Shown here: one piece after another, positions 1 through 39,318 of the stretch
Layout: the number at the start of each line of letters is the position of its first letter
How positions within the stretch are numbered: the stretch's first letter is position 1
From: Pseudomonadota bacterium
GTDB lineage: Bacteria; Pseudomonadota; Alphaproteobacteria; Rickettsiales; UBA3002
Length of the DNA stretch: 39,318 bases
Assembly: GCA_963205305.1 (NCBI GenBank)
Contig: CAUJIC010000047.1
Coordinates: 1 to 39,318, forward strand
Reading direction: 5' to 3'
Made by a program: the position numbers and the translations under genes
Notes under the pieces: generated by a model
What the model was told of the DNA's origin: nothing
What the model saw: only the letters and a program-made list of their open reading frames with translations
Database searches by the model: none

Positions 1-456
1 CACATAGCGAAAGAACGATTAAATATCCTTCGTGCTAGTCCTCACGATGCGACCGCATTAGGCAACCTTCAACAAGCCGACACTTATAATTCCATGCCCC
101 TATCCGATACGGCGCAGAAAAAATTTGACCTTCTACAACCCATTATTGCAAGCGGCGTCGAAACGAAATGTAGCGAATCTGTGCCCGTTAAAACCGAGTC
201 AGGCATTGAAGTGAACGCTGCATCTGCGCCGCTCATGACGGAGGCGTATCCAACCAACGCATGCCTGCTTTCTGAATATGAAATAACATCGGCTAGAGTA
301 TACACCTCCACGGCGACAGAGGACTTGGCGCGAAACTTCGTTTCTAGCTCTGGCAAAAAGATTTCTATCGGACCCGCTGAAAATGTGGACAATAGTGAGT
401 CCAAATCCCCTAGCCCATCGCCAGCAATACCCCCTTCAGCCTCACTACATCGTTAA
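1..456 (+). CDS. 3' end of an unrecognised protein (partial)
   Basis: The frame is open from the first base of the window to a TAA at 454-456, so this is the C-terminal part (about 151 residues) of a gene that starts upstream. I do not recognise a family. The visible part is hydrophilic, has two cysteines about 45 residues apart in its middle, and ends in a Ser/Pro-rich low-complexity tail. There is no membrane segment. An opposite-strand open frame covers about 84-404, but the plus frame is favoured because it is unbroken to the window edge and is followed in the same direction by a protease gene with its own promoter-like sequence. Function unknown. Confidence 0.5.
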   Translation, partial: HIAKERLNILRASPHDATALGNLQQADTYNSMPLSDTAQKKFDLLQPIIASGVETKCSESVPVKTESGIEVNAASAPLMTEAYPTNACLLSEYEITSARVYTSTATEDLARNFVSSSGKKISIGPAENVDNSESKSPSPSPAIPPSASLHR

Positions 457-482
457 TACTGTTTCTCCACACTATAAGCTGC

Positions 483-488
483 TATAAA
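483..488 (+). promoter_or_regulatory. -10 element of the protease gene (leaderless candidate)
   Basis: TATAAA preceded by TGC (extended -10 look) lies 7 bases before the ATG at 496, and no Shine-Dalgarno sequence is visible. Transcription would start at or next to the start codon. A second TATAAG lies at 473-478. No convincing -35 was found. Confidence 0.4.
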
Positions 489-495
489 AAACTCC

Positions 496-1221
496 ATGCG
501 CCTCCTCCCCCTCCTACTTGCCCTGCTTGCCATGCCCTCTTTCGCGCAGCAGATGATCTATTACAAAATCTCCTCGGGCACGGGCTTCCTGATCAATAAC
601 GATGGGCATGTGGTCACCAACGAGCATGTGGTTCGGGGATGCAAGTCCATTTCCATTTTAACGCCCAAGGGCGAAGAACAGGCCGATTTGGTGGCTACCC
701 ACCCCGAACGCGACCTGGCGGTGCTAAAAACGGCCTATATTGGCAAAACCACGGCGCCCATGCGCTGGAACATCAGCGACTTGCACGTAGGGGATGGGGT
801 GGTGGTCATGGGATACCCTGGGCAGGAAGGTTCCACAGGCCATTCCCAGTACAAAAAAACGAGCATCACCTCACTCAAAGGCCCCACGGGCGAGGACCAG
901 TGGATTCAGCTAGCCAGCGTTGCCTCGAAGGGTAATTCGGGTGGGCCTGTGCTTGATGGTTCGGGCAATGTTATTGCCGTTATTTCTGGCATGGCCATGA
1001 CCTACCATGTGGGGGCTGATGGTAAACCCATAGGTGCCCCCGTCAAGAAATCCGACGTGGCGATTACCCTGGCCGCCTTGCAGGATTTTCTGCGTGATCA
1101 CGGGGTGAGCTTCTACGAATCCACCAGCGGCAATGTAGCATATGGCGATGGAGTGCTACGCGACAATGCCCGTAACTTCATCGTCCCCGTACGCTGTATT
1201 CAGGATGTTACGCGCCGCTAA
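496..1221 (+). CDS. Secreted trypsin-like serine protease (S1C/DegP-type fold)
   Basis: A 241-residue protein with an N-terminal signal peptide (residues 1 to about 17, hydrophobic Leu-rich core, cleavage after SFA) and one trypsin-like peptidase domain. The catalytic triad is visible: His44 in TNEHVV, Asp73 in ERDLAVLK and Ser148 in GNSGGP. It therefore looks active in the periplasm. Unlike DegP/HtrA it has no PDZ domain; after the protease core there are only about 90 residues, which fit the end of the fold. The natural substrate cannot be told. Its stop codon overlaps the stop of motB on the other strand by 3 bases, so the two genes converge with no space for a separate terminator. Confidence 0.85.
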   Translation: MRLLPLLLALLAMPSFAQQMIYYKISSGTGFLINNDGHVVTNEHVVRGCKSISILTPKGEEQADLVATHPERDLAVLKTAYIGKTTAPMRWNISDLHVGDGVVVMGYPGQEGSTGHSQYKKTSITSLKGPTGEDQWIQLASVASKGNSGGPVLDGSGNVIAVISGMAMTYHVGADGKPIGAPVKKSDVAITLAALQDFLRDHGVSFYESTSGNVAYGDGVLRDNARNFIVPVRCIQDVTRR

Positions 1222-2183
1222 TGGCCGCTGCCATGCTCGGCTGGCGCTGGCTTAGGCGCTTCCACAGGTGCCGCAGGCGCAGGGGCTTCTGGCGCTGCCT
1301 CTTTTGGCAGTACCATATCGGGAATCAGGATGTGCGACCCGCGCAACATGACCAGTGAAATCCGACGATTTTTGGGGCCACGCGGCTCATCAGGGGTGAA
1401 CAATTCCTTATCCGCCACGCCGATGACTTTCTTCGCTCGCTCGGCTTCTAGGCCTGCTTTGGTGAGGAAGCGACGCGCCGCTTGCGCACGGTCAGCAGAT
1501 AACTCCCAATTGGTGTAGTCTGCGCGCCCCGTCTCAGCAGGCGATGCATCCGTATGCCCCGCAATCGACATGTAATTCGGCATTTTCCGAATGAGTTCGC
1601 CCATACGGGTAAGGATGGTGCGTCCGTGCTCCGTAAGTGTCGCTGTAGATTTCTCGAACATGGCGTATTTCGCGTTATCCGTTACGTCGATCCGCAAGCC
1701 TTCAGGGGTTTGGGTCACGCTGATATTGTCGGCGTATTTCTGCATCGACGCTTCCTGCGCAATGGCCTGCTCAATCGCGCTTTCGCTTTGTTTGAAGAGA
1801 TTGTCATCCTTATCGGATTCGTCTTTAGCTTGGTTTTCTGGGTTACCCGCCACCGTGCCACTAGGGGTGTAGCCTGTTACAATCGCAGGGTCGGACATTT
1901 GCCCCTTGGCGGTGCCCTCGGTGTTGGGTGAAAGCCCTCCATCGAAGCCAATGCCTTGGCTGTCTTTAATCCCCTGCGTGGGCGTAAAATACTCCGACAG
2001 CCCTTTCAGCGTTTCCTTCGAGGCCGAGGATAGCAGCCACAAAAGCAGGAAGAACGCCATCATCGCCGTCACGAAATCGGCATAGGCCACCTTCCACGCG
2101 CCGCCATGGTGGCCGCCCGCGACCTTCTTCACCTTCTTGATGATAATCGGGCGTTTGCCGTCATCCTTACCTTTGGCAGCCAT
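1218..2183 (-). CDS. motB: Flagellar motor stator protein MotB
   Basis: A 321-residue stator subunit. A short basic cytoplasmic N-terminus leads into a single transmembrane helix (about residues 32-51) with the proton-binding Asp36 in the sequence AYADFVTAMMAF, the MotB hallmark. A plug/linker follows, then a C-terminal OmpA-like peptidoglycan-binding domain (about residues 165-285, including AGHTDASP and the NRRISLVML end). The tail after residue 290 is Pro/Ala-rich. With MotA it forms the ion channel that drives flagellar rotation and anchors the stator to the cell wall. It starts 3 bases after the motA stop, so the two are co-transcribed. The Asp/Ala context looks proton-type rather than sodium-type, but that is not decisive. 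Confidence 0.95.
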   Translation of the reverse strand: MAAKGKDDGKRPIIIKKVKKVAGGHHGGAWKVAYADFVTAMMAFFLLLWLLSSASKETLKGLSEYFTPTQGIKDSQGIGFDGGLSPNTEGTAKGQMSDPAIVTGYTPSGTVAGNPENQAKDESDKDDNLFKQSESAIEQAIAQEASMQKYADNISVTQTPEGLRIDVTDNAKYAMFEKSTATLTEHGRTILTRMGELIRKMPNYMSIAGHTDASPAETGRADYTNWELSADRAQAARRFLTKAGLEAERAKKVIGVADKELFTPDEPRGPKNRRISLVMLRGSHILIPDMVLPKEAAPEAPAPAAPVEAPKPAPAEHGSGH

Positions 2184-2186
2184 GGC

Positions 2187-3062
2187 TTACCCCGCGGCAG
2201 GAAGGTTGTTCAGCACTTGTTCCATTTCCGCAAATTTCGGCTGGTACACACTTGGGATATTGCCACGGCCAATCTCGACCGAGACCTGCGGCGCGTTGCC
2301 ATGCAAATGCGAGACCAGTACCGACTTAATGATCATGTAGAAGGTATGATCCTGATCGTACATCTGGGTCAATTTCGAGGCAATCGGCCCCACCAGCCCG
2401 TACGCCAAAAACACCCCAAGGAACGTACCCACCAGCGCGCCACCAATCATCCCGCCAAGAATTTCTACGGGCTCGCTGATGCTGGCCATCGTCTTAATCA
2501 CCCCTAGCACCGCTGCCACAATCCCGAGTGCCGGAATACCATCGGCCATCGTCTGAATCGCGTGGGCGGGGGCAAGTAACTCATGGTGATGTTTCTCCAG
2601 CTGCTTCTCCATCATGTCTTCGAGCTGGTTCGGATCCTCGAAGTTCATGGTAATCATGCGCAGCGTATCGCAGATAAATTCTACCGCAAAATGGTCGTGC
2701 ACAATCTTCGGATACTGGCTAAATATAGCGGATTGTTCTGGATTTTCAATGTGCTGCTCAAGCGCCACCATGCCCTTCGTGCGCACCAACTTCAAAATCG
2801 CAAACAGGAGCGCAAGCACATCCTGATAATCTTGCTTCTTCCATTTTGGCCCTTTGAACGACTTGCCAAAATCCTTCAGCGAGGCTTTGATAACATTGCC
2901 TTTATTGGCAATCATGAAGGCACCGACTGCAGCACCCCCAATCGCCATGAACTCGTGTGGGGCGGCATGAAGGATAATCGCGAACTTACCGCCGCCAAGC
3001 ACGTAACTGCCAAAAACCATCGCAAATACAACAACAATACCGATAATTCCAAGCATGTTCAC
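2187..3062 (-). CDS. motA: Flagellar motor stator protein MotA
   Basis: A 291-residue MotA/ExbB-family membrane protein with four hydrophobic segments, near residues 1-22, 35-50, 175-195 and 205-230. The large cytoplasmic loop between segments 2 and 3 carries the conserved charged face that contacts FliG. The conserved proline motif GIPALGIVAAVLG opens the third segment. The first possible start is a GTG at 3060-3062, with an in-frame ATG two codons later (3054-3056). A GGAT 6 bases before the ATG could be a weak ribosome site, while TTTATA at 3071-3076 would put the transcript start at the GTG. It forms an operon with motB. No other flagellar gene is in the window. Confidence 0.95.
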   Translation of the reverse strand: MNMLGIIGIVVVFAMVFGSYVLGGGKFAIILHAAPHEFMAIGGAAVGAFMIANKGNVIKASLKDFGKSFKGPKWKKQDYQDVLALLFAILKLVRTKGMVALEQHIENPEQSAIFSQYPKIVHDHFAVEFICDTLRMITMNFEDPNQLEDMMEKQLEKHHHELLAPAHAIQTMADGIPALGIVAAVLGVIKTMASISEPVEILGGMIGGALVGTFLGVFLAYGLVGPIASKLTQMYDQDHTFYMIIKSVLVSHLHGNAPQVSVEIGRGNIPSVYQPKFAEMEQVLNNLPAAG

Positions 3063-3070
3063 ATCCAGCT

Positions 3071-3076
3071 ATAAAG
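3071..3076 (-). promoter_or_regulatory. -10-like element before motA
   Basis: On the minus strand TTTATA (overlapping TATAGC at 3068-3073) ends 5 to 8 bases before the GTG start at 3062, giving a very short or absent leader. It lies in the 128-base gap between astB and motA, so motAB need not depend on the ast promoter. No strong -35 was recognised. Confidence 0.3.
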
Positions 3077-3190
3077 TATGATGCCTCAATCTAACGCATT
3101 CCAAATGGCTTTCCAGTGCAATCGCCGTTGTGCACATTAGTTCGGTATCTTTCGTGATGCTGTTGCAACCGCGTCACGCGATGGGTGGGT

Positions 3191-4525
3191 TTAATACCCC
3201 CGCCATGGGTCATACAAATCCGGCATACCGATAAGTTCGGCGAGGGCCTGATAGGCCGCATCCAACTCCGTTACGAATGCGGGATCACGCAAATCCGAAA
3301 ATTGTAGGCGGTCACGGTAATGGGTTTCGACCCATTTTTTTAGGAGCAAGTATTTCTGATCCGTGAGTACCACCCCCGGATGAAGCGACTCTTCTCGTTC
3401 CGCATCCAGAACGATTCGCAACCTCAAACATGCAGGGCCACCCCCGTTACGCATACTTTCACGCACGTCTAGGTAGTGGACATGGTGGAGCGCGCCCTGC
3501 CCCATGAGCCGATCGACCACCCCCCTGACACCCGCATGATTCGAGCACTCGGAGGGCGAAACAAGGGCGAAGGTTTGGTCGGGCAATTCGAGCAGTTGCG
3601 AGTTGAATAAGTAGGTCGAAACCGCATCCTCGACACTTAACTCGTCGGCACGAACTTCAAAAAACTGTAACTCGGGGCGGGCAGCAAAATAGGCGGCGAG
3701 TTTTTTCTGGTGTTCGGGAATAAATGCCCCTTCATGGACCACCATCAGTCGGGTGGTGTTCATGGCGATCACATCGTTATGAAATACGCCCCTATCAATC
3801 GCTTCGGGGGATTGCTGCAGCAGCATAATATGCTCAGCATCGAGACCGTGAAGGCGCGCAATCGCCTCGCTTGCTGCCCGCTGTTGGCGGGGCGGATGCT
3901 TCTGGGTTCGTAAAGTTACTTCATGACTTTTACCATAGACAAAAATATTTAATGAATTTTTATTATCATTATTATTTACTCTCATATGATTAGCTGCTCC
4001 CTCGTCGGCCATCAATTCGACCGGCGGAAGCGCATTATGAATCGAAAATAATTTTTTATTATGGAAAATTCTATTGAGCAGCCGCTCGGAGAATGCTGCC
4101 TCAACACTACGATGGTAATGGCTCGTCAGATTGGCAGGCGTTAGATGGGTTTTTCCGTCGGCCGCGTCGGGGGATGGGGTCACCGTTGCGGCGTTGGCTG
4201 CCCACATAAACGACGACGAATAGAGGGCAGCGAGTAGATGGGGAGCCTGTGTATAAGCTGCATCCAAAGACTCCCCTAGCGACCCCAAAAACCCCAGGCG
4301 TTTAAGCTCAAAAACCAGCGGACGGTAGTGCGGTGGAAGGAAGGCTTGCTTCATCCCCAAGTTGCGAACAAAGAGCATTTTCTCGAGCCCTTGTAACGCC
4401 GCCATGCGCGGATTCGACACCATGCCCGCATTATGGGCAGCAGCGAGGTTTCCCGTGGCTAAGCCCGCATAGTTATGGGTTGGGCCCACCAGTCCATCGA
4501 ACTGCCACTCACGATTGCTCATCAT
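3191..4525 (-). CDS. astB: N-succinylarginine dihydrolase AstB
   Basis: A 444-residue protein matching the usual length of AstB (E. coli about 447). It begins with the family signature around EWQFDGLVGPTHNYAGLATGN and carries the guanidine-modifying fold motifs NNDNKNSLN in mid-protein and HNDVIAMNTTRLMVVHEGAF near residues 247-267. It ends with the characteristic DPWRGY. It converts N2-succinylarginine to N2-succinylornithine, ammonia and CO2, the second step of the arginine succinyltransferase (AST) pathway. Two ATG codons stand in tandem at the start (4520-4525) directly against the astD stop, so it is translationally coupled as the last gene of astA-astD-astB. Confidence 0.96.
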   Translation of the reverse strand: MMSNREWQFDGLVGPTHNYAGLATGNLAAAHNAGMVSNPRMAALQGLEKMLFVRNLGMKQAFLPPHYRPLVFELKRLGFLGSLGESLDAAYTQAPHLLAALYSSSFMWAANAATVTPSPDAADGKTHLTPANLTSHYHRSVEAAFSERLLNRIFHNKKLFSIHNALPPVELMADEGAANHMRVNNNDNKNSLNIFVYGKSHEVTLRTQKHPPRQQRAASEAIARLHGLDAEHIMLLQQSPEAIDRGVFHNDVIAMNTTRLMVVHEGAFIPEHQKKLAAYFAARPELQFFEVRADELSVEDAVSTYLFNSQLLELPDQTFALVSPSECSNHAGVRGVVDRLMGQGALHHVHYLDVRESMRNGGGPACLRLRIVLDAEREESLHPGVVLTDQKYLLLKKWVETHYRDRLQFSDLRDPAFVTELDAAYQALAELIGMPDLYDPWRGY

Positions 4526-5983
4526 CTATCCTATTGTTATTCCCGCAGGGATTTGGTTTGGGAGCGCTAGCATCCCCGACTCGACTGAGGCCACAGGGTA
4601 GGCACAATAGTCGGCCGAGTAGTAGCCAGCAGGACGGTGGTTGCCACTCAACCCGATTCCGCCGAAGGGCCCAGCACCCGAAGCGCCCGTTGTCTGGCGG
4701 TTCCAATTAATTAAGCCCGCTCTTAATTGACTACTAACCTTTTGAAACACTGCCGAATCATCGCATAGAACCGCCGCGCTTAACCCATACTGTGTACTAT
4801 TCGCGCAATCGATCGCTTCTTCCATCGTATCCACGCAATAAACCTGCAGTAATGGGCCGAAATATTCCGTATCTGGAACGTTTTTAACACCGGTCATGTC
4901 GATAATCGCAGGGGATAAAAACGGCAATCCCTCACGCAGCTGACGCATACGAAGGAGCACTTTTCCACCTAGTTTTTCAAGCGTCATTTGCGCCTCAAGT
5001 AATCGATTCGCTTCGCGCATGGAAATCACTGGCCCCATAAAGGGGGCAGGCGTTTCGTCATGCGCCCCGATAACGAGGGATGCGGAAACCTGAGTTAACT
5101 TGGCCAAAAATGCGTCGCGGCCATCCCATTTCGGTAGAACGAGCCTGCGTGCACAGGTGCAGCGCTGCCCCGTACCCGTAAACGCCGAAAGTATTGTTTC
5201 GAGCACTGCGGCCTTAATGTCCGATACCTTGCTGATAATCAATGGGTTATTGCCGCCCATCTCGAGCGCCAGCATCACCTCGGGCCGCCCTGCCAACTGG
5301 GCATGAATGGCTTTGCCTGTGGCCGAGGATCCCGTGAACAAAATGCCATCCACCGCAGCGTTGGCAAGCGCCATACCCGTCTCGCGCTCCCCTTGAATCA
5401 GATTTAACACGCCCGCAGGCAACCCCGCCGCGTCCCATTGCTTGACCATCCACTCCGCCACCATGGGCGTCTGCTCGCTAGGCTTGAAGACGATGGTGTT
5501 GCCCGCCAGCAGCGCAGGCATGATATGGCCATTGGGCAAATGGGCAGGAAAATTATAGGGTCCATACACCGCCATCACGCCATGCGGGCGGTGACGAACG
5601 ACTGCCGTGCCGACGGGCGACGTGCGCGATTTGGTGCCGGTGCGCTCTGCATAGGCTTCGCTCGCATAGGTCAGTTTGGCAACCACTGCGGCCACCTCGG
5701 ATTTAGCATCCCACATCGCCTTACCAGTCTCGTTGGCAATCGCCAGCGCCAACTCGTCCTGAGCGCCTAATATCAATGACTTAAACTTATCCACCAGCGC
5801 ATAGCGCGCCTCGTACCCAAGTGCTGCCCATTGAGGAAATGCAGCACGCGCAGCGCTTACCGCCTCACCCACTTGGGTGCCATCCGCCGCCTTGCCCTGC
5901 CACAGGGTTTTACCCGTTGCAGGGTTGGTCGATACAAAGGAATGGCTGCCAGAATCAACCCATAAGCCATTGATATACTGCAT
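4526..5983 (-). CDS. astD: Succinylglutamate-semialdehyde dehydrogenase AstD
   Basis: A 485-residue NAD-dependent aldehyde dehydrogenase. It shows the cofactor-binding stretch VYGPYNFPAHLPNGH and GNTIVFKPSEQTP, the general-base Glu in LEMGGNNP, and the nucleophile Cys in TGTGQRCTCARR. The PYNFPAHLPNGH and LEMGGNNPL variants are typical of AstD rather than of betaine or lactaldehyde dehydrogenases. It oxidises N-succinylglutamate semialdehyde to N-succinylglutamate. The start ATG has AGGGG about 6 bases upstream and lies 27 bases after astA. The middle position in astA-astD-astB supports the assignment. Confidence 0.95.
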   Translation of the reverse strand: MQYINGLWVDSGSHSFVSTNPATGKTLWQGKAADGTQVGEAVSAARAAFPQWAALGYEARYALVDKFKSLILGAQDELALAIANETGKAMWDAKSEVAAVVAKLTYASEAYAERTGTKSRTSPVGTAVVRHRPHGVMAVYGPYNFPAHLPNGHIMPALLAGNTIVFKPSEQTPMVAEWMVKQWDAAGLPAGVLNLIQGERETGMALANAAVDGILFTGSSATGKAIHAQLAGRPEVMLALEMGGNNPLIISKVSDIKAAVLETILSAFTGTGQRCTCARRLVLPKWDGRDAFLAKLTQVSASLVIGAHDETPAPFMGPVISMREANRLLEAQMTLEKLGGKVLLRMRQLREGLPFLSPAIIDMTGVKNVPDTEYFGPLLQVYCVDTMEEAIDCANSTQYGLSAAVLCDDSAVFQKVSSQLRAGLINWNRQTTGASGAGPFGGIGLSGNHRPAGYYSADYCAYPVASVESGMLALPNQIPAGITIG

Positions 5984-6010
5984 AAGAACCCCTATTGAAA
6001 TTCATTGTGG

Positions 6011-7027
6011 CTAGACGGGATAATAACGCACCGTGTCGCCAACGCTCACCCCTGCTCTGCGTGCCAAGCGCGGGGTGATACTCACGCCACCCGCAACCTC
6101 CTCGAGCCGCCCGACCGCGCAACGAAAGCCTGTGAATTGGTCGTTACTCACCATAAATTTACTGGTTTCCTCTTGCAATTCCGCTATCGTAATAATCTTG
6201 GCCAGCTTAGCTTTTGCCACCACATCGATGCTGGTACGCTCGGCAATCAGGGTAGGCCCGCCATCGAAAATGTCGACATAGCCCGTATATTTAAACCCCT
6301 GCCGTTCGAGCATTGCCTTCGCAGGCTCAGAGGCAGAGTTGACCATGCCCACTGCCGCCTGTGCCGATTTAGGCATGAGGCTGAGGTAAATTGGGTATTT
6401 GGGCATCAGATCGTTGATGAACTGGTTGCCCTGCGTGGCGTTGATATAATCCGCCTTGGCGAAGCCCATCTGGAAGAACTTCTTGGGCAAGGCATTGTAA
6501 AATGGTGCATTTCCCTCGACATCATGCACGCCGCGCATTTCCGCAATCACCTGATCGGCGAAATGCTGAGGAAACGCCGCCATGAACATGAACCGCGCCA
6601 GCGACATCATTTTGCCCAGTCGGTCGCGCCGATAGGAAGGTTCGAGGAACAGTGAACCCACTTCGGTCGCCCCCGTTAAATCATTCGTCACCTGCAGCAT
6701 GGTCTGCTTGCTGAAAATATCGAGCTGCGTCGATACTTGGGTGATTGTCGTCAGCTTATAGGAATAAAAGGGCTGGCTGAGGCCGATATGCGCCTTAATG
6801 CCGCACGTGCCTGCAATATGGCCGCCATTTTCGCTATCTTCGAGCACGAAAAAGAAGCTTTCTTGGCCTTTTTTGGGGTATTGCCCCGCAAAACTAGCCA
6901 CCGATGCCTCAATTTTCTCGCGCAGCACCGCTTCATCGGGCGGCAGCGATGTCATTCCAAACCCCGCTTGGCGGGCAAGCTCGAGCACAGCGGCGTGGTC
7001 GTTGATCGTCGCAGGGCGCAAAAACAC
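6011..7027 (-). CDS. astA: Arginine N-succinyltransferase AstA
   Basis: A 338-residue protein of the AstA family (usual length about 340) with a GNAT-like fold. It transfers succinyl from succinyl-CoA to the alpha-amino group of arginine, the committing step of the AST pathway. Family landmarks include the N-terminal LRPATINDHAAVLELA, GTCGIKAHIGLSQPFYSYK, EVGSLFLEPSYRRDRLGKMMSLARF, and the C-terminal FDGGPTLIAERTSID. The start is a GTG (7025-7027) with GAGG 7 bases upstream. It is the first gene of astA-astD-astB. A short inverted repeat (TATGC-AAGCA-GCATA, 7047-7061) lies just before it and may be an operator. It is divergent from umuD. Confidence 0.95.
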   Translation of the reverse strand: MFLRPATINDHAAVLELARQAGFGMTSLPPDEAVLREKIEASVASFAGQYPKKGQESFFFVLEDSENGGHIAGTCGIKAHIGLSQPFYSYKLTTITQVSTQLDIFSKQTMLQVTNDLTGATEVGSLFLEPSYRRDRLGKMMSLARFMFMAAFPQHFADQVIAEMRGVHDVEGNAPFYNALPKKFFQMGFAKADYINATQGNQFINDLMPKYPIYLSLMPKSAQAAVGMVNSASEPAKAMLERQGFKYTGYVDIFDGGPTLIAERTSIDVVAKAKLAKIITIAELQEETSKFMVSNDQFTGFRCAVGRLEEVAGGVSITPRLARRAGVSVGDTVRYYPV

Positions 7028-7046
7028 GTAAAACCTCTCTATTAGC

Positions 7047-7061
7047 TATGCAAGCAGCATA
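7047..7061. repeat. Short inverted repeat upstream of astA
   Basis: TATGCAAGCAGCATA has perfect 5-base arms around a 5-base centre. It sits 20 bases before the astA start, between the divergent astA and umuD genes. It could be a regulator site for the ast operon, but arms this short also occur by chance. Confidence 0.25.
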
Positions 7062-7204
7062 CGCCTCCTATCAAGCATACTCAAGTGGCAGCTTGGCATC
7101 AGGTTTAACGCCATCTCCTACCCTCTCGCGCTGTGATAAAATCGCCGCTTGACCTGCCACGCGCTTTTGTGCATCTTGATTTTCGGGACAAGAATGGAGG
7201 CGTT

Positions 7205-7771
7205 ATGAAACAAGCCAGTAAAAAATCATCGGCCACGGGCACAAGCAATGTCACCCCCATCCATGGCGGCAAACGCCAAGGTGCTGGGCGGCCCAAGGGC
7301 AGCGGACGCTTTGGCGAAATTACCGAGCGCGTGCGCGTACCTGCCAGCTTGGTGGGGGATGTGATTCGATTTGTGGAATCGAAGGCCTTCAAAATCCCAC
7401 TCTATAGCGCCACGGTGCAGGCAGGCTCACCCGCCTTTGCGGATGACCACGTGGAAACGCGGATGGACTTGAACGCGCACCTTGTCCGTAAGCCCGAGGA
7501 AACTTTCTTGGTACGGGCGGCGGGTGATTCCATGATCGATGCCAATATCCGCGATGGTGACCTGCTCGTGGTCGATCGCGCGGCGGCCCCCAAACACGGC
7601 AAAATCGTCATTGCGGCGGTGGATGGCGCACTGACGGTGAAATTCCTCATTATCAAGCAGGGCCGCACCTACCTCATGCCCGCTAATCCCGAATATTCGC
7701 CCATCCCCGTGAACCCCGAAACGGGCGTGACTATTTGGGGTGTCGTCACCAGTTCGGTGCGCGAACACTAG
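7205..7771 (+). CDS. umuD: UmuD-like self-cleaving S24 peptidase (orphan)
   Basis: A 188-residue protein of the LexA/UmuD S24 family. The start at 7205 is chosen because GGAGG lies 4 bases upstream; an in-frame ATG at 7133 has no ribosome site. The N-terminus has the GKRQGAGRPKGSGRFGE segment of long-form UmuD proteins. The Ala73-Gly74 self-cleavage site, Ser109 (GDSMID) and Lys146 (LTVKFL) are all present, and the 37-residue Ser-Lys spacing equals that of UmuD. There is no helix-turn-helix, so it is not LexA. Its usual role is, after RecA-induced cleavage, as the subunit of translesion polymerase V. No umuC or dnaE2 follows, and no GTTC-N7-GTTC SOS box was seen upstream. Confidence 0.85.
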   Translation: MKQASKKSSATGTSNVTPIHGGKRQGAGRPKGSGRFGEITERVRVPASLVGDVIRFVESKAFKIPLYSATVQAGSPAFADDHVETRMDLNAHLVRKPEETFLVRAAGDSMIDANIRDGDLLVVDRAAAPKHGKIVIAAVDGALTVKFLIIKQGRTYLMPANPEYSPIPVNPETGVTIWGVVTSSVREH

Positions 7772-7868
7772 TAACATCGCAACATCTGCATCGGGACATT
7801 TTTCTTTCCCCAACTTTTGCAGTTTACGTTGTATGATATCGGAACCATCGGTAATATAAGGCGAACAC

Positions 7869-7893
7869 CCCACGCGAATGAATCATCCGTGGG
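7869..7893. other. Hairpin in the leader region of the aminotransferase gene
   Basis: CCCACG and CGTGGG form a perfect 6-bp GC-rich stem around a 13-base loop, 34 bases before the ATG at 7927. A 13-base palindrome ACTTTTCGAAAGT follows at 7905-7917. No T-tract follows, so it is not a classical terminator. A regulatory role for the downstream gene pair is possible. Confidence 0.3.
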
Positions 7894-7926
7894 TTAGTCG
7901 CGTCACTTTTCGAAAGTTACACATCC

Positions 7927-9189
7927 ATGTCCGAACTTCCTCCTAAAACCCACAATCTTGGCGCGCTGAGCCAAGAATTGATTGCCAAAGGCCGCCACTA
8001 TTATGTGCCCAACTACAAACCGCGCGAGATGATTCTCGATCACGGAAAAGGCTCCACCGTGTGGGATTTAGATGGCCAAGACTACATCGATTTAGGCTCG
8101 GGCATTGCCGTGTGCAGCCTTGGGCACCAAGACCCTGATTTGCTTGCTGCGCTCGATACCCAGTCGCGCAAACTCTGGCATACCAGCAATATCTTTTTCA
8201 CCGAGCCGCCGATTCGCTTGGCTGAAAAACTGGTGGAATCCTCGGGCTTTGCCAAAAAAGTATTCTTCAGCAATTCAGGCGCGGAGGCCAACGAAGCAGC
8301 CATCAAGCTCGCTCGCAAATACGCTGCCGACCAAGGAAAGCCGCCTGAAAAACGCAACATCATCAGCTTCAACGGCTCCTTCCATGGCCGTACCTTGGCC
8401 ACCGTCACCCTCACCGCTCAACCCAAATACCAAATCGGATTCGAGCCCACGCCCGCTGGCTTCATCTACTGCGACATCTTCAACGATGAAGCAGCCATCG
8501 AGGCATTGGTCGATGATTCCATTTGCGCGATCTTTGTGGAACCCGTGCAAGGTGAAGGCGGTGTGATGCCTGCGAAAGCTGGCTTTTTGAAACATCTGCG
8601 TGCCTTGTGCGATAAGGTCGGCGCGCTGCTAATTGTCGATGAAATTCAGGCAGGGCTTGGCCGCACGGGAACATTATTTGCCTACGAGCAAGATGGCATT
8701 AAACCCGATGTGGTTACCCTTGCCAAAGCCCTTGGCGGCGGGCTGCCGATTGGGGCGATGCTAGTGGGCGATAAAGCAGCCGATGTGCTGCAATTTGGCA
8801 CGCACGGCACCACCTTTGGCGGCAACCCTGTCATGGCGGCGGTGGCGCTGGCATCGGTGACCAAATTGGCAACGCCAGCGATTGCAGCGAATGTAAAAAA
8901 GCAAGGCGATGCGCTGCGTAAGGGGCTTGAAGCCATCAATGCCGAGCTTGGCCTGTTCAAGGAAATCCGCGGCCGCGGGCTGATGATTGGCGCGGAATTG
9001 GTTGCCGAACATGCAGGCAAATCGGGCGACATCTCGGAGCTTGCCCGCAAGGAGGGCACGCTGGTGCTGGTTGCTGGGCCGAACGTCATGCGCTTTTTGC
9101 CTCCATTGGTGATTACGGATGCCGAGCTGGCCGAGGGCCTGAAACGCTTTAAAGCCGCACTCATGAAATACAAGGCGGGTATTGCCTGA
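7927..9189 (+). CDS. argD: Acetylornithine/succinylornithine aminotransferase (ArgD/AstC)
   Basis: A 420-residue class III PLP-dependent aminotransferase. It shows the PLP-phosphate motif NSGAEANEAAIK, the FHGRTLATVTLT stretch, the cofactor Asp in IVDEIQAGLGRTG, and the Schiff-base Lys267 in TLAKALGGGLPIGAM, all typical of ArgD/AstC. It can act in arginine synthesis (N-acetylornithine) or in the AST pathway (N2-succinylornithine to succinylglutamate semialdehyde); the family is commonly bifunctional. The nearby astABD operon and the absence of another astC in the window favour a catabolic role, though it lies on the opposite strand from astABD. No clear ribosome site precedes the ATG. Its TGA overlaps the next ATG by one base. 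Confidence 0.9.
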   Translation: MSELPPKTHNLGALSQELIAKGRHYYVPNYKPREMILDHGKGSTVWDLDGQDYIDLGSGIAVCSLGHQDPDLLAALDTQSRKLWHTSNIFFTEPPIRLAEKLVESSGFAKKVFFSNSGAEANEAAIKLARKYAADQGKPPEKRNIISFNGSFHGRTLATVTLTAQPKYQIGFEPTPAGFIYCDIFNDEAAIEALVDDSICAIFVEPVQGEGGVMPAKAGFLKHLRALCDKVGALLIVDEIQAGLGRTGTLFAYEQDGIKPDVVTLAKALGGGLPIGAMLVGDKAADVLQFGTHGTTFGGNPVMAAVALASVTKLATPAIAANVKKQGDALRKGLEAINAELGLFKEIRGRGLMIGAELVAEHAGKSGDISELARKEGTLVLVAGPNVMRFLPPLVITDAELAEGLKRFKAALMKYKAGIA

Positions 9190-10397
9190 TGGATACAGCC
9201 ACACGCGCGGTGCTTGATTGGGTCGCAACACAACGCGAACCCATGATAACGCTGACCGAGCGCTGGGCCTCCATCAATTCGGGCAGCTATAACCTTGAAG
9301 GTTTACGCGCCATGCGCGCCGCACTGGCGGAGGCTTTTGCGCCGCTCGGCGGCGTGGCCGAGGTGCTGCCGCTTGCCCCCATCAGCCAAATCAATGCAAA
9401 GGGCGAATCTGTAAGCATCGCCATGGCCGAAGCGCTTAGCATTAAAAAGCGTCCGAGCGCACTTACGCAAATCCTCCTCGTGGGGCATATGGATACGGTG
9501 TATAGCATCGACCATCCCTTTCAAAAAACTACCAAACTTTCCGAGAATATATTGAACGGCCCTGGTGTGGCCGATCTCAAAGGCGGCCTTGCCGTCATGC
9601 TCCACGCGCTGATGGCGCTCGAACGTAGCCCATGGGCAGAGAATATTGGCTGGCAGGTGCTGCTCAACCCCGATGAAGAAATTGGCAGTGTCGCAAGTGA
9701 CCCGTTGTTAAAAGCCGCCGCTGCGGGCAAACAACTTGGCCTTGTGTATGAACCCGCCTTGGCGGATGGCACCTTGGCAGGGGCGCGCAAAGGCAGCGGT
9801 AATTTTACGCTGGTGGTGCGCGGCCGCGCGGCGCATGCTGGCAGAAATCCTGAGGATGGGCGCAACGCCATCGTAGCCCTTGCCGACATCACCCAACGTG
9901 TGTTTGCACTCAATGGCAGGCGTGAGGGGCTAACCCTCAACCCCGCGAAAATCGAGGGTGGCGGTGCGCTCAACGTGGTGCCTGATTTGGCCATACTGCG
10001 TTTCAACATCCGCACCCGTGAATTGGCGGATGAAGCATGGGTGCTAGGCGAGCTGCATAAGCTTGTGGATGAATGGTGCAATAAGGATGGCTATCAGGCT
10101 GAACTCCATGGCCATTTTACCCGTAAGCCCAAACCCATGTCGCCTGAGGTTCAGAAGGTATTCGACCTTGTGCAGCAGTGCGGGGCGGAGCTTGGCCTAA
10201 CGATTGGCATCAAACCCTCGGGCGGGTGCTGCGATGGGAATAATTTATGGCACCATGGCCTGCCCAATGTCGATACGCTCGGTGTGCGCGGCGCGAACAT
10301 CCATTCGGCGGATGAGGTGGCCTATCTCGATAGCTTCGTCGAACGCGCCCAGCTCTCGGCGCTCATCTTGATGACGCTTGCGAAGAGCGCTGCCTAA
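9189..10397 (+). CDS. M20 metallopeptidase, carboxypeptidase-G2-like (candidate succinylglutamate desuccinylase)
   Basis: A 402-residue zinc hydrolase of the M20 family. The full metal and catalytic set can be placed: His100 and Asp102 (GHMDTVY), Asp129 (GVADLKGG), Glu163/Glu164 (PDEEIGS), Glu188 (VYEPAL) and His372 (NIHSADE). The spacings of 29, 35, 24 and 184 residues almost match Pseudomonas glutamate carboxypeptidase G2 (29, 35, 24, 185), which releases glutamate from N-acylglutamates. It overlaps the upstream aminotransferase by one base (TGATG), so the two are translationally coupled. The AST pathway ends with hydrolysis of N-succinylglutamate by AstE, a different (M14-like) family not seen here. 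I infer that this protein may do that step. Other amidohydrolase roles remain possible. Confidence 0.85.
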
Positions 10398-11026
10398 CCA
10401 AACACCTTGCCAAACTGCTGCTTCAGCACCGCATCCACCTCGTCCATCGTCGCCATCACCCCAAGCTGGTGCAGGCTCGTCACCCCAAATTCACGGATGC
10501 CACAGGGAACAATCCCAGCATAATGCGATAAATCGGGGTTCACGTTCAGGGCAATGCCGTGACTCGTCACCCATTTTTGCACCCGCACACCGAGCGCCGC
10601 AATTTTCGCCTCGCCGCGCGGTGTATTCACCCACACCCCCACGCGCCCATCGCGTAAAAACCCCTCAATGCCAAACTGGGCAAGGGTGAGGATAATCCAC
10701 TGCTCCAGCTGCTTCACATAGGCACGCAAATCTGGTTCTTGTCCCTTGGCGGCGGCACGTTTTTTGAGATCGAGTATGAGGTATACCACCCGCTGGTTGG
10801 GGCCATGATAGGTCACCTGCCCGCCGCGTCCCGTTTCGTAGGTGGGAATGGCTTCGCCCAGCACATCGCCCACCTTGGCACTGGTGCCGAGTGTGTAGAG
10901 TGGCGGGTGCTCCACCAGCCACACCAACTCCTCGGCTTTGCCTTGCTGGATTGCCTCTACCCGTGCTGCCATCGTGGCGAGTGCATCTGGGTAGGTAGTG
11001 AGTCCTTGGGTTATTTTCCATTCCAT
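10394..11026 (-). CDS. lipB: Octanoyltransferase LipB
   Basis: A 210-residue LipB (E. coli 213). It moves the octanoyl group from acyl carrier protein to lipoyl domains of the 2-oxoacid dehydrogenases and the glycine cleavage H protein. The motifs [12 protein letters not shown], the Lys in [16 protein letters not shown] and the nucleophile Cys in [13 protein letters not shown] are intact. An upstream in-frame ATG at 11069-11071 would add 15 residues. The ATG at 11024-11026 is preferred because family similarity starts there and a promoter-like TTGCGT-18-TATAGC ends 6 bases before it. The gene converges on the M20 hydrolase with a 4-base overlap. Confidence 0.95.
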
Positions 11027-11032
11027 GGGGCA

Positions 11033-11062
11033 GCTATAGCCCACTCTGCCGCGCCAACGCAA
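11033..11062 (-). promoter_or_regulatory. Predicted lipB promoter, leaderless type
   Basis: On the minus strand TTGCGT (11057-11062), an 18-base spacer and TATAGC (11033-11038) are followed after 6 bases by the lipB ATG. This places transcription initiation at about the A of ATG. No Shine-Dalgarno is visible. Confidence 0.45.
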
Positions 11063-11139
11063 CCGCACCATGTACTATTAGCGATGCTTCTACACTAATC
11101 GCTTGCCCCCTCGCCCAACATTTGCTAACCCGCACCTCC

Positions 11140-11246
11140 TAGCTGGCTGATGTGCGACCATGGCGGAATTGGTAGACGCACTACCTTGAGGTGGTAGCGG
11201 GGCGACCCGTGGAAGTTCGAGTCTTCTTGGTCGCACCAGCCAGCTA
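11140..11246. repeat. Inverted repeat flanking tRNA-Leu
   Basis: TAGCTGGCT (11140-11148) and AGCCAGCTA (11238-11246) form a perfect 9-bp inverted repeat that encloses the tRNA. The 3' arm begins at the last base of the encoded CCA. In the precursor RNA it would extend the acceptor stem beyond a small internal loop. Confidence 0.6.
11154..11238 (+). tRNA. tRNA-Leu (anticodon GAG)
   Basis: An 85-base class II tRNA. The 7-bp acceptor stem GCGACCA/TGGTCGC is perfect, the D-arm contains GGTAGACGC, the anticodon stem CTACC/GGTAG encloses TTGAGGT with anticodon GAG at 11188-11190, and a variable arm follows as expected for leucine. The T-arm carries GTTCGAGTC. The discriminator A and CCA are encoded (11235-11238). 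It reads CUC and CUU leucine codons. mgtE starts 48 bases downstream on the same strand. Confidence 0.97.
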
Positions 11247-11286
11247 GTGAATGCACCACATTTTCACACGTGTTGGAGGGTAAGCG

Positions 11287-12690
11287 ATGAGCGAACAAAC
11301 GACCCCTCCTGAAACACAGTATGCACCGCTCGATAGCGACAATCGCTTTTCCTTAAACCCCGAGCTTACCGCCGCCATTTTTGATGCCGTGGCGCGGGGC
11401 GATGTGGCCGCAGCGCATGATTTGGTGGCGCCCCTGCCCGCGCCCGACCAGGCCGAGTTGTTCGAGCAGCTTGACCACGACGAGCGCCAGTTCCTCACCA
11501 CCGCCCTTGCGGGGGATTTTGATTCTGAAACCTTGGCCGAGCTTTCCCCTGAAGCAGCAGAGGATGTGATCGAGGCACTGGGCACCGAAAAATCCGCCGA
11601 AGTGCTGGCGGACATGGAAACCGATGATGCCGTCAACATTCTTCAGGATTTGGCACCCGCCGAGCAGATGGAGCTACTCGAAGGCATGCCCATCGACATG
11701 CGCGAGGACATTGAGGAGAGCCTGACCTACGAGGCCGAATCAGCAGGGCGACTGATGCGCAAAGCGCTGGTCGCTGTGCCTGAATTCTGGACGGTGGGCG
11801 ACACAATCGATTTCATGCGCGCGGCGGACGAACTGCCCGAATATTTTTATGTGATTTATACCGTGAACGCAGGGTTTGTACCCACAGGCCGTATCATGCT
11901 TGGCACCATTTTGGCGCATAAGCGCGAGGTGCCGCTGGAGCAAATTCGCCAGACGAATCTCTACGCCATCGCCACCGATACCGACCAAGAAGAGGTCGCG
12001 TATCTCTTCCGTAAATACGCGCTGGTCGAAGCACCCGTCATCAACCACGAGGGCATGCTGGTCGGTACCATCACGGTGGATGACGTGGTTGATGTACTCG
12101 TCGAGGAAGACGAAGAGGATTACCTGCACGCAGGGGGTGTTGCGGGACAGGATTTCCAATCCAGCGTGTGGCAGACCACCCGATCGCGCTTCTCGTGGCT
12201 CTTCATCAACCTGCTTACCGCGGTGCTCGCCTCACTAGTGATTTCGCTGTTTGAAACCACCATCGAGCAAGTGGTAGCACTCGCCATGATGATGCCCATG
12301 GTCGCCAGCATGGGCGGCAATTCGGGGACGCAGACAGTTACGGTGGCGGTGCGCGCCATCGCTACGCGGCAGTTGAATGACGGCAATAGCGGCAGTTATA
12401 TCCGCAAGGAAATGATCATTGGCCTGCTGAACGGAGCTGGCCTTGGGCTCATTATGGCGGTCGGTGCGTTCACCTTATTCCACAGCCTCAAGCTGGCGCT
12501 GGTCATGTGGCTTGCCGCCACCGCCACCATGATGATGGCGGGGCTATGGGGGGCACTCATCCCCATCTTCTTACACCGCCGTGGGTATGACCCTGCTATC
12601 TCCAGCACCATCTTCCTCACCACGGTAACGGATTGTGTCGGTTTCTTCAGCTTCCTTGGCCTTGCGACGGTGATATTGCTGGCCGTGTAA
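11287..12690 (+). CDS. mgtE: Magnesium transporter MgtE
   Basis: A 467-residue MgtE-family Mg2+ channel. An acidic N-domain of helical repeats (about residues 20-135) is followed by a CBS pair (about 140-270) and five transmembrane helices from about 305 to the C-terminus. The signature MGGNSGTQTVTV and the selectivity-filter Asp in TTVTDCVGFFSFLG are present. The cytoplasmic domains sense Mg2+ and close the pore when it is plentiful. The start has GGAGG 8 bases upstream. No Mg2+ riboswitch is visible in the short gap after tRNA-Leu, so the gene may be read through from the tRNA promoter. Confidence 0.95.
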   Translation: MSEQTTPPETQYAPLDSDNRFSLNPELTAAIFDAVARGDVAAAHDLVAPLPAPDQAELFEQLDHDERQFLTTALAGDFDSETLAELSPEAAEDVIEALGTEKSAEVLADMETDDAVNILQDLAPAEQMELLEGMPIDMREDIEESLTYEAESAGRLMRKALVAVPEFWTVGDTIDFMRAADELPEYFYVIYTVNAGFVPTGRIMLGTILAHKREVPLEQIRQTNLYAIATDTDQEEVAYLFRKYALVEAPVINHEGMLVGTITVDDVVDVLVEEDEEDYLHAGGVAGQDFQSSVWQTTRSRFSWLFINLLTAVLASLVISLFETTIEQVVALAMMMPMVASMGGNSGTQTVTVAVRAIATRQLNDGNSGSYIRKEMIIGLLNGAGLGLIMAVGAFTLFHSLKLALVMWLAATATMMMAGLWGALIPIFLHRRGYDPAISSTIFLTTVTDCVGFFSFLGLATVILLAV

Positions 12691-12733
12691 CCTTTCCTGA
12701 CCACCCCACGAATTATCTGGTAGGAGATAGCGT

Positions 12734-13327
12734 ATGAAATACATCCTCACCATCCTCGCCACCATTCTATTCGGGAGTTCTGCCATGGCTACAACCCCAG
12801 CACCCGCAACGAAAACTGCGATGTTCGCGGGGGGCTGTTTTTGGTGCATGCAGCCCGCGTTCGATAACGCGGCGGGTGTGACTGCAACATCCGTAGGTTA
12901 TAGCGGTGGCAGCAAAGAAACCGCGACCTACGAGCAAGTCTCGACGGACACCACTGGCCACGCAGAAGTGATTCAGGTGACGTATGACCCCGCCAAAATC
13001 GCCTACGAAAAACTGCTCGAAACCTACCTCGAAAACATCGATCCCACTGACGCCGAGGGGCAATTTGCGGATAAAGGTAAGCACTATCAAACCGCCATCT
13101 ATTATGTAGATGATGCACAAAAACTAGCCGCCGAAAAAGCGCTGGCCGGTATTGCCCCTAAATTCGCGCCGAAGCCGATTGTGGTAAAAGTCAAACCCGC
13201 TACGCCGTTCTATGCGGCCGAGGATTACCACCAAAAATACTACCAGAAAAACAGCCTGCACTATAACGCCTACAAATATGGCTCTGGCCGCGCAGGATAT
13301 ATCGAAAAGACGTGGGGTAAGAAGTAA
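12734..13327 (+). CDS. msrA: Peptide-methionine (S)-S-oxide reductase MsrA, exported form
   Basis: A 197-residue MsrA with a signal peptide (residues 1 to about 19, ending SSAMA). The catalytic motif GGCFWC places the nucleophile at Cys35, with Cys38 close by. Family landmarks SVGYSGGSKETATYEQV, TGHAEVIQVTYDP, NPTD-like NIDPTD and the AEDYHQKYYQKN end are present. It reduces methionine-S-sulfoxide in oxidised proteins, here probably in the periplasm. There is no C-terminal resolving cysteine and no MsrB fusion. The reductant partner is not in the window. TAGGAG lies 7 bases before the ATG, 43 bases after mgtE. Confidence 0.93.
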   Translation: MKYILTILATILFGSSAMATTPAPATKTAMFAGGCFWCMQPAFDNAAGVTATSVGYSGGSKETATYEQVSTDTTGHAEVIQVTYDPAKIAYEKLLETYLENIDPTDAEGQFADKGKHYQTAIYYVDDAQKLAAEKALAGIAPKFAPKPIVVKVKPATPFYAAEDYHQKYYQKNSLHYNAYKYGSGRAGYIEKTWGKK

Positions 13328-13330
13328 CCG

Positions 13331-13561
13331 CTACTCGTCGCTATGCTTGATAATAACATAGCCTTCTGCTTTACGGTCTTTCACGCAATCCTCAGCATTG
13401 GATTTCTGGATGCTGTAACCCACCATGCCGCCAACAACCGAACCAACCGAACCGCCCCCGCACGTCACGACGGTTTTAGTCTTCGGGTGCCGCAGTACCG
13501 TCTCTGGCGTTGCACATGCCGTAAGGGAAAAAAGCAGGATAAGGATAAGCGTTCGCTTCAT
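13331..13561 (-). CDS. Small lipoprotein, unknown function
   Basis: A 76-residue protein with a lipoprotein signal peptide: Lys-Arg, a Leu/Ile-rich core and the lipobox LTAC with the lipidated Cys at position 16. The mature part has a glycine-rich hydrophobic stretch GGGSVGSVVGGMVGY (a short glycine-zipper look) and two further cysteines, around residues 34 and 59, which could form a disulfide in the periplasm. It starts 3 bases after the bactofilin stop and probably ends the M23-bactofilin operon. It converges on msrA with 3 bases between the stop codons. The ribosome site is weak. Confidence 0.7.
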   Translation of the reverse strand: MKRTLILILLFSLTACATPETVLRHPKTKTVVTCGGGSVGSVVGGMVGYSIQKSNAEDCVKDRKAEGYVIIKHSDE

Positions 13562-13563
13562 AG

Positions 13564-14082
13564 CTAACTAATCAGGCGCAAATTTTCGAGAATTTTTATC
13601 TCGCGCTCGCTTTGCGGCTCGTCATTATCGTTCTGGCTTTCGAAGGTCGAGTCCGTCACAGGAACCACATTCCGGCGCACCGATTCGGCACGCATATCTT
13701 CAATCGCCAAGCGCTCAGTGCGCTTTAGCTTGCCATCCACCTTCGCGCCATCCTCAATGGTGATGGATTCATGCATGATGGTGCCGCGCACATGGGCGGT
13801 CTCGAATAAGGTCACATTTTCTGCCTTAATCAGGCCATCGACCGTGCCATGAACAAATACCTCGTTGGCCACCAAATCGCCACGGATGCGACCATCGGGG
13901 CGCACAGTAACCGAATGACCGCGTACGTTACCATCCACTTGGCCATCAATATCCAGCACGCCATCGCTGACGATATTGCCCAACACATTCATGTTGCTCG
14001 CCACGACCGATAATTCCATCGAGCGGCGCACCGCGTTATCGCTAGCGCTCGCCTTGCTACCCTTAATTAAGCGCTTGAACAT
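13564..14082 (-). CDS. Bactofilin (polymer-forming cytoskeletal protein)
   Basis: A 172-residue bactofilin (DUF583 family). The core, about residues 30-125, is a run of short beta-helix repeats of the type NIVSDGVLDIDGQVDGNV and HGTVDGLIKAENVTLFETAHVRGTI, flanked by disordered tails. Bactofilins polymerise without nucleotide and position cell-wall enzymes at curved or growing sites. The gene overlaps the 3' end of the M23 peptidase gene by 20 bases. Pairing of a bactofilin with an M23 peptidase is a recurring arrangement in cell-shape modules and suggests they act together. Confidence 0.92.
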   Translation of the reverse strand: MFKRLIKGSKASASDNAVRRSMELSVVASNMNVLGNIVSDGVLDIDGQVDGNVRGHSVTVRPDGRIRGDLVANEVFVHGTVDGLIKAENVTLFETAHVRGTIMHESITIEDGAKVDGKLKRTERLAIEDMRAESVRRNVVPVTDSTFESQNDNDEPQSEREIKILENLRLIS

Positions 14083-15295
14083 CTTCGCCTGCTTTCAAAA
14101 AGTTAGCTGGGTTGATTGGTTTATCGTTGTACCGCACTTCATAATGCAAATGGTCACCTGTAGAGCGACCCGTGGAACCTTGGATGGCAATAGCCTGACC
14201 TTTTTTCACTAACTGTCCAGGGCGAACCAAAATTTGGCGCAAATGGCCATAGCGCGTAGTGAAGCCATATTCATGCTTCACATCCACCACATTACCATAC
14301 GCCGTTTTCCAGCCCGCAAAATCAATACGACCGCTATTGGTGGCAAGCACCTTAGTGCCGCTTGGACCAGCCAAATCGACCCCTGCATGCACGCTAAGCG
14401 TACCGCGGAATGGATCCACCCGCGTACCAAAGCCGCTCGTTTTGCGATAATTCGTTGCCATTGGCTGAGCAAGTGGCATGGCAGAAACGACATCGTTTAG
14501 TGTCATCAACTTACGTAAATCGAAATAGAGTTCGGTTTCCTTTTCCTTCAATACTGAAGTTGGTAGCGGTTCATACGGGCCACCCTGACCGTCGCTGGTG
14601 GCTGCCTGCGTGCGCCCATATTTCTCGCGGCGCTGGTCTTCCTGAATTTGCTTCGCCTCTGCCGCACGACGCAACGGTTCGGCATTGATGCCTGTGCGCG
14701 CAATCACCTTCTCGATTTCCTTGATTTTACCGCCGGTTGTCGCGCGAATACCTGCAATCATCGCGTCGTGGTCGGTTTGCAAATCCTTGACCTTCGCTTC
14801 CAAGAATTGGATACGATTAAAGACCACGTTGTACTGAGCATCTGCCTCCGTAGCGCCCGCAGGGGTAGCTGTTGCTGGGCTTGCACCTGCAGAAAATTGC
14901 TCAACGATTTCCTTGGCTGCTTCCGCCGTTTTTGCACCTTTTCCGCCCTCAGCGAGCTTCATCAAATCCTGCTTAAGAAGTGCAAACTCGGCTTCCACTT
15001 TGGCATTTTCCTGTTCAAAGCTGGCAAGTTTTTGCTCTTTCTCGTTAATGACCTGCTGTGCGGCCATGTAGGAGCCGCCGAAATAACTGCCAAACCCTAC
15101 AAAGCCTAACACTGCAACGCTCATCAATAGCTGCGCGCGCGCCGAAAACGGAACGTGGGTGGTGGTGTGTCCCGAAACAACAATGATGCTGCGCTTACTG
15201 AACAGACGGTCAAAAAACCCGCGGACTCCGCCGCGAACCACTGATTTTGCTTTATTGCCTTTGCGTTTGGTACGCTGATTTGCCTGTTTTGCCAT
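14063..15295 (-). CDS. Membrane-anchored M23 peptidoglycan endopeptidase with coiled coil
   Basis: A 410-residue protein, counted from the ATG at 15293-15295, which has AAAGGA 7 bases upstream; an in-frame ATG at 15385 lies inside rsmB and is unlikely. A very basic cytoplasmic N-terminus is followed by one transmembrane helix (about 54-77), a coiled coil (about 80-115 and further helical parts), and a C-terminal M23/LytM domain (about 275-400). The zinc ligands His303, Asp307 and His384 (HLHYEV) are present, so it should be an active endopeptidase that cuts peptide cross-links. The coiled coil would place the domain out in the periplasm. It is co-transcribed with bactofilin. Confidence 0.92.
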   Translation of the reverse strand: MAKQANQRTKRKGNKAKSVVRGGVRGFFDRLFSKRSIIVVSGHTTTHVPFSARAQLLMSVAVLGFVGFGSYFGGSYMAAQQVINEKEQKLASFEQENAKVEAEFALLKQDLMKLAEGGKGAKTAEAAKEIVEQFSAGASPATATPAGATEADAQYNVVFNRIQFLEAKVKDLQTDHDAMIAGIRATTGGKIKEIEKVIARTGINAEPLRRAAEAKQIQEDQRREKYGRTQAATSDGQGGPYEPLPTSVLKEKETELYFDLRKLMTLNDVVSAMPLAQPMATNYRKTSGFGTRVDPFRGTLSVHAGVDLAGPSGTKVLATNSGRIDFAGWKTAYGNVVDVKHEYGFTTRYGHLRQILVRPGQLVKKGQAIAIQGSTGRSTGDHLHYEVRYNDKPINPANFLKAGEDVQALN

Positions 15296-15359
15296 CGGTA
15301 ATCCTTTGGTTAATCCCTGGTTTTTGCAACCCATAGAACCATAATAAATCAAATGGTTG

Positions 15360-16700
15360 CTATGTCCCCTTCGGGGTGGCCACATCTTTCAGTAGGATAG
15401 CTGCGAAGAAACCATCCGTCCCGTCTTTGTGCGGGCTGAGCACGAGGCTGGCACCAACGCCATCGCGTGCAAGTAGGTGCTTATTCCACAGTTTATCGGG
15501 CGCTTCAACCCGAAAAGTCGGATTACCCCCAAGGAATTGTTGTACCTGCCAAAAATTCTCATCCGGAAATACCGAACAGGTGACGTAAACCAGCCGCCCA
15601 CCGGGCTTCACCAGCCGTGCGGCGCTTTGTAAAATGCGCCCTTGGATGGCCTTAATTTCCTGCAAATCTTCGAGCGTAAATCGCCATTTGAGGTCGGGGT
15701 TGCGCCGCCACGTGCCCGAACCCGAGCAAGGGGCATCGACCAAGACCCAATCGGCACTGGCAATGTGGCGCTTTAAAAACGGGTCGGTCTCGTCGCGCAG
15801 CACGTGGGTTTGCACATTGCTGGCCCCTGCCCGCGCCAAGCGCTTGCCCATTTGCGCCAGGCGCCCTGCCGAGGTATCCCACGCCAAAATACGCCCTTTA
15901 TTTTGCATCGTCGCGGCGATTGCCAAAGTTTTGCCCCCCGCCCCCGCACAAAAATCGATGACTTTTTGGCCAGGCTTGGCCTTCACCAGCAGCGCGGCAA
16001 TTTGGCTGCCTTCATCCTGCATCTCGAATTTCCCATCCTTGAAGGCCTGCGTATTAAACGCCGCAATCCGCTTTTTAAGCCGCACACCCACGGGCGAATG
16101 GGGCGTTGGCACGCCAAAATAACCGTCCTTATCAAGCGCGAGGATGAGGTCGCTGGCATCTTTACATTTGAGGGTATTCGCACGCAAATCAATCGGCGCT
16201 TGGCTGTTCAACGCTTCCATGGCCGTGGGCAAATCATCGCCGAACGCGTCCTTCAGGCGGCCTTCCATCCATTCAGGATAATTCAGGCGCGCATCATCCG
16301 ACATTTCATCGTTCAAAAACTCACGCTTGGCACAGCGCTCCAGCATCACGCGCTCTTGGTCAGTCAGCGCGGCAGGGCAATATTGCGTGCCATCGAACCC
16401 TTCGGCAATATCATCCACCGTCATTTTCGGTTCGTGGAACAGCAGCGCCACCATCACCACCCGACGCGGCGTGACCGAGCGGTCGCACGCCTCGATATGC
16501 CATTGCAGCGAACCACCAAAGCGTAGGGTAAAATACACCAATTCCGAAATCGCACCCCGATCTTTACTGCCAATATAGCGCCGCGCACGGAAGTAATCAG
16601 CAAGTAATCCATCCACCGGCGCGCGCTTATCGGCCTGCCAGATAGACTGGACATGCTCCATAATCTCGATAGCAGCTTGTATGCGGGCAGCGGGTTTCAT
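15360..16700 (-). CDS. rsmB: 16S rRNA (cytosine-C5) methyltransferase, RsmB/Sun family
   Basis: A 446-residue SAM-dependent RNA m5C methyltransferase. An N-terminal NusB-like helical region (about 1-130) precedes the catalytic domain, with the SAM loop VIDFCAGAGGKTLAIAA, the acidic DTSAGRLAQMGKR, and two catalytic cysteines in VDAPCSGSGTWRR and YVTCSVFPDEN. RsmB methylates C967 in E. coli 16S rRNA, though alphaproteobacterial members can differ in target. The transcript may start at an extended -10 TGCTATAAG about 28-36 bases upstream of the ATG, in the 63-base gap after guaB. Confidence 0.92.
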   Translation of the reverse strand: MKPAARIQAAIEIMEHVQSIWQADKRAPVDGLLADYFRARRYIGSKDRGAISELVYFTLRFGGSLQWHIEACDRSVTPRRVVMVALLFHEPKMTVDDIAEGFDGTQYCPAALTDQERVMLERCAKREFLNDEMSDDARLNYPEWMEGRLKDAFGDDLPTAMEALNSQAPIDLRANTLKCKDASDLILALDKDGYFGVPTPHSPVGVRLKKRIAAFNTQAFKDGKFEMQDEGSQIAALLVKAKPGQKVIDFCAGAGGKTLAIAATMQNKGRILAWDTSAGRLAQMGKRLARAGASNVQTHVLRDETDPFLKRHIASADWVLVDAPCSGSGTWRRNPDLKWRFTLEDLQEIKAIQGRILQSAARLVKPGGRLVYVTCSVFPDENFWQVQQFLGGNPTFRVEAPDKLWNKHLLARDGVGASLVLSPHKDGTDGFFAAILLKDVATPKGT

Positions 16701-16763
16701 GATAATCCAAATGTTAAGGGCTGGCGCTTATAGCACAGCCCACCCGCTAGCGAAAGCTAGAAT

Positions 16764-18230
16764 CTAGCTCTCCAACCGATAATTTGGCGCTTCTTTGGTG
16801 ATGGTAATGTCGTGCACATGGCTCTCGCGCAGGCCAGCCCCTGTCATCCGCACAAATTTGCAGTTATTGCGCATGGATTCAATGGTCGCGTTGCCCGTGT
16901 AGCCCATGGAGGCTTTGAGCCCGCCCACCAGCTGGTGGATGACCCCCGCCACCGAACCTTTGAACGGCACACGCCCCTCGACCCCTTCGGGCACCAGTTT
17001 CAGGGCTTCGGTCACCTCTGCTTGGAAGTAACGGTCGGCCGAGCCTTTGGCCATGGCGCCCACACTGCCCATGCCGCGATAGGTTTTGTAGCTGCGGCCT
17101 TGGAACAAAATCACCTCGCCGGGGGATTCCTCAGTACCCGCGAACAGCGAGCCGATCATCGCCACGTTCGCGCCAGCCGCAATGGCCTTCGCAAAATCGC
17201 CACTGAACTTAATCCCGCCATCGGCAATGATGGGGATGCGCTTTTTCTCGGTCACCGAGCGTACATCCATAATCGCGCTCAGTTGCGGCACACCCACCCC
17301 CGCCACCATGCGGGTGGTACAAATGGACCCAGGGCCGATGCCCACTTTCACCGCATCTACCCCCGCAGCAATCAGTGCTTCGGCTGCTTCGGCAGTGGCA
17401 ATGTTACCTGCAATCACCGCGACATGGGGGTGTAACCTCTTGATCTCCTGCACGGTTTGCAAAACGCCTTTGCTGTGGCCGTGCGCGGTGTCCACAATAA
17501 TCACATCCACATCGGCAGCGATGAGTGCTTCGGCGCGCGCAATACCCTCCGCCCCCGTACCGACCGCGGCGGCCACACGCAAACGACCTCGCTCATCCTT
17601 CGCGGCTTGCGGATATTTCACTGATTTTTCAATATCTTTAACCGTTATCAACCCCACGCAGCGATAATTCACATCCACCACCAGCAGCTTTTCGATACGG
17701 TGTTGGTGCAGCAATTTCTTTGCTTCTTCCTTGCTGATGCCCTCTTTGGTCGTGATCAGTTTCTTGGTCATTAAGTCAGCCACAGGCTGCTTTAAATCGG
17801 TAGCGAAACGAACATCGCGGTTGGTGAGAATACCCACCAACGTGCCATCCTTTTCTGTCACGGGGATGCCCGAGATATGGTTCGCATCCATCAGCGCATA
17901 GGCATCGGCCAGTGTTTTATCAGGGGTGATGGTAACAGGGTTGACCACCATGCCCGATTCGAACTTCTTCACCCGCGTTACTTCGTTGGCTTGTGCCTCG
18001 AGATCCATGTTCTTGTGGATGGTGCCGATACCGCCATGCTGCGCCATAGCAATCGCAAGGGACGACTCCGTCACCGTGTCCATCGCCGCCGACATGAGGG
18101 GGATGCCCAGCTCAATGCCCTGCGTCAGCTTAGTTTTTGTATCGGCATCGCGCGGCAACACCTCGGAAGCGCCTGGCTTGAGCAGCACGTCATCAAACGT
18201 TAAGGCGAGGGGAAATGGGGAATCGGTCAT
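16764..18230 (-). CDS. guaB: Inosine-5'-monophosphate dehydrogenase GuaB
   Basis: A 488-residue IMPDH, the usual bacterial length. It oxidises IMP to XMP with NAD, the first committed step of GMP synthesis. The TIM-barrel core is interrupted by a CBS pair (about residues 95-205). The catalytic loop [11 protein letters not shown] holds the nucleophilic Cys, and the flap region [12 protein letters not shown] is present. The ATG has GAGGA 5 bases upstream. A perfect -35-like TTGACA lies upstream at 18288-18293, but its partner -10 is poor. It is followed by rsmB 63 bases downstream. Confidence 0.97.
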
Positions 18231-18324
18231 GCAATCCTCGGGCGGCTTGGGTGAAAGCGGATTGCAGCGCTTGTTCGCACGCTAGGAGGGAATTGTCAAG
18301 AAACTCGATGCGCGCGGCCGTGCT

Positions 18325-18861
18325 TTATTTGGCAACGCTCGCCACCAACCGGTCTGATAGCTTCACGGGCATGGAGGTTAATTGGCCAAGCATTTCAGTG
18401 CCCTTCGCCGCTGCTTTGGCACAGCCGATGGCTGCACCACCTACAAACAATACTTCAAGCGGAAGCGCCAATGGCCCAGTAGATGCAATGGCACCATGAA
18501 TAACAGGGTTAGTAGCGATGCTGGTGAAGCAGGCCATGCCAGCCATTGTGCCACTTGCCTTAACCGCGGAATCCACCGCACTCGTTCCTACTTTTTTGGG
18601 TGTAAAATTTTCTGCTACCGCGCTGCCCGCACTAGAAGCCGCATGCGCCGCACCGCCAATGTCACCATCGAGCAGGTCGTGACCACCTTTTTTGGCGGCA
18701 GCGCGCACGCGCGGATCCATCGCTGCGGTAAAAAGTCCTTCACTCATGCTGACAGCAACCCCCGCAAGCGGCATGCCCTTGAACTGCGCGTCCATAATCT
18801 GCCTAAAGGCATCTTTAGCCATGGCTTTTTGGGTTTCTTGCTCTTGCGTGGTGACCTTCAT
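18325..18861 (-). CDS. Unknown Ala/Gly-rich protein with an upstream Pho box
   Basis: A 178-residue protein I do not recognise. The N-terminus (1-45) is amphipathic and helical, and the middle is rich in Ala, Gly and Ser. Two moderately hydrophobic stretches at about 102-126 and 130-150 (containing CFTSIATNP and LPLEVLFVGGAAIGCAKAAAKG) may touch a membrane. There is no signal peptide. The start has AGGAG 7 bases upstream. A perfect match to the E. coli Pho box lies 64 bases before the start and reads in the gene's direction, which suggests induction when phosphate is scarce. Flanking genes are guaB and rlmE. Confidence 0.75.
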   Translation of the reverse strand: MKVTTQEQETQKAMAKDAFRQIMDAQFKGMPLAGVAVSMSEGLFTAAMDPRVRAAAKKGGHDLLDGDIGGAAHAASSAGSAVAENFTPKKVGTSAVDSAVKASGTMAGMACFTSIATNPVIHGAIASTGPLALPLEVLFVGGAAIGCAKAAAKGTEMLGQLTSMPVKLSDRLVASVAK

Positions 18862-18891
18862 AAACGCACTCCTATTTAGGTGGGGGCTTAT

Positions 18892-18910
18892 GCTAAAAAT
18901 ACGCTAAAAA
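18892..18910. repeat. Two 8-base direct repeats at 11-base spacing
   Basis: GCTAAAAA occurs at 18892-18899 and 18903-18910, exactly 11 bases apart, between the Pho box and the start of the unknown gene. One-turn spacing is typical of tandem binding of a response regulator, but the site could also be part of the AT-rich promoter core. Confidence 0.3.
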
Positions 18911-18924
18911 CGGCCATTTCTCAA

Positions 18925-18942
18925 ATGACAGTTTTATGACAG
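18925..18942 (-). promoter_or_regulatory. Pho box (predicted PhoB site), perfect
   Basis: On the minus strand the site reads CTGTCATAAAACTGTCAT: two CTGTCAT half-sites 11 bases apart with an AAAA linker. This matches the E. coli Pho consensus CTGTCATA(A/T)A(A/T)CTGTCA(C/T) at all 18 positions. It faces the unknown gene starting at 18861. Confidence 0.8.
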
Positions 18943-18966
18943 TGCGTTACAAAAAAGCGGGAATTG

Positions 18967-19659
18967 CTAACCGCGAAAACCCATGGCCACTACATAGCTT
19001 TCCGCCGAATCAGAGCGGGAGGATTTGGGTTTGGCGTGCTTCACGGTGGCAAAATCTTTCTGCATTTGCTTCAGCAGTTCGCTCTCGGTGCCACCTTTGA
19101 GCACTTTGCAGATGAACGTGCCACCCTGCTCTAGTACCTCGGTCGCGAACAGATAAGCCAACTCGCACAGATGGATAATGCGCAAATGGTCGGTCGGCGT
19201 GTGGCCTGTGGTGTTGGCGGCCATGTCGCTCATCACCAAATCCGCTTTACCGCCGAGCAGATTTTTCATAATCTCGGGTGCATCTTCGGCGAGGAAATCC
19301 TGCACAATCAGCTCGGCACCCACAATCTTGGGCACCTCCAGTAAATCACACCCCACAATTTTGCCATGGCCACCGAGCTTAGCCACAGCCACTTGGCTCC
19401 ACCCACCTGGGGCGCAACCCAAATCCACAATACGCATGCCCGCTTTCAGCAGGTGGTATTTTTCATCGAGGTCGATCAGCTTGAACGCCGCGCGGCTGCG
19501 GTAGCCCTCGGCCTTTGCCTTGGCCACATAGGGGTCGTTCAACTGCCGCGCCAGCCAGCGCGCGCTGCTATTGCTGCGCTTCTTCGCGGTTTTCACATTC
19601 ACATGCAACCCGCGCGAGCTGGATTTTTTATTGATTTTCTTGGTCGGTTTTTTGGCCAT
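18967..19659 (-). CDS. rlmE: 23S rRNA 2'-O-ribose methyltransferase RlmE (FtsJ)
   Basis: A 230-residue FtsJ-family enzyme with a Lys-rich N-terminal extension of about 30 residues. It methylates U2552 of 23S rRNA in the late large subunit. The SAM-binding stretch RIVDLGCAPGGWSQVA, the catalytic Lys in SRAAFKLIDLDEKY, Asp in LVMSDMAANTTGH, Lys in FICKVLKGG and Glu in SAESYVVAMGF reproduce the K-D-K-E tetrad. The ATG overlaps the gppA stop (TAATG), so it is translationally coupled to gppA. Confidence 0.95.
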   Translation of the reverse strand: MAKKPTKKINKKSSSRGLHVNVKTAKKRSNSSARWLARQLNDPYVAKAKAEGYRSRAAFKLIDLDEKYHLLKAGMRIVDLGCAPGGWSQVAVAKLGGHGKIVGCDLLEVPKIVGAELIVQDFLAEDAPEIMKNLLGGKADLVMSDMAANTTGHTPTDHLRIIHLCELAYLFATEVLEQGGTFICKVLKGGTESELLKQMQKDFATVKHAKPKSSRSDSAESYVVAMGFRG

Positions 19660-20732
19660 TAGATGGGAATCACTTCGCGCATCAGGCTGACAATAATTCC
19701 CTCGCGCACGCCACGGTCGGCGATGGTGATTTTATCAATCGGGAAGGTACGAGCAATCGCCTCGAAAATCGCGCAGCCACTGAGAATGAAATCGGTGCGG
19801 CTGCTACCAATGCAGGGGTGTGCGGCACGCGCTGCAGGGCTCATGCGCATCAAGGTTTGCGTGGCGCCACGAATATCCGAAATACTGAGTTTGATGCCAT
19901 CGATTTTGCTGCGGTCATAATGCGGCAAATCGAGGTGAATAGCCGCCAGCGTTGTTACGGTGCCGCTGGTGCTTAACATCTGCACATCTTCCTTCCACAT
20001 ACGCGCAGCGATTTGGTTGTCGCGCTCCATGGGCGTCAGCAAGCTGCTAATTTTAGCGACGATTTCCTCGAAATACATTTCGGTGAACGCGGGGCCACCA
20101 AATTGCTCGCTCATATTCATCACGCCGTAAGGTAACGAAACCCAATCCTGAATCAGGTGGCGCTTATGGCTGTTGAGCGGTTGCTCGGGGTCAATCTTCA
20201 CCCACATGAACTCGGTGGAACCACCACCAATATCGAACGCGAGTGCGTGGCTAGTATCTTTCATCAGGAGCGATGAGCAGCCTAAGAACGCGAGGCGCGC
20301 CTCTTCCTCGTTGCTAATAATATCAATCGAAAGGCCAAGCTCATCTTTCACGCGCACCAAAAAATGCTCGGCGTTACTTGCGCGACGGCAGGCTTCTGTT
20401 GCCACGAAACGAAGTTTCGCAATATTATAGCGATCAAGCTTTTGCTTACAGGTCGCAAGCGCGCGCATGGTGCGGCGCATGGCTTCCTCGCTCAGGCGGC
20501 CTGTGTCACTCACCCCTTCGCCCAAGCGCACAATGCGCGAATAGCTATCCACCACCTTTAAGGTTTTGTGTTGGGTGTGCTGCTGGAAGCTGGGCTTGGC
20601 AATCAGCAAACGGCAGTTATTGGTACCAAGGTCGAGCGCTGCATAAAGCTCGCCCGCGCTTTCAGCGCGATTTTCCTCGGCTATACGTTGCTGGAGGGCC
20701 TCAATATCTTCGGCTGATAATTCCTGTTTCAT
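19659..20732 (-). CDS. gppA: Ppx/GppA-family exopolyphosphatase/pppGpp phosphatase
   Basis: A 357-residue actin-fold phosphatase of the Ppx/GppA family. The phosphate loops ALDLGTNNCRLLIA and AFDIGGGSTEFMW are clear. It is the short form that lacks the C-terminal HD-like domain, as usual in alphaproteobacteria. It hydrolyses polyphosphate and/or pppGpp; the sequence does not decide which. Reading back to 20861 would add a poor N-terminus, while the ATG at 20730-20732 (or the one at 20736-20738) sits directly behind a promoter-like TTGTAC-18-TATAGT. Pairing with rlmE is common in this class. Confidence 0.9.
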   Translation of the reverse strand: MKQELSAEDIEALQQRIAEENRAESAGELYAALDLGTNNCRLLIAKPSFQQHTQHKTLKVVDSYSRIVRLGEGVSDTGRLSEEAMRRTMRALATCKQKLDRYNIAKLRFVATEACRRASNAEHFLVRVKDELGLSIDIISNEEEARLAFLGCSSLLMKDTSHALAFDIGGGSTEFMWVKIDPEQPLNSHKRHLIQDWVSLPYGVMNMSEQFGGPAFTEMYFEEIVAKISSLLTPMERDNQIAARMWKEDVQMLSTSGTVTTLAAIHLDLPHYDRSKIDGIKLSISDIRGATQTLMRMSPAARAAHPCIGSSRTDFILSGCAIFEAIARTFPIDKITIADRGVREGIIVSLMREVIPI

Positions 20733-20738
20733 GCCCAT

Positions 20739-20768
20739 ACTATAGCGGCAATTTGCCGCGATGTACAA
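20739..20768 (-). promoter_or_regulatory. Predicted gppA promoter with a palindrome in its spacer
   Basis: On the minus strand TTGTAC (20763-20768), an 18-base spacer and TATAGT (20739-20744) are followed after 6 bases by the ATG. The spacer contains a perfect palindrome at 20745-20759 with arms GCGGCAA and TTGCCGC around a single base. A protein bound there would block RNA polymerase. Confidence 0.5.
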
Positions 20769-20876
20769 GCCCCACGCGCACTTCATTTCATTCGGGAGGC
20801 AAAAATACCTAAAAATTTCAGTATTTTGCTCGCATTCAGCGGAGCGCCTGAAATTCCTCACATTTTTGTCATGGCG

Positions 20877-20891
20877 TTAACCAAAACTTAA
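20877..20891 (+). promoter_or_regulatory. CtrA-type box upstream of the 405-residue-frame unknown gene
   Basis: TTAACCAAAACTTAA fits TTAA-N7-TTAA, the CtrA-binding consensus of alphaproteobacteria. It lies 7 bases before a -10-like TATGGT (20899-20904), so it would cover about -34 to -20. The same 15 bases occur again at 29486-29500. Confidence 0.6.
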
Positions 20892-20910
20892 AAGGTGCTA
20901 TGGTAGTGTG

Positions 20911-22125
20911 ATGGCTATGAACCAACCCACAAGTAACATTCTTAAGGGATTCGACTACCGCCACTTCGCCGAGAAGTTGGGGGCTGTCGCTCAAAAAACG
21001 CCGGCCAACGCCTTACCACCGCAAACGGCCAAGCCCGTACGCTCGCCCGAGGAACAGGCGATGTTCGACCTTAAGGCGCGCCTGCTCGACCAAGCCAGAG
21101 CAACTGCCAGCAGCAAAAATGAACAATTCTCCCTTGAACATTACCGTAAAGCATCGGAAGCCTTCGCCGCCACGGAACAAGGCCAGAAAATGGTGGCAGA
21201 CAAGCAATGGAACCCTGCCATCTATGCCGACTTGTCTGGGCAGAACCTCGACGGCATCCGTCTGAGCGACCCTAAGGTGGCCGTGGCGGAGCCAACGCAT
21301 TTAAGCAAGCCAACAAACGCTGATTACGACTCGTTTGACCGCGATGGGGACGGCAAAATCAACAGTCCTGCGGTTAGTAGCTTCTATGATAATATCAGGC
21401 TCGATGGTGCCTCACTGCGCGAGGCATTTGTCGAGCCCGCAACCAGCTTCAACGTAGAAGTCGCCACAGCAAAAGATTTAAAAGGGATCACCTTCAGCGG
21501 CATGAATGACGGCGACCACTTCACCTTTGGTGCAAACGCACACTACCAAGATGTTCGGTTGGAGAATGTCCATGGTGGCCAAATCACCTTCAACGGCACG
21601 GTCGAGGGCGTCAGCATTTCGGGCAAAAGTGCAAGCATCGCCATCGGCGACCACGCACGTGTGAGCGATGTTCAAACCTCCGATGGGTTCAGCATCATCC
21701 ATCTAGATATGGGCGCCGGCGCCGTGGTCTCGAATGCCGATTTAAGCAAGGCAACTATCTCCATGACCAGCCATTTCGAGGCGGGCGCGGTGCTACAAAA
21801 TGTGCAGCTGAGCAGCAATCTCAACGGCCTCGACCTGAGTGGCGTAAAACTGTTTAACGTGGCGATTGACGGTAATGCCATCACACACCCCTCGCAACTG
21901 CCTGAAAGCGTCACCTTCGATGCACGCACCACGGTCAGCGCCAGCCCCGAATTTGTACGCGAGCACAGCCCCGAAACAGCTCTTCCCTCCACAGGTCGCC
22001 TTCCAGTAGCAGATACTACGTTAAATGCCGCACTTTCAGGTGCCTACAACCCTGCGAAGGACATCACTGCGCGCCTACAGCCTGAGGTTACGGTGGCTCA
22101 CAGCCTGCCCAGCAGCAACGCGTAA
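20911..22125 (+). CDS. Unknown protein with an EF-hand-like loop and pentapeptide/beta-helix-like repeats
   Basis: A 404-residue protein of unknown function with no signal peptide or membrane helix. A helical N-terminal region (about 1-100) precedes one pentapeptide-like stretch ([15 protein letters not shown], about 107-121). A Ca2+-binding-like loop [12 protein letters not shown] follows at 143-154; its 12th position is Ala rather than the usual Glu. From about 185 to 325 the sequence alternates short beta strands and turns, including NADLSKATI and [16 protein letters not shown], which suggests a right-handed beta-helix. The start at 20911 follows TATGGT by 6 bases; a GTG one codon earlier is possible. 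The CtrA-type box upstream suggests cell-cycle or motility control. Confidence 0.75.
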
Positions 22126-22202
22126 CCGCGCCGCCGCCTTCCTTCCTTGCATTCCTTGCCAAAATCCGTATATTCCAGCCTCCATTTTTAACGCGAGGCA
22201 TC

Positions 22203-22847
22203 ATGACGCCCCCCATTACAGCAAAAGCTAGCACGCTTACGGCGGCTAACCAGAACCAGCAGCCCACGCAGCGCCCAAGCGCCGACGAGGCCATGGAAGC
22301 CGTACGCACGCTGATTCGTTGGGCAGGTGATAACCCCGCGCGCGAAGGGTTGATCGAAACTCCCCAGCGCGTCATCGAAGCCTACCGCGAGTTTTACTCG
22401 GGCTACGAGGAAGACCCCGAAGCCGTGCTTGCCAAAACCTTCGAGGAAGTGGCGGGATACGATGAAATTGTGCTGCTCAAGAACATGCATTTCGAATCGC
22501 ACTGCGAGCACCATATGGTGCCTATTATTGGCCGCGCGCACATTGCCTATTTGCCCGATAGGAAAGTGGTGGGCTTAAGCAAAATTGCACGCCTGCTCGA
22601 TGTATTTGCCAAGCGCCTGCAAACGCAGGAATTGATGACCCAGCAGATTGCCGACGTGATTGAAAAGGTACTGGCCCCTCGCGGCGTGGCCGTGATTATC
22701 GATGCGAACCACGAATGTATGAGCACCCGCGGTGTGCACAAAACAGGCTCCACCACCATCACCACCCAAATGCGCGGTGCGTTCAAAACCGATAAAGATG
22801 CCCGCGCCGAAGTGATGCGTATGGTGGCCTCAAGCGATATTGGCTAA
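22203..22847 (+). CDS. folE: GTP cyclohydrolase I FolE
   Basis: A 214-residue type I GTP cyclohydrolase, which turns GTP into 7,8-dihydroneopterin triphosphate at the start of folate synthesis. After a poorly conserved 30-residue N-terminus come [15 protein letters not shown], the zinc-binding [11 protein letters not shown] with Cys and His ligands, and the second Cys in [12 protein letters not shown], plus the C-terminal GAFKTD. All zinc ligands are present, so this is the zinc enzyme and not the FolE2 type. GAGG lies 5 bases before the ATG. The stop overlaps the maf start (TAATG). Confidence 0.96.
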
Positions 22848-23449
22848 TGATCATTGCCCAGACCGCACCGCTCATTCTTGCTTCGGGTTCGTCCATCCGC
22901 CAGCAGATGCTAAAAGCGGTCGGCCTCACCTTCAGCGTGGTGCCGAGCGGGGTCGAGGAAGATGCAATCAAGGCCGCGATGCAGGATGCCCCCATCCCTG
23001 AACTTGCTGCAGCATTAGCGCGCGCAAAAACCTTGGCCGTAAGCGTACAGCACCCTGAGGCCTACACCATCGGCGCCGACCAAATTTGCGTACTGAATGG
23101 TGCGGCACTTTCGAAACCCATAACCTACGAGCGCGCCGAAGCGCAACTTGCCAGCATGAGCGGCCAAACCCACCAGCAGCATTGCGCCATGACACTCGCG
23201 CGCGGCAAGGATGTGGTGTGGGAGTTCCATGATGTAGCCGAGCTTACCATGCGCGCTCTCAGCCACGGGGAAATCCATGCCTATGTTGCGGCAGATGCCC
23301 CCCTCTCCTCCTGCGGTTCCTACAAGTTCGAAGGGCTGGGGCGCCATTTATTTGCCCGCGTGGTGGGCGATCACGATGTGGTGCAAGGCCTTGCCCTTGT
23401 GCCGCTACTGTCGCAATTGCATGCGCTGGGTATCATCACCCTCGCCTAG
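22847..23449 (+). CDS. maf: Maf-family nucleotide pyrophosphatase
   Basis: A 200-residue Maf/Ham1-fold protein. It shows the N-terminal LILASGSSIRQQMLKAVGLTF and the metal-binding YTIGADQICVLNG, followed by the KFEGLGRHLF region. Maf proteins hydrolyse non-canonical or modified nucleoside triphosphates; members differ between dTTP/UTP and 7-methyl-GTP, and I cannot assign the substrate with confidence. It overlaps folE by one base and is translationally coupled to it. Confidence 0.88.
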   Translation: MIIAQTAPLILASGSSIRQQMLKAVGLTFSVVPSGVEEDAIKAAMQDAPIPELAAALARAKTLAVSVQHPEAYTIGADQICVLNGAALSKPITYERAEAQLASMSGQTHQQHCAMTLARGKDVVWEFHDVAELTMRALSHGEIHAYVAADAPLSSCGSYKFEGLGRHLFARVVGDHDVVQGLALVPLLSQLHALGIITLA

Positions 23450-23534
23450 GCTTTTTAGAACACAGCCATACAAAAAAATGGCCTTAGCTGTGCATCAGCT
23501 GAGTCAAATCCTAGTGTGCGCCACCATAGTTTGC

Positions 23535-23540
23535 TAGAAT
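23535..23540 (+). promoter_or_regulatory. Extended -10 of the HD-GYP gene (leaderless candidate)
   Basis: TGCTAGAAT (extended -10, with TAGAAT at 23535-23540) ends 8 bases before the ATG at 23549, and there is no Shine-Dalgarno. The leader would be 0 to 2 bases. Confidence 0.4.
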
Positions 23541-23548
23541 GGTCTCTT

Positions 23549-25198
23549 ATGCAAGTAGCACACTCATACGATGCCGTAGCGCTCGCAAAACGACTGACGA
23601 ATATCGGGAAAGCCCTCAGCAGTGAGCGCGACCGCGATACGTTGCTTGAACATATTCTCCTTGCTGCCAAAGAAATCGCCCATGCGGATGGCGGCACGCT
23701 CTATCTGCTCTCAGCCGAAGGCGATGTGCTGGAATATGTCATTGTTCGTACCGATTCGCTGGGCATTGCATATGGCGGCACTACAGGTAAAAAACCGCCC
23801 TTCAAGATTGTGCGCGTCTTCGACCCACTTACCGATGAACCCGATATTCGTACCCAAGTCGTTCGTGCCGTGGTGAGGAAAGAATCCATCAACGTTACGG
23901 ATGCCTATAGCTCCACCGAGTTCGACTTCACTGGCACCAAAAAATTTGACATGAAATACGGGTTTCGCACGCGCTCGGTCATCACCATTCCGATGATCAA
24001 TCACCGCTCGGAGCCTATTGGCTGCTTGCAACTCATCAACGCGAAAGACCCCGCCACGGGCGCCACCATTCCCTTCACCGATGAGATGGTGGAGATTATC
24101 TCGTCGCTTGCCAGCCAAGCGGCGGTGATTGTCGATAAGGAAATGCTCATCAGCGAGCAAAAATTACTGCTCGAATCCTTCATCAAAATGATGGCGCAAG
24201 CGATCGATGCCAAATCGCCCTACACTGGCTCGCACTGTGTGCGCGTGCCAGTGCTGACCGAAATGCTAGCTGAAGCTGCATGCAACGACACCGAGGGCTT
24301 CTTCCGCAACTTTAGCATGAGTGACGAAGAGAAATACGAGCTGCACATCGCGGGTTGGCTGCACGATGCGGGCAAGATGGTCACGCCCACCCACATCATG
24401 GATAAGGCCACCAAGCTCGAAACGATTTATGACCGCATCCACCTTGTTGTCGCGCGGCTTGAAATTTTAAAACGCGAAGCGCGCATCCGCTACCTTGAAG
24501 CCATTGCCGAGGAAGGCGCAAACAAGAAGGCCCTGAGCGCCCGCTACGACGAAGAGATTGATGGCTACAACAATGATATCCAGTTCCTTCAGACTACCAA
24601 CATGGGTGGCGAGTTTATGGAGGACGAGAAGATCGAGCGCCTCAAAACGCTCGCCGAGCGCTCGCTCATCATCGATGGCAAGCCCCAGCCACTACTCACC
24701 ACCGATGAGGTCTATAATCTCTCCACCCGCCGTGGCACGATTACGGCCGAAGAGCGCCAGATCATGAACGACCACATGGTGCATACCGTCAATATGCTGG
24801 AATCCATGCCCTGGCCAAAACACCTGCAGCGCGTGCCTGAATATGCAACAGGCCACCACGAGAAAATGGATGGCACGGGCTACCCACGCGGGGTGCTGGG
24901 CGGCACAATGAGCGTGCCTGCACGCATGATGTGTATCGCCGATATTTTCGAGGCGCTCACCGCGAACGACCGCCCCTACAAAAAAGCCAAAACCTTATCC
25001 GAAGCGATGGGGATTATCGGTCAGTTCAAAAAGAACAACCACCTCGATCCGCATATCGTGGATTTCTTTGTCACCAGCAAAACCTACCGCAAATTCGCGG
25101 AGATGTTCCTGCCCCCTGAGCAGATTGATTACGTCGATGAAGCTTCCATCATCGCCATTGTTCCCGAGCCGATGAAGGTAAAGATGGCGCCGAAGTAA
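23549..25198 (+). CDS. GAF-HD-GYP cyclic-di-GMP phosphodiesterase
   Basis: A 549-residue cytoplasmic protein counted from the ATG at 23549; a GTG at 23516 would add 11 unlikely residues. A GAF sensor domain (about 20-190, containing TLYLLSAEGDVLEYVIV and QLINAKDPATG) leads into an HD-GYP domain. His272-Asp273 (GWLHDAGK) and the HHEKMDGTGYP motif at 436-446 are intact, so it should hydrolyse cyclic di-GMP. The interval between HD and GYP is about 164 residues, far longer than the roughly 60 of standard members. The extra part is highly charged and probably coiled-coil (about 295-375). A link to the motility genes in the window is plausible but unproven. Confidence 0.9.
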   Translation: MQVAHSYDAVALAKRLTNIGKALSSERDRDTLLEHILLAAKEIAHADGGTLYLLSAEGDVLEYVIVRTDSLGIAYGGTTGKKPPFKIVRVFDPLTDEPDIRTQVVRAVVRKESINVTDAYSSTEFDFTGTKKFDMKYGFRTRSVITIPMINHRSEPIGCLQLINAKDPATGATIPFTDEMVEIISSLASQAAVIVDKEMLISEQKLLLESFIKMMAQAIDAKSPYTGSHCVRVPVLTEMLAEAACNDTEGFFRNFSMSDEEKYELHIAGWLHDAGKMVTPTHIMDKATKLETIYDRIHLVVARLEILKREARIRYLEAIAEEGANKKALSARYDEEIDGYNNDIQFLQTTNMGGEFMEDEKIERLKTLAERSLIIDGKPQPLLTTDEVYNLSTRRGTITAEERQIMNDHMVHTVNMLESMPWPKHLQRVPEYATGHHEKMDGTGYPRGVLGGTMSVPARMMCIADIFEALTANDRPYKKAKTLSEAMGIIGQFKKNNHLDPHIVDFFVTSKTYRKFAEMFLPPEQIDYVDEASIIAIVPEPMKVKMAPK

Positions 25199-25208
25199 CG
25201 CTGCGCAT

Positions 25209-25916
25209 TTAGCGGCTAACTGGCCTATCTGACTGCATGAATCTTTGGAGCATAATTTCTTCTTTGTTGGTCAAGTCACAAATGTTTCCAACATCAAAGA
25301 AGGTTATACTTCCATCGTCACGCACTAAAAAATCATCCGCACCACAATCCACGGTTAGCCATATCCGCGGATTCGTTTTCATCCCCTCCGCGCGTATTCT
25401 TTTAGCCTTTATAATTTCGTCTTCGCTTGGCTTTCTGCCCTTTACTATCTCTTCGACAATAAACAGACTGACGCCACGTCCTTCATCTTTCAGTAGTTTT
25501 TTTGCCGATTCTAACCGTATTTCCCCACCCTCTAACTCCACATCTCCTGTGTAGCTATCAAGCACGGGGTGTTTAACAGCAAACAATCCTATAGTATGCG
25601 AGAATTGATTTTTTAATGCTGGCGCACGTTGAATGGCACGAATAGTGTCCAACTCATAAAACGCCTCTTCTGAGCCATGTGTTTGATTTTTATCCTCAGA
25701 ATCTTCAGGTGCCATTGTGTCTTTGAAACGAATTTCTTTAACCAAAAAAGACCTTGGCAATTCTGGGCTAGTTATTTTCCAAACGACCTTACAAAAGCCT
25801 CTGCTGAATTCTTCACACTCCAACGATTTTATATGTTCGCAGCCAAAGTAAGCACCTAGTTTCTTACGAAACTGTTTAGATGCTATAAGTGTTTTTACTG
25901 GTGCGTCATTCTCCAT
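25209..25916 (-). CDS. AT-rich gene for a protein with possible kinase-like fold
   Basis: A 235-residue protein I cannot assign. Several segments recall the protein-kinase/aminoglycoside-phosphotransferase fold: a beta-3-like Lys in SFLVKEIRF (about 58-66), a hinge-like FIVEEIVKG (about 153-161), a catalytic-loop-like VDCGADDFLVRDDGS (about 189-203) and a DFG-like ITFFDVGNI (about 204-212). The match is by eye and no glycine loop is obvious. The gene is clearly more AT-rich than its neighbours (for example 22 of 60 G+C at 25261-25320), which suggests recent acquisition or relaxed constraint. No clear ribosome site is seen. It converges on the HD-GYP gene. Confidence 0.65.
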   Translation of the reverse strand: MENDAPVKTLIASKQFRKKLGAYFGCEHIKSLECEEFSRGFCKVVWKITSPELPRSFLVKEIRFKDTMAPEDSEDKNQTHGSEEAFYELDTIRAIQRAPALKNQFSHTIGLFAVKHPVLDSYTGDVELEGGEIRLESAKKLLKDEGRGVSLFIVEEIVKGRKPSEDEIIKAKRIRAEGMKTNPRIWLTVDCGADDFLVRDDGSITFFDVGNICDLTNKEEIMLQRFMQSDRPVSR

Positions 25917-25955
25917 AATTACACTTACAAAGAATAAGGGTTAAGACACGGTCAA

Positions 25956-27974
25956 TTAAGCCGCCTTTGGCTCTTCCTTCGCTGGTTCTTCGAACTCGAT
26001 CACGAGCTGACCTGCAGTGACACTCGCAGGGGCTTTCACATGCACATCCTTCACCACGGCATCCGCATCGGCATAGATGATGTTTTCCATCTTCATGGCC
26101 TCGATGACGAATAGCTGTTGGCCCGCACGAATCTTATCGCCTTTGGCCACCTGCACGGCAGAAATAAGCCCAGCAATGGGTGCTGTAATTTCAAACTGCG
26201 AGACGGTGCTTTCGCGGACAGGCATGTATTGACCTAGCTCGGCAACACGCAGTGTACGCAGCGTCGCCTTCACTTCAGCGCCTGCATAATTGAGCTGGTA
26301 GCCCTCGGCCAGTGGCTGTACGCGCACGCTGACGGGTTTGCCGTTCACCGTGCCTTGGAACAAGCGCCGCCCCAGCTTCCATGCCGAGCGGATGACGATC
26401 ATGCCATCATCGTAGCTGATGTCGTAGCCGTAATCCTTTTTGCGGCTATACACCGACACCGCATTACCACCAAGCGTCACCACCCAGCGCGCACCAATGG
26501 CGGGGCCGCGGTTGGGCAGCTGACCTGTAATTTGTGCAGCACGCTCGATATCACGCAAGCCACAGAACACCGCCACCGCCATGCACACTTTTTGTGCCTC
26601 AGTCGAAAGCTCGGCACCCGTATAGCCCGCTGGCCATTCCTGCTCGATAAAGTTGGTGGAAATATCACCTTTACGGAACCGCTCGTGGCTCAGCACCGCT
26701 TGCAAAAAGCTGGTATTGTGGGCAATGCCCTGAATCACAAAATCGCCCAGCTGGTCGACCATCAGGTCAATCGCTTGTTCACGGGTGGGGGCATGCGTGC
26801 AATATTTCCCAATCATGGGGTCATAGAACATGCTCACTTCGCCGCCTTCGTAGATGCTGGTATCAATCAGCGTGCCAGGCTTGGCTTCAGGTTCTTGGTA
26901 TTTAATCACGCGGCCTGTCGAGGGCAAAAAACCGCGCGTTGGGTCTTCGGCGTAGATGCGGCTTTCGAACGCCCAACCATTGATTTTAATATCGTCCTGC
27001 GTGAAGGGCAATTTCTCGCCCGCCGCGATGCGAATCATCTGCTCTACAAGGTCGGTACCTGTGACGAGCTCCGTCACACGGTGCTCCACCTGCAGGCGCG
27101 TGTTCATTTCAAGGAAGTAGAATTTGCCTTCGGTATCGACGATGAACTCCACCGTGCCTGCCGAAACATAGCCCACTTGCTTAGCCAGCGAAATGGCCTG
27201 CGCGCTCATTTCAGCACGCATATCGGGGGTGACAAACATGCTTGGTGCTTCTTCGATCACCTTTTGGTGGCGACGCTGGATAGAGCACTCACGCTCGCCT
27301 AAGCTCACCACGTTGCCATATTTATCGGCGATAATCTGAATCTCGATATGGCGTGGATTATCAAAATATTTCTCGATGAACACGCGTGCATCGTTAAAGC
27401 TGCTGCGTGCCTCGCTTGTGGCCATTTTCATGCCGTCGGCCAGTTCTTCATCCGAACGCACCACGCGCATGCCCTTACCACCACCGCCCGCTGCGGCCTT
27501 GATGATGACAGGATAGCCAATTTCACGCGCAATTTTGAGGGCTTCTTTCGGGTCAGAAATAGCCTCGAGCAAGCCAGGGACGCCATTCACGCCGGCTGCC
27601 CGCGCAATCTTTTTCGATTCAATTTTATCGCCCATCAGGCGAATTGCCTCGGGCGTTGGGCCAACCCATGCCGCACTGGTGCGCTCCACCACGGCGCGGG
27701 CGAAATTCTCTTTCTCACTCAGGAAGCCATAGCCAGGGTGCACACATTCCGCACCCGATTGGTCAATGGCCGAAATCAGGTTATCGATATTGAGGTACGA
27801 TTTCACGCTGGGGCTAGCGCCGATATACACTGCCTCATCCGCATTCTTCACGTGCAGCGCATTGGTATCCGCTTCGGAATAGACCGCAATCGTCCGCATA
27901 CCCAGCTTGCGGGCGGTGGTCATGATCCGCGAAGCAATCTCGCCGCGGTTGGCAATCAGTATTGAGTGAAACAT
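25956..27974 (-). CDS. pccA: Propionyl-CoA carboxylase alpha subunit (biotin carboxylase + biotin carrier)
   Basis: A 672-residue acyl-CoA carboxylase alpha subunit. An N-terminal biotin carboxylase (about 1-450) has FHSILIANRGEIASRI, the ATP-grasp loop IKAAAGGGGKGMR and the EMNTRLQVEH motif. A linker domain follows, and the C-terminal biotinyl domain carries the biotin Lys628 in EAMKMEN. The length and linker resemble PccA rather than AccC, which stops after the carboxylase domain. With PccB it makes methylmalonyl-CoA from propionyl-CoA. pccB lies about 2 kb away beyond aceA. GGGA lies about 5 bases before the ATG. Confidence 0.93.
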   Translation of the reverse strand: MFHSILIANRGEIASRIMTTARKLGMRTIAVYSEADTNALHVKNADEAVYIGASPSVKSYLNIDNLISAIDQSGAECVHPGYGFLSEKENFARAVVERTSAAWVGPTPEAIRLMGDKIESKKIARAAGVNGVPGLLEAISDPKEALKIAREIGYPVIIKAAAGGGGKGMRVVRSDEELADGMKMATSEARSSFNDARVFIEKYFDNPRHIEIQIIADKYGNVVSLGERECSIQRRHQKVIEEAPSMFVTPDMRAEMSAQAISLAKQVGYVSAGTVEFIVDTEGKFYFLEMNTRLQVEHRVTELVTGTDLVEQMIRIAAGEKLPFTQDDIKINGWAFESRIYAEDPTRGFLPSTGRVIKYQEPEAKPGTLIDTSIYEGGEVSMFYDPMIGKYCTHAPTREQAIDLMVDQLGDFVIQGIAHNTSFLQAVLSHERFRKGDISTNFIEQEWPAGYTGAELSTEAQKVCMAVAVFCGLRDIERAAQITGQLPNRGPAIGARWVVTLGGNAVSVYSRKKDYGYDISYDDGMIVIRSAWKLGRRLFQGTVNGKPVSVRVQPLAEGYQLNYAGAEVKATLRTLRVAELGQYMPVRESTVSQFEITAPIAGLISAVQVAKGDKIRAGQQLFVIEAMKMENIIYADADAVVKDVHVKAPASVTAGQLVIEFEEPAKEEPKAA

Positions 27975-27999
27975 CTGGTTCCCAATGGTTGGTTAGTCA

Positions 28000-28032
28000 T
28001 CGGTGGTGATTAGTGGAAAAGAACGCCACCGA
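28000..28032. other. Hairpin between aceA and pccA
   Basis: TCGGTGG (28000-28006) and CCACCGA (28026-28032) form a 7-bp stem with a 19-base loop in the 98-base gap. There is no clear T-tract, so it may be a weak terminator or an RNA-stabilising hairpin after aceA. Confidence 0.3.
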
Positions 28033-28072
28033 CAACCGACAAATTCACGGCACACAACCACAATTCAGGCGC

Positions 28073-29350
<1,278 letters not shown>

Positions 29351-29369
29351 ATTGGTCTCCAAGGTTATG

Positions 29370-29380
29370 GTGCATTGCAC
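29370..29380. promoter_or_regulatory. Palindrome upstream of aceA (possible operator)
   Basis: GTGCATTGCAC is a perfect 11-base palindrome with a single-base centre, 20 bases before the aceA ATG. It lies between a TTGGCA (minus strand, 29386-29391) and a CATAAC (29364-29369). The promoter reading is uncertain because initiation there would cut into the ribosome site. Confidence 0.3.
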
Positions 29381-29461
29381 ATAAATGCCAAAGCCGCGCG
29401 CACGAAGCAACCAGAACGGCCCGTTATGACGTAATTTCTCGATTTTTGATGGCGTTGTTGC

Positions 29462-29496
29462 GTTTTGGTTGCGCGCGTGCGCAGTTTAACCAAAAC
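29462..29496. repeat. 9-bp inverted repeat in the aceA/unknown-gene divergent region
   Basis: GTTTTGGTT (29462-29470) and AACCAAAAC (29488-29496) are perfect inverted repeats separated by 17 bases that are mostly alternating G and C. The right arm overlaps the CtrA-type box, so the two signals may be linked. Confidence 0.55.
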
Positions 29497-29500
29497 TTAA
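29486..29500 (+). promoter_or_regulatory. CtrA-type box between aceA and an unknown gene
   Basis: TTAACCAAAACTTAA fits TTAA-N7-TTAA and is identical over all 15 bases to the box at 20877-20891. A -10-like TATGCT follows at 29510-29515, giving about -36 to -22. A second -10-like TATACC is at 29535-29540. Confidence 0.6.
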
Positions 29501-29569
29501 GGCATTCTTTATGCTTTTTTAGCAAGATTCGTGCTATACCCTTCCATGAGCCTCACGAACTAAAAACGA

Positions 29570-30130
29570 ATGAGTGACAAAATGAGCATTACAGAACCGC
29601 ACAAAAAACGCAGCTGGACAGAACAAGAAGATACCAAAAACCCTGCAAAATCAGCGGCGCAGATTTTGATCGCTAAACTAGCGGACCCCGATGTGCGCGC
29701 TGCGCTGGCAGGAAAATCCACCCGTGCAGGCCACCCATTCGACACGTATTTATTGCCCCCACTCACCGCCAACCCTGCCCCTAAAGGCAGGCAATTACTC
29801 GCTGATCTGGCGGCAGAGAAGCCAGTAGCCGCGCTAGATGTCCGCGACTTACTTCAAGGACTAAACACCGCTTTTATTCAATACCAAAAAAGTTTTAGGG
29901 ACTTGCCAAAAGACGCGCATCTTCAAAAAAATGGTCACGCTGACTATTACGATCTGACTACCCCCGAGGACGGGACAACAGGCTATTATTTACAGCACCA
30001 CACCGCACGCAAAGACGCAGAACACTCTGACCGCTATTTGAGCACGAAACAAAAGGATGCACTGGCTTCAACGCTAGGCATGGCGCACAAATCAGTCCGC
30101 CTCATCCTTGGCAATGAGCGAAAAATCTAA
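29570..30130 (+). CDS. Unknown protein with an upstream CtrA-type box
   Basis: A 186-residue soluble protein of unknown family with no signal peptide and no membrane helix. It is hydrophilic and mostly helical, with a basic N-terminus and a middle part (about 75-110) containing LAAEKPVAALDVRDLLQGLNTAF. Two ATG codons (29570 and 29582) are possible; neither has a clear ribosome site. It is divergent from aceA and converges on pccB with 4 bases between stops. The box it shares with the gene at 20911 is the best clue to its role and suggests control by CtrA. Confidence 0.7.
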   Translation: MSDKMSITEPHKKRSWTEQEDTKNPAKSAAQILIAKLADPDVRAALAGKSTRAGHPFDTYLLPPLTANPAPKGRQLLADLAAEKPVAALDVRDLLQGLNTAFIQYQKSFRDLPKDAHLQKNGHADYYDLTTPEDGTTGYYLQHHTARKDAEHSDRYLSTKQKDALASTLGMAHKSVRLILGNERKI

Positions 30131-30134
30131 CCTG

Positions 30135-31673
30135 CTACAACGGCAAATTATCGTGGCGCTTACGTGGGTTTTCCAGCTCTTTGTTGCGCAACGTAGCTAG
30201 CGAACGACAGATGCGCCAACGCGTATTTTGCGGGCGAATCACATCATCGAGGTAGCCACGACCCGCCGCCGCGAACGGTGACGCAAAATTATCGCGGTAG
30301 CTTTCCACCGCCGCGTCAATTTCCTCTTGGTCCTTGAGCTTACCTTTAAAGATAATTTCCACTGCGCCCGCTGGGCCCATTACCGCAATTTCGGCGCTTG
30401 GCCATGCGTAGTTCACATCGTTACGCAAATGCTTGCTGCCCATCACGATATAGGCTCCGCCATAGGCCTTGCGGGTAATCACGGTAATTTTTGGCACCGT
30501 TGCCTCGGCATAGGCATAAAGCAGCTTCGCACCGTGGCGGATGATGCCGTTATGCTCTTGGCTGCTGCCTGGCAAAAAGCCCGGAACATCAACGAGGGTC
30601 ACTATAGGAATCTGGAACGCATCGCAGAAGCGCACGAAGCGCGCGGCTTTGCGGCTGGCATCGATATCCAAACAGCCTGCCAGTTCCATGGGTTGGTTAG
30701 CAACAAACCCCACCGTGTGGCCTTCCATGCGGCCAAAGCCAACGATGATATTTTTTGCAAAGTTCGGAGCAATATCGAAGAAATCTTCCTCATCCACCAC
30801 GCGCTTAAGCACCTCGAACATGTCATAGGGCTTGTTCGCATTATCGGGGATGACGGTGTTGAGGCCCATTTCCACGCGGTCGGCGGGGTCTTCCGTTGGG
30901 CGCACAGGTGGCTTTTCGCGGTTAGAAAGCGGCAAGAAGTTCACCAAGCGGCGCACTTGCAGCAACGCCTCGATGTCATTGTCATACACCATATCGGCCA
31001 CGCCAGTGTGGGTGCCATGCACATCCGCACCACCAAGTTCCTCCTGAGTAATTTCCTCATGCGTTACGGTTTTCACTACATCAGGGCCCGTCACGAACAT
31101 GTAGCTCGACCCACGCACCATGATGGTGAAATCCGTCAGCGCTGGGGAATATACTGCGCCACCCGCGCATGGCCCCATGATGACCGAGATTTGCGGGATG
31201 ACACCCGACGCCAGCACATTGCGCTGGAAAATTTCGGCAAAACCCGCGAGCGAATCGACACCTTCTTGAATCCGCGCACCGCCCGAATCATTGAGGCCAA
31301 TAATCGGTGCGCCCATTTTCATCGCCATGTCCTGCACCTTGCAGATTTTTTTGGCGTTGTTCTCGGAGAGGCTGCCGCCGAGCACCGTGAAGTCTTGGCT
31401 GTAGACAAACACTAGGCGGCCGTTGATCGTCCCCTGCCCTGTCACCACGCCATCACCCGGAACCTTATTTTTCTCCATACCGAAATGGGTGCAGCGATGT
31501 TCCATGAACATGTCGTATTCCTCGAACGAATCAGGATCGAGCAACACTTCAAGGCGTTCACGCGCGGTCAGCTTGCCTTTGTCGTGCTGCACATTGATAC
31601 GCGCCTGACCGCCGCCAAAGCGTGCCTGCTCGCGTTTATGTTCCAATTCTTTTACAATGGCCGTGGCGTTCAT
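30135..31673 (-). CDS. pccB: Propionyl-CoA carboxylase beta subunit (carboxyltransferase)
   Basis: A 512-residue acyl-CoA carboxylase beta subunit of the crotonase-like carboxyltransferase fold. The start at 31671-31673 has GAGG 5 bases upstream, and family similarity begins there; an ATG at 31793 would add 40 unlikely residues. The N-half has [22 protein letters not shown] and the oxyanion-type glycines in [12 protein letters not shown] and [16 protein letters not shown]. The C-half has [24 protein letters not shown] and [13 protein letters not shown]. The length and these motifs fit PccB. It moves CO2 from PccA-biotin to propionyl-CoA. Confidence 0.95.
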
Positions 31674-31834
31674 GGTGCCTCTAATGGTTCGTGAATCATC
31701 GTAGCAAACCTGTGACCTAGCATAGGTTATCCGGCTTCGCAAAGCGCCAATTTCAGCGCGTGTGCACAAGGCGGCGCCGATGCTTTTTAGCAAGGTTTTT
31801 TAAGTGGTTATCTGTCAAGAAATTTATGCAAAAA

Positions 31835-32608
31835 TCATGCGTTTTCTGGGTGCTCGTGTAAGAAAAACGCGGCCGCTTTTACATCGCGTGCTTTGCTTGC
31901 CCATTTGGCAGCCACCTCGGCATCCTCGCCCCAATGCTGCGCTTGCACGGTTTCATCCAATCGGCAGGCAACGAGTGCTGCCTCGGTAGTAATTTTTTTG
32001 CGCCACAACGCTAATGCAAGTAGCGCCGAACCAAGGATGGGAACCATGAGTGCCAATGCTGCAAGTTCATGGTTATTTGCTGCAGCAAATTCTGCAGCAA
32101 TTTTTTGCACCGATGCGGCGGGTTGCGGCACAGGCATCAACCCGTTGGTGATAACAAAGGGTGCAGCATAGGTTGATGCCAGCCACGCCAAAATCGGATC
32201 AAAATGCTGAACCTGTAATGCGCGTAGTTCTTCGCTGTGCGAATCGATGGGAAGTGCAGCATCCGCTATCGGTGCGCGGTAGTATAATAAATCTGTTTCG
32301 ATATATCCTGTGATATCGGCAAGCAATGCTGCGCGGTCTATTTCCACGCGGTCGAGTGCAATATTGAGCAGGCGCGTGAGCGGCATGGTATCGGTGTCAA
32401 TATGGGTGGCTTGTGCTTCCCACTCTGCAGCAATTGCTGCTGCCAATTGCTGCGATGAACAGTGCAGCATTTTCTGCTGCGGGGTACGAATGTTTTTACC
32501 ATCGAGGGTAATGACAAAACCACCCTCCGCGGGTGCAACATTTGCTGCAGCATAAAAGCGCTTGGGTTGCGCTTTATTCTCCATTTTTGCTTTGCTCATC
32601 TCGACCAT
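31835..32608 (-). CDS. ATP12-family F1-ATPase assembly chaperone
   Basis: A 257-residue homologue of mitochondrial Atp12, which binds the F1 alpha subunit during ATP synthase assembly. Recognisable parts are KRFYAAANVAPAEGGFVITLDGKNIRTP at the N-terminus (shown here only as a location, residues 16-43), EWEAQATHIDTDTMPLTRLLNIALDR (residues 72-97) and TDLLYYRA. The family is found in alphaproteobacteria and mitochondria, so it helps place the organism. It follows the pseudouridine synthase gene by 2 bases in the crcB operon. Its alanine codons lean strongly to GCA and GCT, unlike neighbours that prefer GCC and GCG. Confidence 0.9.
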   Translation of the reverse strand: MVEMSKAKMENKAQPKRFYAAANVAPAEGGFVITLDGKNIRTPQQKMLHCSSQQLAAAIAAEWEAQATHIDTDTMPLTRLLNIALDRVEIDRAALLADITGYIETDLLYYRAPIADAALPIDSHSEELRALQVQHFDPILAWLASTYAAPFVITNGLMPVPQPAASVQKIAAEFAAANNHELAALALMVPILGSALLALALWRKKITTEAALVACRLDETVQAQHWGEDAEVAAKWASKARDVKAAAFFLHEHPENA

Positions 32609-32610
32609 AA

Positions 32611-33591
32611 CTACTGCGGCAGGCTTAAGCCCAGAGCCTCAATGCTTGCAGCAATATGCGGCGCGAGTGGCGCCATAAATTCGCGCTCCGGCTTACCGAA
32701 CATGGGTGGCAAATAGATCTTCCACGCTTGCAGATGCAGCTTGCCCGAAAGCTCGACCCCACCCTTCACGTGTGCTGCACCGCCGCCATATTTTCCGTCA
32801 CCCACAATGGGGCATTTCATCTCGGCCATGTGCACGCGTAATTGGTGCGTGCGCCCCGTGATTGGCTCGAGCTCCACCAGTGCCATTTTTTTGGCCAAGT
32901 GCTCCAGTGTGCGATAGTGCGTAATCGCACGTTTGCCGTCCTCCTCCACACTGCGCACCATCTCGCGGCTGTCTTCGCCCTTGGCGACTTTATCAAGGTT
33001 CGATTCAATTTCGCCCGTGTAAGGATTGGGCACGTTCACCACCAGTGCGAGGTAGGTTTTACGAATGGTTTTGGCCACAAACCCACGCTGCAATTCCGCC
33101 GCCGCTGCGCTGTGACGCGCGAGCAGCATCACGCCACTTGTGTCCTTGTCCAGCCGATGCACAAGGCGCGGGATTTGTTTCCCATCGAACTGTAACGCGG
33201 GCAACATTCCATCCAGGTGCTTCACTACTTTACTGCCACCTTGCACCGCCAAACCCGCAGGCTTGTTGATGACCAGTATATCCTTGTCCTTATAGAGCAC
33301 AAAACTTTGTGCTTCCTCAGCCAACTCCAGCGTCAGCTTCATGGGCTGTTTTTCGCGTGGTGCTTGCGCCTTATCGGGGTTGATAATATCGCCGCGCACC
33401 TCGACCACATCGCCTTCGAACACGCGCTTGCTGCCTTCTTCCTTTTTGCCATTCAGGCGAATCCGCCCGCTACGCAGTGCCTTTTGGTACACGGAATTGG
33501 GGGCACTGCCGAGAATACGCTGACACCACCGATCAAGACGCGTGTTGCCGTCCATTGCGTCTACCGCATAGCTTCTACGTTCCATTGCCAT
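32611..33591 (-). CDS. rluC: RluA-family 23S rRNA pseudouridine synthase (RluC-like)
   Basis: A 326-residue pseudouridine synthase. An N-terminal S4 RNA-binding domain (about 10-70, LDRWCQRILGSAPNSVYQKALRSG region) is followed by the catalytic domain with the active-site Asp in LVHRLDKDTSGVML. The TGRTHQLRVHM motif is also present. The family places pseudouridine in 23S rRNA; RluC versus RluD specificity is not settled by eye. The ATG at 33589-33591 overlaps the crcB stop (TAATG) and has GGGG a few bases upstream; an in-frame upstream ATG lies within crcB and is not used. Confidence 0.9.
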   Translation of the reverse strand: MAMERRSYAVDAMDGNTRLDRWCQRILGSAPNSVYQKALRSGRIRLNGKKEEGSKRVFEGDVVEVRGDIINPDKAQAPREKQPMKLTLELAEEAQSFVLYKDKDILVINKPAGLAVQGGSKVVKHLDGMLPALQFDGKQIPRLVHRLDKDTSGVMLLARHSAAAAELQRGFVAKTIRKTYLALVVNVPNPYTGEIESNLDKVAKGEDSREMVRSVEEDGKRAITHYRTLEHLAKKMALVELEPITGRTHQLRVHMAEMKCPIVGDGKYGGGAAHVKGGVELSGKLHLQAWKIYLPPMFGKPEREFMAPLAPHIAASIEALGLSLPQ

Positions 33592-33968
33592 TATCGCCCC
33601 ACCTGAAAGCCAGCCGCCACCGCTACCAGCGAAAGAATTACACTGCCACCCACATAGAGGATTACCTGCGCCCATGCGCCACGCTCAATAAGCTGCATGG
33701 TATCCCAGCTAAATGCCGAGAAGGTGGTAAACCCGCCGAGCACACCCGTCACTAAAAATAGCCGCGAACTTTCGGAATCCATGACCGCATAACGCGCCAT
33801 CAGCAGGCCAATCGCGAACGAACCTGCGATATTGACCAGCATGGTGCCAACGGGAAAGGGCTGCGGATGAACATGCATCACCAGTTGCACCACGCCATAC
33901 CGCAAAAGCGCACCAATGGCACCGCCTGCCGCAACGAGAGAGATGGGGATGAGGGCAAGCACTATCAT
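33591..33968 (-). CDS. crcB: Fluoride channel CrcB/Fluc
   Basis: A 125-residue dual-topology fluoride exporter with four hydrophobic helices. The family motifs GGAIGALLRYGV, PVGTMLVNIAGSF and TGVLGGFTTFSAFSWD are complete, including the phenylalanines and the Asn of the fluoride path. It is the first gene of crcB-rluC-atp12. No fluoride riboswitch is visible; instead GTGACA-17-TATAAA ends 6 bases before the ATG, leaving no room for a leader. Confidence 0.96.
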   Translation of the reverse strand: MIVLALIPISLVAAGGAIGALLRYGVVQLVMHVHPQPFPVGTMLVNIAGSFAIGLLMARYAVMDSESSRLFLVTGVLGGFTTFSAFSWDTMQLIERGAWAQVILYVGGSVILSLVAVAAGFQVGR

Positions 33969-33974
33969 GCGCGC

Positions 33975-34003
33975 TTTATAACGAAAGCAGCGCTGGTTGT
34001 CAC
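33975..34003 (-). promoter_or_regulatory. Predicted crcB operon promoter, leaderless type
   Basis: On the minus strand GTGACA (33998-34003, 5 of 6 to TTGACA), a 17-base spacer and TATAAA (33975-33980) lie 6 bases before the crcB ATG. This is the clearest of the leaderless promoters in the window. Confidence 0.6.
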
Positions 34004-34013
34004 CCTAGCATTA

Positions 34014-34196
34014 CTACATCTGGATTTGCTGCGCTTGCGCATGTCTGCGCTTGTCTGCCTCTCGTGCAAGCCAGTCGGGTTCTGCACTACTACCCTGCTG
34101 CTGTTGCTGCAGAACAGTTGTTCTAGGGCGATTCTGCCGCTGGGGCGGGTTACACTGCTTTTCGTCATTGGATTGCTGTTGTTGCTCAACCGGCAT
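34014..34196 (-). CDS. Small Gln-rich protein with an upstream Pho box
   Basis: A 60-residue hydrophilic protein with two short glutamine runs (QQQQ and QQQQQ) and charged, probably helical ends; it has one Cys. I do not recognise it. The ATG at 34194-34196 is preferred because AAAAAAGG lies 9 bases upstream; the ATG at 34205 touches that site directly. A Pho-box-like site lies 64 bases upstream in the same orientation. It ends 45 bases before crcB. A Cys-rich frame on the other strand is the mirror of the Gln codons. Moderately supported. Confidence 0.5.
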   Translation of the reverse strand: MPVEQQQQSNDEKQCNPPQRQNRPRTTVLQQQQQGSSAEPDWLAREADKRRHAQAQQIQM

Positions 34197-34260
34197 ATTA
34201 TCCATCCTTTTTTATGGTTTTGTTAGTCCTGCAGACTAGCATTATCCACCACATTATTGG

Positions 34261-34278
34261 ATGACAGTTTAATGACAA
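34261..34278 (-). promoter_or_regulatory. Pho box (predicted PhoB site), two mismatches
   Basis: On the minus strand TTGTCATTAAACTGTCAT matches the E. coli Pho consensus at 16 of 18 positions with the two half-sites 11 bases apart. It lies after the rarA stop and reads toward the small Gln-rich gene. A -10-like GATAAT follows about 14 bases later. Confidence 0.6.
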
Positions 34279-34329
34279 TTTTGCGCTGCACCATTGCCAA
34301 AAAACATAAGGTGGCCCTGCATAAATTGC

Positions 34330-35682
34330 TTATTCGCTGCGCTTATGACGCAATTTTTCCCAATAATCCAGACGCTTGACTATATCGCGCTCGAACCCGC
34401 GCTCTACGGGTTGGTAGTAACGCTCACGCGGCATGTCATCGGGAAAGTAGTTTTGGCCCGAAAACCCATCCTCGGCATCGTGGTCATAGGCGTAGCCAGC
34501 GCCATAGCCCAAATCCTTCATCATGCTTGTCGGAGCATTTAAAATATGTTTGGGCGGCATCAGCGAGCCATGTTGGCTAGCTGCGCGCTTGGCGGCCTTA
34601 AACGCAGCATATTGCGCGTTCGATTTAGGTGCCGTGGCAAGGTAAATCACGCTTTGGGCGATGGCCAGTTCCCCCTCGGGGCTGCCAAGGCGCTCATACG
34701 TATCCGCCGCCGCAAGGGCTTGCAGGTGGGCGTTGGGGTCGGCCATGCCAATATCCTCGACCGCGAAGCGAATCAGGCGTCGGTTGATGTAGCGCGGGTC
34801 CTCGCCCCCTGCCAGCATGCGCGCGAACCAATAGAGCGCTGCATCCACATCACTCCCGCGCATCGATTTATGCAGCGCCGAGATTAGGTTATAATGGCTC
34901 TCTTGCGCCTTATCGTAAATCGGCGGGCGCTGCTGGAGCAGCTTGCCCAATGCTTCCGTTGAAATGAGCACACGGGCCGCTGCGGCCCCTGATGCGCTAG
35001 CGTCCAGCAAAGCTGCATCCGCAATCGCCTCTACCATGCTCAGTAAATACCGACCATCGCCATCGGCCATTGCAAACAGGCTATGGCGCGCATCCTCTGT
35101 CAGCGCCAGCGTTCCCACTTCCTGCTCCGCTCGCGCCAGCATTTTCTCCAGCGCCTCGGGCGACAAGCGATTCAGCACCAACACCCGCGCACGGCTTAGC
35201 ACCGCGGAGTTCAGTTCGAAGCTTGGGTTCTCCGTCGTTGCGCCAATCAGCGTCACGGTGCCATCCTCCACCACCGGCAACAAAACATCCTGCTGCGCGC
35301 GGTTGAAGCGATGAATCTCATCCACAAATAATGCGGTGCGCTTGCCCATCTGGCCGCGCTCGCGCGCTTCATCGAAATGTTTTTTTAAATCCGCCACGCC
35401 CGATGCCACCGCCGAAACCTGCACCAGCTCGTAGCCCGCCGCATCCGCCAGTAACCGAGCAATGGTGGTTTTGCCACACCCAGGCGGGCCCCATAAAATA
35501 ATCGATTGCAATTTGCCCGCCGAAACCATCCGCGTCAGCAAACCTTCTGCGCCTGTCAAATGCTCCTGCCCAATCACTTCATCCAGCGACTGTGGCCGCA
35601 GCCTCTCCGCCAACGGGACACTTCGTGTCGTTGATGTTTGAAAAAGGGAATCCTGAGGTGCAGCTTTTTTACGGGCGGTCAT
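34330..35682 (-). CDS. rarA: Replication-associated recombination AAA ATPase RarA (MgsA)
   Basis: A 450-residue AAA+ ATPase related to clamp loaders, with Walker A GPPGCGKTT, Walker B LFVDEIHRFN, sensor IGATTENPSFELN and the C-terminal tetramerisation domain (HYNLISALHKSMRGSD, FARMLAGGEDPRYINRRLIRFA). RarA acts at stalled replication forks with SSB and RecA. The C-terminus ends DYWEKLRHKRSE. The TATATT at 35689-35694 stands 6 bases before the ATG, and the terminator of the ribosomal operon lies just upstream. Confidence 0.95.
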   Translation of the reverse strand: MTARKKAAPQDSLFQTSTTRSVPLAERLRPQSLDEVIGQEHLTGAEGLLTRMVSAGKLQSIILWGPPGCGKTTIARLLADAAGYELVQVSAVASGVADLKKHFDEARERGQMGKRTALFVDEIHRFNRAQQDVLLPVVEDGTVTLIGATTENPSFELNSAVLSRARVLVLNRLSPEALEKMLARAEQEVGTLALTEDARHSLFAMADGDGRYLLSMVEAIADAALLDASASGAAAARVLISTEALGKLLQQRPPIYDKAQESHYNLISALHKSMRGSDVDAALYWFARMLAGGEDPRYINRRLIRFAVEDIGMADPNAHLQALAAADTYERLGSPEGELAIAQSVIYLATAPKSNAQYAAFKAAKRAASQHGSLMPPKHILNAPTSMMKDLGYGAGYAYDHDAEDGFSGQNYFPDDMPRERYYQPVERGFERDIVKRLDYWEKLRHKRSE

Positions 35683-35688
35683 GAATAG

Positions 35689-35694
35689 AATATA
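35689..35694 (-). promoter_or_regulatory. -10 element of rarA (leaderless candidate)
   Basis: On the minus strand TATATT is followed by 6 bases and the rarA ATG at 35682, without a Shine-Dalgarno. The -35 region would fall in the T-tract and stem of the preceding terminator, so no good -35 is seen. Confidence 0.4.
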
Positions 35695-35707
35695 GTGCGT
35701 AAAACAA

Positions 35708-35733
35708 AAAAGGCCACCCGAAGGTGGCCTTTT
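35708..35733 (-). terminator. Rho-independent terminator of the ribosomal operon
   Basis: The stem GGCCACC/GGTGGCC (35712-35718 with 35723-35729) has loop CGAA, is lengthened by four A-T pairs, and on the minus strand is followed by a T-rich tract. It stands 24 bases after the rplQ stop. It is nearly symmetrical. Confidence 0.93.
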
Positions 35734-35756
35734 CTATTTTGTAGTTAGCTTGTGGC

Positions 35757-36176
35757 TTATGCAGCAACTTCTTCGCCAGTTACTTCTACTGGGCCGGAAT
35801 CTTGGCCACGTGCCGACTCGTCGCGGTCCACGAACTCGATGATGGCCATCGGGGTCGCGTCACCGTAGCGGAAGCCCGCTTTGAGAACGCGGATGTAACC
35901 ACCCTTGCGTTCTGCATAGCGCTTGCTCAGCACGCTGATGACTTTCTCGGCCATGCCTGCATCGCGCAGACGGCTGATGAGCAAGCGGCGCGCCGCGAGG
36001 TCACCGGCTTTACCAGCGGTGATGAGTTTTTCCACGATGGGACGAAGGTCTTTCGCCTTCGGCAACGTCGTGAAGATTTGTTCGTGCTTAATCAGCGCGC
36101 ACGCCATGTTCGCAAACATCGCCTTACGGTGCGACGTGGTGCGGTTCAGCTTGCGGCCTGCCATTTGGTGTCTCAT
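35757..36176 (-). CDS. rplQ: 50S ribosomal protein bL17
   Basis: A 139-residue bL17 protein. The N-terminus [20 protein letters not shown], the [16 protein letters not shown] segment and the [27 protein letters not shown] end are all typical. A short acidic Glu/Val-rich tail (about 125-139) extends past the E. coli protein. AGGAG lies 7 bases before the ATG, 27 bases after rpoA. It is the last gene of the operon. Confidence 0.98.
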
Positions 36177-36203
36177 GTTACTCTCCTAATTTCCCTTGAA
36201 GTC

Positions 36204-37229
36204 CTAGTACGGATCTTCGAATTTGCGTGCCAGTTCTTCGATATTTTCAGGCGGCCAACCGACCACTTCCATACCAAAGCGCAGACCCATGTTGTTCAGC
36301 ACTTCTTTGATTTCGTTTAGCGACTTGCGGCCAAAGTTTGGCGTTTTCAGCATTTCGCTTTCCGATTTTTGCACGAGATCGCCAATGTAAACGATGTTGT
36401 CGTTCTTCAGGCAGTTCGCCGAACGCACCGAAAGCTCCAGCTCGTCGACTTTCTTGAGCAGGTATGGCGAGAATTTCAGTTCTTCCTCGGCCGACTTCAC
36501 GTTCACTTCCGCGAGGTCCTCGAAGTTGATGAACAGCTGCAATTGATCCTGCAGAATGCGCGCAGCCAGTGCTACTGCATCATCAGGGGCAATGCTGCCA
36601 TCGGTTTCAACTTCCAGCGTCAGTTTGTCGTAGTCGGTACGGTTGCCAACGCGTGCGTTCTCAACTTTGTACGAAACTTTCTCAACGGGCGAGAACAGCG
36701 CATCGACAGGAATGAGGCCGATGGGTGCATCGCTTGGGCGGTTCTGAGCAGCAGGAACGTAGCCTTTGCCCACTTCCACAATCAGTTCCATGTTGATGCT
36801 TGCGCCTTTATCGAGCGTACAGATAACGAGATCCTTGTTCAGCACTTCTACATCCGAATCGGTTTGGATCATGCCAGCGGTCACTTCGCCTGCTTCGTTC
36901 GACTTGAGCACCATACGCTTGCGGTCGGTGCTGTGGGCTTTGAGTTTCAGATCCTTGATGTTGAGGATGATGTTCACCACATCCTCACGCACGCCGGCAA
37001 TTGCCGAGAACTCGTGCTGCACGCCTTCGATTTTGATGCTGGTAACAGCAGCGCCTTGCAGCGAGTTGAGCAAAATGCGGCGCAGTGCCACGCCAAGGGT
37101 AATACCAAAGCCACGCTCGAGCGGCTCAGCCAATACTACGGCTTTGCGTGCGTCACCCGTTACAGGCTTCACATCGAGTTTGCTTGGTTTAATCAGGTCT
37201 TTCCAGTTTTTGTTGAGTAGAGCGCTCAT
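36204..37229 (-). CDS. rpoA: RNA polymerase alpha subunit
   Basis: A 341-residue alpha subunit. The N-terminal dimerisation domain (about 1-235, with [23 protein letters not shown]) assembles beta and beta-prime. The C-terminal domain (about 255-320, with [27 protein letters not shown]) contacts UP elements and activators. GGGG lies about 8 bases before the ATG. The position between rpsK and rplQ is the standard one. Confidence 0.98.
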
Positions 37230-37283
37230 TCAAATTCCCCAAATCGTTGGTGATGGTTTTTTGTAGTAAAAGCCTAGACGTGA

Positions 37284-37694
37284 TTAAACGCGGCGGCGTT
37301 TTGGTGGGCGGCAGCCATTGTGTGGCACGGGCGTGATGTCTTTGATCGACGTCACAGCCAAACCAACCGCAGCCAGCGCGCGCAGTGCGCTCTCGCGGCC
37401 AGCGCCTGGGCCTTTCACCAATACTTCTACCGTTTTCATGCCGTGTTCCATTGCTTTTTTAGCAGCAACTTCTGCAGCAACTTGGCTTGCATAGGGGGTC
37501 GATTTACGCGAACCCTTGAAGCCGTTTGCACCCGAGGACGACCACGCAATCGCGTTGCCGAATGGATCGGTGATGGTTACAATTGTGTTGTTGAAGCTAG
37601 CGTTCACATGTGCAACGCCGACAGGAACGTTCTTACGATCCTTTTTCTTCACCGCTTCGGTTGCGGCTCCTTTTTTGGTTTGTGCCTTAGCCAT
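37284..37694 (-). CDS. rpsK: 30S ribosomal protein uS11
   Basis: A 136-residue uS11 protein with a Lys-rich N-terminus and the conserved [37 protein letters not shown] and [15 protein letters not shown] segments, ending [11 protein letters not shown]. It forms part of the platform of the small subunit near the mRNA exit. AAGGTAGG lies 5 bases before the ATG. It lies between rpsM and rpoA. Confidence 0.98.
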
Positions 37695-37726
37695 AAAATC
37701 CTACCTTATATGTCGAAATCAACGAA

Positions 37727-38104
37727 TTACTTCGTCACCATTTTCTTACCAGCAATCGCCACTGCTTTACCCTTACGCGTGCGCGCATTGGTGTGCGTGC
37801 GTTGGCCGCGAACTGGCAGCTTCTTACGATGGCGCAAACCACGGTAGCAGCCCAGATCCATCAAACGTTTGATGTTCATGCTGGTCTCGCGGCGCAAATC
37901 GCCTTCTACTTGGTAGTCTTGGTCGATAATTTCGCGCAGGCGCGATACTTCAAGCTCGGTCAGATCGGCAACGCGACGCGTTACTTCGATATCGGCTTTC
38001 TCGATGATTTCTTGGGCTTTTGCGTTTCCAATGCCATGGATGTAGGTGAGAGCAATCACCACACGTTTGGCAGAAGGAATATTGACGCCGGCAATACGAG
38101 CCAT
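37727..38104 (-). CDS. rpsM: 30S ribosomal protein uS13
   Basis: A 125-residue uS13 protein: [26 protein letters not shown], [43 protein letters not shown] as landmarks (first 26 residues and residues 74-115). It sits in the head of the small subunit and bridges to the large subunit. AGGAG lies 7 bases before the ATG. It is the first gene after the internal promoter at 38168-38195. Confidence 0.98.
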
Positions 38105-38167
38105 GCTACACTCCTAGTTAAATGCGAATAAACACCCCAAAACCACAGCGGTTTCGCGGGAGCGGGG

Positions 38168-38195
38168 AATATACAGACGAAATGCGGGGTGTCAA
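38168..38195 (-). promoter_or_regulatory. Strong sigma-70-type promoter before rpsM
   Basis: On the minus strand a perfect TTGACA (38190-38195), a 16-base spacer and TATATT (38168-38173, 5 of 6) lie about 64 bases before the rpsM ATG. It would let rpsM-rpsK-rpoA-rplQ be expressed independently of secY-adk. Confidence 0.7.
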
Positions 38196-38270
38196 TGGGG
38201 AATCGGATGAAAAATAACTCCCTGTGTAATAAGCTACCCGCCGAGCACGCAATCGCCAGAATAATTCATA

Positions 38271-38285
38271 TTAATCAGTGATTAA
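38271..38285. promoter_or_regulatory. TTAA-N7-TTAA match after adk
   Basis: TTAATCAGTGATTAA fits the CtrA consensus spacing but has a different centre from the other two and lies only 2 bases past the adk stop, about 75 bases upstream of the rpsM promoter. It is likely to be chance. Confidence 0.2.
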
Positions 38286-38287
38286 GA

Positions 38288-38932
38288 CTAACCCACAATC
38301 CCATTAATCGCCAGCGTCACTTCCGCAATGTCGGCCATACCATCCACGGTGCGTAGGTTGCCCGCAGCCTTATAGTGCGGCAGCAGTGGGGCGGTCATGG
38401 CGTGGTATTGCTCCAAACGCTTGGCCACGGTTTCGGCCTTGTCGTCCTCGCGGCGGGTGAACTCGGTCGAGTCGCACGCATCGCAGCGGTCAGCGACCGC
38501 AGGCTTTCTGAAAGTATCATGATACCCTGCGCCGCATTTTTTGCAGCTATAGCGGCCCGCAATGCGCGCCACCAGCGCTGCATCATCCACCTTGAGCTCA
38601 ATCACGTAATCAATCTTCTTGCCCTCTTCCTCCAGCATCCCATCAAGCGCGGCTGCTTGCGCGGTGGTGCGGGGGAACCCATCGAGGATAAATCCGTTCG
38701 GGCAGTTACTATCCGAAATCGCATCACGGATGATGCCAATCATAATGTCATCGCTCACCAGCGCACCTGCTGCCATCACTGCCTTGGCTTTTAAACCAAT
38801 CTCGGAGCCCGATGCCACCGCCGCACGCAGCATATCGCCCGTGGCAAGCTTGGTCAGCTTATAGGTATCGCGCAAATAATCGCTCTGGGTGCCTTTGCCC
38901 GCACCTGGGGGGCCAAGAAGAATAATATTCAT
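38288..38932 (-). CDS. adk: Adenylate kinase
   Basis: A 214-residue long-form adenylate kinase. The P-loop GPPGAGKGTQ is at residues 7-16 and the AMP-binding ILDGFPRTTAQA near 80-91. The LID domain (about 125-160) carries a four-cysteine zinc site (CKKC and CDAC) that is absent from the E. coli enzyme. It interconverts ATP plus AMP and two ADP. GGGAGA lies about 7 bases before the ATG, inside the end of secY. The secY-adk order is standard. Confidence 0.97.
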   Translation of the reverse strand: MNIILLGPPGAGKGTQSDYLRDTYKLTKLATGDMLRAAVASGSEIGLKAKAVMAAGALVSDDIMIGIIRDAISDSNCPNGFILDGFPRTTAQAAALDGMLEEEGKKIDYVIELKVDDAALVARIAGRYSCKKCGAGYHDTFRKPAVADRCDACDSTEFTRREDDKAETVAKRLEQYHAMTAPLLPHYKAAGNLRTVDGMADIAEVTLAINGIVG

Positions 38933-38934
38933 GG

Positions 38935-39318
38935 TTATTTTCTCCCTTTAAGGCGCGCCTTCTTGATGAGACCTTCATATTGGTGAGCAAACAAATGCGA
39001 CTGCACTTGGCCGACAAAATCAATCACCACGTTCACCACAATCAGCAAGCTGGTGCCCCCAAGGTAGAATGGCACGGCGAACTCCGCAATCAACAACTCA
39101 GGAATCACACATACTAGGCACAAATACGCCGCGCCTACGACCGTCAGCCGTGTCAGCACGAAATCGAGGTAATCAGCCGTCGCTTTGCCGGGGCGAATGC
39201 CTGCAATGAAGCCGCCATTCTTGCGAAGATTATCCGCAGTCTCGGTTGGGTTAAATACAATGGCTGTGTAGAAGAACGAGAAGAAAATAATGATGGCCGA
39301 ATACATAACAATGTAAAG
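38935..39318 (-). CDS. secY: Preprotein translocase subunit SecY, C-terminal part
   Basis: The frame runs off the end of the window; about 127 C-terminal residues are visible. They show the last transmembrane segments ([31 protein letters not shown] and [18 protein letters not shown]). Cytoplasmic loop [22 protein letters not shown] is the SecY signature between segments 8 and 9. SecY is the channel of the Sec translocon. It stops 2 bases before adk. Confidence 0.97.

Follow-up and report, generated by a model that had tools for sequence, protein, structure and literature searches.

A PRK07338-family M20 metallohydrolase as the probable N-succinylglutamate desuccinylase of AST loci that lack AstE

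In the AST pathway of arginine catabolism AstA succinylates arginine, and AstB gives N-succinylornithine with the release of ammonia and CO2. An aminotransferase then yields N-succinylglutamate semialdehyde, which AstD oxidises to N-succinylglutamate. The enzyme known for the last step, AstE (TIGR03242), is M14-like and belongs to a family unrelated to the M20 hydrolases. Within the M20 group two described enzymes come closest to the protein considered here. Carboxypeptidase G2 (CPG2; PRK06133; PDB 1cg2 and 6xj5) frees glutamate from N-acylglutamates, and DapE, the succinyl-diaminopimelate desuccinylase, takes off succinyl groups. A further M20 family, NF005602 (PRK07338), carries only the name 'hydrolase', with no reaction in the model name. 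Here we describe an AST locus in which a full-length member of this family occupies the genomic niche of AstE, and we propose for it the reaction and pathway step of AstE. The PRK07338 protein is very probably an N-succinylglutamate desuccinylase that replaces AstE, its reaction and substrate being deduced from gene linkage and from the complementary occurrence of the two families.

The window, that is, the whole stretch of DNA analysed (39,318 nucleotides), is contig 47 of a 1.82-Mb genome in 80 contigs with a completeness of 95.4%. The genes of interest were as follows.

3191-4525, minus strand: astB, N-succinylarginine dihydrolase (PF04996, 544 bits; NF009789, 545 bits against a cut-off of 452)
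4526-5983, minus strand: astD, succinylglutamate-semialdehyde dehydrogenase (TIGR03240, 696 bits, cut-off 579)
6011-7027, minus strand: astA, arginine N-succinyltransferase (PF04958, 403 bits; TIGR03243, 382 bits, cut-off 284)
7133-7771, plus strand: S24-peptidase gene, between astA and the aminotransferase gene
7927-9189, plus strand: class-III aminotransferase of astC/argD type, proposed succinylornithine transaminase (TIGR00707, 476 bits, cut-off 410)
9189-10397, plus strand: M20 metallohydrolase of PRK07338 (NF005602), proposed N-succinylglutamate desuccinylase (575 bits, cut-off 357)
10394-11071, minus strand: lipB

The presence of astA, astD, astB and an astC-type aminotransferase, as proposed in a sequence-only reading of this DNA, was thus confirmed by profiles. 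The AstB protein stayed under the cut-off of one further model in the profile scan (TIGR03241, 487 bits, cut-off 538). The aminotransferase passed the joint acetylornithine/succinylornithine model TIGR00707 and fell below the stricter astC model TIGR03246 (507 against 610 bits), a score that does not separate ArgD from AstC, and 'astC-type' appears a fair label for it. The coordinates also agreed with the coupling that the same reading had described between this gene and the M20 gene: the TGA of the aminotransferase occupies 9187-9189 and the ATG of the M20 gene 9189-9191, which gives a one-base overlap, and the M20 frame is intact, with an ATG start and 402 aa.

No astE had been seen in the window, and the rest of the genome gave the same result. 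Profiles PF04952, TIGR03242 and PF24827, the last a broad catalytic-domain profile for AstE-type proteins, found no match in the window's genome, the completeness of which is 95.4%, and the AstE profile searches did match E. coli, the positive control. A broad-family AstE in this genome was rejected on the PF24827 result. A strongly diverged AstE could nevertheless escape these profiles, since the AstE-like gene of two other genomes, G094 and G623, described below, goes undetected by both PF24827 and TIGR03242, and this slightly lowers our confidence in the M20 protein as the desuccinylase. When that diverged gene was itself used as query, the search covered the window only. Besides the PRK07338 gene, the genome had one M20 match, a DapE (501 bits, cut-off 284) whose gene adjoins dapD (419 bits, cut-off 375), so the M20 gene was rejected as the DapE of this genome. 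ArgJ is also present, which makes an ArgE-like M20 enzyme unnecessary for arginine synthesis, and a biosynthetic ArgE role was rejected on that ground. Next to argF, elsewhere in the genome, is another argD-type gene (PRK01278, 453 bits, cut-off 372). With DapE, ArgJ and the second argD, the rival jobs for the M20 protein and its aminotransferase partner are therefore taken.

In the profile scan of the M20 protein the match to NF005602 was full-length (575.3 bits against a curated cut-off of 357), and the Pfam domains Peptidase_M20 (PF01546) and M20_dimer (PF07687) were both over cut-off. The protein scored well below the carboxypeptidase-G2/glutamate-carboxypeptidase model PRK06133 (199.8 bits, cut-off 349), the ArgE model TIGR01892 (65 of 298 bits) and the DapE model TIGR01246 (46 of 362 bits), and no AstE profile was among the NCBIfam and Pfam families reported for it. 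The family is sharply bounded: all 10 PRK07338 members in the class sample reached at least 552 bits and the next-best M20 protein 255 bits, and every one of the 42 rows of our family alignment matched PRK07338. His100, Asp129, Glu164, Glu188 and His372, together with Glu163, the presumed general base, are present in the M20 protein, and the metal ligands and the catalytic Glu were invariant in 42 of 42 rows, the window's row included. These positions and their near-CPG2 spacing had been pointed out beforehand, and the alignment bore this out, with steps of 29/35/24/184 against 29/35/24/185 in CPG2, where the aligned residues are H112, D141, E176, E200 and H385.

CPG2 was also the best solved match by sequence (about 25% identity) and by fold. 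The AlphaFold2 model of the M20 protein (mean pLDDT 96.4) aligned with CPG2 structures over 384 residues with Z scores of 45.1 and 44.9 (rmsd 4.3 and 4.2), followed by 3pfo, a putative acetylornithine deacetylase (Z 38.3), and by DapE with product (Z 36.7-37.2). The earlier description of the protein as carboxypeptidase-G2-like is accordingly right for the fold and the metal site and wrong for membership, the protein having a family of its own. Arg219, Lys315 and Cys348 were among the residues invariant in PRK07338 and absent from eight of eight other M20 proteins, namely the DapE of the same genome and seven lower-ranked M20s; Arg219 faces an alanine in CPG2. Asn351 was rejected as a family-specific residue because three of the eight carry it. 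Similarity of fold to CPG2 and DapE leaves the substrate unfixed.

A further difference from CPG2 is that the PRK07338 family is tied to ast genes. Genome contigs were searched by similarity to the M20 protein alone, and the best 80 of 208 relatives were taken. In 78 of these 80 loci tblastn placed astA no more than 5 kb from the M20 gene, and in none of the 80 was there a match to E. coli AstE at E 1e-10. Of the loci without astA, L023 is on a contig that stops 0.2 kb past the M20 gene. In L004 the M20 gene is preceded by lipB and the aminotransferase gene, and the 3.3 kb that follow it contain no astA. As a control we used 20 lower-ranked M20 genes, under the family cut-off, none of which had an ast gene in its 1.5-kb flanks. 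Among the family members from the same class search astA was found in nine of ten, and the tenth was the window, where the M20 gene adjoins the aminotransferase gene. The linkage and this control are evidence separate from the mutual exclusion with AstE reported below.

The order of the genes varied. The closest relatives (L001-L003, 68-71% identity) have the aminotransferase, M20, astA, astD and astB genes in this order on one strand, the contig of L001 ending within astB. The window differs from them in that astA-astD-astB lies across the aminotransferase gene from the M20 gene and on the opposite strand. Over all loci the M20 gene preceded astA-astD or astA-astB, followed astD or astB, or had the inverted arrangement of the window. 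Genome G575 has no AstB match, yet its M20, astA and astD genes lie together, and in G612, G494 and G577 the same three genes are together with astB on another contig. G408 is a contrary case: its astA-astD-astB genes are on a different contig from the M20 gene. Overall, the M20 gene travels with the AstA/AstD part of the pathway, and its link to astA/astD is tighter than that to astC. That M20 remains with astA-astD in genomes whose astB is missing or lies elsewhere points to a step near AstA/AstD rather than near AstB. This is what one would expect of an enzyme whose substrate is made by AstD.

The distribution of the two families was complementary. In the class sample of 289 genomes, 10 were over the PRK07338 cut-off and 13 over the AstB cut-off, and all 10 were within the 13; one further genome had a 21-bit AstB match. 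No AstE over cut-off (TIGR03242) was detected in the 13 AstB-positive class genomes, where three weak partial matches of 21-32 bits were seen. In a phylum sample of 397 genomes AstB was present in 120, the M20 family in 42 (E <= 1e-100) and AstE in 89 (E <= 1e-20). The three profile draws were taken as the same 397 genomes, since their count and handles agree. Among the 120 AstB-positive genomes, 41 had the M20 protein only, 76 had AstE only, none had both and three (G094, G258 and G623) had neither. Without AstB, the M20 protein was found in a single genome (G575) and AstE in 13. The astB gene was within 10 kb of the M20 gene for 38 of 43 M20 genes, and no family code was common to the M20 and AstE lists of this sample. 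The presence of PRK07338 in AST loci is not local to the window, as it extends to alphaproteobacterial relatives and to some Pseudomonadota outside the class.

Fisher p-values for the AstE/M20 split were very small, in a calculation that assumes independent genomes. Trees of AstB allowed this assumption to be viewed against descent. The first tree had 52 rows; those with AstE clustered in a single group (98/95), which divided the M20 rows. The second, of 64 rows, took in more AstE families, and there the full set of labels required 6 changes, against 24 in shuffles. The trees hold 16 (52-row) and 31 (64-row) of the 76 genomes with AstB and AstE, plus E. coli. Eight rows of the 52-row tree were removed for the 64-row tree ahead of the counting of changes: the long branches L006 and L198 and, so as to thin near relatives, L138, L129, L132, L135, L153 and L011. 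The row of L013 lies outside both trees. The mutual exclusion of M20 and AstE rests on few evolutionary switches, and the Fisher p-values therefore overstate the independent evidence.

The AstB-positive genomes with neither enzyme were inspected separately. G094 and G623 are members of a single family, within the order to which the window belongs. Beside astB they carry a gene for 405-406 aa whose HGNE and DIHSARG motifs are similar to motifs of E. coli AstE; the two copies are 75.6% identical. In a one-sequence comparison, local alignment with E. coli AstE gave 29% identity across 96 columns at E 0.002. No NCBIfam model matched the G094 copy (at E 0.001) or the G623 copy (at E 1e-20), no Pfam family matched the G094 copy at E 0.001, and the G623 copy reached PF24827 at E 0.08 only. 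This gene looks like a strongly diverged AstE, and the genomes in which it was seen all lack the M20 gene. For G258 of the phylum sample and G099 of the class sample, both AstB-positive, no M20, AstE or replacement candidate was found in the ORF lists of the stretches read or, over the rest of the genomes, in searches with NF005602, TIGR03242 and PF24827. G099 had one PF24827 match of 24 bits, under cut-off. One ORF scanned in each of the two as a possible desuccinylase was rejected, these being an EAL protein and an alpha/beta hydrolase.

Based on these observations we propose that the zinc-dependent M20 enzyme would hydrolyse the amide of N-succinylglutamate to succinate and glutamate in the last AST step, taking over from the M14-type AstE, whose fold is unrelated. 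His100, Asp129, Glu164, Glu188 and His372 would coordinate two metal ions, and Glu163 would act as general base. Glutamate may be bound by His216, Asn262 and Arg275, whose CPG2 counterparts bind the glutamate there, and the invariant Arg219 and Lys315 could hold the extra succinyl carboxylate. The likeness to both CPG2 and DapE fits this proposal: N-succinylglutamate falls among the N-acylglutamates, on which CPG2 acts, and its hydrolysis would set free a succinyl group, which is also what DapE removes. The replacement of AstE by this gene had been suggested from the window alone. Both genomic checks put forward with that suggestion favoured it, and the absent astE, the linkage and the mutual exclusion all argue for it.

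An enzyme of this kind might act on another intermediate, removing succinate from N-succinylornithine or, like ArgE, acetate from N-acetylornithine. Its M20 relatives include ArgE and DapE, to whose models it has weak matches, and the coupled aminotransferase may use both acetyl- and succinylornithine. We consider this very unlikely, as both scores are far under the cut-offs, the genome already has ArgJ, DapE and a second argD-type gene, and the M20 protein was not found with AstE in the AstB-positive genomes sampled; moreover, loss of the succinyl group from succinylornithine would cut the pathway short, and the step after AstD would still lack its desuccinylase. It is highly improbable, too, that the true desuccinylase is an M14-type protein, either a PF24827 protein, such as the one encoded beside rimK in some of these genomes, or a strongly diverged AstE beyond the reach of the profiles, with the M20 protein as an accessory. 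We surveyed PF24827 in 80 genomes, of which 44 were M20-positive, 4 AstB-positive without M20, and 32 AstB-negative and chosen by hand. A match was present in 15 of the 44 M20-positive genomes, as in L126, where the protein (132 bits) is encoded directly after rimK. The other 29, the window's genome included, had none, and the matches were commoner (22 of 32) in the hand-chosen AstB-negative genomes. Two of the three weak TIGR03242 matches in M20-positive genomes, those of L126 and L127, were read; both are 347-aa genes, that of L127 directly preceded by a gene that is rimK by resemblance. No ast gene lay beside either in the 3.3-kb stretches, and the one NCBIfam match of each protein at E 1e-20 was the deacetylase DoeB, under cut-off. 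The PF24827 proteins cannot be the general AST desuccinylase of M20-positive genomes. The profile-missed AstE-like gene beside astB in G094 and G623 lends the M14-type explanation some support, and its restriction to genomes lacking M20 speaks against it.

It could also be supposed that an ancestral ast operon carried a peptide-scavenging M20 gene by chance and that the association is hitch-hiking. M20 enzymes have frequent scavenging roles, and the label switches on the AstB trees that are independent are few. The linkage, however, has outlived rearrangement into several gene orders, with the inversion in the window among them, the M20 gene stays by astA-astD where astB is missing or on another contig, and without the M20 protein many genomes would have no recognised desuccinylase. 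We regard chance carriage as extremely improbable.

If the M20 protein is the desuccinylase, a widespread family labelled only 'hydrolase' gains a function, and an apparent gap in arginine catabolism is closed in a large bacterial group that includes the model organism Caulobacter. Annotation based on AstE would otherwise call such AST pathways incomplete, or could wrongly give the step to the AstE/AspA-domain proteins beside rimK. With their unrelated metallohydrolase folds, the two families make a clear candidate case of non-orthologous replacement. We further think it likely, with less assurance than for the replacement itself, that Alphaproteobacteria, among them Sphingomonadales and Caulobacter, and some other Pseudomonadota usually rely on PRK07338 for AST desuccinylation. 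The last AST step would then have been solved in at least three ways: by classical AstE, by the M20 enzyme and by the diverged AstE-like gene beside astB in the window's order.

A search of open-licence PubMed Central full text by title and abstract gave no report of an M20 enzyme replacing AstE, and such a report may exist elsewhere; no mutant phenotype came to light either. The word 'desuccinylase' is absent from the main text of the GapMind catabolism paper (PMC9007349), and the passages retrieved from the GapMind biosynthesis paper (PMC7311316) concern other steps. A passage of a Caulobacter transcriptome paper gives CC0583 as succinylarginine dihydrolase (PMC4830024). Among our 14 named control genomes AstB was found in two only, E. 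coli and Caulobacter vibrioides. E. coli had AstB and AstE without the M20 family, and Caulobacter vibrioides, with no match to PF04952, TIGR03242 or PF24827, had AstB together with the M20 protein.

The gene adjoining astB in two genomes from one family of the window's order (loci L192 and L194) encodes an AstE-like protein of 405-406 aa, in which HGNE and DIHSARG motifs resemble those of AstE.

L192, 7768-8985, minus strand: AstE-like gene, adjoins astB; HGNE and DIHSARG motifs
L194, 10232-11452, plus strand: AstE-like gene, adjoins astB; HGNE and DIHSARG motifs

Searches of Pfam and NCBIfam returned no significant match for this gene. It is probably a strongly diverged M14 desuccinylase, which would represent a third solution for the last AST step, beside AstE and, as proposed, the PRK07338 M20 hydrolase. 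Neither AstE nor the PRK07338 M20 hydrolase was found in two AstB-positive genomes, G258 of the phylum sample and G099 of the class sample. The astA, astD and astB genes were grouped together in G099; astB was present in G258, with no astA or astD within the stretch read.

AstE-like matches also occurred without AstB, in 13 genomes of the phylum sample, nine of which belong to a single genus (g315), and the protein may have a different role there. The neighbor of rimK in some Alphaproteobacteria encodes an AstE/AspA-domain protein, which could be mis-annotated as succinylglutamate desuccinylase. It was observed at two loci from M20-positive genomes.

L126, 1363-2406: AstE/AspA-domain protein gene, adjoins rimK
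L127, 1363-2406: probable AstE/AspA-domain protein gene, adjoins a gene resembling rimK

Where the gene order of the window differs from that of its closest relatives, an S24-peptidase gene is located.

Window, 7133-7771, plus strand: S24-peptidase (UmuD/LexA-like) gene, between astA and the aminotransferase gene

The AstB of locus L013, whose contig is labeled Verrucomicrobia, clustered with Nevskia in an otherwise discarded AstB tree. This mismatch would reflect a binning or labeling error or a recent transfer.

What the first reader, a model, noticed from the sequence alone, without database searches (positions are those of the whole stretch)
18325..18942. Unknown gene under a perfect Pho box
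CTGTCATAAAACTGTCAT on the minus strand matches the E. coli PhoB consensus at 18 of 18 positions and faces an unrecognised 178-residue gene. Such a match by chance in 39 kb is very unlikely. The protein may be a new phosphate-starvation factor.
Basis: partly seen in the sequence, partly recalled or inferred. Interest (0 to 1): 0.65.

Follow-up and report, generated by a model that had tools for sequence, protein, structure and literature searches.

The report
Pho-box regulon of secretion candidates
The unknown gene is one of about 43 mostly unrelated, mostly unclassified genes in this bacterium that share the same PhoB-type switch, and in sister species that switch also sits in front of the operon for a type IV secretion machine, so a classic phosphate-starvation regulator seems to have been rewired to run a protein-injection system and its likely cargo.

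Summary
The box is real. CTGTCATAAAACTGTCAT lies at 18925-18942(-), 63 bp upstream of the ATG of a 178-aa orphan ORF (P0001), against 0.07 matches expected by chance. It is not a lone Pho box: the same genome has about 43 such promoters (44 sites against 0 for the reversed pattern). Nearly all face small orphan genes; the phosphate loci inspected (pstS, phoU, phoB) lack it. Across 131 genomes of the order, sites track PhoB: of genomes at least 90% complete, 25/37 with PhoB have 4 or more sites, 0/53 without. None of 189 other alphaproteobacteria exceeds 4. The PhoB recognition helix matches E. coli's. In five of five sister genomes inspected, boxes sit before virB2 of a type IV secretion operon. 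The rlmE-guaB slot holding P0001 holds other, unrelated boxed genes in three relatives and no boxed gene in five. In this genus boxed proteins share a C-terminal Arg; few have Pfam domains. Best reading: PhoB controls a type IV secretion system and fast-turnover candidate effectors, P0001 among them. PhoB binding, phosphate response and secretion are untested; P0001's own tail (Lys) and -10 element are weak.

The parts
18925..18942 (-). PhoB-type box, two CTGTCAT half-sites 11 bp apart, 63 bp upstream of the P0001 start codon
18325..18861 (-). P0001: 178-aa orphan protein, Ala/Gly-rich, predicted mostly helical (low confidence); candidate regulon member / secreted effector
   Evidence: no relative better than chance in 55 other genomes of the order (the best hits, E about 0.003, lie in larger frames; the same-genus one is Ffh)
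18869..18873 (-). probable ribosome-binding site (AGGAG) of P0001
   Evidence: sequence
34261..34278 (-). second box in the window, TTGTCATTAAACTGTCAT (matrix score 31.0 against 27.4 for the first)
34014..34205 (-). P0002: 63-aa Gln-rich orphan ORF, 55 bp downstream of the second box; probable second regulon member
18967..19659 (-). rlmE (FtsJ family), upstream border of the slot that holds P0001
16764..18230 (-). guaB (IMP dehydrogenase), downstream border of the slot

Best explanation
P0001 belongs to a large regulon driven by the PhoB response regulator. Phosphorylated PhoB binds tandem TGTCAT-N5-TGTCAT repeats whose second copy sits near the -35 position, and recruits RNA polymerase. In this lineage (inferred to be a basal, free-living-type member of the Rickettsiales) the regulon comprises a P-type (rvh-like) type IV secretion system plus some 40 fast-changing small proteins that I take to be its substrates or their helpers; P0001 is one of them. 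Shown by computation: the box, its genome-wide excess, its tie to PhoB, its place in front of the virB2-virB4 operon in five relatives, the swapping of boxed genes at one genomic slot, the shared C-terminal feature in this genus. Inferred: that PhoB binds it, that the signal is low phosphate, that P0001 is made and secreted.
For: Box excess: 44 sites at up to 2 mismatches against 0 for the reversed pattern in this 1.82 Mb genome; about 43 distinct promoters, median 55 bp before the ATG among ORFs with a clear RBS. Over 131 genomes of the order 575 sites against 21 in the control; of those at least 90% complete 25/37 with PhoB have 4 or more sites, 0/53 without (Fisher 1.6e-13). Of 189 other alphaproteobacteria none exceeds 4. 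PhoB is 50% identical to E. coli PhoB with identical RTVDVHIRRLRKAL recognition helix. VirB4 in 7/7 family members tested, mostly in 2-3 copies; VirB2, VirB6, VirB9, VirB10, VirB11 by Pfam. Boxes upstream of virB2 in G001, G002, G004, G005, G006, as 11-bp-periodic arrays in G001 and G004. Slot swapping at rlmE-guaB: unrelated boxed genes in G000, G001, G007, G008, no boxed gene in G004, G005, G006, G009, G013. Last residue Arg in 16/40 boxed ORFs against 23/210 others (p=3e-5), repeated in G001 with 7/20 against 9/98 (p=0.006); tails more hydrophilic (p=0.008 and 0.0015). Pfam hits in 3 of 32 boxed proteins against roughly 15 of 25 controls.
Against: No binding, expression or secretion data. 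The PhoB/motif correlation is confounded by phylogeny (PhoB is missing mainly in the reduced families). The virB2 operon itself was not found in the G000 assembly (one VirB4 only), so the link to secretion comes from relatives. The C-terminal Arg signal is absent in boxed genes of five other families (2/33 against 8/110). P0001 ends in Lys, not Arg, and lacks a good -10 at the usual place. Boxed genes include a transglycosylase, an HTH protein and DUF2610, which need not be secreted. Net tail charge does not differ from controls.
Confidence: 0.6

Rival explanations
1. P0001 and the other boxed genes are a lineage-expanded phosphate-starvation regulon of cytoplasmic or envelope proteins; the secretion operon is just one more target and the orphans are not its cargo.
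For: Box and PhoB are canonical; a few boxed genes look cell-wall related or regulatory (SLT transglycosylase, HTH protein).
Against: pstS and phoB (G000, G001) and phoU (G001, G002, G005) lack promoter boxes; virB2 operon boxed in 5/5 relatives; almost all targets are orphan proteins; shared C-terminal feature in this genus.
Confidence: 0.17
2. The binder is not PhoB but another OmpR/PhoB-family regulator of ChvI/BvrR type that senses acid or envelope stress at contact with another cell. A. tumefaciens chvI complements an E. coli phoB mutation (title of Mantis and Winans 1993, in the reference list of PMC4086400), so ChvI can use Pho boxes.
For: ChvI/BvrR-type systems control virulence and VirB systems in other alphaproteobacteria (established knowledge); the phosphate loci inspected are not boxed.
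Against: G000 has five OmpR-type regulators: PhoB, CtrA, a PmrA/QseB-like one, an OmpR-like one and a degenerate one; none was named ChvI, though the library may hold no ChvI model. Site number tracks TIGR02154 PhoB.
Confidence: 0.13
3. The boxed orphan ORFs are mobile or phage-derived cassettes that carry a promoter the host can read; secretion is incidental.
For: Slot swapping at rlmE-guaB; few relatives between genomes.
Against: No integrase next to the slot in the genomes compared; PHROGs hits were transglycosylase/endolysin and HTH families, each matched by a single member; virB2 shares the box. Flanking repeats were not searched for.
Confidence: 0.05
4. The ORF at 18325-18861 is not a gene; the box serves an unannotated small RNA or nothing.
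For: No homologue, weak -10, GC3 0.53 against 0.62-0.69 in neighbours, a 165-codon ORF also exists antisense.
Against: 178 open codons with an RBS at the right spacing and the same box-to-ATG distance as other members; no Rfam hit there.
Confidence: 0.05

Closest known systems
E. coli Pho regulon (PhoB/Pho box)
   Same: Same box, same recognition helix, same two-copy 11-bp repeat architecture
   Different: Targets are orphan small proteins and, in relatives, virB2; inspected phosphate loci carry no box; some tens of sites in 1.8 Mb against 0-4 at the same stringency in other alphaproteobacteria
Legionella PmrA and CpxR regulons (PMC6989116)
   Same: A winged-helix response regulator directly switches about 30-40 scattered effector genes of a type IV secretion system; CpxR also several icm/dot genes
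   Different: Type IVB Icm/Dot system, other regulators and boxes; effectors proven there, only inferred here
Agrobacterium VirG / vir box (PMC4086400)
   Same: OmpR-type regulator switching vir genes of a VirB system
   Different: VirG is a dedicated regulator with a 12-bp vir box; here the housekeeping PhoB appears to be used
Rickettsiales rvh type IV secretion system and effectors (PMC9352585, PMC11077975)
   Same: P-type system with duplicated VirB4; a ~93-aa cREM-3 is reported as an RvhD4 interactor and the boxed DUF2610 protein is 92 aa (a lead only, not tested)
   Different: Verified rickettsial effectors, apart from a few RARP homologues, were not found in the basal families (PMC9352585); P0001 resembles none of the families searched

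Membership tests
PhoB regulon member (P0001) | Pho box upstream in the right orientation and at the right distance | tested here: met
PhoB regulon member (P0001) | phoB encoded in the genome with conserved DNA-reading helix | tested here: met
PhoB regulon member (P0001) | -10 element at the usual spacing behind the box | tested here: inconclusive
   weak TA..T signal over the set, not seen at P0001
PhoB regulon member (P0001) | PhoB binding and induction by low phosphate | not testable with these tools
   needs EMSA, reporter or RNA data
Classical phosphate-starvation regulon | pst/pho transport genes carry the box | tested here: not met
   no promoter box at pstS and phoB of G000 and G001, or phoU of G001, G002, G005; phoU of G000 starts at a contig end and pstCAB were not located
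Type IV secretion system in the lineage | virB2, virB4, virB6, virB9, virB10, virB11 present | tested here: met
   (full set in relatives; in G000 virB4 and VirB6-type genes were seen)
Type IV secretion effector (P0001) | co-regulated with the secretion operon | tested here: inconclusive
   same box type before virB2 in five relatives; that operon is missing from the G000 assembly
Type IV secretion effector (P0001) | C-terminal feature of the regulon (terminal Arg) | tested here: not met
   P0001 ends SVAK; feature present in 16/40 members
Type IV secretion effector (P0001) | translocation or VirD4 binding | not testable with these tools
   needs an experiment
Rickettsiales (order of the genome) | duplicated VirB4 and several VirB6; sister families small and AT-rich | tested here: inconclusive

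The most novel reading that the evidence does not exclude
A housekeeping phosphate regulator was taken over, before or near the base of the Rickettsiales, as master switch of the rvh type IV secretion system and its cargo, and its box marks the so far unknown effectors of basal Rickettsiales; P0001 is one. Phosphate shortage would then be the cue for acting on other bacteria or protist cells.
Probability: 0.35. Interest if true: 0.85.

Novelty: new variant of a known kind. Interest (0 to 1): 0.68.

Why it matters
Schön et al. [quoted passage not shown] A DNA motif that flags the secretion operon and dozens of linked orphan genes would turn that question into a list of testable candidates, and would suggest a cue (phosphate) for when the machine is used. 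It would also show a core nutrient regulator being rewired into a secretion regulator before host dependence evolved.

Tried and rejected
Homologues of P0001: genome-contig scan none; 55 other genomes of the order gave three hits at E about 0.003-0.01 in larger frames, the same-genus one being Ffh, i.e. chance. Pfam, NCBIfam, PADLOC, PDB: nothing credible. AlphaFold of P0001 alone: pLDDT 46.8, helical, too poor for a fold search. Glycine-zipper or membrane-segment enrichment in boxed proteins: not above controls. C-terminal net charge: no difference. C-terminal Arg as an order-wide signal: rejected, seen only in this genus. Identification of the order by similarity to plasmids and phages: no use; the RlmE scan of named genomes returned only two distant Rhodobacterales. 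The whole genome was not available as a file, so the regulon list rests on pattern searches plus fetched stretches.

Full report
WHAT WAS CLAIMED AND WHAT IS THERE. Both are there. With up to 3 mismatches two matches occur where 0.07 are expected; the second, at 34261-34278(-), faces a 63-aa Gln-rich ORF (34014-34205). The gene lies between rlmE and guaB, on the same strand.

ONE OF MANY. In the window's own genome (1.82 Mb, 80 contigs, 95% complete) the looser pattern TGTCATNNAACTGTCAT gives 44 sites at up to 2 mismatches and 0 for the reversed pattern. A weight matrix from 30 sites (AATTGTCATnnAACTGTCAT) scores 49 sites at 18 or more in the stretches held, i.e. 43 distinct promoters; over 193 kb, 38 sites score 14 or more against 0 in the reversed sequence (this DNA was chosen because it holds sites, so only the contrast with the control counts). 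Where an ATG with a clear RBS follows, the median distance is 55 bp. Some sites are arrays of 3-4 half-sites at 11-bp steps, as expected for OmpR/PhoB-type regulators.

WHAT THE BOXES SERVE. Almost all targets are short orphan genes. Of 32 boxed proteins 3 have a Pfam hit at E 0.01 (DUF2610, an SLT transglycosylase, an HTH protein), against roughly 15 of 25 control ORFs of similar size (the tally lists families, so the number is approximate). The DUF2610 gene is boxed in G000, G001 and in G087 of another family. The pstS and phoB loci of G000 and G001 carry no box, nor do the phoU stretches of G001, G002 and G005. In G000 phoU begins at a contig end, so its promoter is unseen; pstCAB were not located.

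THE REGULATOR. G000 has five OmpR-type regulators; one is PhoB by NCBIfam (330 bits, cut-off 296), another CtrA. PhoB is 50% identical to E. coli PhoB (MG1655) and identical over RTVDVHIRRLRKAL, the DNA-reading helix. Over 131 genomes of the order there are 575 sites against 21 for the reversed pattern; among those at least 90% complete 25 of 37 genomes with PhoB have 4 or more sites, none of 53 without (Fisher 1.6e-13). Five genomes without a PhoB hit have 5-18 sites; all are under 90% complete. PhoB thus looks necessary, not sufficient. The test does not correct for shared ancestry. In 189 other alphaproteobacteria drawn across the class no genome has more than 4 sites, so the expansion is special to parts of this order.

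LINK TO TYPE IV SECRETION. VirB4 is found in all 7 family genomes tested, mostly in two or three copies. Contig C5 of G000 has virB4 and three VirB6-type genes near the boxed DUF2610 gene. In G001 a VirB2 pilin gene (PF04956, 7e-17), followed by virB4, virB6, virB9, virB10 and virB11, stands behind a four-half-site array. The same position is boxed in G002, G004, G005 and G006, i.e. 5 of 5 genomes inspected, in three genera; in G005 and G006 a second box lies between virB2 and virB4. The G008 contig began inside virB4, so its virB2 promoter could not be read. G000 itself lacks this operon in the assembly. VirB2 assignments outside G001 rest on sequence resemblance and gene order.

TURNOVER AT ONE SLOT. 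Between rlmE and guaB, G000 has P0001 with its box, G001 an unrelated 155-aa gene on the other strand with its own box, G008 a 278-aa and G007 a 121-aa gene, each with a box; G004, G005, G006, G009 and G013 have no boxed gene there. Boxed genes thus come and go while the flanks stay, as effector genes do in other systems.

A SHARED TAIL IN THIS GENUS. The last residue is Arg in 16 of 40 boxed ORFs against 23 of 210 others (p=3e-5), and in 7 of 20 against 9 of 98 in G001 (p=0.006); overall Arg content does not explain it. I noticed the feature in the G000 set before testing it there, so G001 is the independent test. Tails are more hydrophilic; Sec-like N-termini are rare, but no rarer than in controls. 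In five other families the Arg signal is absent, so it is a genus-level trait at most. P0001 ends in Lys.

MECHANISM. Most likely PhoB-P binds the tandem repeat, with the second copy near -35, and turns on virB2 and the orphan genes together. That the orphans are secreted is inference from co-regulation, orphan status, turnover and tails. Legionella PmrA and CpxR work this way on Icm/Dot effectors (PMC6989116), VirG on vir genes in Agrobacterium (PMC4086400). The three papers on Rickettsiales evolution and effectors that I searched do not mention PhoB, and Schön et al. could assign almost no effectors to this machine in basal families. The open-licence library is incomplete, so absence of a report there is not proof of novelty.

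ORGANISM. A basal member of the Rickettsiales is inferred from the duplicated virB4 and several VirB6, from the 54% GC of the window, and from sister families with small genomes, of which the f12 and f20 stretches read are 29-46% GC. This is not proven here.

VERDICT. What deserves attention is the regulon, not the single gene.

Noticed in passing
window 34014-34205 and 34261-34278: A second, higher-scoring box in front of a 63-aa Gln-rich orphan ORF.
   Followed up: partly
L205:8804-10478 (G001): The virB2 gene with its box array appears twice in tandem, about 1.18 kb apart.
   Followed up: no
L202:12271-12549, L131:1582-1854, L295:5244-5528: DUF2610 gene boxed in two families (92% identity within the genus, 71% across); at 92 aa it recalls the ~93-aa RvhD4-interacting cREM-3 of PMC11077975; identity not tested.
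   Followed up: partly
L089:1361-1393 (G000 C21): Box array upstream of ctrA but pointing away from it, to a 93-aa orphan ORF.
   Followed up: no
L226:2038-2081 (G004): G004 has PhoB and a virB2 array built of GTAAC half-site variants but only 3 standard boxes elsewhere; the half-site may be drifting in that species.
   Followed up: no
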